Under the pieces are notes generated by a model. That model did no database searches, had not been told where the DNA came from, and saw only the letters and a program-made list of their open reading frames with translations. The translations under genes and the position numbers were made by a program. Shown here one piece after another: positions 1 through 54,971 of a stretch of DNA of 54,971 bases (the stretch's first letter is position 1; every line of letters begins with the position of its first letter). The DNA comes from Frankia sp. R82. Lineage in GTDB: Bacteria > Actinomycetota > Actinomycetes > Frankiales > Frankiaceae. Location: the NCBI RefSeq assembly GCF_023716925.1, contig NZ_JAMQQG010000282.1:1-54971 (forward strand), in the 5' to 3' direction.

Positions 1-2
1 GG

Positions 3-1271
3 CCCCGGCCGGCCGGGGCCACGGCGGGATCGGAGGGCGGACTCAAGGGGGGATCGGAAGGCGATGCCCACGGTGACGCCCATGGCGACGCCTCCGGCTG
101 GGACGCCGTCCGCCTGGCACACGAATGGCTGCTCACCGAACCGCCGCAGATCATGGAGCTCACCGCCGGCCGGCATGTGGGCGCGGCGCTGGCGGAGCGG
201 GTCGAAGGACGGGTCGTGCAGTTGCGCCGGCTCGACGACCACGTCGGCGGGCGGGACCTGGTCGGCCTGGTCGAGCGGGAACTGGTCGCCACCGCCACGA
301 TGCTGCGCGAGGCGGTGTACGACGCCGCCGTGGGACGCCGGCTGCTGGCCTCGGTCGCTCAGCTCTGCCAGCTCACCGGTTGGATCGCCGCGGATGCGGG
401 CCGAGGGGCCACCGCGCGCCGTGTCCTGTCCGGCGGAATCCGGGTGGCGCATGCCAGCGGTGATGTGGCACTGGCCGCGAACCTGATCTCCACCCAGTCC
501 TACCACCTGGTCAACCAGGGGGACGTCCGCCGCGGGGTGCTGCTCGCCCAGACGGCCTGCGCCGGCGTCGGCCGGGCCACGCCGCCGGCGGCGCAGGCCC
601 TGCTGGCCGACCGGCTGGCCTGGGCCTATGCCCGCGCCGGTGACCGGCCCGCCTGCGAGCGCACGCTGGCCCAGGTCGAGCGGCTCTACGACCACGCCGA
701 CCGCGCGCCCCGCCCCGACTGGGCCTACTGGCTGGACGAACGTGAGATCGACGTGATGGCCGGCCGTTGTTGGACGCAGCTGTCGCGCCCCGATCGCGCC
801 GAGGCCCGGCTGCGGGCGGGCCTCGCCGGCTACGATCCGCTGCGCGCCCGGGAGGTCGCCCTTTACGAGACCTGGCTCGCCGAGGTCAACCTGCTGCGCG
901 GCGACGTCGAGCAGGCCTGCGAACGGGCCATCCGCATCGCCCTGCTGGACGCCCGGGTCAACTCGGCGCGCACCTCCGATCGTCTCCGGATGCTCGCCGG
1001 CCGCCTCGCCGGCTACCGTTCCGTCCCCGCCGTGCGGGAGTTCACCGACGTCCTCCAGGCCCTGGCCAGCGTCACCCCCGCCGGCCCGGCACCGTCGGCA
1101 GCGCCCCCGCCCGGTGCACCACCCGCGGCCGGACCCGTACCGCCCTCCGGCGCCCCACCGCCCCGAGCTTCCCGGCCCCGAGCTCCCCAGCCCCGAGCCG
1201 CACCGCCTGCTGGACGCCCGCCCGGGTCCCCGGCCCGGAGGACGGCGGCCGAAAACCGCACCAGCACCTGA
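3..1271 (+). CDS. XRE-type transcriptional regulator with TPR-like C-terminal domain (5' partial)
   Basis: The frame is open from the left edge, so the N-terminal helix-turn-helix is expected outside the window. What is visible is a long alpha-helical region rich in Ala, Leu and Arg, with the pattern of TPR-like sensor domains of actinobacterial XRE regulators: an RLAHEW-LL block, then repeated helix pairs containing LADRLAWAYARAGD and ALLDARVN. The last 80 residues are a Pro/Ala/Arg-rich disordered tail. A short repeat (GDAH, GDAH, GDAS) sits near the left edge, in frame with the rest. An internal ATG at 153 is also in frame, but the homologous-looking sequence continues upstream of it, so I treat the gene as truncated by the window. 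Its DNA target and ligand cannot be inferred. Confidence 0.7.
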   Translation, partial: PRPAGATAGSEGGLKGGSEGDAHGDAHGDASGWDAVRLAHEWLLTEPPQIMELTAGRHVGAALAERVEGRVVQLRRLDDHVGGRDLVGLVERELVATATMLREAVYDAAVGRRLLASVAQLCQLTGWIAADAGRGATARRVLSGGIRVAHASGDVALAANLISTQSYHLVNQGDVRRGVLLAQTACAGVGRATPPAAQALLADRLAWAYARAGDRPACERTLAQVERLYDHADRAPRPDWAYWLDEREIDVMAGRCWTQLSRPDRAEARLRAGLAGYDPLRAREVALYETWLAEVNLLRGDVEQACERAIRIALLDARVNSARTSDRLRMLAGRLAGYRSVPAVREFTDVLQALASVTPAGPAPSAAPPPGAPPAAGPVPPSGAPPPRASRPRAPQPRAAPPAGRPPGSPARRTAAENRTST

Positions 1272-1390
1272 ACCGAGGTCACCGCCGAACCGTGAGGGAA
1301 GGTGCGGCGGTCCCTGCCCGGGACGCCTGCAGATGACACGGTGGTTGACTGTGCGCGCACGGTAGCGTGCAGCGCACCCGGATCGGAGGC

Positions 1391-1975
1391 ATGGTGGGAC
1401 CGACGGAGGTCAACGGGCTGCCCGCGCACGTTCTGCTGGTGCACGTGGTCGTCATTCTGGTGCCGCTGGCCGCGCTGCTGGTGGTGCTGGCCGCGCTCTG
1501 GCCGGCCGCGCGTCGCCGGCTGGGGCTGATCACGCCACTGGTCGCCCTGGTGGCCCTGATCAGCGTGCCGGTCACCACGCACGCGGGGGAGTGGCTCGAG
1601 GAGCGGGTGTCCTCCGACGAGCTGGTACGCCGGCACGCCGAGCTCGGTGACGAGCTGCTGCCCTGGGTGATCGGGCTGTTCGTGCTGGCCCTGGCCGGCT
1701 GGCTGTGGGCGGCCTACTCCAGCGGCGGCTGGCCGTTCGGTACCCGCTCGGGCCCCCCGTCGACGCGCGTCCCGGCTGGCGCCGGCGCGCAGCCAGCCGG
1801 GACCGGTGCGGGATCTGCCGCCACCGGGACCAGGGCGGGGCCTGCGGTGGTGGTCGTGCTCGCCGTGCTCAGCGTCGCCGTCTCGGTGGGATCGGTCGTG
1901 CAGATCTACCGGATCGGCGACAGCGGCGCGAAGGCCGTCTGGGACGGCGGTTTCAGCGAGTCCCCCCGCTCCTAG
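1391..1975 (+). CDS. DUF2231-like small membrane protein
   Basis: 194 residues with four predicted membrane helices. Two are close together at the N-terminus, one lies mid-protein, and one comes after a Gly/Ala/Thr-rich linker near the C-terminus. The opening HVLLVHVVVILVPLAALL, with a His before the first helix, and the later LDE-V..H-ELGDELLPW block resemble DUF2231 family membrane proteins, whose function is unknown. GGAGG at 1385-1389 is very close to ATG 1391, so GTG 1394 is an alternative start; an upstream GTG at 1367 is also in frame. The 3' end overlaps the glycosyltransferase gene on the other strand by 23 bases, so the two are convergent. Confidence 0.6.
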   Translation: MVGPTEVNGLPAHVLLVHVVVILVPLAALLVVLAALWPAARRRLGLITPLVALVALISVPVTTHAGEWLEERVSSDELVRRHAELGDELLPWVIGLFVLALAGWLWAAYSSGGWPFGTRSGPPSTRVPAGAGAQPAGTGAGSAATGTRAGPAVVVVLAVLSVAVSVGSVVQIYRIGDSGAKAVWDGGFSESPRS

Positions 1976-3119
1976 CCGGGCTGGCCAGACGGCGGTAGAG
2001 GTCGAGGTGGGCGCGGGCGGCGGCGGCCCAGGTGTAGCGGGTGGCGAGGGTGCGGCCGGCGGCGGTGAGCGCCGGGTCGCGGTGGGCGGCGGCGGCGAGC
2101 AGGGCGACGGCCAGGTCGGCGGGGTTGCCGGCGTAGCGGACCGTGGGCCCGAGGACCTCGCGCAGCACCGGCAGGTCACGCGCCACCACCGGCACCCCGG
2201 CGGCCAGCGCCTCCAGGGCCGCAAGGCCGAAGCCCTCCTTCGTCGACGCGAAGGCGAACACCTCGGCCGCCGCGACCAGGGACGGCAGTGCATCGTGGTC
2301 GACCGGGCCGAGGATCCGCGGGGTGACCCCGAGCCGGGCGGCGGTGGAAAGCACCTCGGCGCGGTAGTCGCGGTAGTCGAACAGGGTCTCCCCGCCGGCG
2401 ATGACGAGGGCGAGGTCCGGGCGGACGGCGCGCACCCGCGCCATCGCCTCGACCAGGTCGGCGGTGCCCTTGCGCGGCTCGATGCCACCGACGGCGAGCA
2501 CGTACGGTCCGAGCTCGTCCGTCCAGGCCCGACGGGCCGGCCGATCGTCGGCCGCGGCGAGGAACCGGTCGGCGTCCACCCCGTTGGGGATCACCGTCGG
2601 ACGGATTCCCCAGCCGTGCGCCACCTCGGCGGCCACCGCCGCGGAGACGCACACATGTGCGGTGGGGCCGACGACCGCGCGTTCGTGACAGGCAGCGAGC
2701 TGCGGGGTGGTGAACGTGTCGAGATGGTGGATGGTGCGGATGCACCCGCCGGGAGTGGCGGCGTCGAGGACGGCGTTCGCACTGATGCAGTCCTGCGCGT
2801 GCACCACGTCATAGCCACCGGCAGCCCGCGGGCCGGCGCCGGCCGGATGGGCGCGCAGCGCGGCGGCGAGCACGGCGATGGAGCGGACGATCCGCGCGCC
2901 GACCGGTTCGTCCGCGACGTCGGGAAACGGGACGGCCCGCACGACCACCCGCGGGTCGAGCGGGCGGAAGAAGCCGCCGTCCCCGCCGCGGGCCAGCGTC
3001 CACACGTCGACGGCGGCGCCGAGGTCGACGAGTGCCTCGGCCAGTGCCAGGGTGTGCACGACTCCGCCGCGGGGGCGGGTCGAATACGTCAGCAGCGCGA
3101 TCCGCGTCGGCTCGTTCAC
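1953..3119 (-). CDS. GT4-type glycosyltransferase of the Nit1C operon (MSMEG_0565-like)
   Basis: 388 residues with the two-domain GT-B architecture. The N-terminal half has GGVVHTLALAEAL and YDVVHAQD; the inter-domain region has IPNGVD; the C-terminal half has VGGIEPRKG (donor-side loop) and the E-x7-E motif region KEGFGLAALEALAAGVPVV. It is cytosolic or membrane-associated and transfers a sugar from a nucleotide donor; acceptor unknown. The GTG start overlaps the stop of the preceding nitrilase-like gene as GTGA, so it is the last gene of the minus-strand operon. Glycosyltransferases of this subfamily travel with the nitrilase/radical SAM/GNAT cluster in mycobacteria (MSMEG_0565), as I recall it. 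This suggests that the operon product is glycosylated or uses a nucleotide-sugar substrate, which is inference. Confidence 0.85.
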   Translation of the reverse strand: MNEPTRIALLTYSTRPRGGVVHTLALAEALVDLGAAVDVWTLARGGDGGFFRPLDPRVVVRAVPFPDVADEPVGARIVRSIAVLAAALRAHPAGAGPRAAGGYDVVHAQDCISANAVLDAATPGGCIRTIHHLDTFTTPQLAACHERAVVGPTAHVCVSAAVAAEVAHGWGIRPTVIPNGVDADRFLAAADDRPARRAWTDELGPYVLAVGGIEPRKGTADLVEAMARVRAVRPDLALVIAGGETLFDYRDYRAEVLSTAARLGVTPRILGPVDHDALPSLVAAAEVFAFASTKEGFGLAALEALAAGVPVVARDLPVLREVLGPTVRYAGNPADLAVALLAAAAHRDPALTAAGRTLATRYTWAAAARAHLDLYRRLASPARSGGTR

Positions 3120-3970
3120 TGTGGCTCGCTCATGCGGCCGGCAGCCGGGGCGTACAGGTCGGGGCGGCGTTCGGCGAGGTGGTGCAGGACGAGACGGGCG
3201 CGGTCGATCTCGGCGTCGACGTCCAGTTCGGCGACGGCGAGGCCACCCTTGGCCCAGGTGCGGGCGAGGATGTCGCCGCCGGGGCCGACCACCTTGGCCT
3301 GACCGAAGAAGTTCAGGCCGCCCATCGTGCCGGTCTGGTTCGACGACAGCCAGACGATCTGGTTCTCCGCGGCCCGGGCGCAGTCGTACAGGTCGAACAG
3401 GCGGGCCTGCCGGTCGGCGGTGAGCCGTTCGGCGCGCCGGGTGAGGCTCGCGGGCCAGGCGGACAGGCAGGCGACAACGCGCGCGCCGTCGAGCGCCAGG
3501 GTGCGGGCGGCCTCGGGGAACGTCTTGTCGTAGTCGATGAGCATGCCGATCCGGCCGAGCGGGGTGTCGAAGGCGGCGATGCGCTCGCCGGCGGCGTACA
3601 CGAGGGCCTCACCCGGCGGCTGGTGCACCTTGCGGTAGTGGCCGAGCACCCCGTCGCCGTGGACGCACACCGCAGAGTTCCATCGGCGGTCACCCGCGAG
3701 TTCGGTGAAGCCGACGCAGACCAGCAGGTCACCGGCCATCGCCGCGACCCGCCGTAGCTGTGGGCCGGCGGCGTCCACCGCGGGTGGCAGCGCGTCCGGG
3801 TCGGGGGAGCGCAGGTCGGCGAGATAGCCGCCGAGGGCACCGCCGGGCAGGACGACCATCGCCGCATCGGCCCGGCGCGCCGCGTCGATGATCGAACTGA
3901 TCCGGTCCAGCGATCGGTCGAGGTCCCGGCCGAAGTGGGCGCCCGCGGCGGCGAGACGCAGCACCGTCAT
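3116..3970 (-). CDS. Nitrilase-fold paralogue lacking catalytic Glu and Cys (probable pseudoenzyme)
   Basis: 284 residues, a full-length carbon-nitrogen hydrolase fold that closely parallels the intact nitrilase two genes upstream. In that gene the Glu motif is LPEAALGGY; here it is LPGGALGGY, so the catalytic Glu is Gly43. The catalytic Lys is kept (K114 in YRKVHQP), as is the second structural Glu (E121). The nucleophile motif LICYDK is LIDYDK here, so Cys is Asp146. Both changes are clear in the DNA and need more than one substitution event. The frame is intact, the codon use is normal, and both ends are coupled by 4-base overlaps (ATGA with the flavoprotein gene, GTGA with the glycosyltransferase). 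It is therefore likely translated and selected. Probable role: a non-catalytic partner or scaffold, or a binding subunit in a mixed nitrilase oligomer. Confidence 0.88.
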   Translation of the reverse strand: MTVLRLAAAGAHFGRDLDRSLDRISSIIDAARRADAAMVVLPGGALGGYLADLRSPDPDALPPAVDAAGPQLRRVAAMAGDLLVCVGFTELAGDRRWNSAVCVHGDGVLGHYRKVHQPPGEALVYAAGERIAAFDTPLGRIGMLIDYDKTFPEAARTLALDGARVVACLSAWPASLTRRAERLTADRQARLFDLYDCARAAENQIVWLSSNQTGTMGGLNFFGQAKVVGPGGDILARTWAKGGLAVAELDVDAEIDRARLVLHHLAERRPDLYAPAAGRMSEPQ

Positions 3971-5349
3971 CGACACCCCGCCTGTGCCGCCCCCCGGACC
4001 GGTTCCACCGGTTGCGCCGACCCGCCGGACCGGTGCCGGGCGCCGATGCGTTCGGCCAGGTGGGCCGCGTCCTGGGCGAGGCCGGCGAACCGGCCCGAAC
4101 CCCAGGTGTGCAGCCAGGGCAGGCCGAGGAAGTACAGCCCGGGCACGGCGGTGACGCCGCGCAGGTGCTGCGGGTGGCCGGCGCCGTCGAACACGCCGGC
4201 GTGCAGCCAGCGGTAGTCCCGGGTGAACCCGGTCGCCCAGATCACGGCGGCGATGTCGTCGACGCCGAGCTGCGGCCCGGTGGACGACGGCGGATGCCAC
4301 ACCGGGACGTACCGGCTCGGGCCGACTGTCACGTCCAGGCCATGGGTGGCGATGTGCGTGTCGATCAGGCCGTTGATGCCGTTGTAGACCTCGTCGGCGG
4401 CGTCCAGGTTGGCCGGCAGGTCGGCGGCGAACCGGAACCGCCCAGCGGTGAGGTCGACGAGGCGGCCGTGCAGGATCATGCCGTCGCGGGCGAAGGCGCG
4501 CAGGTCGATGTCGCGCCCGCCGTCGCGTCCGGTGACGTAGTGGTTGGTGCGGTCCTGGGAGCGTTGCGCCAGCGGCCGGTCGGTGACGGGTTTGGCGTAG
4601 TGGCCGGTGTCGTGCATCCAGGCGATGACGTCCCGGCCGCGGTAGCGGCGGGCGAACCGCGGTGCGTTGCCGACGGCCAGGTGCACCTGGCGGCCGGCCA
4701 GGTGCAGGTCCTCGGCGATCTGCGCGCCGGACTGGCCGGTGCCGACGACCAGCACCGGCCCGGCGGGCAGCGCGTCCGGGTTGGTGTAGGTGGACGAGTG
4801 CAGCTGGGCGAGCCCGGCCGGGAGCCGTTCGGCCAGCCGGGGGATCGCCGGCACGTGGTAGCCGCCGGTGGCCACGACCACCTGATCGGCCACGATCTCC
4901 GACCCGGTGTCGGCATCGGTGGCGGGAGTGGCGGGGGTGGCGGTGCTGGCGGGGGTGGCGGTGTTGGCGGGGGTAGCGGTGTGCAGGATGAAGCCGCCGG
5001 CGGGGTCCTCGGCGCCGGGGCCGTCCCCGCGGGGGCGCAGCGAGGTGACGGCGGTGTGTTCGCGCACGGGTGGGGTGAAGCTCGCGCGGTAGCCGTCCAG
5101 CCACGCGAGGATCTGCGCGCGGACCATGAAGCCGTCCGGGTCGGGGCCGGCGTAGCCGTAGCCGGGCAGCTGGCACTGCCAGTTCGGGGTGACCAGGCAG
5201 AAGCTGTCCCAGCGGGCGTCGCGCCAGGTGTGCAGCGCGGTGTCGCGTTCCAACACGGCGTGCTCGATGTCCGCGGCGACCAGGTGCCAGCTCAGGGCAA
5301 GGCCGGCCTGGCCGCCACCGACGATGACGACCGGAAGATGTTCGCTCAC
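3967..5349 (-). CDS. Flavin-dependent oxidoreductase, MSMEG_0569 / NitH-like
   Basis: 460 residues. The FAD-binding GxGxxG (VVIVGGGQAGLA) is at residues 7-18, a second dinucleotide motif (VLVVGTGQSGAQIAEDL) lies mid-protein, and ATGFTRDYRWL is near residue 380. This is the layout of flavin-containing monooxygenases and their relatives. The likely reaction is NAD(P)H-dependent oxygenation of a nitrogen-containing intermediate. The GTG start overlaps the nitrilase stop as GTGA, and the 3' end overlaps the next gene as ATGA. Between roughly residues 118 and 147 a low-complexity insert of Ala-Thr-Pro repeats interrupts the domain just before the conserved VVATGGYH strand. It arises from an 18-bp tandem repeat and is probably a surface loop. 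An open frame continues upstream of the GTG, but it would overlap the whole nitrilase gene. Confidence 0.88.
   Translation of the reverse strand: MSEHLPVVIVGGGQAGLALSWHLVAADIEHAVLERDTALHTWRDARWDSFCLVTPNWQCQLPGYGYAGPDPDGFMVRAQILAWLDGYRASFTPPVREHTAVTSLRPRGDGPGAEDPAGGFILHTATPANTATPASTATPATPATDADTGSEIVADQVVVATGGYHVPAIPRLAERLPAGLAQLHSSTYTNPDALPAGPVLVVGTGQSGAQIAEDLHLAGRQVHLAVGNAPRFARRYRGRDVIAWMHDTGHYAKPVTDRPLAQRSQDRTNHYVTGRDGGRDIDLRAFARDGMILHGRLVDLTAGRFRFAADLPANLDAADEVYNGINGLIDTHIATHGLDVTVGPSRYVPVWHPPSSTGPQLGVDDIAAVIWATGFTRDYRWLHAGVFDGAGHPQHLRGVTAVPGLYFLGLPWLHTWGSGRFAGLAQDAAHLAERIGARHRSGGSAQPVEPVRGAAQAGCR
4919..4980. repeat. In-frame 18-bp minisatellite inside the flavoprotein gene
   Basis: About two full copies of an 18-bp unit (4935-4952, 4953-4970) plus partial copies on both sides. 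On the minus strand it encodes alternating Ala-Thr-Pro blocks. Because the unit is a multiple of three, the reading frame is preserved. Confidence 0.8.
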
Positions 5350-6239
5350 GGCTGGATCCGTCCCGCGGCGCCGGCCGGGTAGGTGTCGGGGCGCCGGTCG
5401 CGTAGGTGGAACATGCTGGCCCGGGCGGCCGAGAGCATGTCGGTCAGGTCGACGGTGGCGTAGGCGACGCCGGGGGCGGTGCCGGTAGTGGCCAGGATGT
5501 CGCCGCCGGCGTCGACGACCTTGGCGCTGGCCACGAAGCGCAGGGAGCCGAACGTGCCCGCCTGGTTGGCCGACACCCACAGCACCTGGTTCTCCAGCGC
5601 CCGGGCCCGGTCGAACAGGTCGAAGCGGCGGGTCCATCGGTCCTGGGCGAGGTCGGGAGTGGCGAACGTGCGCGCGGCCGGCCACGCCGACAGGCACGCG
5701 ACGATCTGCGCGCCGTCGACGGCCAGCGCGCGCGCCGCCTCCGGGAAGGCCTTGTCGTAGCAGATCAGCATGCCCAGGCGCCCCACCGGCGTGTCGAACG
5801 CGGCGAAACGGTCGCCGGCCCGGTACGATATGCCCTCGCCGAGCGGTTGGTGCACCTTGCGGTGGACGCCGAGCACCCCGTCGCCGTTGACGGCGACCGC
5901 GGTGTTGTACCGGGCCGCTCCATCGGACTCGCACAGGCCGGCGGCGACGACCATGTCCCCGGCCAGCGCGGCGAGCCGGCGCAGCTCCGGCCCGTCGAGA
6001 TCCAGCGCGGGTGGCAGCGCGGACGACTCGCCCCCGGAGCCGGCCTTGGCGCCAGGACCAGAGGCAGGGCCAGGGCGCTCGGTGTCGAGGGCGGTCAGGT
6101 AGCCGCCGAGGGCGGCCTCGGGCAGCACGACCAGGCTCGCGCCGCGGTCCCGCGCGGCGTCGAGCAGGGCTTCGATGCGGGCGAACGCCGCGGACAGGTC
6201 ACGTCCGAACTCGGCGGCCACCGCCGCAACCGTGATCAT
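5346..6239 (-). CDS. Nitrilase of the Nit1C cluster (Nit6803 type)
   Basis: 297 residues, the normal length for a CN-hydrolase. The catalytic triad is visible: Glu41 in VVLPEAALGGY, Lys128 in HRKVHQPLGE, Cys160 in GMLICYDKAFPEAAR. Glu135 is the second conserved Glu. The family converts nitriles (R-C#N) to acids and ammonia in the cytosol. The Nit1C clusters that carry it have been linked to nitrogen starvation and, in some bacteria, to growth on cyanide. The ATG overlaps the GNAT-AIRS stop (ATGA), and the stop overlaps the flavoprotein start. A Gly/Ser/Pro-rich insert at about residues 54-74 separates strands of the fold and looks like a species-specific loop. This is the only catalytically intact nitrilase in the operon. 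Confidence 0.93.
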   Translation of the reverse strand: MITVAAVAAEFGRDLSAAFARIEALLDAARDRGASLVVLPEAALGGYLTALDTERPGPASGPGAKAGSGGESSALPPALDLDGPELRRLAALAGDMVVAAGLCESDGAARYNTAVAVNGDGVLGVHRKVHQPLGEGISYRAGDRFAAFDTPVGRLGMLICYDKAFPEAARALAVDGAQIVACLSAWPAARTFATPDLAQDRWTRRFDLFDRARALENQVLWVSANQAGTFGSLRFVASAKVVDAGGDILATTGTAPGVAYATVDLTDMLSAARASMFHLRDRRPDTYPAGAAGRIQP

Positions 6240-7723
6240 GGATTTCCTCCTGCGGGGCGCACCGGACGGACCGGATGCACCGGGCGCACCGGATGGATCG
6301 GACGCCCCGGGCCGGCCGGGCCGAGGCCGGTGACGGCGCCGGGCACACCCTCGGTGACGTCACCGTCGGGCCAGCGCAGCGCCACCCCGGAGCCGGCGAC
6401 CAGGGCGCCGCAGACGGCGCTGATCGCCGGTCCGGCAGCGGCGACGCCACGGCCGGGCTCGTCGGCGGTGAGCATGGCGAAACCGGGAAAGCAGGACAGC
6501 CAGTCGGCCAGGCCCACCCCGGCGGGACGCGGCACGGCGGCCACGTCCAGCACCGCGGCGCAGCCGCTGGCCTCGGCGAGCATGCCGAGGGTGCCGACGA
6601 TGCCGGCCATGCTGACATCCTTCGCCGCGGCGGGGCCGGTGCGGGCGACGACGCTGGTCATCGCGGCCAGCTCCGCGGCCCGTCGGGTGCTGCTGGAGTC
6701 CCACTGGCGGCCGGTGTGCCCGCGCCGCCAGCCGCCACCGAGGTCGGCGGTCAGCGTCACGGCCTGGCCGGGTCGCCCACCGCCGGCCGGCACCGGGCGC
6801 GACGTCCGCCCCAGCGCCGTCACCGACAGCGCCGCCGGCACACCGAACTGGGTGTGCCCGCCGAGGACGGGCAGCCGGTAGGCGGCGGAGGCGGCCCGCA
6901 GCCCGGACAGCACCCGGGCGGCGAAGGAGGCATCCCGGGCGCCGAGCGCGTCGAGCAGCCCGACGGGTTCGGCCCCCATCGCCGCAAGATCGCCGGCGTT
7001 GACCAGCACCCCGCACCAGCCGGCCCATTCCGGGTCCCGCTCGACCAGCGACGGCACGATCGCGTCACAGGCGGCCACGAGATCACTGCCCGGCACGGGT
7101 GCGCCGTCGTCGCCGACAAACCCGTCCCCACCGGGACGCAGCTCACCGAGCAGCCCGCCCAGCGGCGCCTTCACCGCGGCCGCCTGCCGGGCGAGCCGGT
7201 CCACCGGCCAGCGCATCAGCACATGGGACCGGCCGGCGACGACCTGCGCTCGGATGGGCCGCCAGCCGAGCCGGGCGAACATCCGCGCCGGAGCCGGCTG
7301 CACGGTCGCCTCGAACCGCAGCACCCCGGCCTGCTCGGCGTGCGCGCAGGCCGCGCGTACCAGGGCCGCGCCCACCCCGGACGCCCGCCGCCGCGCCGAC
7401 CGGTCCACCGCCAGCCGGCTGCCGCGCCACCAGCCCAGATCGGCGTCGTCGGTGACATCGCCGTTACCGGTGACGCAGTGCAGGCGGACGCCGCCGAGCA
7501 GGAAACCGTCGCCGTCATGGGCGAGCAGGACGACCGTGCGCGGGTCGTCGTCGGCGTCGTCATGGTCGTTGCCGGTGAACAGGCCCTGCTCGGTGACGAA
7601 CACGTCGTGGCGCAGCCGCCGGTAGGCGGCCAGCGCCCGCGGGTCGTCCGCGGTGTCGATCGTCCACGCCCGGCGCCGGGTGTCCGGCGCCGGCACGCCG
7701 AGCAGGACGTCTCCCAGCGACAT
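6236..7723 (-). CDS. GNAT acetyltransferase - AIR synthase-like fusion (MSMEG_0567 / Sll0786-Sll0787 type)
   Basis: 495 residues. Residues ~10-165 form a GNAT domain (YRRLRHDVFVTEQGLF near the start; R-SA-RR-GVGAALVRAA as the acetyl-CoA loop). Residues ~170-470 form an AIR synthase/PurM-like domain (GDD, DAIVPSLV, VNAGDLAAMGAEPVGLLDAL, AAKDVSMAGIVGTLGMLAE). In other organisms these can be two genes (nitE, nitF). The GNAT part would acylate an amine; the PurM-like part suggests ATP-dependent activation or dehydration. The start is ATG 7723, overlapping the radical SAM stop as TGATG; an upstream in-frame ATG (7753) would lie inside that gene. The C-terminal tail is a repeat of VHP/VRP units outside the fold, coded by a short tandem repeat at about 6250-6300. 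Confidence 0.9.
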   Translation of the reverse strand: MSLGDVLLGVPAPDTRRRAWTIDTADDPRALAAYRRLRHDVFVTEQGLFTGNDHDDADDDPRTVVLLAHDGDGFLLGGVRLHCVTGNGDVTDDADLGWWRGSRLAVDRSARRRASGVGAALVRAACAHAEQAGVLRFEATVQPAPARMFARLGWRPIRAQVVAGRSHVLMRWPVDRLARQAAAVKAPLGGLLGELRPGGDGFVGDDGAPVPGSDLVAACDAIVPSLVERDPEWAGWCGVLVNAGDLAAMGAEPVGLLDALGARDASFAARVLSGLRAASAAYRLPVLGGHTQFGVPAALSVTALGRTSRPVPAGGGRPGQAVTLTADLGGGWRRGHTGRQWDSSSTRRAAELAAMTSVVARTGPAAAKDVSMAGIVGTLGMLAEASGCAAVLDVAAVPRPAGVGLADWLSCFPGFAMLTADEPGRGVAAAGPAISAVCGALVAGSGVALRWPDGDVTEGVPGAVTGLGPAGPGRPIHPVRPVHPVRPVRPAGGNP

Positions 7724-8781
7724 CACGCACCTGCCGAGCGCAGGGCGCTGCACGCCCCGCAGGCCGCACAGCCGGCCCGCTGGTCGGCGCCGGTCATCCC
7801 GGCCGCGCGCAGCAGGGCGGCGACCCGGCTGGTCACGTCGGCGACGACGGCCGCGGAGGGGGTGAGCGCCCCGTCCACGTCGACGGCGAGGGTGCCGGCG
7901 ATCGGCCGCAGCGGCACGACGAACGGGTAGACGCCGAGCTCGACGAGTTCGGCCGCGCCGGCGACCAGCTCGTCCGGGTCCTCGCCGAGACCGATGATCA
8001 GATAGGTGGAGACCTGGTTGCGGCCGAACACCCGCACCGCCTCTCGCCAGGCCGCCCGGTACTCGGCCAGCGGCACGGACCCCTTGCCCGGCATCCAGCG
8101 CCGGCGCACCTCGTCGTCGAGGGACTCGACGTGGATGCCGATGCTGACCGCGCCGGCCTCGCGCAGCTCACCGAGCACGGCGAGATCCCCCGGCGGCTCG
8201 CACTGCACCTGGACCGCGAGCCCCGGCACCGCGGCGAGCACCGCCCGCACGCAACGGGTCAGGTGCCGGGCACCGCGGTCCCGTCCGCTGGACGTTCCGG
8301 TGGTCATCACCATGTGTCGGATCCCGTCCAGGCGCACCGCCGCCTCGGCGACCTCGGCGAGCTGTGCCGGGGTCTTCACCGCGGTCGTCGCCCCGGCGCG
8401 CAGCGACTCCTCGATCGCGCAGAACCGGCAGCGCTGGTCCTCGGCGTAGCGGATGCAGGTCTGCACGACGGTGGTGGCCAGCACGTCCGCGCCGTGCAGC
8501 CGGGCGATCTGGTGGTAGGCGACGCCCTCGGCGGTGCGCAGGTCGTAGAACGCCGGCCGGCGCACCGCCTCGACGTCGAGGCCGAGATCGGCCCCGTCGA
8601 GCAGCAGCCGACCCTCGCTCACCCGGTAGCGGCTGGTCGCCACGATCGGCAGCGCGGTGCCGACCCCGTCGAGCAGGACATGGCCGTCGTCGGAGGGCCC
8701 GGCGCCACCCGTGCGCCGCACGGGTGCGTCCAGGGCCACCCCGCGGACCGCGAGCTCACTTCTCAGCGCGGTGCTCGTCAT
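7723..8781 (-). CDS. Radical SAM enzyme, MSMEG_0568 / Sll0785 family (NitD-like)
   Basis: 352 residues. A cysteine cluster lies at C109, C118 and C121 (QTCIRYAEDQRC then RFC), a CX8CX2C spacing rather than the classical CX3CX2C. It is followed by barrel motifs such as MVMTTGTSSGRD, SIGIHVESLDD and QVSTYLIIGLGED. The extreme C-terminus carries C338-X2-C341-X2-C344, which could bind a second cluster. The protein resembles the biotin-synthase-like branch of radical SAM enzymes, and its reaction is unknown. The ATG lies three bases after the stop of the MSMEG_0572-like gene, and the stop is shared with the next gene's ATG. The whole cluster probably builds or breaks down one nitrile-containing small molecule under nitrogen limitation (inference). 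Confidence 0.9.
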   Translation of the reverse strand: MTSTALRSELAVRGVALDAPVRRTGGAGPSDDGHVLLDGVGTALPIVATSRYRVSEGRLLLDGADLGLDVEAVRRPAFYDLRTAEGVAYHQIARLHGADVLATTVVQTCIRYAEDQRCRFCAIEESLRAGATTAVKTPAQLAEVAEAAVRLDGIRHMVMTTGTSSGRDRGARHLTRCVRAVLAAVPGLAVQVQCEPPGDLAVLGELREAGAVSIGIHVESLDDEVRRRWMPGKGSVPLAEYRAAWREAVRVFGRNQVSTYLIIGLGEDPDELVAGAAELVELGVYPFVVPLRPIAGTLAVDVDGALTPSAAVVADVTSRVAALLRAAGMTGADQRAGCAACGACSALRSAGA

Positions 8782-8784
8782 CGT

Positions 8785-9306
8785 TCACACCATGTAGGTG
8801 GAGTTGATGATGGCACCCTTGCGCGCGTAGTGGATCACGGCGTCCTGGACGTCGAGCGGGTGCGCGGGAATGACGCCGGCGATGAGGTCCTCCTCGCGGG
8901 CGCCGTGCAGTGCGAGGCCGAATCGGCAGCAGTAGACCGTGCCGCCCTCCTTGATGAACGTCTCCAGCGCCAGGTTGATGTTCGTCTCGCCGGGGAAGGC
9001 CGCGTCGCCGGTCGTCGGGAAACCACGGTTCGCGACGCAGTTGATCGCGCCGGGTCCGTAGAAGTAGATGGCCGACTCGAAACCCTTGCGCAGCGCACGG
9101 GTGGCCTGCAGAACGGCGACGAAACTCACCGACGACTCGTGCGCGATTCCGTGGACGAGCGTGAAGTACGACTCGCCGTTCTCGGCCTGGTAGTCGGGGA
9201 AAATCTTGGTGGAGCCGTAGATGTTGCTGCCCTTGGGCAGGGAGGGGTGCGGAATCTCCGCCAGGCTGCGGGCGATGTTCTCGGCAATCGTGTCGTCCAG
9301 GGACAT
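8785..9306 (-). CDS. MSMEG_0572 / Sll0783 family nitrogen-starvation protein (NitB-like)
   Basis: 173 residues, the usual first gene of Nit1C clusters. Motifs seen: GSNIYGSTKIFPDYQAENG, HESSVSFVAVLQATRALRKG, AINCVANRGFPTTGD, GGTVYCCRFGLALHG. The family resembles DsrE/peroxiredoxin-like alpha/beta folds and has no assigned reaction. A cysteine pair (VYCC) and a further Cys (AINC) could be functional. ATG 9306 is preceded by an AAGGAG-like ribosome site in the minus-strand leader; an upstream in-frame GTG at 9342 has no such site. The 107-bp gap to the amidohydrolase is the most likely place for the operon promoter. Confidence 0.9.
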   Translation of the reverse strand: MSLDDTIAENIARSLAEIPHPSLPKGSNIYGSTKIFPDYQAENGESYFTLVHGIAHESSVSFVAVLQATRALRKGFESAIYFYGPGAINCVANRGFPTTGDAAFPGETNINLALETFIKEGGTVYCCRFGLALHGAREEDLIAGVIPAHPLDVQDAVIHYARKGAIINSTYMV

Positions 9307-9413
9307 CCTTGCTGCTCCTTGCTGGGAGACGGGGCCGCGCACGACGGGATGGCGCGCCGAACAGATGGTGTGGTGCCGGGTACTGCGGTGGGGGGACGGT
9401 CGGGGTTCGGAGG

Positions 9414-10247
9414 TCAGTCGTAGAGGGCGGCGAAGTTCTCGCCGAACACATGCCGGGACAGCTCACCGTCGCCCACCGCGGCCGTCATGCGGGCGTACTC
9501 GCCGGTCTGGTCGCCCCACGGTTCGTCGGAGGCGAACAACAGCCGGTCGTGCCCGATGCCGCGGCGGTCTATCTCCGCGGCAAGCCAGCGCGGTGCGAAT
9601 CCGATCGCCCAGCTCAGGTCCGTGTAGACCCGCTTCCCGGCGGCGATCCAGTCGAAGAACCGGCCACCGGCGAGCTTGATGTGACCACTCATTCCACCCC
9701 CGAAATGCACCAGGTGGATCTTCGCCTCGTCGCCGTACCGGTCGACGAGCTGGCCGACCCGGTCGATGTCGCTGGCCGCGCCGGGCGAGGTGTGGACGTG
9801 CACGGTCAGGTCGTGCGCGACCGCGGCGGCGAAGATCTGGTCCAGCTGGGCGAGGCAGCCGGCATCGTCGACGCTGCCCCCGAGCAGGAAGGTGGTCTTG
9901 AGCGCCCGCACGCCGTGCTCGCCGGCCAGGGCGAGAGCGCGGGCGGTGAGTTCCGCGTCCCGGGGCAGGGGCGAGACGTACAGGCCGGCCCGGATCCGGT
10001 CGTCGCGTGCGGCGGCGTCCAGCACCAGGTCGTTGAGGGCGAAGGTGTGGGTGACGTCGGGCACCCCGTAGTTCGGGATCACCAGGGCACGGGCGGTGCC
10101 CTCCCGGTCGAGGTCGGCGATGAGCTCGTCGATCGTCGCCCGGGCGCTGATGTCGGGGTGCACGGCCGGACCCCCGTAGAACGGGAACGCCGGAAGCACA
10201 CCAAGGTGTCGGTGCGCATCGGCGAGGCCGGTGGAGAACATGTCCAT
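9414..10247 (-). CDS. Amidohydrolase family 2 (TIM-barrel metal hydrolase)
   Basis: About 277 residues. The N-terminal metal motif is ADAHRHLG; later blocks include HVHTSPGAASD, HLVHFGGGMSGHIK, VYTDLSWAI and the C-terminal LFASDEPWG (the Asp ligand). This is the amidohydrolase-2 pattern seen in metal-dependent hydrolases and decarboxylases of aromatic acids. It lies just upstream of the Nit1C operon on the same strand and may be co-expressed with it, so a role in handling the operon's product is possible but unproven. The start is uncertain. ATG 10247 is the first start in the conserved part, but conserved-looking residues (FIDPTYRN) extend in frame further upstream without an obvious start codon, and no clear ribosome site precedes 10247. 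Confidence 0.8.
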   Translation of the reverse strand: MDMFSTGLADAHRHLGVLPAFPFYGGPAVHPDISARATIDELIADLDREGTARALVIPNYGVPDVTHTFALNDLVLDAAARDDRIRAGLYVSPLPRDAELTARALALAGEHGVRALKTTFLLGGSVDDAGCLAQLDQIFAAAVAHDLTVHVHTSPGAASDIDRVGQLVDRYGDEAKIHLVHFGGGMSGHIKLAGGRFFDWIAAGKRVYTDLSWAIGFAPRWLAAEIDRRGIGHDRLLFASDEPWGDQTGEYARMTAAVGDGELSRHVFGENFAALYD

Positions 10248-10423
10248 CAGTACACGGTTGCGGTATGTCGGATCGATGAACGTCGGAACATGTTCGCGTT
10301 TCGCGCGGATCGGCCCTCCTGGGCTGGGACGGGACGGTCTCGGCCGACTTCCGGTTGCCGGGCTCCCTGTCCACCAGGGGAGATCCCACGCCGTCCGCCG
10401 GATGGCGCACTGTATCGTCCCGG

Positions 10424-11239
10424 CTAGTGCCGTACGTGTACATCCGGCGGAAATGCATCCTGACCATCGGCCGAAACATGCCTGACCTGCGCCGCGTCCT
10501 CGACCTCGAGCAGGGACTCGGCGTGTCGTCCCGCCTCGAACGCCGCCGCCCCGCCGCGCACCCCGAACAGCCGCTTGCTGGCGATCAGATAGGCGACCGC
10601 GGCGACGTTGACGACCAGCGCCCCGATCCGCAGCACCGTGATGCGCTCGGTCAGTTCGTAGATCTCCAGCGGTAGGAATGCCGACGTGGCGACGACCGCG
10701 AAGTACTCGCCCCAGCGCTTGAGCAGCCACAACCCGACCGCCTCGACGATCTGCACCGCCGCATAACCGAACAGCAGGCACGCCACGAGCAGCAGCGTCT
10801 TTGGCTGCGTGTGGATGAGATGGCGCAGATGTTCGATGGTCGGCGAATGGTCGAGGTCGAGATGCAGCACATCCGCCAAGGGCCGGGCGGCGGGCACCGC
10901 CCGGTCGAACAGTTGCTGGACCTGCCCCTCCGAACGGCGAAACCGCAGGATGGCGTACCCGATCAGCACCATGAGCAGCGCCCGGACGAACCGTTCCGCC
11001 GCGAGCAGCCGCAGGACGGTGGCGTCGCGCAGTGCCCGTCCGCGCAGCAGCAGGGGCGCGTCCTGGGCTGGGCCGGCGAGCTTCGGCGGGCCCGGTACGA
11101 AGTCCCCGCACCGTAGGCACCGCCAGCTCTGGCCGGCCGGCGTCACCGCCGTCAGCCGCGCGGCGAGCTCCGGCTCGTCCGGCCGGTAGGTGACGTGTCC
11201 CTTGCGGGCACACGCCCGCAGCTCCCAGTCCACCCGCAT
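10424..11239 (-). CDS. DUF2127 domain membrane protein
   Basis: 271 residues. Near the N-terminus is a CxxC knuckle (WRCLRCGDF), followed by four predicted membrane helices. The central stretch LLFGYAAVQIVEAVGLWLL, followed by KRWGEYFAV and FLPLEIYEL, is the hallmark of DUF2127, a family of unknown function. The C-terminal 45 residues are charged and His/Asp-rich. ATG 11239 is preceded by a GAAGGGG run; a TTG at 11248 is also in frame. The gene stands alone, between the amidohydrolase upstream region and the MFS transporter, all on the minus strand. Confidence 0.75.
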   Translation of the reverse strand: MRVDWELRACARKGHVTYRPDEPELAARLTAVTPAGQSWRCLRCGDFVPGPPKLAGPAQDAPLLLRGRALRDATVLRLLAAERFVRALLMVLIGYAILRFRRSEGQVQQLFDRAVPAARPLADVLHLDLDHSPTIEHLRHLIHTQPKTLLLVACLLFGYAAVQIVEAVGLWLLKRWGEYFAVVATSAFLPLEIYELTERITVLRIGALVVNVAAVAYLIASKRLFGVRGGAAAFEAGRHAESLLEVEDAAQVRHVSADGQDAFPPDVHVRH

Positions 11240-11282
11240 CCCCTTCAACCCGGCCGTCAGCGTCGGCCGTCAGCTCCGGTCG

Positions 11283-12596
11283 TCAACCCCGATCGGCGAC
11301 GCCGACGGTCACCGAGTCTGGCAGCTTCGCCGACCCGTCGAGCGGCGCCTGGCGCTCACCCGACACCTCGGGGCGATGCGGCGGCGGCGGTTCGGCGATG
11401 GCCGAGCGTCCGGCCGTGACGGCGTGCACGCCGGCGGCCAGCAGGGCGAGGGCAGCCGACCCGGCGATCAGCAGGCAGACACCGGTCCAGCCCAGCAGGT
11501 CGTACACCGTGACGCCGAGCCACGAGCCGATGCTGGCGCCAAAGAAGACACAGCTCATATAGGCGGTGTTGAGCCGCGACCGCATCGCCGGTGCGAGCGC
11601 GAACACTCGGGACTGGTTGGCCACCTGCCCGGACTGGACGGCGACGTCGAGCAGGAGCATCCCGGCCGTCAGCCCGACCAGCCCGAGCGCACCGCCAAGG
11701 CAACCGGTCAGCAGCAGGGCGGCCGCGGCGAGACTTCCGCCCATCGCGGCGACGCTGACGACATCCGGTCCGCGCCGGTCGACCAGCCGCCCGGCCCGCG
11801 GAGTGACCACCATGCTCGCCGCCCCGACCAGCGCGATCACCCCGACGGCCACCGCCCTGACGCCATAGGCGGAGCTGGTGACATACAGGGTGAGGCTGGT
11901 CCACGCGGCACTGAACCCGGCCAGTGCGAGGCCCTGGAACAGGCAGGACCGGCGCAGGGCCGGCTCGGCGCGCAGCAGCAGGGGAGCGGCGGCGACCAGG
12001 GCCGGGTAACGCTGCCGGGAGGCCGGCTGGGCCGTCGGCAGGACGCCGGTCAGCACGACGGCCAGCACCAGCATCAGCGCTGCCGCCACCAGGTACGGCG
12101 CCCGCCACCCCAGCCACGTCCCGAGCGCCCCGCCGAACGTCCGGGCCAGCAGGATCCCGCCGATCAGGCCGGAGAGCAGCGTCCCGGTGACCGCACCCCG
12201 ACGCGCCTCGGGCACGAGCCCGACCGACGTCGCGATGATGATCTGCGGGACGACTGTCGTCACCCCGACCACCGCACTGGCCGCAACCAGCACCGGCAGG
12301 CTCGGTGCGGTGCCCGCCACCAGCAGCCCCGCCGAAACGATGCCCAGCAGCGTGCAGACGAGCCGGCGGGTGGCGATCCGGTCGCCGAGCGGTACCAGCA
12401 GGAAGATCCCGGCGGCGTAGCCGGCCTGGTTTGCGGTCACCACCCGGGTCGCCTGGGCGTCCGAGACGTGCAGACCGTCAGCGATGAGCGGGCTGATCGC
12501 CTGCGGAAAGTAGATGTTCGCCACCCCCACACCGCAGGACAGCGCCAATAGGAAGATCGTTCTGGGCGACGGTGTGCTGTCCGGCCTGCCCGCCAT
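11283..12596 (-). CDS. MFS transporter (drug/metabolite exporter type)
   Basis: 437 residues with about twelve membrane helices. The loop 2-3 signature is GIFLLVPLGDRIATRRL, and ANIYFPQAISPLIADGL begins the first periplasmic loop. This places it with drug:H+ antiporter-like MFS proteins such as YnfM/inner-membrane arabinose exporter relatives. ATG 12596 has GGGAGG four to five bases upstream. The gene is divergent from a CGNR regulator, and the 82-bp spacer holds two palindromes. The likely arrangement is substrate-responsive control of export by the neighbouring regulator. The C-terminal 40 residues are a hydrophilic Pro/Arg-rich tail. Confidence 0.88.
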   Translation of the reverse strand: MAGRPDSTPSPRTIFLLALSCGVGVANIYFPQAISPLIADGLHVSDAQATRVVTANQAGYAAGIFLLVPLGDRIATRRLVCTLLGIVSAGLLVAGTAPSLPVLVAASAVVGVTTVVPQIIIATSVGLVPEARRGAVTGTLLSGLIGGILLARTFGGALGTWLGWRAPYLVAAALMLVLAVVLTGVLPTAQPASRQRYPALVAAAPLLLRAEPALRRSCLFQGLALAGFSAAWTSLTLYVTSSAYGVRAVAVGVIALVGAASMVVTPRAGRLVDRRGPDVVSVAAMGGSLAAAALLLTGCLGGALGLVGLTAGMLLLDVAVQSGQVANQSRVFALAPAMRSRLNTAYMSCVFFGASIGSWLGVTVYDLLGWTGVCLLIAGSAALALLAAGVHAVTAGRSAIAEPPPPHRPEVSGERQAPLDGSAKLPDSVTVGVADRG

Positions 12597-12612
12597 GCGG
12601 CCTCCCTGGATC

Positions 12613-12635
12613 GAGAACCAGTCATACTGGTTCTC
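12613..12635. promoter_or_regulatory. Operator 1: perfect 10-3-10 inverted repeat
   Basis: Arms GAGAACCAGT and ACTGGTTCTC with a CAT spacer. On the minus strand it contains TATGAC, a plausible -10 for the MFS gene, so a bound repressor would block that promoter. Confidence 0.7.
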
Positions 12636-12640
12636 AAGGT

Positions 12641-12655
12641 ACCAGTTAGACTGGT
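12641..12655. promoter_or_regulatory. Operator 2: perfect 6-3-6 inverted repeat
   Basis: Arms ACCAGT and ACTGGT around TAG, the same core as operator 1; the two centres are 24 bp apart. It covers the expected -35 position of the CGNR gene promoter (its -10 is at 12667-12672), suggesting autoregulation. Confidence 0.65.
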
Positions 12656-12666
12656 TCGCCGAGGCG

Positions 12667-12672
12667 TATCGT
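12667..12672 (+). promoter_or_regulatory. Putative -10 (TATCGT) of a leaderless regulator gene
   Basis: TATCGT ends 6 bases before ATG 12679, so transcription would begin at or next to the start codon. No ribosome site is present. Confidence 0.45.
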
Positions 12673-12678
12673 CGGGAC

Positions 12679-13284
12679 ATGGCCTCCGCCTCCGTCGGGC
12701 ACGCCTTTCGGTCCGGGTCGGGCCGCCTGTGCCTCGACTTCATCCGCACGCTGCGCCACCGCGGCACCTCCACCCAGGTCGAGGAGCTGCCCGACGCCGC
12801 CGCCGTGGCGGCCTGGCTCGACCGGTTCGGCCCATGGTCGGCGCTTCCCGGCCCCCGGCCGGTGCTGGACGGGCGGGCGGCCCAGGCCCGCGAGCTGCGC
12901 GAGGCCATCCACCAGCTGATCGTGGTCGGCCGCGGTTCGGGCGGTTCCGCGCAACCCCCGGCCATCCCTGGCCGCCCCCCGTCCGCGCGGGAGATCGTCA
13001 ACGCGGTGGCGGCCTGGCCGGTGCCGGCGCCCCGGCTGGACGACACCCTGGGCCTTTCCTGGCATGCGGACGACCCGGTGGCCGCGACCCTCGCCCTGAT
13101 CGCCCGGGACGCCCTCGACCTGGTCGCCTCGCCCGCGCTCGCCCGGGTGCACGAGTGCGCCGGCCCCGACTGCCGCGCCCTGTTCCTTGACAGCTCCCGG
13201 CCGGGGCAGCGCCGCTGGTGCTCGATGAACACCTGTGGCAACAAGGCCAAGAAGGAAAACCTGCGCACCGCCCGTCCCCGGTAG
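12679..13284 (+). CDS. CGNR zinc-finger regulator (ABATE domain)
   Basis: 201 residues. The N-terminal ABATE-like segment has GRLCLDFIRTLRHRG, and the C-terminal zinc-finger has HECAGPDCRALFLDSSRPGQR followed by WCSMNTCGNKAKK. The four Cys are present, but the name-giving CGNR motif reads CGNK here. These are probable cytosolic DNA-binding regulators. The start ATG 12679 agrees with a leaderless promoter. The gene is divergent from an MFS transporter and shares the two palindromic operators with it, so it most likely represses both and responds to the exported compound (inference). Confidence 0.85.
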   Translation: MASASVGHAFRSGSGRLCLDFIRTLRHRGTSTQVEELPDAAAVAAWLDRFGPWSALPGPRPVLDGRAAQARELREAIHQLIVVGRGSGGSAQPPAIPGRPPSAREIVNAVAAWPVPAPRLDDTLGLSWHADDPVAATLALIARDALDLVASPALARVHECAGPDCRALFLDSSRPGQRRWCSMNTCGNKAKKENLRTARPR

Positions 13285-13380
13285 GACGGCGCCGCGGACA
13301 GGGCTCATCTTGCCATTTCAGCAAGCTTTCTTGCCGCCCTGGTCGTTCGGACGGCACGCTGCCGGTGGAGGTGGTCAACC

Positions 13381-14130
13381 ATGAACGAGGCAGCGGCTCA
13401 CGGCGACACGGCGGGTCACGGGAACCATGCGGATCACGGAGACCAGCGCAGTTCCGGCCGGCACTGGATTCACGACGTCGATCCCGCAACTGATCCCACC
13501 GAGCTGTGGGAACGGTTCTACGCCGAGGGTGAGCCGTGGAGCGGCCGAGCCAACCCGGCCCTCGTCGACGAACTGGCCGAGCGCCCCATCGTGGTCCGCC
13601 CGGCCGGGTCCATCCCGTCCGGCACCGCGCTGGATCTTGGCTGCGGCACCGGGGGTGACGCGATCTGGCTGGCCGGTCAGGGCTGGCAGGTCGATGCGGT
13701 CGACATCTCCCCGACCGCACTGGCGCGCGGGGCCGCCGCGGCGCAGGCGCTTGGCCTCGGCGAACGGATTTGCTGGTCCTGCCACAACCTCGACACCGAC
13801 GTCCCCGCCGGCAGCTGGGACCTGGTCACCACGGCCTACCTGCACTCGCCGGTCCGGCTGGACCGCGAGCAGATCCTGCGCCGGGCCGCGGCGGCGGTGG
13901 CCGCGGGCGGCACTCTGATCATCATCGGCCACCTGGGCGCGCCGTCCTGGATGACCGAGCCGCCGGCACACCTCGACCTGCCCACCCCCGAGGAGATCGT
14001 CGCCTCCCTCGACCTGGCCGGCTGGACCGTCGTCGCGGCCCGCGCCGTGGTCGTCCCCAGCGTGGCGTCCCCCGAGGGTGTGCCCGGCACCCGCACCGAC
14101 AGCGTCGTGCGGCTGCAGCGCACCGGCTGA
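13381..14130 (+). CDS. Class I SAM-dependent methyltransferase
   Basis: 249 residues. Motif I is ALDLGCGTGGDAIWLA, motif II VDAVDISPTAL, and the post-II region is WDLVTTAYLHSP. This subfamily resembles small-molecule methyltransferases near the thiopurine/tellurite group (YxxxxPWs-like WERFYAEGEPWSGRANP at the front), so a detoxification role is possible. The first 25 residues are His/Gly/Asp-rich and low complexity. GGAGG lies about 10 bases upstream of ATG. The gene ends 8 bases before the stop of the convergent XRE-cupin regulator. Confidence 0.8.
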   Translation: MNEAAAHGDTAGHGNHADHGDQRSSGRHWIHDVDPATDPTELWERFYAEGEPWSGRANPALVDELAERPIVVRPAGSIPSGTALDLGCGTGGDAIWLAGQGWQVDAVDISPTALARGAAAAQALGLGERICWSCHNLDTDVPAGSWDLVTTAYLHSPVRLDREQILRRAAAAVAAGGTLIIIGHLGAPSWMTEPPAHLDLPTPEEIVASLDLAGWTVVAARAVVVPSVASPEGVPGTRTDSVVRLQRTG

Positions 14131-14138
14131 TCCGGGTC

Positions 14139-14765
14139 TCAGCCGCGCTGGCCGGCGGTGGACGTCGAGCGGGAGCGGGAGCGGGCGCGGATGTGGACGC
14201 GTTCACCCTGCGGGCCGAAGATGCTGAGAATCTCGACGGGATGCTCGTCGGCGCCGCCGAACCAGTGCGGTACCCGGGTGTCGAACTCGGCGGCCTCACC
14301 CGGGCCGAGCACGAAATCATGCTCGGCGAGAACGATCCGCAGCCGGCCACTGAGCACGAACAGCCACTCGTAGCCCTCGTGGCTCCTCTGGTCCGGCTCG
14401 CGCCGCTGGCTTCCGGCGGGAAGGATCATTTTGAACGTCTGGATCCCGCCGGGCCGGCGCGACAGCGGAATCGCCGTGATGCCACCGAAGGAGATCGGCG
14501 TGCCGTGCACGCGGGGATCGCCGGTGGGTGGGGAGCCCACGAGCTCGTCGAGGGGCACCCCGTAGGCGCGGGCCAGCGGTAGCAGCAGCTCCAGGGTGGC
14601 CTTGCGCTGCCCCGACTCGAGTCGCGACAACGTGCTGGTGGAGATGCCGGTGGTCGCCGACAGGGCCGCCAGTGTCGTCTCCCGCTCCTGCCGCAGTCGC
14701 CGCAGCCGTGGCCCGACGGCCGCCAGCGCCGTCTCCAGTTCGCCGTCGTGCGCCTCGCGTGCCAT
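14139..14765 (-). CDS. XRE family regulator with C-terminal cupin domain
   Basis: 208 residues. Residues ~18-75 form a helix-turn-helix (LRRLRQERETTLAALSATTG then STSTLSRLESGQRKATLELL); residues ~110-185 form a cupin (HEGYEWLFVLSGRL, VLGPGEAAEFDTRVPHWF). Proteins of this architecture (SutR/PuuR-like) sense a small metabolite through the cupin and usually control a nearby transporter or catabolic gene. It is convergent with the methyltransferase. The tail is an Arg/Ser repeat. ATG 14765 is preceded at 6 bases by TAGGTT on the minus strand, fitting a leaderless transcript. Confidence 0.88.
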   Translation of the reverse strand: MAREAHDGELETALAAVGPRLRRLRQERETTLAALSATTGISTSTLSRLESGQRKATLELLLPLARAYGVPLDELVGSPPTGDPRVHGTPISFGGITAIPLSRRPGGIQTFKMILPAGSQRREPDQRSHEGYEWLFVLSGRLRIVLAEHDFVLGPGEAAEFDTRVPHWFGGADEHPVEILSIFGPQGERVHIRARSRSRSTSTAGQRG

Positions 14766-14771
14766 TCCAGC

Positions 14772-14777
14772 AACCTA
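14772..14777 (-). promoter_or_regulatory. Putative -10 (TAGGTT) for the XRE-cupin gene
   Basis: The minus-strand hexamer ends 6 bases before the ATG. No Shine-Dalgarno sequence is present, so leaderless initiation is likely. Confidence 0.45.
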
Positions 14778-15044
14778 TGCGCAACACGGGCGGTGCGTCG
14801 CGCACCGCCCGCTGCGCACCGGCCGTTGGTGACCGCCCGGCTGGCTCAGGTACCGCGTTCGCGGTGCGGCGCTGCCCAGAAATGTTTCTTAGAGCACATA
14901 GGCGAACGCCTGGAGTGGTATTTCTGTCACCCTTCCCTTTCATGTGCTCGCTTTACGTGTCCATCGGTCGCGTGGTAGTCGCTGCGGTGGACGAGCTCGA
15001 GCGGCGCACGGATCGACGAGAGATCGACGTTCGGGGGCATCTCA

Positions 15045-15839
15045 GTGGATCTTCATCTGGAGGGTAAGGCTGCGCTGGTCACGGGCGGATCGCGGGGCAT
15101 CGGCCGCGCCATCGCCCGGCGGCTGGCCGCGGAAGGAGCTCGGGTCGCCCTCTGCGGACGCGACCCGGAGACGCTCGCTCGCACCGCCCGCGACCTGGCG
15201 GCCGAGGGGCCGGACGGCGCCAGCGCCGACGTGTTCACCTGCGTGGCCGACGTGACCCAGCCCGGCGAGGTCGAGCGCTTCGTCGACACCGCGGCCGGCG
15301 CGTTCGGCCGGGTCGACCTGCTGGTCGCTAACGTCGGCGGCATCGTCGGCGGCGGCCTGCTCGAGTCCACCGCGCAGGACTGGGCGCAGACCTTCGAGCT
15401 CAACGCCGGCCATGCCGTGCGCGCGCTGCGCAGCGCCGTCCCACATCTGACGGCGAGCGGCGGCGGCTCGGTGGTCATCATCTCGTCGGTCGCCGCGGTG
15501 AAACCGGCCCCGTTGGCCCAGTACGGTGCGGCCAAGGCCGCGGAGGTCTACCTCGCCGCCGCCTTTGCGCGGGAGCTGGCCCCGGTGAAGGTGCGGGTCA
15601 ACGCGGTCAGCCCGGGCTCCATTCTCTTTCCCGGCGGGGCCTGGGAAACCTACTCCGAGCAGGATCCGGACGGTTTCGCCGAGTTCGTCCGCCGGGATTT
15701 CCCCGCCGGTCGGCTCGGCACCGACGACGAGGTCGCCGACGTCGTCACCTTCCTGCTGTCGGAACGCGCCGCCTGGATCAACGGTGCCGACATCACCGTC
15801 GACGGCGCCCAGGGCCGCCCCACCGCCTTCGGCTACTGA
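15045..15839 (+). CDS. Short-chain dehydrogenase/reductase
   Basis: 264 residues, a classical SDR. The nucleotide motif is TGGSRGIG (residues 14-21), followed by NVGG in place of NNAG and the Ser-Tyr-Lys site in IISSVAAVK and YGAAKAA. The C-terminus ends with WINGADITVDGAQG, typical of FabG-like NAD(P)H-dependent oxidoreductases. The substrate is unknown. The start is GTG 15045, with a G-rich ribosome site about nine bases upstream. The gene stands alone, with a 279-bp gap to the divergent XRE-cupin gene and a tandem repeat immediately downstream. Confidence 0.9.
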   Translation: MDLHLEGKAALVTGGSRGIGRAIARRLAAEGARVALCGRDPETLARTARDLAAEGPDGASADVFTCVADVTQPGEVERFVDTAAGAFGRVDLLVANVGGIVGGGLLESTAQDWAQTFELNAGHAVRALRSAVPHLTASGGGSVVIISSVAAVKPAPLAQYGAAKAAEVYLAAAFARELAPVKVRVNAVSPGSILFPGGAWETYSEQDPDGFAEFVRRDFPAGRLGTDDEVADVVTFLLSERAAWINGADITVDGAQGRPTAFGY

Positions 15840-15854
15840 TCACGTCCGGGTGCC

Positions 15855-15918
15855 AGGAGTCAGCGGTCTCAGGAGTCAGCGGTCTCAGGAGTCAGGGGTC
15901 TCAGGAGTCAGGGGTCTC
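15855..15918. repeat. 16-bp tandem repeat, four copies plus a partial fifth
   Basis: The unit is aggagtcagcggtctc. Copies 1-2 are identical and copies 3-4 share one substitution (aggagtcaggggtctc). The repeat lies between convergent genes, and the stop codon of the minus-strand 83-aa protein lies in its last copy. Confidence 0.9.
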
Positions 15919-16168
15919 AGGAATCGGGGAGGAGGGCGAGCCACGGCACCGCGCTGCGGGCGGCGGCGAGGGTCTCGGTCTCGCTCGGGTACTCCAGGCC
16001 GGAGAAGTACAGGACCGGCGTCCAGACACCCATGTCCTCCGGATCGCGGCGGAACTCCTCGAAACCGAACGTCCCGTCAGGGCGGCGAAAGATGTCGACA
16101 CAGCGATCGGCCTCAGCAGTCTGCAGGCTGGCAAGTACCACCCAGGATCGATCGAGTCGCGCGGACAT
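15917..16168 (-). CDS. Small hypothetical protein, 83 aa
   Basis: An acidic, Trp-containing protein (SWVVLASLQTAEADRCVDIF, RPDGTFGFEEFRRDPED, GVWTPVLYFSGLEYPSE), likely a small soluble alpha/beta domain. I do not recognise the family with certainty. TACCAT at 16175-16180 ends 6 bases before the ATG, supporting this start through a leaderless transcript. The last codons and the stop lie in a 16-bp tandem repeat, so its length may vary between strains. It is followed upstream by the anti-sigma/sigma pair on the same strand, but has its own promoter candidate. Confidence 0.65.
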   Translation of the reverse strand: MSARLDRSWVVLASLQTAEADRCVDIFRRPDGTFGFEEFRRDPEDMGVWTPVLYFSGLEYPSETETLAAARSAVPWLALLPDS

Positions 16169-16174
16169 TGCTGG

Positions 16175-16180
16175 ATGGTA
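16175..16180 (-). promoter_or_regulatory. Putative -10 (TACCAT) for the 83-aa gene
   Basis: The minus-strand hexamer lies 6 bases before the start codon, with no ribosome site. Confidence 0.4.
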
Positions 16181-16200
16181 GTGCCGCCCGCCGGCTGCGT

Positions 16201-16470
16201 TCAGGCCGGCGGTGCGGTGCCGTTCTTCCATCCGCGGAACGCGGTGAGCAGGGTTTCGCGCAGGTCGGGTGCCAGATCGTCCGCAGCCAGTGCGCCGGTG
16301 AGTCGTATGGTCTGACGCATCTGTTCCACGTAGGTGTCGCAGCCGTCGCACAGGTCAAGATGATCGGTGAAACGGCGCCGGGTGTCCGGGTCGAGGGCGT
16401 CGTCGAGATAGGCGGTGACGAGCTCGACGAGCTCGTTGCAGTCGATGTCCAGGCCGTGGGTCAAGAACAT
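16201..16470 (-). CDS. Zinc-finger (zf-HC2-type) anti-sigma factor
   Basis: 89 residues. The family motif H-x3-C-x2-C is seen as HLDLCDGC, preceded by DCNELVELVTAYLDDALD, which is the standard anti-sigma zinc-finger helix. No membrane segment follows, so this is a soluble cytosolic type. It binds and inhibits the ECF sigma factor encoded immediately upstream: the gap is 10 bp and GGAGG precedes ATG 16470. Redox release through the zinc site is common in the family but not shown here. Confidence 0.85.
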   Translation of the reverse strand: MFLTHGLDIDCNELVELVTAYLDDALDPDTRRRFTDHLDLCDGCDTYVEQMRQTIRLTGALAADDLAPDLRETLLTAFRGWKNGTAPPA

Positions 16471-16480
16471 GCCTCCGTCC

Positions 16481-17170
16481 TCATGCCGGTTCCTCGTGGA
16501 TGTAGTCCTCCAGCGCCTGGCGGATGCGAGCTCGTCCGCGGTGCAGCAGCACGCGCTGGTTGCCCGGTTCGAGGTCGAGGATCGCGCAGACCTCGGCCGC
16601 GTCAAGGCCCTGGACGTCACGCAGGTGCACGACCGCGCGCTGGCCGGGTGGCAGGGCGTCGAGGGCGGCGCGCAGCCGGGTGCGGATCTCGTGGGACAGC
16701 AGGGCGTTCTCGGGCAGCTCCCACGGCTGCGGCACAGCCGTCCAGTGGCCTGACCACGGCGTGCCCGGCGGATGGAACCGGCCCGGATCGACCGTCGGGC
16801 CGGCCTGCGCCTGCGGCCCGGCCTGATCGGTGGGAAAGGCACTGCTGAACGGGACACTGCGGCGTTCCCGCGCGCCCCGAGTGCGGGCGATGTTGAGCAG
16901 GATGCCGAACACCCAGGTCCGCAGGCTGGATCGGCCCTCGAACCGGTCCAGCCCGGTGAGCACGGCCAACCACGTCTCCTGCACGACCTCCTCGGCCACG
17001 GTCCGGCCGGGTACCCGACCCGCCGCCACGGCGAGCATCGACGGAGTCAACCGCCCGACCAGCTCCGCGAACGCCTGCTCATCCCCGCCCCGCAGCGCCC
17101 GCACCAGATCGGCCTCATCGGACGTGGTGGTCGACGCCGACCCGGTGCACCTCGGTTGCCGAGCCTCCAC
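16481..17170 (-). CDS. ECF-type RNA polymerase sigma factor
   Basis: 229 residues. Region 2 includes AEEVVQETWLAVLTGLDRFEGRSSLRTWVFGILLNIAR (split here at its conserved VQETW and RSSLRTW elements). Region 4 includes QRAVVHLRDVQGLDAAEV and GNQRVLLHRGRARIR. The inter-region linker is unusually long and Pro/Gln/Ala-rich (about 60 residues). The partner anti-sigma gene follows directly. GTG 17170 is supported by TATGGT located 6 bases upstream on the minus strand. Its target promoters cannot be read from this window. Confidence 0.9.
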   Translation of the reverse strand: MEARQPRCTGSASTTTSDEADLVRALRGGDEQAFAELVGRLTPSMLAVAAGRVPGRTVAEEVVQETWLAVLTGLDRFEGRSSLRTWVFGILLNIARTRGARERRSVPFSSAFPTDQAGPQAQAGPTVDPGRFHPPGTPWSGHWTAVPQPWELPENALLSHEIRTRLRAALDALPPGQRAVVHLRDVQGLDAAEVCAILDLEPGNQRVLLHRGRARIRQALEDYIHEEPA

Positions 17171-17176
17171 ACCGAC

Positions 17177-17182
17177 ACCATA
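17177..17182 (-). promoter_or_regulatory. Putative -10 (TATGGT) for the ECF sigma gene
   Basis: The minus-strand hexamer ends 6 bases before GTG 17170. A leaderless transcript is likely. Confidence 0.45.
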
Positions 17183-17414
17183 GGCAGTTTTCCTGGATCA
17201 GGGGTTGCCACGGTATGAGGTGCGAGGCGCGGTCGCTGGCACGGCGGAGATCGGGCTGAGCGACCACGGTTCGTGGGATGACTCCGGGCCTGGCAGCGAC
17301 AGAGCCGCACCGCGCACGGATGATGGTCGGGTGGTGTCGGCCACCCGACAGCAGATCGGCGAAGACGATCGGGGCCCGCGCGTAACAGCGGGCCGGTTCA
17401 GCGCACTCACCGGT

Positions 17415-18350
17415 ATGACCACTGTTCGCCACAGCCCACTGCCGGTCGGTCCGCGCTCCGGGCAGCTCCCGGGCTCGCCGTCGGCGCCGCAGCCAGGTGT
17501 CGAAAGATCGCCGTTGTTCTGCGACCCTGCCCTCGCCGCCCGCATCGAGCGGGCCGAGGCGCAACTGATCATTGAGAGCAATGTCGCCGCCCACGACCGT
17601 CGACGGGGCGACCCGCCGGGGTTCGCGATCCCCGTGGCGGGCGGGGTGGCGAGCTTCGCCGAGGACGGGTCGCCGCTCAACAAGGTCGCCGGGCTCGGAT
17701 TCGACGGCGTGCCGGAGCCGGCCGAGCTGGCCGAGATCGAGCGGGCGTTCGCTGACCTCGGCACGCCGGTGCAGGCCGAGGTCGCCACGCTCGCCGACCC
17801 TGCGATCGCCCTCCTGCTGACCGGACGGGGCTACCGGCTCGTCTCGTTCGAGAACGTGCTCGGACGTGCGCTGCCCGGCGACCACGGCCCGGTCACCCCG
17901 GCCGGGATCGAGATCAGGCCCAGCGGGCAGGACGAGATCGACCGATGGCTCGAGGTCATGGCGGACGGCGTCGCCGTCGCGGACACCGACGGGGTCCCCT
18001 CGCACGAGGGTTTCACCCGGGAGGTCCTCCTCGGGGCCATGCGTGATCTCGCCACGGCGGGCGGGGTCAGACGGTATGGCGCCTGGCACGACGGGGAGTT
18101 CGCCGGCGGTGCCAGCCTGCGGATCTCGGCCGGCATCGCGCAGTTCGGCGGGGCGGCGACCGTGCCGGCACACCGTCGCCGCGGTATCCAGTCCGCGCTG
18201 CTCGCGGCCCGGCTCGCCGACGCCGCCGCGGCCGGCTGCGAGGTCGCCGTGATCACCACCCAGCCGGGTTCGACCTCCCAGCGCAACGCCCAACGTCGCG
18301 GATTCGACCTGCTCTACACCCGAGCCATCCTCGTCCTGGAGACAGCATGA
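17415..18350 (+). CDS. GNAT family N-acetyltransferase (long, two-part)
   Basis: 311 residues from ATG 17415. The C-terminal half is the GNAT domain: the acetyl-CoA loop is VPAHRRRGIQSALLAARL, and the C-terminal strands are in VITTQPGSTSQRNAQRRGF. The N-terminal half has no clear motif and may be a degenerate second GNAT fold. Earlier in-frame starts exist upstream (for example 17205), but that sequence is low complexity. The stop overlaps the start of the next GNAT gene as ATGA, so the two acetyltransferases are co-translated. Substrates unknown. Confidence 0.78.
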   Translation: MTTVRHSPLPVGPRSGQLPGSPSAPQPGVERSPLFCDPALAARIERAEAQLIIESNVAAHDRRRGDPPGFAIPVAGGVASFAEDGSPLNKVAGLGFDGVPEPAELAEIERAFADLGTPVQAEVATLADPAIALLLTGRGYRLVSFENVLGRALPGDHGPVTPAGIEIRPSGQDEIDRWLEVMADGVAVADTDGVPSHEGFTREVLLGAMRDLATAGGVRRYGAWHDGEFAGGASLRISAGIAQFGGAATVPAHRRRGIQSALLAARLADAAAAGCEVAVITTQPGSTSQRNAQRRGFDLLYTRAILVLETA

Positions 18351-18961
18351 CCGACCCCTGCCAGCGGCCCGGCCTGGCCGGCAGCTGGACGCGGCCCGCC
18401 GGCCAGGCCGGGCCGAACATCCAGCTGTACGAAGGGGACCGGCGTGAGCTGCGGGCCCTGTTCGAGCTGGCCGAGGACTCCGCCGTCCAGCTTGCCGCCT
18501 ACCTGTCACTCGGCCGGGTGCTGGTGGCTCGGATCGGCGCGGACCCGGTGGGACATCTCCAGGTAGTTCCGACCGTCCACCCCGTCCACCCCGTCCACCC
18601 CGTCCACCCCGACCGGTCCGGTCCGTCCGAGGGGCGAACGCCCGAGATCAGGAACATGGCGGTGCTGACGGCGTACCAAGGCCGGGGTGTCGGCCGGGCC
18701 CTGATCTCGGCGCTGGTCGATCTGCTCGTCGGCGAGGGGGCGACGTCCCTGCTGGTCGCGACCGGGGCGGCGGACGTCGGCAACCTGCGTTTCTACCAGC
18801 GGTGCGGCTTCCGGTTCCGGTCCGTCGAGCGCGACGCCTTCACCGTGGCCACCGGGTATCCGCCGGGCCTCGTCGTCGACGGTATCGAGCTGCGGGACCG
18901 CGTCTGGCTGGATCTGGACCTGCCGGCCCGGCCGCCGCGCACGGGCCACCGGGCCGGGTGA
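18347..18961 (+). CDS. GNAT family N-acetyltransferase
   Basis: 204 residues. The acetyl-CoA loop is AYQGRGVGRALISALVD, followed by LRFYQRCGFRF. A perfect 9-bp repeat inserts four Val-His-Pro triplets after the first beta strand (GHLQVVPT), in the loop before EIRNMAVLTAYQ. It is coupled to the preceding GNAT gene by an ATGA overlap. Its stop lies 8 bases from that of the convergent lipoprotein gene. Confidence 0.85.
   Translation: MTDPCQRPGLAGSWTRPAGQAGPNIQLYEGDRRELRALFELAEDSAVQLAAYLSLGRVLVARIGADPVGHLQVVPTVHPVHPVHPVHPDRSGPSEGRTPEIRNMAVLTAYQGRGVGRALISALVDLLVGEGATSLLVATGAADVGNLRFYQRCGFRFRSVERDAFTVATGYPPGLVVDGIELRDRVWLDLDLPARPPRTGHRAG
18575..18610. repeat. In-frame 9-bp tandem repeat, four perfect copies
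   Basis: The unit GTCCACCCC encodes Val-His-Pro in the GNAT gene. Perfect identity indicates recent expansion; the frame is kept. Confidence 0.92.
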
Positions 18962-18969
18962 GAAAAAGA

Positions 18970-19794
18970 TCATTCGCCCAGGCGCACGGAGCCGCAGCCG
19001 GGCCTGCCCGAGACGGCGTCGTTGTCCTGTACCAGCGCGTCGAGGCGGGTCGGCGGGACGGTCGTGCTGCGCAGGCGCACGAGACGGGCACCGTCGAACC
19101 GGTAGTACGTCCGGGTCAGGGCATAGACGTTCGCAGCGGTGCTTGGTCCGCTCGCGAGGGAGAGGGCGGCATCCGGGAACGTCGAGGGCCGACACGACCA
19201 GGACTGGACCGATCCGGTCGATCCGCCGTACGCCAGGGCTGCCTGACTGCCGTCGAGGGTGACCAGACGCAGGCGACCGTCGACGTACCGGAACAGGGTC
19301 GAGACCTCGAAGCTGGCTCCTCGGTCGGCCTGGACGAAGACCTCGGCATGGCCGTCCCGGTCGGCATCGGCGGCGCCCAGCACGCGCACGCTCGAGGGTT
19401 CGCCGACCCGGAAGCCGACGCTGTCCGATCCGCCGCCGGAGTAACGCGCCAGCAGCCGGGCTCCGGTGACGCTCAGCATGTCGGGTCGGCCGTCACCGTC
19501 GACGTCACCGTCGATCGCAGGTCGGTTCACCGGCGGCGATCCGTGCGGGGTGGTCCCTCCTCCCGCCCCCAACGTTCCCCGGCCGGCGCCGCTGCCAGGC
19601 GATCGGTGCGGAGTGGTCGCCCCGTCCGGGACGGCGACCGGCCCGGCGGACGTGGCGAGGGTCGCCGGCCTGGGCCCGACGGTGGCCACCGCCGTGGATG
19701 ACGCGGAACCGGCGGAGCAGCCTGCGCTGAGGAGGATGCCGGCGATGACCGTGGTGGGGGCAAGCCGGCGGGTGATCATGGGAAGGGAGAGCAC
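18970..19794 (-). CDS. Predicted lipoprotein with FG-GAP/VCBS-like repeats
   Basis: 274 residues from GTG 19794, which has GAGGAG about eight bases upstream; ATG 19779 is an alternative without a ribosome site. The signal peptide TVIAGILLSAGC has a lipobox with Cys as lipid attachment site. It is followed by a disordered Thr/Gly/Pro linker. The folded part holds two Asp-rich calcium-type loops, DGDVDGDGRPDML and DADRDGHAEVFV, typical of FG-GAP beta-propeller blades. It is likely anchored on the outer face of the membrane; ligand unknown. It is convergent with the GNAT pair. Confidence 0.75.
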   Translation of the reverse strand: MLSLPMITRRLAPTTVIAGILLSAGCSAGSASSTAVATVGPRPATLATSAGPVAVPDGATTPHRSPGSGAGRGTLGAGGGTTPHGSPPVNRPAIDGDVDGDGRPDMLSVTGARLLARYSGGGSDSVGFRVGEPSSVRVLGAADADRDGHAEVFVQADRGASFEVSTLFRYVDGRLRLVTLDGSQAALAYGGSTGSVQSWSCRPSTFPDAALSLASGPSTAANVYALTRTYYRFDGARLVRLRSTTVPPTRLDALVQDNDAVSGRPGCGSVRLGE

Positions 19795-19847
19795 CTCGAG
19801 GAACTCCTCGCAGAGTCGTGGCGGGACACAGTCCTGGCGGGAGGCGG

Positions 19848-20600
19848 TCAGGACTGGGTGACGTCCATGAAGATCTGGACGACATCCCAGGCGTCCGGTT
19901 CGACGATCTTCTGGACGGTTCGGGCGATCGGTACCTGCTTCGTCCTCGCATCGAGCCGCTCCCGGGTGTGGGCCCGGGTTCCGCGGTCCGGGGCAAGCAC
20001 CTTGACCAGCCCGGCCGCGCCGACGAGGGCCAGCAGGACGGCAGTGCGGTCGTCCACCGTGGTGTCCACGGCAAGGGCGGCGCGGGCCCGTGCGACGACG
20101 GCATCCCGAAGGTCGGTCCGCAGCACCGGGTGCCGGGCGACCGGGACGAACAACACCTGGTCGCGGCGCCGGCCGAGCAGTCCACCGGCCACCATGTGAT
20201 CCACCAGACGAGATCGCATCCCGTCGAACTTCTCGTCGAGCCGGCGCAGCCGGGTGGTGCTGCGTCGTCCCCGGACGGTGCCGAGGCGCTGGTGCACCTC
20301 GGCGAGCAGGGGGTGCGGAGGCGGGCCGCCGATCGGCACCAGCCGTCCACGTTCGACCGTCGCGTGCCCCGAGAGGGCCAGCTCCGCGACGAACGCACCG
20401 CACAGGGCGACGGAAACCGTGTCCCTGGACGTGCCGAGCGCAGTTCCGCGCTGCGGATCCAGCGCCAGCAGCAGCAGCTCCTCGGCCAGCAGCAGACGGT
20501 CGCCGGCGGTACCGCCGTGATCCATCCAGGGTGGGGTGACGCCCGTCGTGATGCGGTCAGCCCCGGCTCCGGGTGGCGACTGCCAGGATTCGCTACTCAT
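19848..20600 (-). CDS. GPP34 family protein (bacterial GOLPH3/VPS74 homologue)
   Basis: 250 residues. The start region LLLAEELLLLALDP, then AFVAELALSGHATVE, are the defining GPP34 helices; the later part has GLLGRRRDQVLFVPV and VLLALVGAAGLVKVLAP. Eukaryotic GOLPH3/VPS74 bind phosphatidylinositol-4-phosphate at the Golgi. Actinobacterial members are widespread but lack an assigned function, perhaps a membrane-lipid-associated role. ATG 20600 is preceded by GGAG; GTG 20606 is also possible. It is divergent from the large ATPase gene. Confidence 0.88.
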   Translation of the reverse strand: MSSESWQSPPGAGADRITTGVTPPWMDHGGTAGDRLLLAEELLLLALDPQRGTALGTSRDTVSVALCGAFVAELALSGHATVERGRLVPIGGPPPHPLLAEVHQRLGTVRGRRSTTRLRRLDEKFDGMRSRLVDHMVAGGLLGRRRDQVLFVPVARHPVLRTDLRDAVVARARAALAVDTTVDDRTAVLLALVGAAGLVKVLAPDRGTRAHTRERLDARTKQVPIARTVQKIVEPDAWDVVQIFMDVTQS

Positions 20601-20606
20601 CGTCAC

Positions 20607-20953
20607 TCCTGCTCGGCTGGTTGGCCTTCGCCTCCATGGCGTGACGCGGCCGTTCCCGCGTTGTGCCCTGTCCCGGCAGGACCGGCCTGCGACGGTGGGA
20701 GGGGGACCTCGGCAGGGGATCGCCGACCGGAACCCTGGTGGTCACCTGCCTGCCGAGGCGTCCCGAGCCGACCTGGGACAGACCGCAGCCGTTTGCTGCC
20801 AGGGCATGCCGAGGGCACGACCGCGGCACATCCGCGGCACGACCTCGCCTGGTGACGTCGGCTGGATGACAGTTCTGCGGGGATGGCGGCACGGCTGCCG
20901 CGGGTTGACACCGACATGTCGGTGGGCGAGTTCGACAGACGTGTGCACTCACG
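20607..20953. other. Divergent intergenic region between GPP34 and ATPase genes
   Basis: I see no gene here. It contains a consensus-like -35 (TTGACA, 20905-20910) overlapping a perfect 16-bp palindrome, annotated separately. Confidence 0.6.
20905..20924 (+). promoter_or_regulatory. TTGACA -35 overlapping a perfect palindrome
   Basis: TTGACA at 20905-20910 is followed by CACCGACATGTCGGTG at 20909-20924, a perfect 8+8 palindrome. It lies 30 bases upstream of GTG 20954. It is a good candidate operator for the ATPase regulator gene. Confidence 0.5.
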
Positions 20954-23900
20954 GTGACGGTCGACGTTGTGCGGGTCGGGAGCGAGCCCGAGGCCGGGAT
21001 TGCGCCTGCAGCCGGGTCCGAGGCCGGGCTCGGGGTCGAGGCGCGGGTGCCGCGTGGCCTGCGGCGGTTCGTCGGCCGGGAGCGCGAACTGGCGATCCTG
21101 ACCCGGGCCGCGGAGCTTGCGGCGGGTGGGCGTCGCCAGCTGGTCGTGGTGTCGGGCGAGGGCGGGATCGGCAAGACCCGGTTGTGCGAACAGGCCGCGG
21201 AGCAGGCCGAACAGCGCGGGTTGCGGGTGGTGTGGGGATACTGCTGGCCCTACGGCGGAGCTCCGCCGCTGTGGCCGTGGTCGGCGGTCCTCACCGAGAT
21301 CGTCGGTGATCAGGGGGCGCGGCTGCTGGTCGACGATGACGGCAGCGCGACGGTCGACCGGGAGCGGTTCGCCCGCTTCCGCGCGGTCGCGGACCTGCTG
21401 GCCCATGGCATCGACGGGACACCGACCATGGTGGTCATCGACGATCTGCAGGCCGCCGACGAGGGCACGTTGCTGCTGACCCGTTTCGTTGTGCGAGCGC
21501 TCGGCCGGGCCCCGTTGCTGGTCGTGCTGGCCCGGCGGCCGGGTGGGTGGCCCGGAGCACCGGCCCACGGCGTCGACGCAGGTGGGGAGACCGGGGGAGC
21601 GGTCGAGGAACCCGGTGGTTCGGAGCGGGCCCGGTTGTTCGCCGATCTTGAGGGGGATGCGGTCGTCCTCCCGCTGCGCCGCTTCGACCTTGCCGACACG
21701 GCCGCCTTCCTGCGCGCCCACAGCCTGGGTGGCCACGGCCTGGGCAGCCAGAGCACCGAGGACGCGGACGGTACCGAGGAGGCCTCGGACGGCCGGCGGC
21801 TGGCGCGGACGGTGCTGCGGGTGACCGGGGGCAGTCCGTTGCTGCTGGGTCGGGCTGTGGCGCGGGACTCCGTCCGGCCGGGCCTGGCCGCAGTGGAGTG
21901 GATGATCGGCGGGGCGGTGGCCGAACTGTCCGCGGCGAGCCGGCACCTGCTGGGGCTGTGCGCCGTGCTCGGTCCCGGTGCCTGGGCCGGGGACGTCGCG
22001 GCACTGGCCGGGCAGCCTGTGCCGGCGGTGCTCGAGGCGCTCACCGAGGCCCGGCGCGCCGGGCTGGTCGAGCCGGCGGGCCTGGACCGGTTCGCCTTCG
22101 GCCACGACCTGGTCCGCCAGGCTGCCGAGCGGATGCTCACCGCAGCCGAGCGGCTCGACGCCCATGCCGGGGCCGCCGCACTGCTGGGCGGACGGCGAGG
22201 CAGCGAGCCTGAGCTGCGCCCCGAGGTGTTGCTGCGCCGGGCCCACCACGCCCTGGCGGCTGCCCCGCGTTCGGGGATCGACGCGGCCCTCGCGGTCGAG
22301 GCCGCTCGGGCGGCGGTCCGGATGGCCCGGGCCGCCTGCGACCATCGGCAGGCCCTCGCCCTGTTGGAGTCGGCGGTCGCCGTGGCCGACACCCACCCGC
22401 AGCTGGCCGGACGCGCCGAACTACTGGTGGAACGCGCCGAGGCGCTGCTGGCCCTTGGGCGGCTGGCCCCCGCCCGGGCCGCCTTCGCCGAGGCGGCAGC
22501 GCAGGTCGACGGCCAGCAGAACCCGCAGTTGTACGCCCGGGTGGCGCTGGGCTCGGGCGGCAGCTGGCTTAACGAGCAGCGTGACCCGCTGGACCGTCGT
22601 CGGATGCTGGCGATGGCGCGCGACGCCCTCGCGGGTCTGGCGTCCGAGGAAAACGCCGTGCTCCGGTCGTTGCTGGCCGTGCGGCTGGCCGCGGAGGCCG
22701 TCCACGACGGCGGTTCGCCGGACGCCGTGCAGGTCGCGTTGACCGAGGTCCGCCGCACCGGCAACAGCAGGGCACTGGCCCAGGCACTGTCGCTGGCCCA
22801 CCACAGCATGCTCGGCCCCGAGCATGTCCACACCCGGCTGACTCTGGCCGAGGAGATGCTCGCCGTCGCCTCTGCCGCCGGCGAGGAGGCTCTCGCGCTG
22901 GTCGCACTGATGTGGCGGACCGTCGATCTGCATCATCTCGGCGATCCCCAGGCCGATCACTGCTGGGCGCAGCTGCGGGAACGGGCCGAGGCGCAGGGCA
23001 ACGACAGCGTCCTGCACATCGCCGCCGCGATGACGGTGATGCGGCTCATCCGGGCCGGGCGTCTCGACGAGGCGGAGGCCGCCGCGCGGGAGTGCCTTGA
23101 CCTGGGTCGCCGGGTTGGTGACCTGGACGCCGCCGCGTACTATGCCACCCAGATCGCGAGCCTGCGCTGGTTGCAGGACCGACACGCCGACCTGCTCGAC
23201 CTGCCCGCCGCGGTCACGACGATCCCTGACCTGCCCGCCGCGGACTTCGCTTTCGCCGCCGCGACCGCGGCGATGGCCGCCAGGGCCGGGCGGGTGGACG
23301 ACGCCCGGGTGGTGCTGGCCCGGCTCGTCGGGCCAGGCCTGGGGAGTCTTCCCAGCTCCTGCACCTGGCTTGCCGGCATGACCGCGCTCGCGGAGGCCGC
23401 CGCCCTGACCGGCGACCAGGCCGTCGCGGACGAGGCCTACCGGATGCTCCTCCCGTTCGCGGACCTGCCGGTGATGCCGTCACTGGCGGTTGCCTGCCTC
23501 GGATCCGTCGAACGGGCGCTGGGGACGGTCGCCCGCCACCGGGGTGATCCGGACCGGGCGGTCGTGCACCATGAACGCGCCCTGAGCGCCAACCTGGCGT
23601 TCGGAAACCGGCCCGCCGCGGCGATCGCCCGGGCCGATCTTGCGGATGCGCTGGAGGCGCGGGCGACCGCGGGTGATCGTCGCCGGGCCGGCGCCCTGTG
23701 GACGCAGGCGCACGCCGATGCGGTGGCGATGGGCCTGACGGTTCGCGCCGACCAGTGGGCGGCCCGGCTGACCGCCTGCGTCTCGGGTGCCCTCGCGGTC
23801 CTGTCCCACGAGCCGGGCGGCTGGACGATCCGCGCGGACGGCCGCAGCCACACCCTGCCCGACCTGCAGGGGCTGCGTTACCTGGCAGTGCTGCTGGAGC

Positions 23901-24352
23901 GGCCGGGCCAGGACGTCACCGTGCTGGAGCTGCGCGGGGCGGCGCTGCTCGAGGCGGGCCACCAGGAGACGGCCGACCGCCAGGCACTCGACGCCTACCG
24001 CCGCCGGCTGCGGGAACTCGACGAGGCCCTCGAGGACGCGCAGACGGATGCCGAGTCGGCCCCCGCTCCCGCCTCCGGCCTCGACCGCATCCGCCGGCTG
24101 CGGTCGGAACGGGAGACGCTGCGTGATCATCTGGCCCGCGTCTCGGGTCTCGGCGGACGAAGCCGGACCTTCGCCTCGTCCCAGGAACGGGCCCGGACCG
24201 CCGTGCGCAAAGCCGTCACCCGCGCGATCGACGCGATCGACGGGGGCTCACCCGGCCTCGCCGCCGAGCTGCGGACCGCCGTCACCACCGGTCTGACCTG
24301 CCGGTACACCCCAGATCCAGAACACGGCCGGCAATGGACCGTGCGCCACTGA
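20954..24352 (+). CDS. Large AAA-ATPase/TPR signalling regulator (MalT/LuxR-like without LuxR HTH)
   Basis: 1132 residues. Residues ~38-300 form an AAA/STAND ATPase: Walker A GEGGIGKT at 68-75 and Walker B TMVVIDDLQAAD near 160. The middle 650 residues are alpha-helical TPR-like repeats (ALALLESAVAVAD, ARAAFAEAAAQVD). The C-terminal ~180 residues, with LQGLRYLAVLLERPGQDVTVLELRG, a charged coiled coil and ARTAVRKAVTRAIDAI, match the winged-helix-like domain that replaces the LuxR helix-turn-helix in a subset of actinobacterial STAND proteins. It would hydrolyse ATP as a switch and bind DNA or partner proteins. The GTG start lies downstream of a TTGACA/palindrome element. Target genes are unknown. 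Confidence 0.85.
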   Translation: MTVDVVRVGSEPEAGIAPAAGSEAGLGVEARVPRGLRRFVGRERELAILTRAAELAAGGRRQLVVVSGEGGIGKTRLCEQAAEQAEQRGLRVVWGYCWPYGGAPPLWPWSAVLTEIVGDQGARLLVDDDGSATVDRERFARFRAVADLLAHGIDGTPTMVVIDDLQAADEGTLLLTRFVVRALGRAPLLVVLARRPGGWPGAPAHGVDAGGETGGAVEEPGGSERARLFADLEGDAVVLPLRRFDLADTAAFLRAHSLGGHGLGSQSTEDADGTEEASDGRRLARTVLRVTGGSPLLLGRAVARDSVRPGLAAVEWMIGGAVAELSAASRHLLGLCAVLGPGAWAGDVAALAGQPVPAVLEALTEARRAGLVEPAGLDRFAFGHDLVRQAAERMLTAAERLDAHAGAAALLGGRRGSEPELRPEVLLRRAHHALAAAPRSGIDAALAVEAARAAVRMARAACDHRQALALLESAVAVADTHPQLAGRAELLVERAEALLALGRLAPARAAFAEAAAQVDGQQNPQLYARVALGSGGSWLNEQRDPLDRRRMLAMARDALAGLASEENAVLRSLLAVRLAAEAVHDGGSPDAVQVALTEVRRTGNSRALAQALSLAHHSMLGPEHVHTRLTLAEEMLAVASAAGEEALALVALMWRTVDLHHLGDPQADHCWAQLRERAEAQGNDSVLHIAAAMTVMRLIRAGRLDEAEAAARECLDLGRRVGDLDAAAYYATQIASLRWLQDRHADLLDLPAAVTTIPDLPAADFAFAAATAAMAARAGRVDDARVVLARLVGPGLGSLPSSCTWLAGMTALAEAAALTGDQAVADEAYRMLLPFADLPVMPSLAVACLGSVERALGTVARHRGDPDRAVVHHERALSANLAFGNRPAAAIARADLADALEARATAGDRRRAGALWTQAHADAVAMGLTVRADQWAARLTACVSGALAVLSHEPGGWTIRADGRSHTLPDLQGLRYLAVLLERPGQDVTVLELRGAALLEAGHQETADRQALDAYRRRLRELDEALEDAQTDAESAPAPASGLDRIRRLRSERETLRDHLARVSGLGGRSRTFASSQERARTAVRKAVTRAIDAIDGGSPGLAAELRTAVTTGLTCRYTPDPEHGRQWTVRH

Positions 24353-24365
24353 GCGCCGGGGATCC

Positions 24366-24653
24366 TCAGGTGAGGCTACGGCTGCCGGCGACGTCGTACT
24401 CCACCACCGAGGCGGACAGCATCGCGGCACCCTGATCGTCACTCGGGCCGCTGCCGCGGAACGCCTCGACGTCGGCCTGCGTCTCCCAGCGCTCGAAGAC
24501 GTTGATACGGCCCGGGTCCACCAGGTCGGCGGTGATCGAGAAATCCAGGCACCCGGGTGCACTGCGCGCCTGCTCCACCACCCGCACGCAACCCGCGAGA
24601 TAGCCCTCCCGCTGGTCCGACGCCACCACCAGATGCCCCGCGACAATCACCAT
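24366..24653 (-). CDS. Antibiotic biosynthesis monooxygenase (ABM) domain protein
   Basis: 95 residues. The ABM ferredoxin-like fold is visible: MVIVAGHLVV at the start, CVRVVEQARSAPGCLDFSIT, NVFERWETQADVEAFR, then a last strand VVEYDV. Members act as small cofactor-free monooxygenases on quinol or polyketide substrates, or are of unknown role. ATG 24653 has a GGGAGC ribosome site; an upstream in-frame start at 24713 lacks one. It is convergent with the large ATPase gene (13-bp gap). Confidence 0.87.
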   Translation of the reverse strand: MVIVAGHLVVASDQREGYLAGCVRVVEQARSAPGCLDFSITADLVDPGRINVFERWETQADVEAFRGSGPSDDQGAAMLSASVVEYDVAGSRSLT

Positions 24654-24805
24654 CCGCTGCTCCCATCCTCGTCCCCGATGCGGCCCATCCTCACGGCCGG
24701 TCCTGGCCGCCACCGGGCACGGCCCCTACACCCGGCGGTCCGGGTTCCCACGCGCAAAGCCGTGGTCGCAGGTTGCCACCGACAGTGACCGTAGAAGGTG
24801 AAATA

Positions 24806-24847
24806 GTTTTTGCCACGAAACTTACCCAGCTAAATGTCACCAATTGG
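24806..24847 (+). repeat. Left member of a diverged inverted pair
   Basis: 42 bases that match the reverse complement of 25334-25375 at 29 of 42 positions without gaps, including the shared core AACTTAnCCAGnTAAAT and the end ATTGG. Both copies lie in the AT-rich stretch. Confidence 0.55.
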
Positions 24848-25333
24848 CACTTGTTCGCAATGGGTCACCCGCCTCGACTATCTCTTCAGATCGGCTCGTG
24901 GTGATCCGTACACGAGCGCACCCGAAGCGCGCCGGGAGTGTCCTGTGCGTGACTTTTCCTGTCCTTGGCGTGAGGATGGTCGCCCGATGCCAACCGGTGG
25001 TGACTGTGGCTCGCCCGCAGTGGGGTAAGTCGCTCCGACGTCGGCGCTCCGCTCTTTCGTCGGCCAAAAAATCCATTCTATGGGATGGATGTGACACCCT
25101 TGCGCACCGTCACTGGACCCGTTTTTCATGGCCTTGACATTCGCGGTGAGCGAGTACCGAAGTCCGACCCAAGAGGTTCCGGCGCGGTCCTTACCCTGAG
25201 TGCATGTCATGCATAAGTGATAGAGTACTTGCCTCGTTTTTCGGTGACGGCCCCAGGCGGTTACCGGTTTTGTGGAGAGTTACACGGAGAGCTATATTTT
25301 AGCTGGAAATTCAGATACGCCGAGTAGTCGTTA

Positions 25334-25375
25334 CCAATAATCAATATTTAACTGGCTAAGTTCTGCGGGAAAGAC
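25334..25375 (-). repeat. Right member of the diverged inverted pair
   Basis: Inverted relative to 24806-24847, about 490 bases away. When read in the matching frame, both copies give a VF-x3-L-x-Q-L-N-x3-W pattern, and here a stop follows the Trp. Confidence 0.55.
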
Positions 25376-25481
25376 ATGCCGCCCTTTTTTGCTGACGATC
25401 GGTAACGGCCGGCCACCGGGCCACCGGTGGCGAGGCAAGGCGACCCCAAGACCGTGCAACGGGCCGCGGCCCGTGCCTGGC

Positions 25482-25535
25482 GATGCGGGCGGCACGGGCG
25501 ATGCGGGCGATGCGGGCGATGCGGTGCGGCGGTCA
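25482..25535. repeat. 9-bp tandem repeat, about six copies
   Basis: The unit is GATGCGGGC, with the second and last copies diverged. It lies just outside the 3' end of the minus-strand methyltransferase gene. Confidence 0.85.
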
Positions 25536-25541
25536 GCGCGG

Positions 25542-26297
25542 TCAGGCGATGGTAGCTTCGAACGTCCACACGCGGGACTGCCCAGTGGGCGACTGGCCGA
25601 CCTGGTAGTCGGCATGGACGGTGCTGGTGGTGAAGCCGGCGTCGCGCAGCAGGGTGGCGAACTCGGCCAGGTCGTACCGCTGCAGCGTGAAGGGCTCCAG
25701 CTCGGTGCGGACGAGCACGCCGTCGCGCCAGAGTTCATAACGGCACCAGCTGGTCTGGCAGCGGTCGCCCGTATCCACGCCCGGATGGCAGGTGAGGGTG
25801 ATCAGGTCCTCGCCGTGCCACCAGTGGCGTGTCGGCTCGGGCCCGGTCGGGGATGCGAGCGGTTCGATGTCGACCAGGAGCCGCCCGTGCGCGGCCAGAC
25901 TTTCGCGGATGTGCCGCAGGGCGCGCAGGGCCTGCTCCCGGCCGGTGACCAGCGCGAAGGATCCGGCCGGGATGATGATCGCCGCGAACGCGGCCGGCTC
26001 GCGGTAGGTCGTCAGGTCCGCCTCGAACAGGACCGGGTCCAGCCCATGGGTGACGCAGTTGTCCCGGCAGAGGGCCAGCATGTGCGGGGACGTGTCATAA
26101 CCACGCACCTGTAGCCCGCTGCGCAGCAACGGGACGAGGATCCGCCCGGTACCCACCGCCGGCTCGAGGATCTCACCGGTGGTGCCGGCAAGCCGCTCCC
26201 GGTAGAACTCGACGTCGCCGAACGAGCTGCCGATCGGCTTGTCCAGCTGGTAGACCAGCGAACACAGCCGCCCGTACCGCAGCACCTGCCCGACCAT
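25542..26297 (-). CDS. Class I SAM-dependent methyltransferase
   Basis: 251 residues. Motif I is ILEPAVGTGRILVPLL, the acidic strand is VRGYDTSPHMLALC, followed by LFEADLTTY and FAAIIIPAGSFALV. C-terminal strands carry TWTFEATIA-like residues. This is the small-molecule/ubiE-like type; substrate unknown. ATG 26297 is chosen because GGGAGG lies four bases upstream. A longer frame from 26420 would only add an 18-bp tandem repeat translated as VLAGQT units and has no ribosome site. Confidence 0.83.
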   Translation of the reverse strand: MVGQVLRYGRLCSLVYQLDKPIGSSFGDVEFYRERLAGTTGEILEPAVGTGRILVPLLRSGLQVRGYDTSPHMLALCRDNCVTHGLDPVLFEADLTTYREPAAFAAIIIPAGSFALVTGREQALRALRHIRESLAAHGRLLVDIEPLASPTGPEPTRHWWHGEDLITLTCHPGVDTGDRCQTSWCRYELWRDGVLVRTELEPFTLQRYDLAEFATLLRDAGFTTSTVHADYQVGQSPTGQSRVWTFEATIA

Positions 26298-26674
26298 CAG
26301 ACCCTCCCCGTCCTTGTCGCCCTGCACCGTCTGCCCGGCGAGCACCGTCTGCCCGGCGAGCACCGTCTGCCCGGCGAGCACCGGCCAGTGCGGCCTCCAC
26401 CCTTGCGGGTGGCCGGCCATCGGACAAGTGGGGGTATTCGCGCATGCCAGGCGAATGGCAAGCCTGGGCCCGGAGTCGGTGACCTGCTAGCGTCAAGTTC
26501 GATGTCGACTTCAGCTCGACTCGCGACGGGATGCGGCCGGAACGACCAGGACCAGAGGTGCGCGGATGATGCCCAGCCCGTTGCGTGGCCGGCTATCGGC
26601 ACGCGTCGGTCGGTTCGCCCGTCCACTGCCGTCGGATTGTTTATCCAGCTTTCTGGCGAGAGGACGCGCATAAC
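26298..26674. other. Divergent spacer between methyltransferase and SDR genes
   Basis: No gene is supported here. It contains the 18-bp tandem repeat at 26331-26384 and must hold the promoters of both flanking genes. I see no confident -10/-35 pair. Confidence 0.5.
26331..26384. repeat. 18-bp tandem repeat, three copies
   Basis: The unit is ctgcccggcgagcaccgt, with one change in the last copy. It lies in the 5' leader/promoter region of the methyltransferase gene. Copy-number change could alter expression. Confidence 0.9.
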
Positions 26675-27502
26675 ATGATTTCCACAGGTGCTCCGGTGAC
26701 CAGGGCCGGCGGTGACCCGATGCGGGTCGTGGTCGTGGGTGCATCGACCGGTCTCGGTCGCTGTCTCGGTATTGATTTCGCGAAGCGCGGGCACCAGGTT
26801 GCTCTGCTCGCCCGCCGGGAGAAACTCGTCGTCGAGGCGGCTGCCGAGGCGGGGTCGGGAGCATTCCCCGTCGTCTGTGACGTCACGGACGAGGCGTCCT
26901 GCCGTCAGGCCGTCGAAGAGTCGTTACGAACTCTCGGTGGGATCGACGCGGTCGTGTACTCCGCTGGCATCGGCATCCTGCAGCCCATCGCGGAACTCGA
27001 CGCGCAGACCTGGGCCCGTGCTTTCGCCACCAACGTGATCGGGGCGTCCGTCTTCACCGCGGCGGCACTGCCGGCGCTGCGGGAAAGCCACGGCACGGTG
27101 GCCTATTTCTCGTCGGTGAGCGCGTCGGTCGGCGCACCCTGGCCGGGCCTTGCCTCCTACACCGTCACGAAGGCCGCGCTCGACAAGCTGGTCGCTGCCT
27201 GGCGTGCCGAGCACCGCGACGTCGGCTTCACCCAGGTGACCGTGGGTGACTGCGCCGGGGGAGAGGGCATCGGGACCTCCCAGCTCACGGCCGACTGGGA
27301 CCCGCAGCTCGCGGCCGAGTACTACCCGCTCTGGACGGCCAGGGCGCTCATGTCGGACTGCCTGATGGATGTCGAGGACTTCGTTCCCGTCATCGAGTCC
27401 GTCCTGCGCTGCGGAGCAAGCGCCGCCATTCCCACCATCACCGTGACCCCGCGACCGCTGGTCGCTGACGCGCCGTCGCCCGCCGGGCTGCAGCCCGCCT
27501 GA
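26675..27502 (+). CDS. Short-chain dehydrogenase/reductase
   Basis: 275 residues from ATG 26675 (GAGAGGA lies upstream; ATG 26720, directly before the fold, is an alternative). The nucleotide motif is VVVVGASTGLGR. Later come VYSAGIG (NNAG equivalent) and the Ser-Tyr-Lys site in YFSSVSAS and YTVTKAALDKL. The C-terminal region lacks the usual FabG ending and contains a YYPLW segment, so it is closer to atypical SDRs such as oxidoreductases of secondary metabolism. Substrate unknown. A strong hairpin follows the stop. Confidence 0.87.
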   Translation: MISTGAPVTRAGGDPMRVVVVGASTGLGRCLGIDFAKRGHQVALLARREKLVVEAAAEAGSGAFPVVCDVTDEASCRQAVEESLRTLGGIDAVVYSAGIGILQPIAELDAQTWARAFATNVIGASVFTAAALPALRESHGTVAYFSSVSASVGAPWPGLASYTVTKAALDKLVAAWRAEHRDVGFTQVTVGDCAGGEGIGTSQLTADWDPQLAAEYYPLWTARALMSDCLMDVEDFVPVIESVLRCGASAAIPTITVTPRPLVADAPSPAGLQPA

Positions 27503-27508
27503 GCCAGG

Positions 27509-27537
27509 GTGCCCGGCGGCGCAGGAACGCCGGGTAC
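27509..27537 (+). terminator. GC-rich hairpin terminator after the SDR gene
   Basis: Arms GTGCCCGGCG and CGCCGGGTAC (one G-U pair) with a 9-base loop, starting 7 bases after the stop. There is no U-tract, as is common in actinobacteria. Confidence 0.6.
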
Positions 27538-27778
27538 GGGCAGCCCCGCTCCGACGTCGATCTCCTCGAGGGTGTGATCCTCGGGCCCGGCCGTTCGACG
27601 TCCTGGGCGGGGCTTCCCTGCGTATACCGATCCTGCCCAGCCATCAGACAGCCTGCGTGGTGGATCGGTGCGGGTTCACCGTGGTAGAGACGGGAGACAA
27701 GCAAAGGCGTGAGCCGGCTGGCCCGCGTTCTTCGGATTTCTCAGCGTGCAGTCGCGCTCGATCGCCAAGGGAGCTTCC

Positions 27779-28189
27779 ATGGGGTTTCGAACAAAGCAGC
27801 GCCGGAGTTCACGGGCGCGGAATGCCACCCGCATCACCGCGGGCGCCGCGATGCTGGTCGCCGGCACCGGCCACCTGTCCTTCGCCCGGGAGACCTTTCA
27901 GGCCCAGGTCCCCGACTGGGTCCCCCTGGACAAGGACACCACCGTGCTCGCCTCCGGTGTCGTCGAGATCGCCCTGGGCGCGGCCCTGATCGGCCTGCCC
28001 CGCCAGCGTCAGTCCGTCGGGGCGATTCTTGCGGCCTTCCTGGTGGCCGTGTTCCCCGGCAACATCAGCCAGTACACCGGCCACCGTGACGGCTTCGGCC
28101 TCGACACGGACCGCAAACGTGCCGCCCGTCTGCTGTTCCAACCCCTGCTGGTGGCCGTCGCCTGGTGGTCGACCCGGGAGACCGCCTGA
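27779..28189 (+). CDS. DoxX-like small membrane protein
   Basis: 136 residues with about four hydrophobic helices: ITAGAAMLVAGTGHLSF, VLASGVVEIALGAALIGL, VGAILAAFLVAVFPG, LLFQPLLVAVAWW. The GxxHL-F and FPGNISQY motifs fit the DoxX/DUF417-like group, whose function is unknown. AAGGGAG lies eight bases upstream of ATG 27779. Its 3' 181 bases are antisense to the C-terminal coding end of the HupE-like gene. Confidence 0.75.
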   Translation: MGFRTKQRRSSRARNATRITAGAAMLVAGTGHLSFARETFQAQVPDWVPLDKDTTVLASGVVEIALGAALIGLPRQRQSVGAILAAFLVAVFPGNISQYTGHRDGFGLDTDRKRAARLLFQPLLVAVAWWSTRETA

Positions 28190-29646
28190 CAGGTCGACGG
28201 CCTCCCGGACGGTGCTGTGGCCAGGCGGGTGCCGGTGGCCGAACTTGCTCCTGGTTCGTCCCGGGTCACCGCGGCGGCGGGTTTTCCGGTCAGGTGTCCG
28301 GCCCGTCGGGCCAGCTCACAGAGGACTGCGACCACGGCGAGCCCGGCTGCCAGGATGAGCGGATGCTCGACGAGGAGCTCGCCGACCGGTTCGAGCGGAT
28401 CACCGGGCATCAGACCGGACCGTTGCGCGAACCAGGCCGCCGCGAGGACCGCCCCGAGCAGCGCGACCGCGATCCGCAGCACCGGGTGGACGACGGTACG
28501 ACTGATCAAGATCAGTGACGGCATCACCAGGGCCACGACGACCAGCTGGGTGATCTCGATGCCGAGGTTGAACCCGAGCAGGGTCGTGAGCAGACTCCCG
28601 CGGCCGAGGTCGAGCGCGCCCAGCAGCGCGGCGAACGCCAATCCGTGCAGCAGGCCGAACGTGACAGCGATCAGTACCTCGCCCCGGCGTACCAGGGGAC
28701 GCACGGCGTGGACGGCCGAGACCAGGACGGACAGGGCGATACCGCTCTCGACGAGGCGGGCGGGCAGCCGCACCCAGCCCAGCGCGCCAAGCGCCAGGGT
28801 GATGGAGTGGCCGACGGCAAACGCCGTGACCACGTGCAGGACGCGCCAGCCCGCGCGCCCGAGATCCGGCCGGCTCGCCCACCGACGCTCCACGGCGGCC
28901 AGGGGGGCGGGCAGCAGCAGCATGAGCAGGAACAGCAGGTGATCACTGCCCCCGCTGATGTGCTCGACACCGAGGTGGACCGCGGACACGAAGCCCTGGC
29001 TCCCGGACGCCGGAGCCGCCGTCGTCGAGGCTGTGCTCGTCGAGGTTGTGCTCGTCGACGGCAGGGCCGCGATCGGCACCGACTGGGTCTGCCAGGACAG
29101 CATCGCCACCGTGGTGTACCGGCCCGTGCTCCCGTACCGGGCCGAGACGAACACCCGGTGCGAGACGAGCCTGTCCACGACGGCGTCGTAGTGGAGCACG
29201 AAGTCCCCCACCGGGCCCGAGCCGGGCGTCAGGGTGGCGTCGAGGACGAGGTTGTCCGCACCGTCGATCGACGTGACCCGGCCGCCGGCGACGCGGGTCA
29301 CCCACGTCCGGCCGGTCGAGTCCGTCGCCGACAGGTCGCCCTGCACATAGGCCCGCAGCGCGGACACCGTCGCGGCGTCGAGCACGTCGGCCGCGGTGAA
29401 CGGCCTGTCCATCGCGATGCCGAGCTGGTCCAGGGGCAGGTCGACGGTCGCGGTGACGGTGCGTTCGCCGACGTCCAGCCGGACCACCGAGGTACTGAGC
29501 GGATGCGCCGAGGCCCCCGGTGCGAACGCGAGGATCGCGCCGAGCACGACACAGACCACGACCACGGGGCCGGCGAGGAAACCCGGGACCTGCCGGAGGC
29601 AGGTCAGCACGAGGCCCGCCCCCGGTCGTGGCAGCTGGTCACGCAC
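28009..29646 (-). CDS. HupE/UreJ family membrane protein with N-terminal extracytoplasmic domain
   Basis: 545 residues. A signal peptide/helix is followed by SAHPLSTSVVRLDV, an extracytoplasmic beta domain of about 170 residues and a Ser/Thr linker. The HupE core then begins with HLGVEHISGGSDHLLFLLMLL, followed by GHSITLALGALG, TFGLLHGLAFAALLG and LGFNLGIEITQL, about seven helices in all. HupE/UreJ proteins are implicated in nickel/cobalt uptake. The GTG start overlaps the stop of the DUF3500 lipoprotein gene by 8 bases. The last ~60 residues are Arg/Ser-rich, lack family features and are antisense to the DoxX-like gene, suggesting that an ancestral stop codon was lost. Confidence 0.82.
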   Translation of the reverse strand: MRDQLPRPGAGLVLTCLRQVPGFLAGPVVVVCVVLGAILAFAPGASAHPLSTSVVRLDVGERTVTATVDLPLDQLGIAMDRPFTAADVLDAATVSALRAYVQGDLSATDSTGRTWVTRVAGGRVTSIDGADNLVLDATLTPGSGPVGDFVLHYDAVVDRLVSHRVFVSARYGSTGRYTTVAMLSWQTQSVPIAALPSTSTTSTSTASTTAAPASGSQGFVSAVHLGVEHISGGSDHLLFLLMLLLPAPLAAVERRWASRPDLGRAGWRVLHVVTAFAVGHSITLALGALGWVRLPARLVESGIALSVLVSAVHAVRPLVRRGEVLIAVTFGLLHGLAFAALLGALDLGRGSLLTTLLGFNLGIEITQLVVVALVMPSLILISRTVVHPVLRIAVALLGAVLAAAWFAQRSGLMPGDPLEPVGELLVEHPLILAAGLAVVAVLCELARRAGHLTGKPAAAVTRDEPGASSATGTRLATAPSGRPSTCQAVSRVDHQATATSRGWNSRRAARLRSVSRPKPSRWPVYWLMLPGNTATRKAARIAPTD

Positions 29647-30832
29647 TTGGGTTGGTGCTGCCGTAGTCGTCGTTCTTGTCCCGGTAAACGCCGTGATAGT
29701 GGACGTTCGGGGTGCTCCGGCTGCGGGTGTTGACGAGCTCGATCCACACCCGTGGCCCGTCGATACGCAGGTAGGTGCTCTCGCCGTCGACGGTGTCGCT
29801 GTTGGCGAACGCGACGCGGGTCTGGCTGAGCTGGGCCGTGTAGGTCTTCATCAGCGAAGCGGCGACGTCGGGGGAGGCGTCGCCGACCCAGGCTCTGATC
29901 GCGTCGAGGACGAGGCTCTGCTGCTGCGCGGAAAGGTCGGCCACGGCCACGCCCTGGGTCGCGGGGAACTTCCCGCTGTCCACGCCCGGGCCCATCAGGA
30001 TGTCGTCGATGGTGCCGGACAGTTTGGCCTTCGCCTCCTGGTCGTCAGTGAGAGAGTCGAAGACGTCGAACAGCGTGCCGGCCTTCTCCTTCATCGGCTC
30101 CACGGCGGTGTTGCCGATCGTGAAGGACTTCGGCTCGGTGCCGGTGAAGTCCGGTGTGATGCTGGCGGTGGTGCCCTTGTAGGTGTAATTACGGGCCAGG
30201 TGGTGGCCGCCGAACTGGACCATGAACGAGCCGGTTGTCGAGGGTTTGCCGTAGATCGCGATGTAGTAGTCGGAGTCGGAGCCGAAGCTGTCGGTGCCGG
30301 AAGCGCTGTTTGCCCTGAGCCAGTCATCGGCCTGCTGGATCGTCTGCACCTGGGCGTAGCCCGCCGGGCTCAGCATGGTTTTCACCAGGGCCATCGCGGC
30401 GGCCTTGGCGTCGTCGTCGAGGTCGGAGAGCGCGACGCCCTTGCGTGGCACCTGCTGGGCCGGATAGTTCGACCAGGTCTGGCGGGACACGTTGTCGGTG
30501 AAGGCGTAGTTGACCTTTCCTGCGGTGCTCGTGTCCAGGGTGGCGAGAAACGCGGTGGCCGCGGTCACGACGGCGGTGGTGTTCGCGCCCGAGGCGTTCG
30601 CGCCGTCGGTGTCGAGGTCGACGGCGGTGAAGGTCTGCAGACCACCGCCTGCCCCACCGCCGCCCGGGCCGCCGCCGGCAAACCCGCTCGACGAGCTCGA
30701 GGGGGCAGCGGCCGAGGCCGAGGCCGTGGACGAGCTGGTGTCGGCATCGGAGTCGCTGCTACAGGCCGTGACCGTGGAAAACAGTGCTGCCGCTGCGATC
30801 GGCGCGACAATGGTGCGGCGAATCTTGGTCAA
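29639..30832 (-). CDS. DUF3500 domain lipoprotein
   Basis: About 397 residues. The signal peptide ends in a lipobox (FSTVTAC), followed by a Ser/Ala/Gly linker. The domain shows WSNYPAQQVPRKGVALSDLD, MVQFGGHHLARNYTYKG and SITPDFTGTEPKSF, the hallmark blocks of DUF3500, a secreted family of unknown function. The C-terminus has RIDGPRVWIELVN and NVHYHGVYRD with clustered His, possibly metal-binding. The start is uncertain: TTG 30832 is nearest the signal peptide, and GTG 30871 is also in frame. It is translationally coupled to the HupE-like gene, suggesting a surface lipoprotein that works with the transporter, perhaps in metal acquisition (inference). Confidence 0.78.
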   Translation of the reverse strand: MTKIRRTIVAPIAAAALFSTVTACSSDSDADTSSSTASASAAAPSSSSSGFAGGGPGGGGAGGGLQTFTAVDLDTDGANASGANTTAVVTAATAFLATLDTSTAGKVNYAFTDNVSRQTWSNYPAQQVPRKGVALSDLDDDAKAAAMALVKTMLSPAGYAQVQTIQQADDWLRANSASGTDSFGSDSDYYIAIYGKPSTTGSFMVQFGGHHLARNYTYKGTTASITPDFTGTEPKSFTIGNTAVEPMKEKAGTLFDVFDSLTDDQEAKAKLSGTIDDILMGPGVDSGKFPATQGVAVADLSAQQQSLVLDAIRAWVGDASPDVAASLMKTYTAQLSQTRVAFANSDTVDGESTYLRIDGPRVWIELVNTRSRSTPNVHYHGVYRDKNDDYGSTNPSA

Positions 30833-31165
30833 GGATCTGTCCGTTCCGTGGTGAGGAAGTCCGACATTCACCGGACAGGCTGCCGGGTATGTCCGGAACA
30901 GTGTCCGATCCGGCTGTGGGTCCGCTGTGGCTTTGCTATGGGTCTTCCGGGTGTCGAAGTGGCCGGACCCGCGCGGTCTCCGTCCGGCGTTTCGGCAGAT
31001 GTGCCGCCCCGGCGCTGTCCCGGTCTGCGCCGAGCGGGACGGAACCACGATGCACCGGGCGGTATCGGTGGCCTCGCGACCGAGGTTTTCGTCGACTCGT
31101 TGATGGCGGCCGGTTTGTCGGGTGGTGGGCGACCAGAACACGACAGCAGGAGGACAAAGCGGCGA
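30833..31165. other. Divergent spacer between DUF3500 and DUF692 genes
   Basis: No gene is supported. An inverted repeat CCGGACA (30871-30877) / TGTCCGG (30890-30896) lies just upstream of the lipoprotein gene and could be an operator. I see no clear promoter hexamers for the DUF692 gene. Confidence 0.4.
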
Positions 31166-32032
31166 GTGCCCTGTGACGATCGTGGTGTGACGGGGGTGAG
31201 CGGGTTCGGGGTGGGGTGGCGACCGGAACTCGCCGCACTGCTCGCCAGGCGTATCGGGCTCGGGTTCGTCGAGGTGATCGCGGAGAACATCGGGCTCGAC
31301 GGGCGCGCCCTTTCAGCGCCGGGGCCGGGGCCGGTCGAGGTGGGCGTGCCGGTGGTGGTGCACGGGATCGGACTGTCGCTCGGCGGGGCGGAGAGTCCCG
31401 ACCCGGCCAGGCTGCGTCGGCTGGCGGATGTTGCCGGGGTTGTGGGTGCGCCGCTGGTCAGCGAGCATGTCGCGTTCGTACGCGCGGATGGGTATGAGGC
31501 AGGCCAGCTACTGCCGGTTCCCTATACCCGTGACGCGCTGGATGTGCTGGTGGCCAACGTCAGGATTGCCTGTGCCGAGCTGCCGGTTCCGCTGGCGTTG
31601 GAGAATCCGGCCGCTTTGCTGCGCTGGCCGGACGACGACCTGGCCCCCGCCGATTTTCTTGTCGAGTTGACGGAGCGGACCGAGGCGCTGCTGCTTGTCG
31701 ATGTCTCGAACTTCCACGGCGACACGGTCAACCACGGTCTTGATCCGGCTGCGGCGTTCGACCGGCTGCCGTGGGAAAGAGTCGCCTATCTGCATGTCGC
31801 TGGTGGGGTGATACGCGAGGGCCGGTATCACGACACCCATCTACATCCGGTCGGGCCGCGGCAGCTGGAGCTGTTGGCTGATGCTGTAGGGCGGTTTCCG
31901 CCGGGCCGGGCCGCCTATCTCCTCGAACGCGATGGCTGCTATCCCCCGGCCGCGGAGTTCCACGCTGAGTGTGACCGTGTCCAGGGCGCCGCGGCCAGCG
32001 CAGAAAGGCAGCTGCCATGCCAACATCGGTGA
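31166..32032 (+). CDS. DUF692 family multinuclear non-heme iron-dependent oxidase (MNIO: MbnB/TglH/ChrH-like)
   Basis: 288 residues, a TIM-barrel enzyme. Conserved metal-site blocks are present in order: VVHGIGLSLGG, VSEHVAFVR, LALENPAALL, LLLVDVSNFHGDTVNHG, VAYLHVAGG, HDTHLHPV. Known MNIOs (MbnB, TglH, ChrH) oxidise Cys or other residues of ribosomal peptides using a di- or tri-iron centre and usually need a partner protein. GTG 31166 has AGGAGG 12 bases upstream; GTG 31187 is the alternative. The protein ends right after the barrel, without the C-terminal partner domain that I recall from Streptomyces relatives. The 3' end overlaps the Cys/Gly-rich membrane protein gene by 16 bases. Confidence 0.9.
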   Translation: MPCDDRGVTGVSGFGVGWRPELAALLARRIGLGFVEVIAENIGLDGRALSAPGPGPVEVGVPVVVHGIGLSLGGAESPDPARLRRLADVAGVVGAPLVSEHVAFVRADGYEAGQLLPVPYTRDALDVLVANVRIACAELPVPLALENPAALLRWPDDDLAPADFLVELTERTEALLLVDVSNFHGDTVNHGLDPAAAFDRLPWERVAYLHVAGGVIREGRYHDTHLHPVGPRQLELLADAVGRFPPGRAAYLLERDGCYPPAAEFHAECDRVQGAAASAERQLPCQHR

Positions 32033-32376
32033 AGATCGTGCTGCTGGTCGGCTGCCTGCTGCTCGCAGCGGTGTTCCTTCTGGCGAGAAGGCTCTCCAGC
32101 CGCCTCTTCGTCGGCCGGTGGCGTAACGGGGGGCGTCCTGGTGGTTCCCGTTCCGGCGGGTGCGGCGGCGGCGACATCGGCGGCTACGGCGGTGGGTCCG
32201 ACAGCGGTGGTCACGGTGGCGGATGCGGGGGAGGAGGCCATGGTGGCGGATGCGGCGGGGGCGGCGGATGCGGCGGAGGTGGCGGATGCGGGGGAGGAGG
32301 CCATGGCGGCGGATGCGGCGGAGGCGGCGGGGGTGGGGGATGCGGCGGGGGTGGCGGATGCGGCGGAGGTTCCTGA
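32017..32376 (+). CDS. Small membrane protein with Cys/Gly-rich tail (candidate MNIO substrate)
   Basis: 119 residues. One membrane helix lies at ~5-25 (IVLLVGCLLLAAVFLL), then a short Arg-rich stretch, then a ~70-residue tail made almost only of Gly with eight Cys (49, 70, 79, 85, 91, 100, 109, 115) and three His, each in HGGGC (66, 75, 96). From Cys70 on, the Cys spacings are all 6 or 9. AAAGG precedes the ATG. It resembles the Cys/Gly-rich ends of actinobacterial TIGR04222-type membrane proteins that neighbour DUF692 genes, as I recall them, but here almost the whole preceding domain is absent. The tail probably faces outward or binds metal; modification of its Cys by the overlapping DUF692 enzyme is inferred. 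Confidence 0.75.
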   Translation: MPTSVKIVLLVGCLLLAAVFLLARRLSSRLFVGRWRNGGRPGGSRSGGCGGGDIGGYGGGSDSGGHGGGCGGGGHGGGCGGGGGCGGGGGCGGGGHGGGCGGGGGGGGCGGGGGCGGGS

Positions 32377-32839
32377 CCAGGCCGGCCGCCGGGTCGGCCT
32401 GGCTGTGCCGGTGGATCTGGAGCCGGTGCGGGCGCGGCTGGCCGCCGGGCAGTCCGCGTTGCTCGCGGCGTTGGTCGCCGGTGGTGCCGATCCGGAGGGT
32501 TTCGACCAGGATGCGTTGGCAGCGACCCGGTACGCGCTGCTCGACAAACGCAGGGCCCGGGTCGCACATCGCTGGCCGACGCTGGCGGCCGAGCCGGAAT
32601 TCACCGCCAGATTCCTGTCCTGGGCTGCTGGCCGGCCTCCCGCCGGCGCCCACGCCGACGGCTTGGGTTTCGGGGACGCGTACCGCGATGAGCTGTCCGA
32701 GGACGCCCGGGTCGAGCTGCTGCGCGCCCGCTGCGCGCGGCGCCGGCTGGCAGTACTGGCCGACCGCACCGCCAACGGTGCGCTGCTCGCGCTACGCGCC
32801 CCCGGCCTGGGAATCGTCATCCTGCGCACCCCGCGATGA
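32303..32839 (+). CDS. SCO6045 C-domain-like protein, probable DUF692 partner
   Basis: About 178 residues. The recognisable domain starts near VDLEPVRARLAAGQSALLAAL and contains ALLDKRRARVAHRWP, FTARFLSWAAGRPP and DAYRDELSEDARVELL. As I recall, this helical domain is fused to the C-terminus of DUF692 in Streptomyces proteins; here it is a separate gene. It is a likely substrate-binding partner, like MbnC or TglI in other MNIO systems (inference). The start is uncertain: ATG 32303 (with GGAGG just upstream) and ATG 32240 both lie inside the Cys/Gly gene in another frame, and the first ~25 residues would be Ala/Asp-rich. Confidence 0.65.
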   Translation: MAADAAEAAGVGDAAGVADAAEVPDQAGRRVGLAVPVDLEPVRARLAAGQSALLAALVAGGADPEGFDQDALAATRYALLDKRRARVAHRWPTLAAEPEFTARFLSWAAGRPPAGAHADGLGFGDAYRDELSEDARVELLRARCARRRLAVLADRTANGALLALRAPGLGIVILRTPR

Positions 32840-32955
32840 GCCCTGCCAGCCGGTTGGACCTGCATGTGCGCGCCGCGCTGGCGGAGTTCGGATGGCTCGG
32901 GTGCGGCGGCGCCGGCCCGGATCCCGGACGCATGGCACCTGCCGCACTACGCTGA
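32836..32955 (+). CDS. Possible 39-aa protein at the end of the DUF692 operon
   Basis: The ATG overlaps the upstream stop as ATGA, the coupling mode used throughout this genome. The product starts MSPASRLDLHVRAALAEFGW, has one Cys in a Gly-rich C-terminal half, and resembles nothing I recognise. It could be a real small protein, a truncated remnant of the missing membrane-protein domain, or chance. Confidence 0.3.
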   Translation: MSPASRLDLHVRAALAEFGWLGCGGAGPDPGRMAPAALR

Positions 32956-33364
32956 CCACTTCGTGGATGACGCGACGGATGCTCCTTGCATGCGGGTACG
33001 TCGCCCTGTCCTGAGGCGTGAACACAACAGTGCCCCGTCCGGTGCGGCGTGAGCAAGGGCGGTGACGGCCGCGGCGACCCATCCGGGGTTGGCCTCGAGG
33101 AAAGGGGCGATGTCGTCGATCGGTACCTCGACCCGGCTCAGCCCGGGTGGGGCGACCGGCCCGCCGGCGGGTGGTGCGACGGCGGGCCGCTGCACTGTTC
33201 GTCGTACCCGGCATTGTCCAGCCCGTGGGATCCCCCACCGGCCCATCCGCCCGTGCAGGCCGAGACATGACCGCGGGAACAGCTATCTCACACCGTCACC
33301 GGTTCCAGGAGGCTCGCAGTGCCGTCACCAGCGGTGGCCCGCTCTCAGCGATCCTGTTCACCGG
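32956..33364. other. Spacer downstream of the DUF692 operon
   Basis: No gene is supported with confidence. A minus-strand frame at 32947-33246 contains a protein-like segment (IDDIAPFLEANPGWVAAAV) but lacks a ribosome site; it may be a gene relic. Confidence 0.4.
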
Positions 33365-34339
33365 TCAGGCCGCCCAGTAGGTGTCGAGGAAGCGGCGGAC
33401 GTCGCCGTCGACCTCGGCGTCCTCGGGCGCGTAGCCGAGGAAGCCTCCGTGGCCCGCGGCCTCCATGACGTGCAGCTCGGCGGTGATGCCCGCGTTGCGC
33501 AGCGCCCGGTGCATGCGAACGGCGTTCGACAGGAACAGGTCGCGGGTGCCGGAGGTCAGCAGAGTGGGCGGGAAACCCTTGCTGAAGTCGCCGAACAGCG
33601 GGGAGAGGTACGGGTCAGCGAGATCGTGGCCCTGGGCGTACAGCAGGTTGGCGGCCATGAGGCTGCCCGGAAGGACGGCGCAGAGGCCGGCGTTGGTCTG
33701 GAACGTGTCACCGGACTCGGTGAGGTCGAGCTCGGGGGTGTTGAGGACGGCGGCGACTGGCAGCGGCAGTCCTTCGTCACGGGCCCGCAGCAGGACGGCC
33801 GCCGCGAGATTGGCGCCGGCGGAACCGCCCCCGATGATGATCTGCTCGGGGCGGTGCTCCTTGAGTAGCGCCCGGTAGACGGTGAGGCCGTCGTCCAGAG
33901 CCGCGGGGTACGGGTGGTCGGGGGGCATCCGGTAGTCGACGGCCCAGACGCGCGCGGCGACCCGGGTCGCGGTGCGCGCGGACATCGGCCCGCCGACCGG
34001 ACCGCCACCGACGGTCATGCCGCCGCCGTGAAAGTCCAGGTAGACATGGTCCTCGCGGGCGCCGGGCGGCGTGGCCACGTAGACGGTGACGCCGTCCACG
34101 TCGGTCTGCTCGACCGTCAGCGCCGGGTCGACCGGCCAGCTCGCCGCCATCGCGGCGAGGCCCTCGTTCCCGGCGGCGATCAGCGCTTTCCAGCCGGCCA
34201 CATCCTCAAGCGCCGGGGACGGCGTGGGCTCCGGCCGCGGCATGGCGAGCACCGCCCGTGCCTCGGGACTGACCGACGCCGGGACGGGAATGTCCCGTGC
34301 GGGCAGGTGTAGCGGCGGCACGTTCTCGACGGTGGTCAT
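33365..34339 (-). CDS. Alpha/beta hydrolase, hormone-sensitive lipase (HSL) family esterase
   Basis: 324 residues. The oxyanion motif is DFHGGGM, the nucleophile elbow GGGSAGAN (GxSxG), the acid GTRDLFL and the His AAGHGGFLGY, the complete HSL catalytic set. The protein would hydrolyse carboxylic esters or lactones in the cytosol. ATG 34339 is preceded by CAGGAGGA. The N-terminal cap region (PVPASVSPEARAVLAM) is typical. It is divergent from the amidohydrolase-VOC pair, with a 717-bp spacer; a common catabolic pathway is possible. Confidence 0.92.
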   Translation of the reverse strand: MTTVENVPPLHLPARDIPVPASVSPEARAVLAMPRPEPTPSPALEDVAGWKALIAAGNEGLAAMAASWPVDPALTVEQTDVDGVTVYVATPPGAREDHVYLDFHGGGMTVGGGPVGGPMSARTATRVAARVWAVDYRMPPDHPYPAALDDGLTVYRALLKEHRPEQIIIGGGSAGANLAAAVLLRARDEGLPLPVAAVLNTPELDLTESGDTFQTNAGLCAVLPGSLMAANLLYAQGHDLADPYLSPLFGDFSKGFPPTLLTSGTRDLFLSNAVRMHRALRNAGITAELHVMEAAGHGGFLGYAPEDAEVDGDVRRFLDTYWAA

Positions 34340-35056
34340 CACGGTCCTCCTGCTGATGTGGCCGGAGACAACCCCTGATCGGGAAAGGGTGTCGTTCCTG
34401 CCGGCAAGCGTCCTGCTACCCCACGAGATCATGCGCGAGTTCGGACATTCGTGCAACTGCGTCCGATCCGTCGCTGGGCTCGCCGGCGGCCAGGGCCCGG
34501 GCGTCGCAGGCGAAGGACGCGGCTACCGGCGGAGTTCTCATCGGCCCCCGTCGCGTCAGGAGGGGCAGGGGGATGCGCTGGGGGCGGGTTCGGAGGATCG
34601 GGTGCGGTGGGGGGAGCGAGGCGGCGCTCATCGATGACGCGACCGCCGAAGGACTTAGCGTAGCTTTTCAGTAACATTTCGTGTTTCCGGTTGACGTGCT
34701 TCCTTGTTGACGTCGACTTTGAGGTTCGTTTAACCTCCCCAATGTCATGTGACAGGCGACACGCGGGCGGGCGGTGTGTTGATGTCCGAGCTCGACTCAC
34801 GCCCCGTCGGTCACACTCGGCCGCCGCTCGACCGAGTCGCTGTGCCCGCGACCGTGCGAGCAGGAGCTGATCTGCATCGTGCGGGGGGACCGGCGACGCC
34901 CATCAAGATCATCTCCCGGGTTCGGCTCGACAGCAGTCTCGACCACGCAGGAGCGCACGCGTCATCGCCGTTCCTGTCTTCCTCCACGGGCGCGGACGCA
35001 CTCGACGGGCGCCGAGGTTGAACGACGTTACGCGCCCCCGACGACAGGAGAGTCGC
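34340..35056. other. Long divergent spacer between esterase and amidohydrolase genes
   Basis: No convincing gene in 717 bases. The segment around 34660-34745 is AT-richer and holds a promoter/operator candidate. A plus-strand frame from 34749 shows no family features. Confidence 0.5.
34707..34737 (+). promoter_or_regulatory. Putative promoter with overlapping inverted repeat
   Basis: TTGACG (34707-34712), a 17-base spacer and TTAACC (34730-34735) form a promoter-like pair. A perfect 6-5-6 repeat, GAGGTT cgttt AACCTC (34721-34737), covers the -10, as a repressor site would. Confidence 0.4.
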
Positions 35057-36781
35057 ATGGAAGTGCAGTTCCTCATCAGAAACGGAATGATCGTGGATGG
35101 CACCGGCGCTCCCGCCTACCGCGGTGACGTGCGGGTACGGCACGGCCGGATCGCCCAGATCGCGCCGTCGCTGGAGACGGATGGGCGCGAGCGCGTCGTC
35201 GATGCCTCCGGTTGCTATGTGACGCCTGGTTTCATCGAGCAGCACAACCACTGGGACGCGGGCGTCTGGTGGGCGCCGATGCTGGAGCCGCTCAGCGGCT
35301 ACGGCGTCACGACCTCGATCAACGGTAACTGCGGCTTCTCGCTCGCCCCCGCGCACCCGGACCCGGCCGTCCGGGAAGAGATGATTGACATCTTCAACTA
35401 TTTCGAGGACATCCCCGCGGAGCCGCAACGCGATGTCCTCGCCTGGGACTGGCGCACGTGGAGCGAGTACCGCACCTCCATGGAGCGCAGGGTGACGCCG
35501 GCGCTGAACTTCGGCGTCTTCTGCGGTCATATCGCGCTGCGGCTGGCCGTCCTGGGTCTCGACGCATGGAACCGGGCCGCGACCGCGGCGGAGGCCGCCG
35601 AGATGGCGGCGCTGCTTGACGACGCGCTGGCGGCCGGCGCCATGGGCCTGTCGACCAACTTCTTCGACTACGACCGGCGCGAGCGGCCGCTGCCGAGCCA
35701 GCTCGCGGACGACGCCGAGCTGCGCGCGCTGCTGGAGGTGCTCGGGCGGTACCCGGGCGCCACGTTCGAGGTCATCACCGACATCTTCATGCGGAACACC
35801 GCGGCGGCCACCGTCGAGCGCCTCGGCGCGATCGCCGCCGAGACCAACGTCCGCATGCAGTGGGTCGGCGTTCCCGCCTTCAAGTACCAGGCGCCGATCA
35901 GGCCCGAGCTGGACGCGCTGCACGAGCGCTTCAAGGCGGAGGGCCGCGACTTCTGGACCGGATTCCACCACGTCTCGCCGACCTCGATGATGAACTTCGT
36001 CTCGAGCCTGGTGTTCAGCCAGAACGGGAACCCGGTCTGGCAGGAGCTGGTGAACGCCCAGGGTGAGGAGGCGAAGCTGAAGCTGCTCGACGACCCGGAC
36101 TGGCGCGACCGGGCGCGCGAGTCCTGGAACAACCAGCTGCCGCATTCCTACCTCAACGACCCCAGCGCACTGATCTTCCGGGAGAGCGAGACGGGATACA
36201 CCCCGACCGGGATCACCCTGGCCGACTACATGGCCTCGACCGGGATCGCCCACCCCTCCGACGCGCTGGCGCAGTACCTGCTGACGAACGGGGTCGGCTC
36301 CCTGATTCTGAAGCGCTCCCTGGAGGTGGACGAGGAGGTCGTCCTGCGTCTGCTGAAGGACCCGCGGTCGGTCGGCAACATCTCCGACGCCGGCGCCCAC
36401 GGCAAGCTGTTCTGCGGTGCCGGTGACAACGTGCTTCTGCTGACGGACTATGTGCGCGACCGCGGGGTGCTCACGATCGAGGAGGCCATCCACGTCCTCA
36501 CCGGAAAGGTGGCGAACTTCCTCGGCCTGCGAGAGCGCGGTGAGCTGAAGGTCGGCAACCACGCCGATCTCACCGTCTTCGACCTGAGCGAGATCGAGCG
36601 CCGGCCGGAGGAGAAGGTGTGGGATGTTCCGGACGGCAAGGGCGGGCGCACCTACCGTTACACCCGAGCCGCCGCGCCGACCCGCCTGACGCTGGTCAAC
36701 GGCGTGCCGACATTCGACCACGGCGCGCCGACAGGACGCTTCCCCGGGCAGTTCATCGCTCCCGGCGCGGCCGTCGAATAG
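35057..36781 (+). CDS. N-acyl-D-amino-acid deacylase-type amidohydrolase
   Basis: 574 residues, the length of D-aminoacylases. The N-terminal composite beta domain (LIRNGMIVDGTGAPAYRGDV) precedes the metal motif YVTPGFIEQHNHWDAG; NGNCGFSLAP, ALNFGVFCGH, FHHVSP, SDAGAHG and a C-terminal VGNHADLTVFDL follow. The first metal motif reads EQHNHWD instead of the usual DxHTHxD. It would hydrolyse an N-acyl or cyclic amide substrate. ATG 35057 is preceded by AGGAGAG. It is followed after 47 bases by a VOC protein gene with its own ribosome site, probably in one operon. Confidence 0.9.
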   Translation: MEVQFLIRNGMIVDGTGAPAYRGDVRVRHGRIAQIAPSLETDGRERVVDASGCYVTPGFIEQHNHWDAGVWWAPMLEPLSGYGVTTSINGNCGFSLAPAHPDPAVREEMIDIFNYFEDIPAEPQRDVLAWDWRTWSEYRTSMERRVTPALNFGVFCGHIALRLAVLGLDAWNRAATAAEAAEMAALLDDALAAGAMGLSTNFFDYDRRERPLPSQLADDAELRALLEVLGRYPGATFEVITDIFMRNTAAATVERLGAIAAETNVRMQWVGVPAFKYQAPIRPELDALHERFKAEGRDFWTGFHHVSPTSMMNFVSSLVFSQNGNPVWQELVNAQGEEAKLKLLDDPDWRDRARESWNNQLPHSYLNDPSALIFRESETGYTPTGITLADYMASTGIAHPSDALAQYLLTNGVGSLILKRSLEVDEEVVLRLLKDPRSVGNISDAGAHGKLFCGAGDNVLLLTDYVRDRGVLTIEEAIHVLTGKVANFLGLRERGELKVGNHADLTVFDLSEIERRPEEKVWDVPDGKGGRTYRYTRAAAPTRLTLVNGVPTFDHGAPTGRFPGQFIAPGAAVE

Positions 36782-36828
36782 GGCGCCACCCGGACGGTAC
36801 CTGCTACCTGGAGCGCGAGGAGAACGAG

Positions 36829-37227
36829 ATGACGGTGGGACCCGGCGCGAAGTTCGCTTTCATGAAGGTCGTGGTGGCTGATCTCGCGGCGGCGACCACC
36901 TTCTACCGCGCCGTGTGCGGGTACGAACAGTCCGACTCGGTGAAGGCCGACATGGCCGGTCGGCCCATCGAGGAGATCGTCCTGCGTCGGCCGGGCGGCC
37001 CTCTCGAGCTGGTTGTCCTCACCTATCTCGATGGCCCGGCCGCCGCCGCGAACGGCGCGGTCATCGCGTTCGACACGGACGACCTCGACGCCTTCCAGAC
37101 ACGCGTGCTGGCGGCCGGCGGCACGATCGTCCAGGCGATCGAGTGGCTCGAGATCGGCCCCAACCGGATGCGGATCGCGTTCTTCGCGGACCCCGAGGGC
37201 AACCTCCTCGAGGTCATGGAACGCTGA
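36829..37227 (+). CDS. VOC superfamily (glyoxalase/bleomycin-resistance-like) protein
   Basis: 132 residues with two beta-alpha-beta-beta-beta units: FAFMKVVVADLAAATTFYRAV for the first and AVIAFDTDDLDAFQTRVLAAGG with IAFFADPEGNLLEVME for the second. The C-terminal Glu in NLLEVME and the region around IEEIVLRRPGG suggest a metal-binding lyase/dioxygenase fold. GAGGAG lies six bases before the ATG. It probably acts with the amidohydrolase upstream in degrading the same compound. Confidence 0.88.
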   Translation: MTVGPGAKFAFMKVVVADLAAATTFYRAVCGYEQSDSVKADMAGRPIEEIVLRRPGGPLELVVLTYLDGPAAAANGAVIAFDTDDLDAFQTRVLAAGGTIVQAIEWLEIGPNRMRIAFFADPEGNLLEVMER

Positions 37228-38441
37228 CGCGGCGCGCGCCGCCGAGCCAGCTGAGAATTTCAAGCACCGCTTGGAGGATCCGCTCCGTCGACGGCCTCCG
37301 GGCCGGCCGCGGCGTCTGCGGCCAGTCCGCCCAACGACCGGAGCCGCCACCGGCCGCCTGCGTCCTCGACGAGCGTTTTCCACTCCTGCCTGGTGGAGCG
37401 TAGCCACAGTCCGTGGTCCATCCCGTAGCGACATGTGCCGGGCATGGACCCGCTCGTCCCCGGACAGCCGTACCATCCCGGCCGGCGCCAACCGCCGCGT
37501 CGCGCAGGTGGTCTTGTCGGACCCGGTCAGCCTTACGGGCCCGGCCTCCTACCTGCTACGCAGGCGTGCGGGCTGCCAGGATCGTGTCCCGAACCGCGTG
37601 GGAAGGTCTGTCCGATGGTCGGCCTGATCGGTCCCTCGGCCGTCGCCGCCAGTGCCTTGCCGGCCGGCCGAGCCAGGTCCACGGGTGTGAACTGCGCGGT
37701 GGCGCTTCGTGGAGCAGGGCTGCCGCCTGCGGCAGAGCCAGGCGGGTGCTGGGATCAGATCGTCGACCGCGACGACCGCCTGCTGGGCGTAGCCGCCCGA
37801 TCCGCCGTGCTCACCGGTATGGGCGACGACCCGCCGGCCGATCCAGCTCGCCTCGGTGTCCGGGCCGTCCGAGGCCACCGTGCCGGCGACGCCGTTGCCC
37901 CGGATATAAGGGGCCTGGCCGGGACGAACGCGGCGGCCAGGCCGGAGCCGGACGCCACCACATTGATCACCGCCCGGCGAGCAGGTCGGGGACCTCGGCC
38001 GACACCAAGACGTCGGGACCGCCGAACTGCGCGACTCGGATGACCTGCATGTGCGCTCCCTTTGGCCTCCTCATGACTGGCGTGGGTGAAGGTGATGTGA
38101 AGTCAAGGAACAGGGCGGTAGGTACACGGCGCCTCGGACCTGACCGCCGTGTTCGGCCTGGCGTGGCAGTAGATGATCATCGGGTCGATGTCGGCGTCCC
38201 ATGCAGAAGGGTCTCCGACCGGTAGCGTCCAGCGCCAACCGCGGACTGGCCAACCATCGCAGCGAGTGGCCATCTATCCGCGAACCCCACAGCCCGCCGG
38301 GATCCGTGCGATAGATCATCCGGTGCGCGTCCCGGCCTGCCGTTTGACGAGCTACCCGCCAGTACGGGCCGACGCAGGTCAGCGGCCTCCTGCTGGCCCC
38401 GCCTGAGAATCCTGTCCGTGCGATGTCCGTGAACCGGTGCG
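37228..38441. other. Gene-poor region with a decayed oxidoreductase
   Basis: The minus strand between about 37590 and 38050 is a pseudogene (annotated). A 61-codon minus-strand frame (37260-37445, MPGTCRYGMDHGLWLRS...) looks protein-like but has no supporting context. Nothing is supported from 38051 to 38441 except the leader of the sigma operon. Confidence 0.5.
37590..38050 (-). pseudogene. Degraded zinc-type alcohol dehydrogenase / NADPH:quinone oxidoreductase
   Basis: ATG 38050 follows a good GGGAGC ribosome site and begins MQVIRVAQFGGPDVLV, a typical quinone oxidoreductase start. The frame then breaks. Near 37968 it hits a TGA and continues in another frame as VINVVASGSGL; near 37915 it shifts again to YIRGNGVAGTV and GRRVVAHTGEHGGSGGYAQQA; near 37738 it shifts to LPQAAALLHEA. 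The end resumes as GKALAATAEGPIRPTIGQTFP, the usual C-terminal segment. The central nucleotide-binding domain (~130 residues) is deleted. At least three frameshifts plus a deletion make it non-functional, yet the good conservation of the pieces points to recent loss. Confidence 0.8.
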
Positions 38442-39011
38442 ATGGAATCTGCTACTTACTGGGCGGTGCAGTCTGACGAGGCCCTGATGGTCGCGCTGGC
38501 GGAGGGTGATGCCGGCGCGGTCCGCGTGCTGTACGAGCGGCATGCTCCGGCCATGCTCCGGCTGCTGCGCCGGCTGACCCCGAGCGCTCAGACGGCGGAG
38601 GAGCTTCTCCAGGAGGCGTGGATCGCGGTGTGGCAGTCTGCCAGTAGTTTCCGGGGTGACGCGTCCGTGCGGGCATGGCTGCTGGGGGTGACCCGCCGGC
38701 AGGCGCACAACCGTCTGCGCCGGGGCATGGTCGTCGAGGTCGACCTCGACGCGGCCGAGTTGGTGGCTGACCAGGCGGTCGATGTCGAGAACGAGGTGCT
38801 CGCCACCGCCTCCCATGGGGCGATCATGAATGCGATCGACGCGCTCCCGCACCATCTGCGTGAGGTTGTGATGCTGGCTTTGGTCGAGGAACTGCCGTAC
38901 CGCGACATCGCGGCGATCGTCGATGTGCCTGTCGGCACTGTGAAGAGCCGCATGTCCCACGCCCGGGCACGGTTGTGTCGCAGTCTCGCCGAGCTGGGAA
39001 TCCAGCGATGA
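38442..39011 (+). CDS. ECF-type RNA polymerase sigma factor
   Basis: 189 residues. Region 2 is in VLYERHAPAMLRLLRRL, TAEELLQEAWIAVWQ and RGDASVRAWLLGVTRRQ; region 4 is in LREVVMLALVEELPYRDIAAI and VPVGTVKSRMSHARARL. It is the first gene of a six-gene operon that also encodes a membrane anti-sigma and an ABC transporter, each joined by 4-base overlaps or short gaps. It probably responds to envelope stress or to an antibiotic exported by the transporter (inference). ATG 38442 fits the length of the family; no strong ribosome site is seen. Confidence 0.9.
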   Translation: MESATYWAVQSDEALMVALAEGDAGAVRVLYERHAPAMLRLLRRLTPSAQTAEELLQEAWIAVWQSASSFRGDASVRAWLLGVTRRQAHNRLRRGMVVEVDLDAAELVADQAVDVENEVLATASHGAIMNAIDALPHHLREVVMLALVEELPYRDIAAIVDVPVGTVKSRMSHARARLCRSLAELGIQR

Positions 39012-40051
39012 CGCCGGACGACGGCACGGCGGCCGGCACGTCCTCGGCGCATCTGGGTGAGGACGAGGTGTTCGCCCTGGCTCGGCTGACCGGGGCGGCC
39101 GTGGGGTCCGGGGAGGAACGGCTCATCGCGGGGCGGCTGCCGGGGCAGGTCGGTCATCTGCTCGGTTGTGGCAGCTGCCAGGTACGGGTGAGCGCGGTGC
39201 GGAAGCTGACGTCGGCAGCGCGGGCTGCGGACCAGACCCGGATCGGGCCCATGGCGGTGCCTGCCTTCGATGCCCTGCTGGCAGGGCGACTGCTGCCACA
39301 CTCGGCTGGCATCGATCCCGCCGTGCCAACGCAGGCGGCGGCAGTGCCGCCGCCTGCCGGGATCGCCGTTCCTGCTGCACCGCAATCGCCCCTGGCCGGG
39401 CGGCGTCCAGACCTGCGCACGGCGGCGGGACTCGCCGCCGGGATCGTGTGGCGGCAGGCCCGGCTGGTTCCGAGGTCGCTCTCCGTACTCGTCTGCTGCG
39501 GTCTCGCCCTGGCAGTGCTGGCAGCTCGTGCTGTGCCGGACCCGCATTGGGGGGAGGCGCTGTTTGTCGCCGTGGTGGTGCTCACCGTGGCAGTCAGCGC
39601 GCTGTGCACCTGCGGCTGGACGCATGACCCGCGCCGCGAGCTGATGTTCGCCCTGCCGGTGTCACCGGCTGCGGTGCTCACCGCACGGTTGGTGTTGGTG
39701 CTGGCCGTGGACCTGGCACTGGCTGTGGCCGCGACCGTGACGCTGACACTAACCGGTGGCACCGCCGCGGTCGGGGTCCTCGTCGGCGCCTGGCTCGGTC
39801 CGTCGTTGCTGGCCGCCGCGATCTGCGTGGTGGTCGCGGTCTGGTTGTCGTCGTGGGCCGGTGGTCTCGCCGGGATTGTGGCGTGGGGCGTTGGCTCGGT
39901 CGCCACACTGCCTCGCGCCTCGTCTGCCGGGCCCGGGCTCGCCGGCCGGTTGTGGTCGACGTCCGCGGTGACACTGGGCGCCGCGCTGCTTCTTCTCGCG
40001 GTCGCGGTGCGCCTGACGGCGAACGCAGAAAGAAATCTCGACGGAACGTGA
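39008..40051 (+). CDS. Membrane-bound anti-sigma-like protein with ABC-2 permease-like helices
   Basis: 347 residues. The N-terminal ~100 residues look like an anti-sigma zinc-finger region: GQVGHLLGCGSCQVRV retains an H-x3-C-x2-C pattern (H in VGHLLGCGSC). After a Pro/Ala linker come about six membrane helices (LSVLVCCGLALAVLAA, ALFVAVVVLTVAVSAL, LTARLVLVLAVDLALAVAA, and more) that resemble an ABC-2 permease. The ATGA overlap with the sigma gene indicates co-translation. The gene appears to fuse sigma control to the transporter, so that transport or membrane state could directly set sigma release (inference). Confidence 0.75.
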   Translation: MTPDDGTAAGTSSAHLGEDEVFALARLTGAAVGSGEERLIAGRLPGQVGHLLGCGSCQVRVSAVRKLTSAARAADQTRIGPMAVPAFDALLAGRLLPHSAGIDPAVPTQAAAVPPPAGIAVPAAPQSPLAGRRPDLRTAAGLAAGIVWRQARLVPRSLSVLVCCGLALAVLAARAVPDPHWGEALFVAVVVLTVAVSALCTCGWTHDPRRELMFALPVSPAAVLTARLVLVLAVDLALAVAATVTLTLTGGTAAVGVLVGAWLGPSLLAAAICVVVAVWLSSWAGGLAGIVAWGVGSVATLPRASSAGPGLAGRLWSTSAVTLGAALLLLAVAVRLTANAERNLDGT

Positions 40052-40734
40052 ACCGCCTGGCGCAGGCACGCTACGTACTAGACATGGCGAAGGAATCAGG
40101 AGTCCAGGCGGTCTGGCTCCACGAGGCGCGGCGATGTCGACCATCGACCCTGGCTCTGCCGCTGCTCTCGGCAGCGATGATCGTCGGCGTGTCCGCGGCC
40201 CTTTCCGCCTCGACCAGCACCTCGCCCCGGGACGTCGGCATCGGCATGGTCCGCCTGACGGCCGACCTGTTTCCCGTCACGGCAGGGCTCGCCGCCTGCG
40301 TGGCGGTTGGTGGCGAGCGGCTCGTTGAGCTGCATGGTTCGTTGCCGACCCCCTACCCGAGGACTGTTCTGCGCCGGCTGTTGCTCGTCGGTCTGGCCAC
40401 GCTGGTCGGCGCGATCGGGGTGGTGGTGGTGCTCGGTCTGGGCGGGCACTGGCGCAGTCCGGCCAGCGGCGCGCTTGCGCCGGTGGTGCCGATGGCGCCC
40501 GCGATCTACCTTGGCGGCGTGGCGGTCTGGGCGCAGGCGATATTGCGTTCTACCGCCGCCGCCTCCACCACTGTGGTCGCGGCATGGCTCGCCCAGCTGG
40601 CAGTCCTCGACCGATGGGTGACGGTCTGGCAGATCAACCGGCCGCTGCTGATCAGTATCGGGGTCGGCCTGACCGTGACCGGCCTGCGGCGGTTCGCCGA
40701 TGGTGAGGCGATGCTTGTCCGGAGCGACTGGTGA
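40048..40734 (+). CDS. Integral membrane protein, probable ABC permease component
   Basis: 228 residues from GTG 40048, which overlaps the preceding stop as GTGA. About six helices: PLLSAAMIVGVSAAL, LFPVTAGLAACVAVG, LLLVGLATLVGAIGVVVVL, VVPMAPAIYLGGVAVW, ASTTVVAAWLAQLAV, LLISIGVGLTVTGL. No enzymatic motif. Its place between two other membrane proteins and an ABC ATPase suggests a transporter subunit. It is poorly conserved in detail, so the permease call rests on context. Confidence 0.7.
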   Translation: MNRLAQARYVLDMAKESGVQAVWLHEARRCRPSTLALPLLSAAMIVGVSAALSASTSTSPRDVGIGMVRLTADLFPVTAGLAACVAVGGERLVELHGSLPTPYPRTVLRRLLLVGLATLVGAIGVVVVLGLGGHWRSPASGALAPVVPMAPAIYLGGVAVWAQAILRSTAAASTTVVAAWLAQLAVLDRWVTVWQINRPLLISIGVGLTVTGLRRFADGEAMLVRSDW

Positions 40735-41534
40735 ACACGCCAGCGGTCCTCGAACGGTCGCCCGTTCTGGCGACGGCGACCTACGAGTTCCGGATGGCCG
40801 TCCGCGGGCGAGTCCTCTGGATCTGCCTTCTGCCGCTGCTTGGGCTCGCCAGCCTGCTCGTGCTGACCTCGCCGCGGGCCTCCGGGCTGACCTCGGCGTC
40901 GGCCAAGGTCGGTGTCTGGGCCGTCCTGATCAACGTATTGGCGACGGCCGGCATCGGTGTGGCCATGGCGGACCGGGTGGGCCGGGTGCGCCAGCTCGGC
41001 CTGGCCGACCTGATGGCCGCCATGCCGGTGACCTACACCCAACGGCTCGCCGGCACCATCGCCGGCGCGATGGCCGCCGCGCTCACGCCGGTCGCTGCGC
41101 TCATGCTGACCGTCGGGATCGTGGTGGGCGTCCTCGACGCCGATCCGGCGGCACCGTTGTGGGCGGTCCTCGCGTTCTGCACGGTCATCGTGCCGGGCAC
41201 CGCGGCCCTGTCGACCTTCGCCACGGCGCTTGGCAGCGTGGTCCCGCTCGCGGCGGCGCGAGTCGTCGTCGTGCTGGTGTGGCTCTGGGCGACGCTGTTC
41301 AGCACACGAATCGTGCCACTGCCCACAGTGACCGGCACGGTGCTGTCACCGCTCGGCGACTATGTGGCGGTCGGCTGGTTGCACGCGGAGCGGATCTGGG
41401 CTGGCCGGGGCCGGCCGGCGCTGGTGAGTCCGCAGGCCAGCGGCATGTCCGCCGCGGTCAGCCTGACCCTGCTTCTGATCATCACATGCGTCCTGTTCGC
41501 GGCGACCAGGATCCTGGCAGCCCGCCGATCCTGA
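40731..41534 (+). CDS. ABC-2-type membrane permease component
   Basis: 267 residues with an N-terminal cytosolic helix (ATATYEFRMAVRGRVLW) typical of ABC-2 permeases, then six membrane segments including ICLLPLLGLASLLVL, VWAVLINVLATAGIGVAM, LWAVLAFCTVIVPGTAAL and the last VSLTLLLIITCVLFA. The cytosolic loop DRVGRVRQLGLADLMAAMPV is the expected coupling loop. The GTG start overlaps the previous stop as GTGA. The ATPase gene follows after 61 bases. Confidence 0.8.
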   Translation: MNTPAVLERSPVLATATYEFRMAVRGRVLWICLLPLLGLASLLVLTSPRASGLTSASAKVGVWAVLINVLATAGIGVAMADRVGRVRQLGLADLMAAMPVTYTQRLAGTIAGAMAAALTPVAALMLTVGIVVGVLDADPAAPLWAVLAFCTVIVPGTAALSTFATALGSVVPLAAARVVVVLVWLWATLFSTRIVPLPTVTGTVLSPLGDYVAVGWLHAERIWAGRGRPALVSPQASGMSAAVSLTLLLIITCVLFAATRILAARRS

Positions 41535-41595
41535 GTGCCGGGCCCGCGCCCTGGCGCTGCCGCGCCCGTCTGACCGAAGCGAAAGCCTGGCAGAT

Positions 41596-42516
41596 ATGCG
41601 AGTAGAAGTGCAGGACCTCACCAAGAGCTATCGGAAAGGGGTACGGGCGCTTGACGGTCTGAACCTGGAACTGGCCGGCGGGATGGTAGGCCTGCTCGGC
41701 GCGAACGGCGCGGGCAAGACCACCCTCATCCGCATCCTCGCCGGGATCATCCGGCCCACCTCCGGATCGGTCCGCGTCGCCGGGCATGATCTCTCCCGCG
41801 CCGCCGACCGGATGGCGGTGAAACGCCTGCTGGGCTATCTCCCGCAGCACCTCGATCTCTACCCCGACCTGTCGGCCCGCGAGTTCCTCGACTACATCGG
41901 CCTGCTCAAGGGCATCGACAGCCGGTCGAAACGGGTAAGGCACGTTGACCTGCTCCTCGAACAGGTCGGGCTGGCGGAGGTGGCCGACCGGCGGACCGGG
42001 GGCTATTCCGGCGGGATGAAGCGCCGAGTCGGGATCGCGCAGGCGTTGCTCGGCGAACCGCAGGTCATCATCGTCGACGAGCCGACGGCCGGCCTGGATC
42101 CCGAGGAACGGATGCGGTTCCGGGCGCTTCTCGCCGGCCTCGGCGGAGACCGGACGATCATCCTGTCGACGCACATCATCGATGACGTGGCGCAGACCTG
42201 CTCGCAGGTCGCCGTCCTCAACCGGGGCCGGCTGGTACGCCACGGCAACACCGGCGATCTTGTCGCGGTGGCCCGGGGCCGCACATACGTCACCGATCCC
42301 GCGGCCGGAGCGCCCACCGGCGACGTCGCCGTCGTCTCCGCACAGAACGCCGCAGGAGGGATCCGTTACCGGATCGTCACCGATCAGCCGCCGGTAGGTG
42401 CGACTCCCGTCGAGCCGACGCTCGAAGACGGCTACGTCGCCCTGCTGCGCACCCGGCAGGACCCTGCCACTGGCGCCGATCTCATCCCCGCCGAACCCCG
42501 CGCGAAGGAGCACTGA
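41596..42516 (+). CDS. ABC transporter ATP-binding protein
   Basis: 306 residues. Walker A GANGAGKT (35-42), Q-loop region YLPQHLDLY, signature YSGGMKRR, Walker B VIIVDEPTAGLD and the switch His in LSTHII are all intact. The C-terminal ~80 residues form the regulatory extension seen in DrrA/CcmA-like exporters. It powers the transporter formed by the adjacent membrane proteins. The TGATG overlap with the downstream lipoprotein gene makes them co-translated. Confidence 0.95.
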   Translation: MRVEVQDLTKSYRKGVRALDGLNLELAGGMVGLLGANGAGKTTLIRILAGIIRPTSGSVRVAGHDLSRAADRMAVKRLLGYLPQHLDLYPDLSAREFLDYIGLLKGIDSRSKRVRHVDLLLEQVGLAEVADRRTGGYSGGMKRRVGIAQALLGEPQVIIVDEPTAGLDPEERMRFRALLAGLGGDRTIILSTHIIDDVAQTCSQVAVLNRGRLVRHGNTGDLVAVARGRTYVTDPAAGAPTGDVAVVSAQNAAGGIRYRIVTDQPPVGATPVEPTLEDGYVALLRTRQDPATGADLIPAEPRAKEH

Positions 42517-42908
42517 TGCCTCGACCGCCTCGATTCGCCGTCGCGTCCGCGCTGCTGGCGACGTTGACCGCTGTCCTGCTCGCGGGATGCGGTACGGCGA
42601 CGCCGGGCAACGACTCCGGCCGCACGGCCGTCCCGCTGCCGCCGGCTACCGGGACCAGCCAGCCGATCGCCGAGAAGAACCTGGTCTACCTGTGGCCCTT
42701 CACGGTCGATCACGGGATGATCGAATGCCGGGGCAAGAACCAGACGGTGTTCGTCTCGCCGGACGGGAAGGCCTACGCACTCAACCGGGAGGCGACGCAG
42801 GCCGGCTTCCCCGACGTCGACCCGCTGCGTCGCGACGGGACAGGCGGCGCCAAGGTAAGCCTCGGCGCAATCAGGAGCCACGCACTCGCACTCTGCCCGC
42901 CCGCATGA
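42516..42908 (+). CDS. DUF2511-like lipoprotein
   Basis: 130 residues. The signal peptide ends in a lipobox (TAVLLAGCGT). The short domain has VYLWPFTVDHGMIECRGKN, VFVSPDGKAYALN and a final Cys in ALALCPPA; the WPFTVD-x-G-x2-x-C block matches DUF2511 (YebY-like). The two Cys outside the lipobox may form a disulfide. The last gene of the sigma/ABC operon, it could be the extracytoplasmic sensor or a substrate-capture protein. Confidence 0.8.
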   Translation: MPRPPRFAVASALLATLTAVLLAGCGTATPGNDSGRTAVPLPPATGTSQPIAEKNLVYLWPFTVDHGMIECRGKNQTVFVSPDGKAYALNREATQAGFPDVDPLRRDGTGGAKVSLGAIRSHALALCPPA

Positions 42909-43233
42909 TCCCACACCTTGTGGCTCGGGCTCATGGGATACCGGGTGAGCCAATTCCGACCCCCGGCCAGCCTCATAGGGAAAAATTTCGAGGGCTCTCG
43001 CCGGGAGTGAAGATCAGGGCCGGTCCACCCTGGTCCTTGGAGCCACTCGGGGTGCAGGGCTGGGTGATCAGGATCCGGCCGGTCAGTCGGATGTGGTTGA
43101 GCGGTTGCCGCTGGCTTTGATTCACACGGCCCGGGGCCCGGGCCACCAGCCGCCAGGTGTCTCTCGGTAGTCGCTGGCGGGGAGAACCGCCCTGATCCTG
43201 TTTTTCCGTCTCCGTAGTGGCGTGTCTTGCTGG
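42909..43233. other. Spacer between convergent operons
   Basis: No gene. It contains a possible terminator: a hairpin CCGCCAG (43150-43156) / CTGGCGG (43174-43180), and an ATCCCA/TGGGAT pair (42908-42939) right after the lipoprotein stop. Confidence 0.4.
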
Positions 43234-43755
43234 TCAGCGGCGAAGGGCTGCATCGAGCTGGTGGCGGAGCATGTCCAGTCGACTGCGACCAGGGCGGTAA
43301 ACCGGCATCTGCCTTAGGATTCTGCGCACTGCCGGTGGGGCATGTTCGATCGCCCATCGGATCTCGGTGTCACCGATGCTGGCGTCGTCGTCGGCGGCGA
43401 GTTCACCCGCCCGCGCTGCCTGTATCGCCGGCCCGAGGGCGTGTTTTGCCTGGTGGGGGGTGGCCAGCGGGTGGATGTACGGGGTTGCTGCCGCGTAGCC
43501 CGCGGCGCGGGCGGCGGCGGTGGCAGCCGGATCGGCGACGTCCCGTGCGGCGGCGAGGGCAGCGAAGGCAAGGGAGCGCAGCGGCCCCCTCCGCAGCTGT
43601 CCGCACGCGTAGGAGCGGATGCCCTCGATGGCCTCGCGCGGGCGGGTGTCGGCGGGAGCCTCCTGTTCGAACAGCGGCAGCACCCGCTCGGCGCAGTTGG
43701 CAGCCCAGGCGCCGAGAAGCCGACGGTCTTCCTCGCTGATGGTCACCTGGTTCAC
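43234..43755 (-). CDS. Imm5-like putative immunity protein (paralogue 1)
   Basis: 173 residues, all helical. The family start block is DRRLLGAWAANCAERVLPLFE, then RPREAIEGIRSYACGQL and a long Ala-rich region ending in QAKHALGPAIQAAR. NCBI calls such proteins 'putative immunity protein' (Imm5-like); no toxin gene is nearby. The start is uncertain among several in-frame GTGs (43755, 43761, 43773); 43755 has a GAGGA 7 bases upstream. A paralogue lies at 45598-46173 with the same block order, and the two flank two methyltransferase genes. An alternative reading is a helical-repeat enzyme partner unrelated to toxins. Confidence 0.72.
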   Translation of the reverse strand: MNQVTISEEDRRLLGAWAANCAERVLPLFEQEAPADTRPREAIEGIRSYACGQLRRGPLRSLAFAALAAARDVADPAATAAARAAGYAAATPYIHPLATPHQAKHALGPAIQAARAGELAADDDASIGDTEIRWAIEHAPPAVRRILRQMPVYRPGRSRLDMLRHQLDAALRR

Positions 43756-43926
43756 CGGCACATCCTCGTTCACCCGCACATCCTGCCGGTTCTGACGCTC
43801 CCCGTTGCTGCCAGCCGCATCTCTGGCTGCGCCGGCTTCACCCGATGGGCCACCACGTCCCACGTGCCGGGTGCCCCACCCCGCCAGGACCGTGGGGCCA
43901 CCCGGCGCTCTGACAGAGTGGGCACC

Positions 43927-44778
43927 ATGGTCACCGAACTCGCCGTCGACGCGTCGAACGCCACCCAGCTCGCCAGCTGGGACGGCGAGGGAGGCGCTTT
44001 CTGGGCCGCCCACGCCGATCGCTTCGATGAGGGGGTCGCCGCCTACCGTGACCGGCTTCTGGCCGCGGCCGCGATCGACGAGACGGCCACCGTGCTCGAT
44101 GTCGGCTGCGGGAACGGACGGATGGCCCTGGACGCCGCCCGCCGCGCCACGGCCGGATCTGTCCTGGGCGTGGACCTGTCCACGCAGATGCTCGGCCTGG
44201 CCCGTCGGCGTGCCGAACACGAGCACGTCACGAACGTGACCTTCGAGCAGGCCGACGCGCAGATCCACCCCTTTCTGTCCGAAACCTTCGACGTCGCCAT
44301 CAGCCGGCACGGGTCGATGTTCTTCGGTGATCCCGTCGCCGCCTTCACCAACCTCGCGCGCGCCCTGCGCCCCGGTGGGCGCCTCGTCCTGCTGACCTGG
44401 CAGCCGTTCGAGCGCAACGAATGGCTCCAGGCCTTCTTCACCTGCCTGGCCGCCGGCCGGGAGATACCCGTCCCACCGTCGGACGCACCGAGCCCGTTCG
44501 CCCTCAGCGACCCCGACCGGATCCGGTCGCTCCTGCACGCGGCCGGGTTCTACGACGTCCAGGTGGAGGGCCTGACCGAACCCATGTACTTCGGCCCCGA
44601 CCCCGACGACGCCTTCCGGTTCGTCTGCGCCCAGCACGCCGGACTGGTACGCGACCTCGACCCCGACGCCACAAGCCGCGCACTCGACGACCTGCGCACC
44701 AACCTGGCCGAGCACCACACCGAACGAGGCGTCCGGTACAACTCGGCCACCTGGCTCATCCAGGCCCACCGTGACTGA
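43927..44778 (+). CDS. Class I SAM-dependent methyltransferase
   Basis: 283 residues. Motif I is TVLDVGCGNGRMALDAA, motif II VLGVDLSTQML, then FEQADAQIHPF, FDVAISRHGSMFF (post-I) and LRPGGRLVLLTW (motif III). The N-terminus WDGEGGAFWAAHADRFDEG is typical of UbiE/ArsM-like small-molecule methyltransferases. It is divergent from Imm5-like paralogue 1 and followed by a second methyltransferase. Substrate unknown. Confidence 0.9.
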   Translation: MVTELAVDASNATQLASWDGEGGAFWAAHADRFDEGVAAYRDRLLAAAAIDETATVLDVGCGNGRMALDAARRATAGSVLGVDLSTQMLGLARRRAEHEHVTNVTFEQADAQIHPFLSETFDVAISRHGSMFFGDPVAAFTNLARALRPGGRLVLLTWQPFERNEWLQAFFTCLAAGREIPVPPSDAPSPFALSDPDRIRSLLHAAGFYDVQVEGLTEPMYFGPDPDDAFRFVCAQHAGLVRDLDPDATSRALDDLRTNLAEHHTERGVRYNSATWLIQAHRD

Positions 44779-44872
44779 AGCACCTCGGAACACGACCCAG
44801 ACCACGTCACTGAGAGTGACTGTTAATCGTGACTGCTCAACCACACCTGGCCAGCCCAGGCGCGCCCACACC

Positions 44873-44878
44873 TAGGAT
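44873..44878 (+). promoter_or_regulatory. Putative -10 (TAGGAT) for the second methyltransferase
   Basis: It ends 8 bases before ATG 44887, with no ribosome site, so transcription may start at or near the ATG. Confidence 0.4.
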
Positions 44879-44886
44879 GATCGCCC

Positions 44887-45540
44887 ATGGCCGAGTCTGA
44901 CCCGAACCATCTGGTGACCGTCGCGGCGGCGTATGACGGCGTGGCCGAGGTATATGCGGAACTGTTCGCCGACGTGCTCGACCGTCAGCCGCTGGAGCGT
45001 GCGCTGCTGTCCGCGTTCGCCGACCTCACCCGCCCCCTGCCCGGCCCGGTCGCCGACCTCGGCTGCGGGCCCGGCTACGCAACGGCCCACCTGCACCGCG
45101 CGAGGTTGGACGTGTTCGGTGTGGACCTCTCACCGGAGATGATCGCCATCGCCCGACGCGCACACCCACAGCTGCGTTTCGACGTGGGCACGATGACCGC
45201 GCTGGACCTGCCCGACGCCGTCCTGAGCGGTGCGCTGTGCCGCTACTCACTCATCCACACCCCACCCCCCGACGTCCCCGCCATCCTCACCGAGATCCAC
45301 CGCGTCCTCGCGCCCGGTGGCCACCTGCTGCTCGGCTTTCTGGCCACCGACGAGCCCGCGACCGCGGTACACGCCTACGACCACCGGGTCACCGGCGCCT
45401 ACCGCTGGCCACCCGACCACCTCGCCGACCTGGCCTGGCAGGCAGGATTGGTCGAGGTCGCCCAGCTGGTGCGAGCGCCGACGGACGAAGAACGAGGCCG
45501 GCAGGCACAGCTGCTGGCCCGCCGCCCACAGCAGACATAA
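44887..45540 (+). CDS. Class I SAM-dependent methyltransferase
   Basis: 217 residues. Motif I is PVADLGCGPGYATAHL, motif II VFGVDLSPEMIAIARRA, then RFDVGTMTALDLPD and LAPGGHLLLGFLA. Shorter than the upstream methyltransferase and clearly not a recent duplicate of it. It lies 57 bases before the second Imm5-like gene and has its own promoter candidate. Substrate unknown. Confidence 0.9.
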   Translation: MAESDPNHLVTVAAAYDGVAEVYAELFADVLDRQPLERALLSAFADLTRPLPGPVADLGCGPGYATAHLHRARLDVFGVDLSPEMIAIARRAHPQLRFDVGTMTALDLPDAVLSGALCRYSLIHTPPPDVPAILTEIHRVLAPGGHLLLGFLATDEPATAVHAYDHRVTGAYRWPPDHLADLAWQAGLVEVAQLVRAPTDEERGRQAQLLARRPQQT

Positions 45541-45585
45541 GCCACCACCGGATTCCGCCCATATCGGTTCCGGATCCATCCCCCG

Positions 45586-45591
45586 TACGGT
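45586..45591 (+). promoter_or_regulatory. Putative -10 (TACGGT) for Imm5-like paralogue 2
   Basis: It ends 6 bases before GTG 45598, consistent with a leaderless transcript. Confidence 0.4.
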
Positions 45592-45597
45592 GAAACC

Positions 45598-46173
45598 GTG
45601 ATCCTTCCCAAGGACCGTGACCCCCGGTTCATCACCATCCGCCGCGGGGGAACACTTACGGACTCCGACCATCGGCTCCTGGGTCTGTGGGCGGCCGCAT
45701 GCGCCGAGCACGTTCTGTACCTCTTCGAATCGGTGCAGCCCTCGGACCCTCGGCCCCGCCACGCGATCGGGCAGATCCGGGCCTGGTCACGAGGCGAGAT
45801 CGCGATGTCCCAGTCCCGCTCTGCGGGCGGCCATGCCATGGCTGCGGCCAGAGTGCTGAGCGGAGCAGCTCGTCACGCAGCGTTTGCCGCCGGCCAGGCC
45901 GGGGCGGTCGCACATGTCGCCGCACATGAGCTTGGCGCCGCTGCCTACGCAATCAAGGCTGCGCGGGCGGCGGCCTCCGCAGACGAGACCGAGGCCGCCG
46001 GACGGCTTGAGTGCCGTTGGCAGCGTGAACAGCTCCCGGACGCGATTCGCGCACTACAAGGAGTGCTCTCGACGTCGCCGGTGCTGATGGCCGACCAGAC
46101 GGAGTCCGTGGACTTCTTCGGGTCCGGCACTCCTGATCGACATCACAAAATGTCGCGGCGATGTGGAAGATGA
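45598..46173 (+). CDS. Imm5-like putative immunity protein (paralogue 2)
   Basis: 191 residues. It has the same block order as the gene at 43234: DHRLLGLWAAACAEHVLYLFE, RPRHAIGQIRAWSRGEI and the Ala-rich helices ending HELGAAAYAIKAAR. The C-terminal ~25 residues (SVDFFGSGTPDRHHKM...) look unlike the family and may be a read-through extension. The GTG start is supported by the TACGGT hexamer 6 bases upstream. Function as an antitoxin is only a database-style label; the linkage to methyltransferases suggests another job. Confidence 0.75.
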   Translation: MILPKDRDPRFITIRRGGTLTDSDHRLLGLWAAACAEHVLYLFESVQPSDPRPRHAIGQIRAWSRGEIAMSQSRSAGGHAMAAARVLSGAARHAAFAAGQAGAVAHVAAHELGAAAYAIKAARAAASADETEAAGRLECRWQREQLPDAIRALQGVLSTSPVLMADQTESVDFFGSGTPDRHHKMSRRCGR

Positions 46174-46766
46174 TGCGAGCCTTACGAGATGGAATTTCCG
46201 TGGCGGCTGGTGATGTCGTTGGCGTGGGACGCCTGTCAGGCGGTCTCGCCGGCCGTCGAGTGCGAGAGCAGCATCGACGCGCTGATTGACGAACTGTGCC
46301 CCCTGCTCGGGATTGATGGCACCGCGGCGAGCAGTCATTCGACTACGCAGGTACGGGCGGACAATCAGCAGTCGACGGCCGTGGATCGCCGGTTCCCTCG
46401 TGAATCGTGAGCTGGTGCCGACAATCCAGACCCGATGACGCCAGGAGTCGGCGCAGCGCGACCACGGCGCCGACGTTTCCCACTTCGGCAGCTGACCCAT
46501 TCGCACAGGGCCTGCGATGCACCCACAACGACCTGGAGGTGGAATGCGCCGCCGCACCGCCGAGAGCCGAAGACACCGCTGGCAGGCCCCACCAGACCGT
46601 CCTGGCGGCCAAGCCCGACAACCGCTGGAGAAACCACCGGGCGAAGGAAACCGAAGGCCCCAGCCCGCCACCGGAACTCGGGGGGCTCGGGGGGCTAGGC
46701 CCCCCGGCCAACATGACGCAGACGACAAGGTGCCGCAAAGCCGGCACGGGAAACCCCAGAGTCGCG
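46174..46766. other. Spacer upstream of the housekeeping block
   Basis: 593 bases without a supported gene. It holds a perfect G/C hairpin downstream of the minus-strand tRNA. I see no repeat of the tRNA 3' end that would mark an integrated element. Confidence 0.5.
46689..46705 (-). terminator. Perfect 7-bp G/C hairpin downstream of tRNA-Arg
   Basis: GGGGGGC TAG GCCCCCC lies 62 bases beyond the tRNA 3' end on the minus strand. There is no U-tract; it is a likely terminator of the tRNA transcript. Confidence 0.45.
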
Positions 46767-46838
46767 TGCCCCCGGCAGGATTCGAACCTGCGCCCCCGCC
46801 TCCGGAGGGCGGTGCTCTATCCCCTGAGCTACGGGGGC
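46767..46838 (-). tRNA. tRNA-Arg (anticodon CCG)
   Basis: 72 nt, read on the minus strand. Acceptor stem GCCCCCG / CGGGGGC, D stem GCTC/GAGC, anticodon stem CCGCC/GGCGG with loop CTCCGGA (anticodon CCG at 34-36), T stem GCAGG/CCTGC with loop TTCGAAT, discriminator A. All stems pair perfectly. The CCA end is not encoded. It reads the CGG codon, abundant in this genome, and lies 0.5 kb from argS on the opposite strand. Confidence 0.95.
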
Positions 46839-46900
46839 TCGGGGCTGACGGAGCTAACGCTACCAGGTGGGAACCCGAAGTCGCGCGCCCGGGTGGGCCG

Positions 46901-46906
46901 TAAGCT
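46901..46906 (+). promoter_or_regulatory. Putative -10 (TAAGCT) for the response regulator gene
   Basis: It ends 7 bases before GTG 46914, with no ribosome site. Leaderless start likely. Confidence 0.4.
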
Positions 46907-46913
46907 GCCGAGT

Positions 46914-47300
46914 GTGTACGCCGCCGCCCCCAGGGTCCTCGTTGTCGACGACGACGCGGTGATCCGTCAGCTTGTGGTCGTCAACCTCGAGTTGGAAGGT
47001 TTCGAGGTGCACACCGCCGCCGACGGTGTCGACGCGTTGGAGATGGTGCGCGAGGTCGCCCCACATGTGATCACTCTGGACATCATGATGCCCCGGATGG
47101 ACGGCTGGGATGTGGCCGCCCAGCTGCGGGAGAACCCGGCCACGGCCGGGATCAAGCTGATCATGCTGACGGCGCGGGCGCAGGAGGCCGACGTCCGGCG
47201 TGGTTCGCGCCTCGGCGTGGACTACTACCTGACCAAGCCGTTCGATCCGGACGAGCTGATCACCGTCGTCCAGAAGCTCGCCGAGGGCCAGTCGGTCTGA
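46914..47300 (+). CDS. Stand-alone response regulator receiver domain
   Basis: 128 residues, a single CheY-like domain with no output domain. The acidic pair is in VLVVDDD (12-14), the phospho-acceptor is Asp56 in TLDIMMPRMDGWD, the Thr is in IMLTARAQ and the Lys in YYLTKPF. No histidine kinase is nearby, so it is an orphan. The GTG start is supported by the -10-like TAAGCT. Its placement before argS is familiar from actinobacteria, but a functional link to arginyl-tRNA synthesis is unknown. Confidence 0.9.
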   Translation: MYAAAPRVLVVDDDAVIRQLVVVNLELEGFEVHTAADGVDALEMVREVAPHVITLDIMMPRMDGWDVAAQLRENPATAGIKLIMLTARAQEADVRRGSRLGVDYYLTKPFDPDELITVVQKLAEGQSV

Positions 47301-47352
47301 CCCGCGAACGCCGCGGTGATGTCGCGGCGGTCGTCTTGTCGCAGTGCGCCGA

Positions 47353-47358
47353 TAGCAT
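47353..47358 (+). promoter_or_regulatory. Putative -10 (TAGCAT) of a leaderless argS transcript
   Basis: It ends exactly 6 bases before the argS ATG. No ribosome site is present between. Confidence 0.5.
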
Positions 47359-47364
47359 CGCGGC

Positions 47365-49023
47365 ATGACCCCCGCCGATCTCGCCGATGCCATCGTTGCG
47401 GCCATTGGCCGCGCGGTCGCCGACGGCGACCTGGACGTGCCGGTGCCGACCACTGTCACGGTGGAGCGATCGAAGAACCCCGAGCACGGTGACTACGCCT
47501 CGCCGGCGGCCCTGCAGCTGGCGAAGGCGGCCCGCCGTCCACCGCGGGCGGTCGCCGAGGTGCTGGCCGCCCGGCTGGCCGCGACCGACGGTGTCGCCCG
47601 GGTTGACATCGCCGGGCCGGGGTTCCTGAACATCACGCTGGCCGGGGCGGCGCTGGGCGAGGTGGCCCGCCGGGTGGTGCGGGCGGGTGCGACCTACGGC
47701 CATGCGATCAAGCCGCGGGATGTGCGGATCAACCTGGAGTTCGTCAGCGCGAACCCGACCGGGCCGGTCACGCTCGCCTCGGCGCGCTGGGCGGCGGTGG
47801 GGGACGCGCTGGTGCGGATCCTGACCGCGGCCGGGTACGCGGTGGGCGGGGAGTACTACGTCAACGACGCCGGGGTGCAGATCAGCCGGTTCGCGGCGTC
47901 GGTGCTGGCGGCGGCCGCGGGGCGGGAGATCCCGGCCGACGGCTACCACGGGGCGTACGTGGCGGAGATCGCGACCGCCGTGCTGGCCGAGCGGCCGGAT
48001 CTGCTGGAGCTGCCGGCCGACGAGGCGCTGGCCGTCGCCGCCCGTCATGGTCTCACGCTGATGCTGGGCGAGATCCGCTCGACGCTGGAGGGCTTCGGCG
48101 TCCACTTCGACACGTGGGCGTCGGAGAAGGCACTGCACGACGCGGGTGGGCTGACCCGTGCCGTGGACGAGCTGCGGGCCCAGGGGCACGTCTTCGACGC
48201 GGACGGCGCGGTCTGGCTGCGCACGACCGACTTCGGCGACGACAAGGACCGTGTGCTGGTCAAGAGCGACGGTCAGGGGACGTACTTCTGCGCCGACGCC
48301 GCCTACTACCGCGACAAGCGGGGGCGTGGCTATGACCAGCTGATCTACCTGCTCGGCGCCGACCATCACGGCTACATCGGCCGGCTGCGGGCGATCTCCG
48401 CCTGCTTCGGCGACGACCCGGACGTCAACCTCGAGGTCATCATCGGGCAGCTGGTGTCGCTGACCCGCGGCGGCGAGCCGGTGAAGATGTCCAAGCGCGC
48501 CGGGACGTTTCTCACCCTGCACGACCTGGTGGACGCGGTCGGGGTCGACGCGGCCCGCTACTCGCTGGTGCGCCAGTCGCACGACTCGGCGATCGAGCTC
48601 GACCTCGACCTGATCGCCCGGCAGACCAGCGACAACCCGGTGTTCTACGTGCAGTACGCGCACGCCCGGATCAGCTCGCTGCTGCGCGGCGCGGAGGCGC
48701 TCGGTCTGACGCTGTCGCCCGAGGGGGCGGACGTGGCGCTGCTGACCCATCCACGGGAGGTCGACCTGCTGCGGGCGCTGGGAGAGTTCCCCCGGGTCGT
48801 CGAGTCGGCGGCGAGCCTGCGCGGGCCGCACCGGATCGCCCGCTACCTCGAGGAACTCGCCGGGGTGTACCACCGGTTCTACGACGCCTGCCGGGTACTG
48901 CCCCAGGGGGACGAGCCGGCCGGTCCGCTGACGGACGCCCGGCTGCTGCTGGCCGCGGCGACGCAGCTGGTGCTGTCCAACGGCCTCGCGCTGCTCGGCG
49001 TGAGTGCTCCCGATCGGATGTGA
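47365..49023 (+). CDS. argS: Arginyl-tRNA synthetase
   Basis: 552 residues, normal length. The N-terminal additional domain starts [13 protein letters not shown], with [17 protein letters not shown]. The class I HIGH equivalent is in [15 protein letters not shown], and the KMSKS equivalent is VKMSKRAG. The C-terminal anticodon-binding domain has [13 protein letters not shown] and [11 protein letters not shown]. It charges tRNA-Arg with arginine in the cytosol. ATG 47365 has a leaderless promoter pattern. lysA follows after 81 bases with its own ribosome site. Confidence 0.98.
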
Positions 49024-49104
49024 GACACGTGCGGTACCGCGGTACGGGCGGGTGGCAGGCACGGTGTGGGTTCAGGCAGGCACAGTGAGGCTGGCGGAGA
49101 CGAG

Positions 49105-50550
49105 ATGAGTGAGACCGAACCGACCGCGGTGACGGGGCTGGAGGAGAACCTCTGGCCGGCCACGGCCCGCCTCGACGCGGGCGGAGTGCTGTCCATCGGC
49201 GGGATGCGGGTGGATGCGCTCGCCGCCGAGTTCGGCACGCCGGCGTTCGTCCTGGACGAGGCCGACTTCCGGGCCCGGGCCGCGGCCTGGCGCCGGGCGT
49301 TCGCCGAATGTGACGTTTATTACGCCGGGAAGGCGTTCCTGTGTCGCACGTTCGCCCGCTGGGTCGACGAGGAGGGCCTGCGCCTGGACGTGTGCACCGG
49401 CGGGGAGCTGGCCGTGGCCCGCTCGGTCGGTTTCCCGGCCGAGCGGCTGCTGTTCCACGGCAACAACAAGTCGGTCGGTGAGCTGCAGGCTGCGGTCCAG
49501 TACGGGGTCGGGCGGATCGCCGTCGACAGCTTCGTCGAGATCGAGCGCCTCGCCGCGGTCGCCGCCGCCGCGGGAGTGCGCCAGCGGGTGCTCGTCCGGG
49601 TCACCCCAGGAGTTGAGGCACACACCCACAGCTATGTGTCGACCGGGCAGGAGGACCAGAAGTTCGGGTTCTCCCTCGCCGGTGGCGCGGCGGCACAGGC
49701 GGTGGCCGCCGTGCTCGCCGAGGACAGTCTCGAGCTGGTCGGGCTGCACGCCCACATCGGCTCGCAGATCTTCGACACGGCCGGTTTCGGTCTGGCCGCC
49801 CACCGCATGGTCGGTCTGCTCGCGCGGATCCGCGACGACCACGGCGTCGAACTGCCCGAACTCGACCTCGGCGGCGGCCTCGGCATCGCCTACACCAGCG
49901 AGGACGCCCCGCTCGGCGTCGACGAGCTGGCCGAGCGGCTGATCGCGCTGGTGGGCAAGGAATGCGCCGCGGCGGGGCTGCCCGTGCCGCGCCTGGGCGT
50001 CGAACCCGGGCGTGCCCTGGTCGGGTCGACGACGGTGACGCTCTACGCGGTCGGCACCGTCAAGGAACTCCCGGGCCTGCGCACCTTCGTGAGCGTGGAC
50101 GGCGGCATGAGCGACAACATCCGCACCTCGCTCTACGACGCCCGTTACACCGCGCGGCTGGTCTCCCGGGCCGGTGCCTCCACCGCGCACGTCGTCACAC
50201 TGGTCGGGCGGCACTGCGAATCCGGCGACGTCGTCGCCCACGACGTGTCGCTGCCGGACGACGTCCGTCCCGGCGATCTCGTCGCGGTGCCGGCCAGCGG
50301 CGCCTACCACCGCTCGATGGCCAGCAACTACAACCACGTGGCCCGCCCGCCGGTCATCGCCGTGCGCGACGGGTCCGCGCGGGTGATCGTCCGTCGGGAG
50401 ACCGAGGACGATCTGCTCCGCCTTGACGCCGACCCGGCCGATCTCGGGGGAGCGGCCGATCCCGCGAGACCAGCGCGCCCGGGTGTCCGGGCCGGTTCCG
50501 CGGAACCGGCGAACCCGCAGGGGTCGACCGGCGCGCAGGTGGCGCGATGA
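49105..50550 (+). CDS. lysA: Diaminopimelate decarboxylase
   Basis: 481 residues. PLP-dependent fold-type III barrel: the PLP Lys is in VYYAGKAFLC, and the barrel has FHGNNKS, VGLHAHIGSQIFD, LDLGGGLGIAY and EPGRALVG. The C-terminal domain has GGMSDNIRTSLYDARY and the active-site Cys in GRHCESGD. It converts meso-diaminopimelate to lysine and CO2. ATG 49105 (GGAGA upstream) gives the conserved N-terminus. The last ~45 residues are a disordered Ala/Pro/Gly tail. It overlaps hom as ATGA. Confidence 0.97.
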   Translation: MSETEPTAVTGLEENLWPATARLDAGGVLSIGGMRVDALAAEFGTPAFVLDEADFRARAAAWRRAFAECDVYYAGKAFLCRTFARWVDEEGLRLDVCTGGELAVARSVGFPAERLLFHGNNKSVGELQAAVQYGVGRIAVDSFVEIERLAAVAAAAGVRQRVLVRVTPGVEAHTHSYVSTGQEDQKFGFSLAGGAAAQAVAAVLAEDSLELVGLHAHIGSQIFDTAGFGLAAHRMVGLLARIRDDHGVELPELDLGGGLGIAYTSEDAPLGVDELAERLIALVGKECAAAGLPVPRLGVEPGRALVGSTTVTLYAVGTVKELPGLRTFVSVDGGMSDNIRTSLYDARYTARLVSRAGASTAHVVTLVGRHCESGDVVAHDVSLPDDVRPGDLVAVPASGAYHRSMASNYNHVARPPVIAVRDGSARVIVRRETEDDLLRLDADPADLGGAADPARPARPGVRAGSAEPANPQGSTGAQVAR

Positions 50551-51830
50551 ACCTGGCGCTGCTCGGCTGTGGCGTGGTCGGCACCGAGATCGTCCGGTTG
50601 CTGCGCACCAGCGCGGACGACCTGGCCGCCCGGGTCGGGGAGCCGCTGCGCCTGGTCGGCATCGCGGTGCGCCGGCCCGAGCGGGTCCGCGACGCCGCGA
50701 TCGACCCGGCGCTGCTCACCGGCGACGCCGCCGCCCTGATCGTCCGCGACGACGTCGACCTGGTCATCGAGGTCGTCGGCGGGATCGACCCGGCCCGGGA
50801 CTGGCTGCTCGCGGCCCTGAACGCCGGCAAACCGGTCGTGACGGCGAACAAGGCGCTGCTCGCCTCGCACGGCGCGATGCTGCACGACGCGGCCGCCGCC
50901 GCCGGCACCGACCTCTACTACGAGGCGGCGGTCGGCGGCGCGATCCCGCTGATCCGCCCGCTGCGCGAGAGCCTCGCCGGGGATCGGGTCCGCCGGGTGC
51001 TCGGCATCGTCAACGGCACCACCAACTTCGTGCTTACCCGGATGGACGAGACCGGCGCGTCGTTCGCCGAGGCGCTCGCCGAGGCCGGGGCGCTCGGGTA
51101 CGCCGAAGCCGATCCGTCCGCCGACATCGACGGTTACGACGCCGCCGCCAAGGCCGCCATCATGGCCCAGCTGGCCTTCCATACCCGGGTGACGATCGAC
51201 GACGTGTATCGGGAAGGCATCGGCGAGGTGACCGCCGCCGACATCGCCAGCGCCCGGGAACTCGGCTGCGTGGTCAAGGCGCTGGCCGTCGCGGAACGCT
51301 CGGCGCAGTCCGAGGGGATCAGCGTCCGCGTCCATCCGGCGATGATTGCGCGCAGCCATCCGCTGGCCGGGGTGCGCGAGGCGTTCAACGCCGTGTTCGT
51401 CGAGGCGGAGGCCGCCGGGCAGCTGATGTTCTACGGCCAGGGTGCCGGCGGCGCGCCGACGGCGTCCGCCGTGCTCGGTGACGTGGTCGCGGTCGCCCGC
51501 AACCGCATCGCCGGACGGCAGGGGCCGGGTGAGTCGTCCTACGCCGCGCTGCCTGTGCTGCCGATGGGCCGTACCGTGACGAGGTACCACGTGAACCTCG
51601 ATGTCACCGACAAGACCGGCGTGCTGGCGGCGGTCGCCGGTGCCTTCGCGCGTCACGATGTGTCCATCCGAAGTGTCCGTCAGGAGGGCCGCGGCGATGA
51701 CGCGAGCCTGGTCCTGGTGACGCACGCGGCGCCCGACGCGGCGCTGTCCGCCACGGTCGAGGAGCTGCGCGGCCTCGCCGAGGTGCGGGCGGTGTCCGGG
51801 GTGCTGCGGGTCGAGGGAGGTGAGCCGTGA
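50547..51830 (+). CDS. hom: Homoserine dehydrogenase
   Basis: 427 residues. The NAD(P)-binding motif is [27 protein letters not shown] and [18 protein letters not shown] are the catalytic-site regions; [14 protein letters not shown] follows. A C-terminal ACT domain ([23 protein letters not shown]) mediates feedback by threonine in this family. It reduces aspartate semialdehyde to homoserine. The ATGA overlap with lysA and the GTGA overlap with thrC make a coupled set. Confidence 0.97.
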
Positions 51831-52987
51831 CCACGTCGTCCACGGTCGATGTGTCGTCCACCACAGTGCAGGCGCCCCAGGTCGGGGCGGTCGCGGAGGT
51901 GCGCTCGCCCTCGGCGGTGCAGCCGGGCTACCGGCCGTGGCGGGGGCTCATCGAGGAGTACCGCGACCGGCTGCCGGTGGACGCCGACACGCCGGTGATC
52001 ACCCTGCTCGAGGGCGGTACTCCCTTGGTGCCGGCCACGCATCTGTCCGAGCTGACCGGATGTGAGGTTCATCTCAAGGTCGAAGGGGCCAATCCGACCG
52101 GTTCCTTCAAGGACCGGGGGATGACGGTGGCGATCAGCCGCGCCGTCGGAGCCGGCTCGCAGGCGGTCATCTGCGCGTCCACCGGCAACACCTCGGCCTC
52201 CGCCGCCGCCTATGCCGCCCGCGCCGGGATCACCTGCGCGGTGCTCGTCCCCAGCGGCAAGATCGCGCTGGGCAAGCTGGCACAGGCACTGGTCCACGGT
52301 GCGCGGTTGCTGCAGCTCGACGGCTCGTTCGACGACTGCCTGCGGGTCGCCCGGGAACTCGCCGACACCTCGCCGGTCACCCTGGTCAACTCGGTCAACC
52401 CGTTCCGGATCGAAGGGCAGAAGACCGCCTCCTTCGAGATCGTGGCGGCGCTCGGGCGGGCCCCCGACGTGCACTGCCTGCCGGTCGGCAACGCCGGCAA
52501 CATCACCGCCTACTGGCGGGGGTACACCGAGCAGGACGCGCTGACCGGCTCCGGCCGGCCCCGGATGTGCGGTTTCCAGGCCGCCGGTGCCGCGCCGATC
52601 GTGCGCGGCGAGGTGGTGGCCGCGCCGCAGACGATCGCGACGGCCATCCGGATCGGCAATCCCGCATCCTGGGCGCAGGCCGTCGACGCCCGCGACACCT
52701 CCGGCGGTCTCATCGACGCCGTCAACGACCGGCAGATCCTGGCCGCCTACCGGCTGCTCGCGCACCGGGAGGGCGTGTTCGTCGAGCCGTCCAGTGCGGC
52801 GAGTGTCGCCGGCCTGCTCATGGCGCGCGCGGACGGCCGGATCGAGGCCGGCTCGCGGATCGTGTGCACGGTCACCGGTAACGGCCTGAAGGACCCGGAC
52901 TGGGCCATCAGCGGGGCGGCCCGCCCGGAGACGATCCGTCCCACGGTCGCCGGCGCCGCCGAGGCGCTCGGCCTGACCCTCTCGTGA
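51827..52987 (+). CDS. thrC: Threonine synthase
   Basis: 386 residues, a PLP-dependent fold-type II enzyme. The PLP Lys lies in [11 protein letters not shown], and [17 protein letters not shown] and [15 protein letters not shown] bind the cofactor phosphate and substrate. It turns O-phospho-homoserine into threonine. The first ~35 residues are a low-complexity extension before the conserved [17 protein letters not shown]. Translationally coupled to hom (GTGA) and thrB (GTGA). Confidence 0.97.
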
Positions 52988-54027
52988 CGGCTCCCGCCAC
53001 GGGCGCCGGCGCATCCGGGCGGGTACGGGTACGGGTGCCGGCGACCAGCGCGAATCTGGGGCCCGGCTTCGACTCCTTCGGGCTCGCCCTCGGCCTGTAC
53101 GACGAGGTCGAGGTGGAGCTGACAGCAAGCGGTCTGAGCGTGGACGTCGCCGGGGCGGACAGCGTCGCCCAGGACGAGAGTCACCTCGTGGTCCGGGCGA
53201 TCCGGGCGACCTTCGACGTCCTCGGTCGCCCCCAACCGGGCCTTGCGCTGCGCTGCGTCAACCGGATCCCGCACGGCCGGGGTCTTGGCTCCTCGGCCGC
53301 GGCGATCGTCGCCGGCATCATGGCCGCCGCCGCGTTGGGCGATGCCGACGATCCGGCGGTCCGTTCCGCCCCGCCGTCCTCGTCCAACGGGGCCGCCTCA
53401 TCCGGTGCGGCTGGTGCGGCTGGTGGGGCTGGTGGGGCTGGTGGGGCTGGTGGGGCCGGGTGGATGCTGCGGCTGGCGGACGAGCTCGAGGGGCATCCGG
53501 ACAACGTCGCCGCGGCGCTCGTCGGCGGTTTCACCGTGGCCTGGTCGGACCAGCACGGCGCGGACTGTCTGCGGGTGGAGCCGTTCGAGCAGCTGCGGCC
53601 GGTGGTGTTCGTCCCGGCCCTGCGCCAGTCGACCGAACAGTCGCGCGGTGCGCTGCCGGAGCGGGTCCCGCTGGCCGACGCGGCCCGCACCCTGGGCCGG
53701 GCGGCGCTGTTGGCGCTGGTCCTGTCGGCGGGCGAACCGGCGGCTGCCGACGCGCGGGCGAGGGTTCTGCTGCGGGCCACCGAGGACTTCCTGCACCAGC
53801 CGTACCGGCTACCCGCATCCGGGGGGACCGGGGAACTGGTCGGCCGGCTGCGGGCGATGGGCCTCGCGGCGACGCTGTCCGGTTCCGGGCCGTCGGTGCT
53901 GGCGCTGGCCGTCGGCGGACAGCAGGCGGCGCTGGCCGCCGGCGCCGTGACCGGCGAGTTCACGGTGCTGCCGTTGAGTGTCGACCGGGGCGGCGCACAG
54001 GTCCTCGCGGTGGACCGCAGCCGATGA
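52984..54027 (+). CDS. thrB: Homoserine kinase
   Basis: 347 residues, GHMP kinase family. Motif 1 is [20 protein letters not shown], motif 2 [17 protein letters not shown] and motif 3 [14 protein letters not shown]. It phosphorylates homoserine for threonine synthase. An insert of ~30 residues (Ser/Asn, then Gly-Ala-Gly repeats) sits between motif 2 and [14 protein letters not shown]; it is encoded by a 9-bp tandem repeat and should form a surface loop. The GTG start overlaps thrC. Last gene before the rho leader. Confidence 0.96.
53404..53457. repeat. In-frame 9-bp tandem repeat in thrB, six copies
   Basis: Units GGTGCGGCT (2 copies), GGTGGGGCT (3) and GGTGGGGCC (1) encode Gly-Ala-Ala and Gly-Gly-Ala. 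The frame is kept. Confidence 0.92.
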
Positions 54028-54514
54028 TCATATATTGTGGTTGGTGTCCGTACGAGTGTCCGGTTGCTCGGACGACCCGTCGGGCGCGGTTCTGAGTCCC
54101 GTCGGGAAGTCCTGACGCCTCAAGGTTGTTGCCCAGGTGTCCGCGGCTGGATAGTCTGGTGACTGCACCCGCTGCCACCGCGGCGCGTGCTCGCTCCCGC
54201 AGTGTCGCTCTGGCACCGGGTCGGTCGGGTACTGGATCTGTCCAGTACCGGGTCGTTCCGGCTCGGCCAGATGGACCGTGGTTCGGGACTCCGGTGTTTC
54301 GGCCTCGTCGTCGTTGCCTCGGCTCCACACCGGCACACCTGGGCGGGATTGGCGAGTTCGCTCGCGGCAGACGGCCGCTGGCGCCGTAGACGGGCGCGTC
54401 TTTCGCCCATCCGGTGCTTTACATCCCCTTCACCCGGCATCTGTGCAGGCGAAGAAGGTTCACACGCTACGCCCGGCTCGTCTGTCGAGCCAGTTCCTTC
54501 AGGGAAGGAAAACC
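54028..54514. other. Long leader region of rho
   Basis: No gene. It contains a promoter candidate at 54129-54157, leaving about 350 bases of leader before rho. Such leaders often carry autoregulatory Rho-dependent attenuation (family knowledge, not proven here). Confidence 0.5.
54129..54157 (+). promoter_or_regulatory. Putative rho promoter
   Basis: TTGCCC (54129-54134), a 17-base spacer and TAGTCT (54152-54157), a reasonable SigA-type pair for an actinobacterium. Confidence 0.5.
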
Positions 54515-54971
54515 TTGAGCGACACCACCAACGTGCTGCCATCGAGCGCACGTGAGTCTGCGGCGTCGGCGACGCCTGCATCGCTTCACGAGAGCGGGCC
54601 GGCGGCCGCCACCTCGTCCGCAGACACCCTCACCACCGCGTCCGTTCTCGCTGCCGACAGCGGCAGCGAGCGGGCCGCCAACGGGGATGCGGCGGCCGCC
54701 GCGGCTGCCGCGGCGAGCGTGACTCGCCGACGCCGTCAGGGCACCGGTCTGTCCGCGATGCTGCTCCCGGAACTGCAGGCCATGGCCCAGTCCATGGGGA
54801 TCCAGGGAGTCGGCCGACTGCGCAAGGGCCAGCTCATCGCCGCGATCCAGAACCTCCAGAACGAGAGCTCGGGCGGTTCGGCCGCACCCGCGTCCGCCGG
54901 TGCGCAGCCGGTGGCCACGCCGTCCACCGGCGGTTCCGCGCCGGCCAGCACTGCCGACTTCCCTACCGGCC
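54515..54971 (+). CDS. rho: Transcription termination factor Rho (3' truncated by window)
   Basis: The start is TTG 54515, preceded by GAAGGA five bases upstream; the frame stays open to the window edge (152 codons). The first ~65 residues are Ala/Ser/Thr-rich and disordered, as in other actinobacterial Rho proteins. Then comes the Rho N-terminal helical domain: LSAMLLPELQAMAQSMGIQG and GRLRKGQLIAAIQNLQ, followed by the start of the long inserted region (SSGGSAAPASAG). RNA-binding and ATPase domains lie outside the window. Rho is an RNA-dependent helicase that ends transcription. Confidence 0.9.
   Translation, partial: MSDTTNVLPSSARESAASATPASLHESGPAAATSSADTLTTASVLAADSGSERAANGDAAAAAAAAASVTRRRRQGTGLSAMLLPELQAMAQSMGIQGVGRLRKGQLIAAIQNLQNESSGGSAAPASAGAQPVATPSTGGSAPASTADFPTG

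Follow-up and report, generated by a model that had tools for sequence, protein, structure and literature searches.

MbnB-MbnC and TglH-TglI, two pairs of an MNIO (DUF692) enzyme and its partner protein, act on peptides without a membrane anchor. Captophorins and bufferins are Cys-rich precursors accompanied by an MNIO and a PME-type 1 partner, with the enzyme acting on Cys residues, often within Cys-Gly. Signal peptides are absent from methanobactin and pearlin precursors (PMC12452194). The characterised MNIO FonB prefers Cys-Gly; of the substrates tested, it failed on those in which a charged residue follows Cys, yet accepted one with Cys-Tyr (PMC13097082). Closest to the locus described here are TIGR04222 membrane proteins with Cys tails encoded beside MNIOs, published as a prediction, mostly from Actinomycetota, with the tails placed in the periplasm; partners were predicted in at least 10% of TIGR04222 clusters, and many clusters with both TIGR04222 and MNIO seem to be partnerless (PMC12452194). 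Our literature search on MNIO systems with membrane carriers found this prediction and no experiment, and a search for reports linking MNIOs with Frankia found none.

Here we analysed a window of 54,971 nucleotides, the whole of contig NZ_JAMQQG010000282.1 from Frankia sp. R82, in which a three-gene cassette shares with TIGR04222-MNIO(-PME-type 2) loci an MNIO, a probable PME-type-2-like partner and a membrane protein with a Cys-containing Gly/Ser C-terminal tail, but differs in that its carrier has 119 aa, a single helix and no TIGR04222 match, and in its gene order of MNIO, carrier, partner. It resembles the captophorin and bufferin systems in the predicted action of an MNIO, with a partner, on Cys (often Cys-Gly) of a Cys-rich substrate, and departs from them in a partner without a DUF2063 match and in a substrate with a helix followed by basic residues and, by inspection, no evident cleavable signal peptide; its likeness to MbnB-MbnC and TglH-TglI lies in the enzyme, which finds TglH by sequence in the PDB, and in the partner, whose structural model best matches, at low scores, chains of the MbnABC and TglHI complexes. 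New here is the minimal one-helix carrier set between MNIO and partner, the pairing of an MNIO with a Cys-tailed membrane protein having already been published as a prediction (PMC12452194). A first-pass annotation of this DNA had regarded a membrane-kept product as unlike the known family members, a view that gives way to the membrane-anchored MNIO substrate already proposed for TIGR04222 proteins in that source. On balance, we lean towards reading the trio as a minimal RiPP-like modification cassette, in which a tethered tail would be modified by MNIO and partner and would likely bind metal.

Gene content of the cassette

The features of the cassette, with the evidence for each, are as follows.

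31148..31153, + strand: AGGAGG, possible ribosome-binding site for the MNIO start at 31166 (direct reading)
31166..32032, + strand: MNIO (DUF692, PF05114) enzyme (PF05114 match and metal-site residues)
32017..32376, + strand: 119-aa one-helix protein with Cys/Gly tail, candidate substrate (third-position bias, in-frame length change relative to L010, counterparts)
32029..32085, + strand: transmembrane helix, residues 5-23 of the 119-aa protein (Kyte-Doolittle mean 2.9 over 19 residues)
32086..32160, + strand: basic stretch behind the helix, with 7 K/R and zero acidic residues in 25 (predicts N-out/C-in)
32161..32373, + strand: Cys/Gly tail with eight Cys-Gly dyads (pattern unique to the tail in the genome)
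32405..32839, + strand: probable MNIO partner (PME-type-2-like), 144 aa, start not certain (AlphaFold2 pLDDT 90, MbnABC/TglHI chain matches, MNIO fusions)

The first gene opens at GTG 31166, 12 nt downstream of AGGAGG, or at GTG 31187, with its stop at 32030-32032, and its product matches the Pfam family PF05114 (MbnB_TglH_ChrH) over its full length (229.9 bits against a cut-off of 25; residues 7-267 of 281), bearing out the complete DUF692 barrel recognised previously. Scores against the named NCBIfam subfamilies were all under their cut-offs, the best being BufB with 163.8 of 310, and a sequence search of the PDB gave two matches, the MNIOs 3bww and TglH (8hci_D). Counted from GTG 31187, residues H59, E139, D172, N175, H203, D216, H218 and E247 are conserved in 148-152 of the 154 alignment rows; we take H59, E139, D172, H203 and E247 to be metal-site residues. 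N175 is aligned with N175 of 3bww, and D216 and H218 are paired, by motif only, with D242 and H244 of HvfB (PMC13419390). Judged by its sequence, the protein is an enzyme with the expected metal-site residues, for which peptide oxidation is predicted. It is the sole MNIO found in a search of the 6.9-Mb genome, and is 95% identical to the MNIO of Candidatus Frankia nodulisporulans.

The second gene runs from ATG 32017 to a stop at 32374-32376, overlapping the MNIO gene by 16 bp. Of the nine Cys in its product, one lies in the helix and the others follow in the tail at spacings of 21, 9, 6, 6, 9, 9 and 6, all eight within a GG-C-GGG context; coordinates and spacings thus agree with the earlier description of a 16-bp overlap and a 119-aa protein in which a single membrane helix is joined to a tail with eight regularly spaced Cys. 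Searching the 6.9-Mb genome for the DNA pattern that encodes Cys-Gly5-Cys-Gly-Gly gave three occurrences, all inside this tail, and because the pattern is confined to a tail beside the genome's only MNIO, the tail does not look like a product of chance. Relative to a close relative (L010), the tail shows eight substitutions, seven of them at third codon positions, and one in-frame length difference of 60 bp, so that it looks like a translated, length-variable repeat; counterparts of the protein are present in Frankia and Pseudofrankia.

The 119-aa protein has one TIGR04222-type trait, a Cys/Gly/Ser C-terminal tail near an MNIO, but no match to the TIGR04222 model, which also found nothing in the whole Frankia genome, and a reading of the protein as a TIGR04222 remnant was rejected for want of such a match. 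A lipoprotein reading was likewise rejected by inspection: LVGC at residues 10-13 resembles what we take to be a lipobox motif, but its Cys lies within the helix and is missing from the helices of L011, L012 and L013.

The probable partner protein

The third gene likely starts at GTG 32405, a start that is not certain because the mechanical ORF opens at 32141, within and overlapping the tail, and it ends at 32839; of the segment 31166-32955 first delimited for this system, the three genes therefore stand and the right-hand end does not. The 232-aa ORF containing the gene had no match in Pfam or NCBIfam, nor any to DUF2063 (PME-type 1) up to E 0.1, and the gene's position after the MNIO, together with the missing DUF2063 match, is what characterises PME-type 2. 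Its AlphaFold2 model, built from 43 sequences, has a pLDDT of 90 and consists of helices and three C-terminal strands. Foldseek against the PDB returned no match reaching E 0.001, the best being 7dz9_C, a chain from the MbnABC complex (prob 0.98, E 0.023, TMq 0.42, rmsd 7.5), which we take as MbnC by chain letter and size. VIA-align 2 placed 8hi7_A (Z 6.1, rmsd 5.5, 134 aligned), 8hci_A (Z 5.8) and 7dz9_C (Z 4.2) on top and 7fc0_C, from another MbnABC complex, ninth (Z 3.4), so that four of the nine best rows are MNIO-complex chains, though these scores are low and the program warns that a Z under 8 may reflect a mere common arrangement. The first two are both TglHI chains A (268-269 aa), identified here with TglI since the DUF692 protein is chain D (304 aa). 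NGO1945 (3dee) was not among the rows shown by either program, and three matches from a PDB sequence search at E 0.002-0.04 (an ankyrin-repeat protein, TRI-05 and an engineered protein) were not used.

The domain recurs next to MNIOs elsewhere. Our survey comprised 154 loci with 140 distinct MNIO proteins, a mix of loci similar to the cassette MNIO and a class sample (97 of 393 genomes with an MNIO). The partner domain lies downstream of the MNIO in 124 of the 140 distinct loci, fused in frame in 44 (a count that includes a reading-frame check) and separate in 80, with 16 having none; the corresponding figures for the subset L001-L004 plus L055-L154 (104 loci) are 44 fused, 47 separate and 13 without the domain. 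This 124 of 140 has a different base from the at least 10% given in PMC12452194, which includes clusters without an MNIO. Fused loci include three genus-mates (L002-L004) and many from one genus, probably Streptomyces, as expected from the earlier remark that the third gene resembles a domain fused to DUF692 there. Together, the low-scoring MbnABC/TglHI matches of the model and the position of the domain, fused to or downstream of MNIOs, support the previous assignment of the third gene, which is probably an MNIO partner.

Linkage of Cys/Gly tails to MNIOs

Tails were called by at least 2 Cys and at least 16 Gly+Ser in the last 30 residues with few K/R, a rule set after the first tails had been seen. 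Within 2.5 kb of the MNIO, 94 of 140 loci have tail ORFs on its strand, 111 ORFs in all, and none of the 140 has one on the opposite strand; the tail-locus count is 95 (112 ORFs), or 94 once ORFs cut at the locus end are excluded. The remaining 45 loci have no tail by this rule, which misses some, L140 having Cys tails. Among the 124 loci with a partner, 31 have no tail, and 20 of these form a single clade of fused MNIO-partner genes from one genus, probably Streptomyces. The sole member of this clade that was scanned, L071, has no Cys tail even with a looser rule; its region 3147-6257 holds a gene with a weak Pth2 match (below cut-off), the MNIO-partner fusion and then a TIGR04222 protein. 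Linkage of the three genes, which the first-pass annotation had proposed to check by genome neighbourhood, is thus conserved without being universal, some lineages being without a Cys tail.

Across all 112 tails, Gly is the next residue after Cys in 482 of 594 cases, compared with 42% Gly among non-Cys tail residues; in the 21 Ser-rich tails it follows in 60 of 116 cases against 29% Gly, with Cys-Gly outnumbering Cys-Ser in 11, equalling it in 4 and falling below it in 6. The idea that the tail is the substrate gains genomic, not chemical, support from this bias and from the strand-specific linkage.

Within the genus, an MNIO match was obtained in 8 of 13 genomes, counting the one that holds the window; in G010 it consists of fragments only, and 5 genomes have none. 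Some copies are decaying: in L007/L154 about the first 105 positions of the MNIO could not be located and the tail region has a frameshift and no Cys, and L008/L054 hold an MNIO remnant. The cassette is dispensable.

Carriers of the tail

Most tails sit on larger proteins: 85 of the 112 tail ORFs were scanned and 75 match TIGR04222, those of L072 and L121 over the first part of the model only. One-helix carriers occur in ten loci, with the gene between MNIO and partner in eight and after the partner in L144 and L014. Individual scans of the one-helix carriers of L001, L011, L012, L013, L014, L124, L136, L144 and L146 (over-long mechanical ORFs for L013, L124, L136 and L144) gave no TIGR04222 match, and neither did that of L016, which has no helix; the tail is therefore common to different carriers. 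The L016 (2583-3938) and L025 (2562-3947) proteins, of about 450 aa, have Cys/Gly tails, no helix by hydropathy and no Pfam match (L025 having been scanned individually against Pfam only), and lie just upstream of a fused MNIO-partner gene.

Evolutionarily, the one-helix label needs four changes on an MNIO tree of 136 rows (a quick method, one run) and falls in three parts of it, namely a Frankia/Pseudofrankia group, the pair L144 and L146, and L014. The Frankia/Pseudofrankia group is nested in a same-family group with mostly multi-helix carriers; one locus inside it, L137, which is the sister of the one-helix L136, yields no tail gene under the above rule, and branching next to it is L140, with a TIGR04222 protein and two more ORFs with Cys-containing Gly-rich ends. 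Given these positions and the TIGR04222 protein of L140, larger carriers have probably given way to single helices on more than one occasion. For a model of a TIGR04222 protein (pLDDT 69.9), neither Foldseek (best E 3.9) nor VIA-align (best CorA, Z 6.7) brought up a convincing PDB structure, and the model was not used.

Topology of the tail

By the positive-inside rule, basic flanks of a membrane helix lie on the cytoplasmic side. With helices called by hydropathy and the side of the membrane read from the charge pattern, each of the ten one-helix carriers shows 4-8 K/R among the 25 residues behind the helix. In the 81 three-helix carriers, mean K/R is 1.46 before TM1, 3.40 after TM1, 3.00 before TM2, 0.54 in the TM2-3 loop (whose mean length of 7.4 residues is shorter than the 15-residue flanks used for the other counts) and 3.65 after TM3. 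K/R after TM1 exceeds that before it in 62 of 81 and the reverse holds in 9, and the flank after TM3 exceeds the TM2-3 loop in 74. This pattern, under the positive-inside rule, would place the tails in the cytoplasm, the compartment of MNIO and partner, so that the Cys/Gly tail of the cassette is predicted to be cytoplasmic and its helix N-out/C-in. The surface product envisaged in the first-pass annotation is not borne out by these charges, and the prediction disagrees with the periplasmic placement of TIGR04222 tails in PMC12452194.

Proposed function and alternative explanations

Functionally, MNIO and small helical partner would work as a complex in the cytoplasm and would oxidise Cys of the Cys-Gly tail on the one-helix protein, and the product could be a 5-thiooxazole or an oxazolone/thioamide, as in relatives. 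With the helix inserted N-out/C-in, as predicted, the modified tail would remain anchored to the cytoplasmic face of the cell membrane and, by analogy with captophorins and bufferins only, would most likely bind a soft metal such as Cu(I). The cassette would then amount to a reduced TIGR04222-MNIO-partner system with a bare helix instead of a multi-helix carrier, and our best guess at its function, drawn from the same analogy, is a membrane-tethered metal (copper?) buffer. More tentatively, and with some doubt, we suggest that Actinomycetota MNIO-partner complexes may turn Cys-Gly tails into metal-binding polymers kept on the inner membrane face, the tail being a portable module on TIGR04222 proteins, on bare helices that arose several times or on soluble proteins; if true, such a metallopolymer would stay inside the cell, tethered to the membrane, in contrast to the exported MNIO products. 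The cassette offers a three-gene, small-substrate model for the large MNIO group with membrane carriers, its 119-aa candidate substrate being easier to study than a multi-helix protein; it makes the published periplasmic-tail claim directly testable, and its partner domain may fill a gap in TIGR04222-MNIO loci counted as partnerless (both PMC12452194).

Three other readings were weighed, of which the most serious, though unlikely in our view, is that MNIO and partner modify another, unseen substrate, with the Cys tail left unmodified and serving as a thiol ligand for metal or as a redox buffer. The 20-locus clade of MNIO-partner fusions with no Cys tail nearby fits this reading, as does the one third of TIGR04222 genomes without an MNIO (PMC12452194), but it sits poorly with tail ORFs found on the MNIO strand in 94 loci and on the opposite strand in none, with the tail gene between MNIO and partner in eight of ten one-helix loci, and with the Cys-Gly bias of the tails. 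It is very hard to believe, on the other hand, that the 119-aa ORF is no gene and a by-product of a GC-rich repeat inside which the third ORF starts: the repeat is indeed open in other frames as well, and the third gene's ORF does open at 32141, yet seven of the eight tail substitutions relative to L010 fall at third positions of the tail frame, the 60-bp length change keeps that frame, and both Frankia and Pseudofrankia retain a helix with a basic stretch behind it.

Export of the tail, giving a surface or periplasmic metal binder as first annotated for this DNA and as published for TIGR04222, would be in line with the Sec signal peptides on most MNIO-modified precursors (PMC12452194). We nevertheless regard it as improbable in the face of the positive charges behind the helix in ten of ten one-helix carriers, the TM2-3 loop of three-helix carriers, which is poor in such charges, and the L016 and L025 proteins, which have the tail but no helix by hydropathy. 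Modification of a tethered, cytoplasmic tail is the reading we prefer.

Genomic neighbourhood

A scan of ten neighbouring genes revealed no evident metal gene. Divergent from the cassette, on the - strand at 28009-31141, lie genes for a membrane protein of the HupE/UreJ type (PF13795) and for a DUF3500 protein (PF12006), which may have a link to metals. L010 and L006 also have, next to their cassettes, an ORF that here runs antisense to the DUF3500 gene, so that this neighbourhood is shared. In the Pseudofrankia relatives (L011, L013, L136, L137 and L140) the cassette lies antisense beside pheT, identified by Pfam for L011 and by sequence likeness for the other four, at a conserved site; in L011 it also adjoins an argC-like gene.
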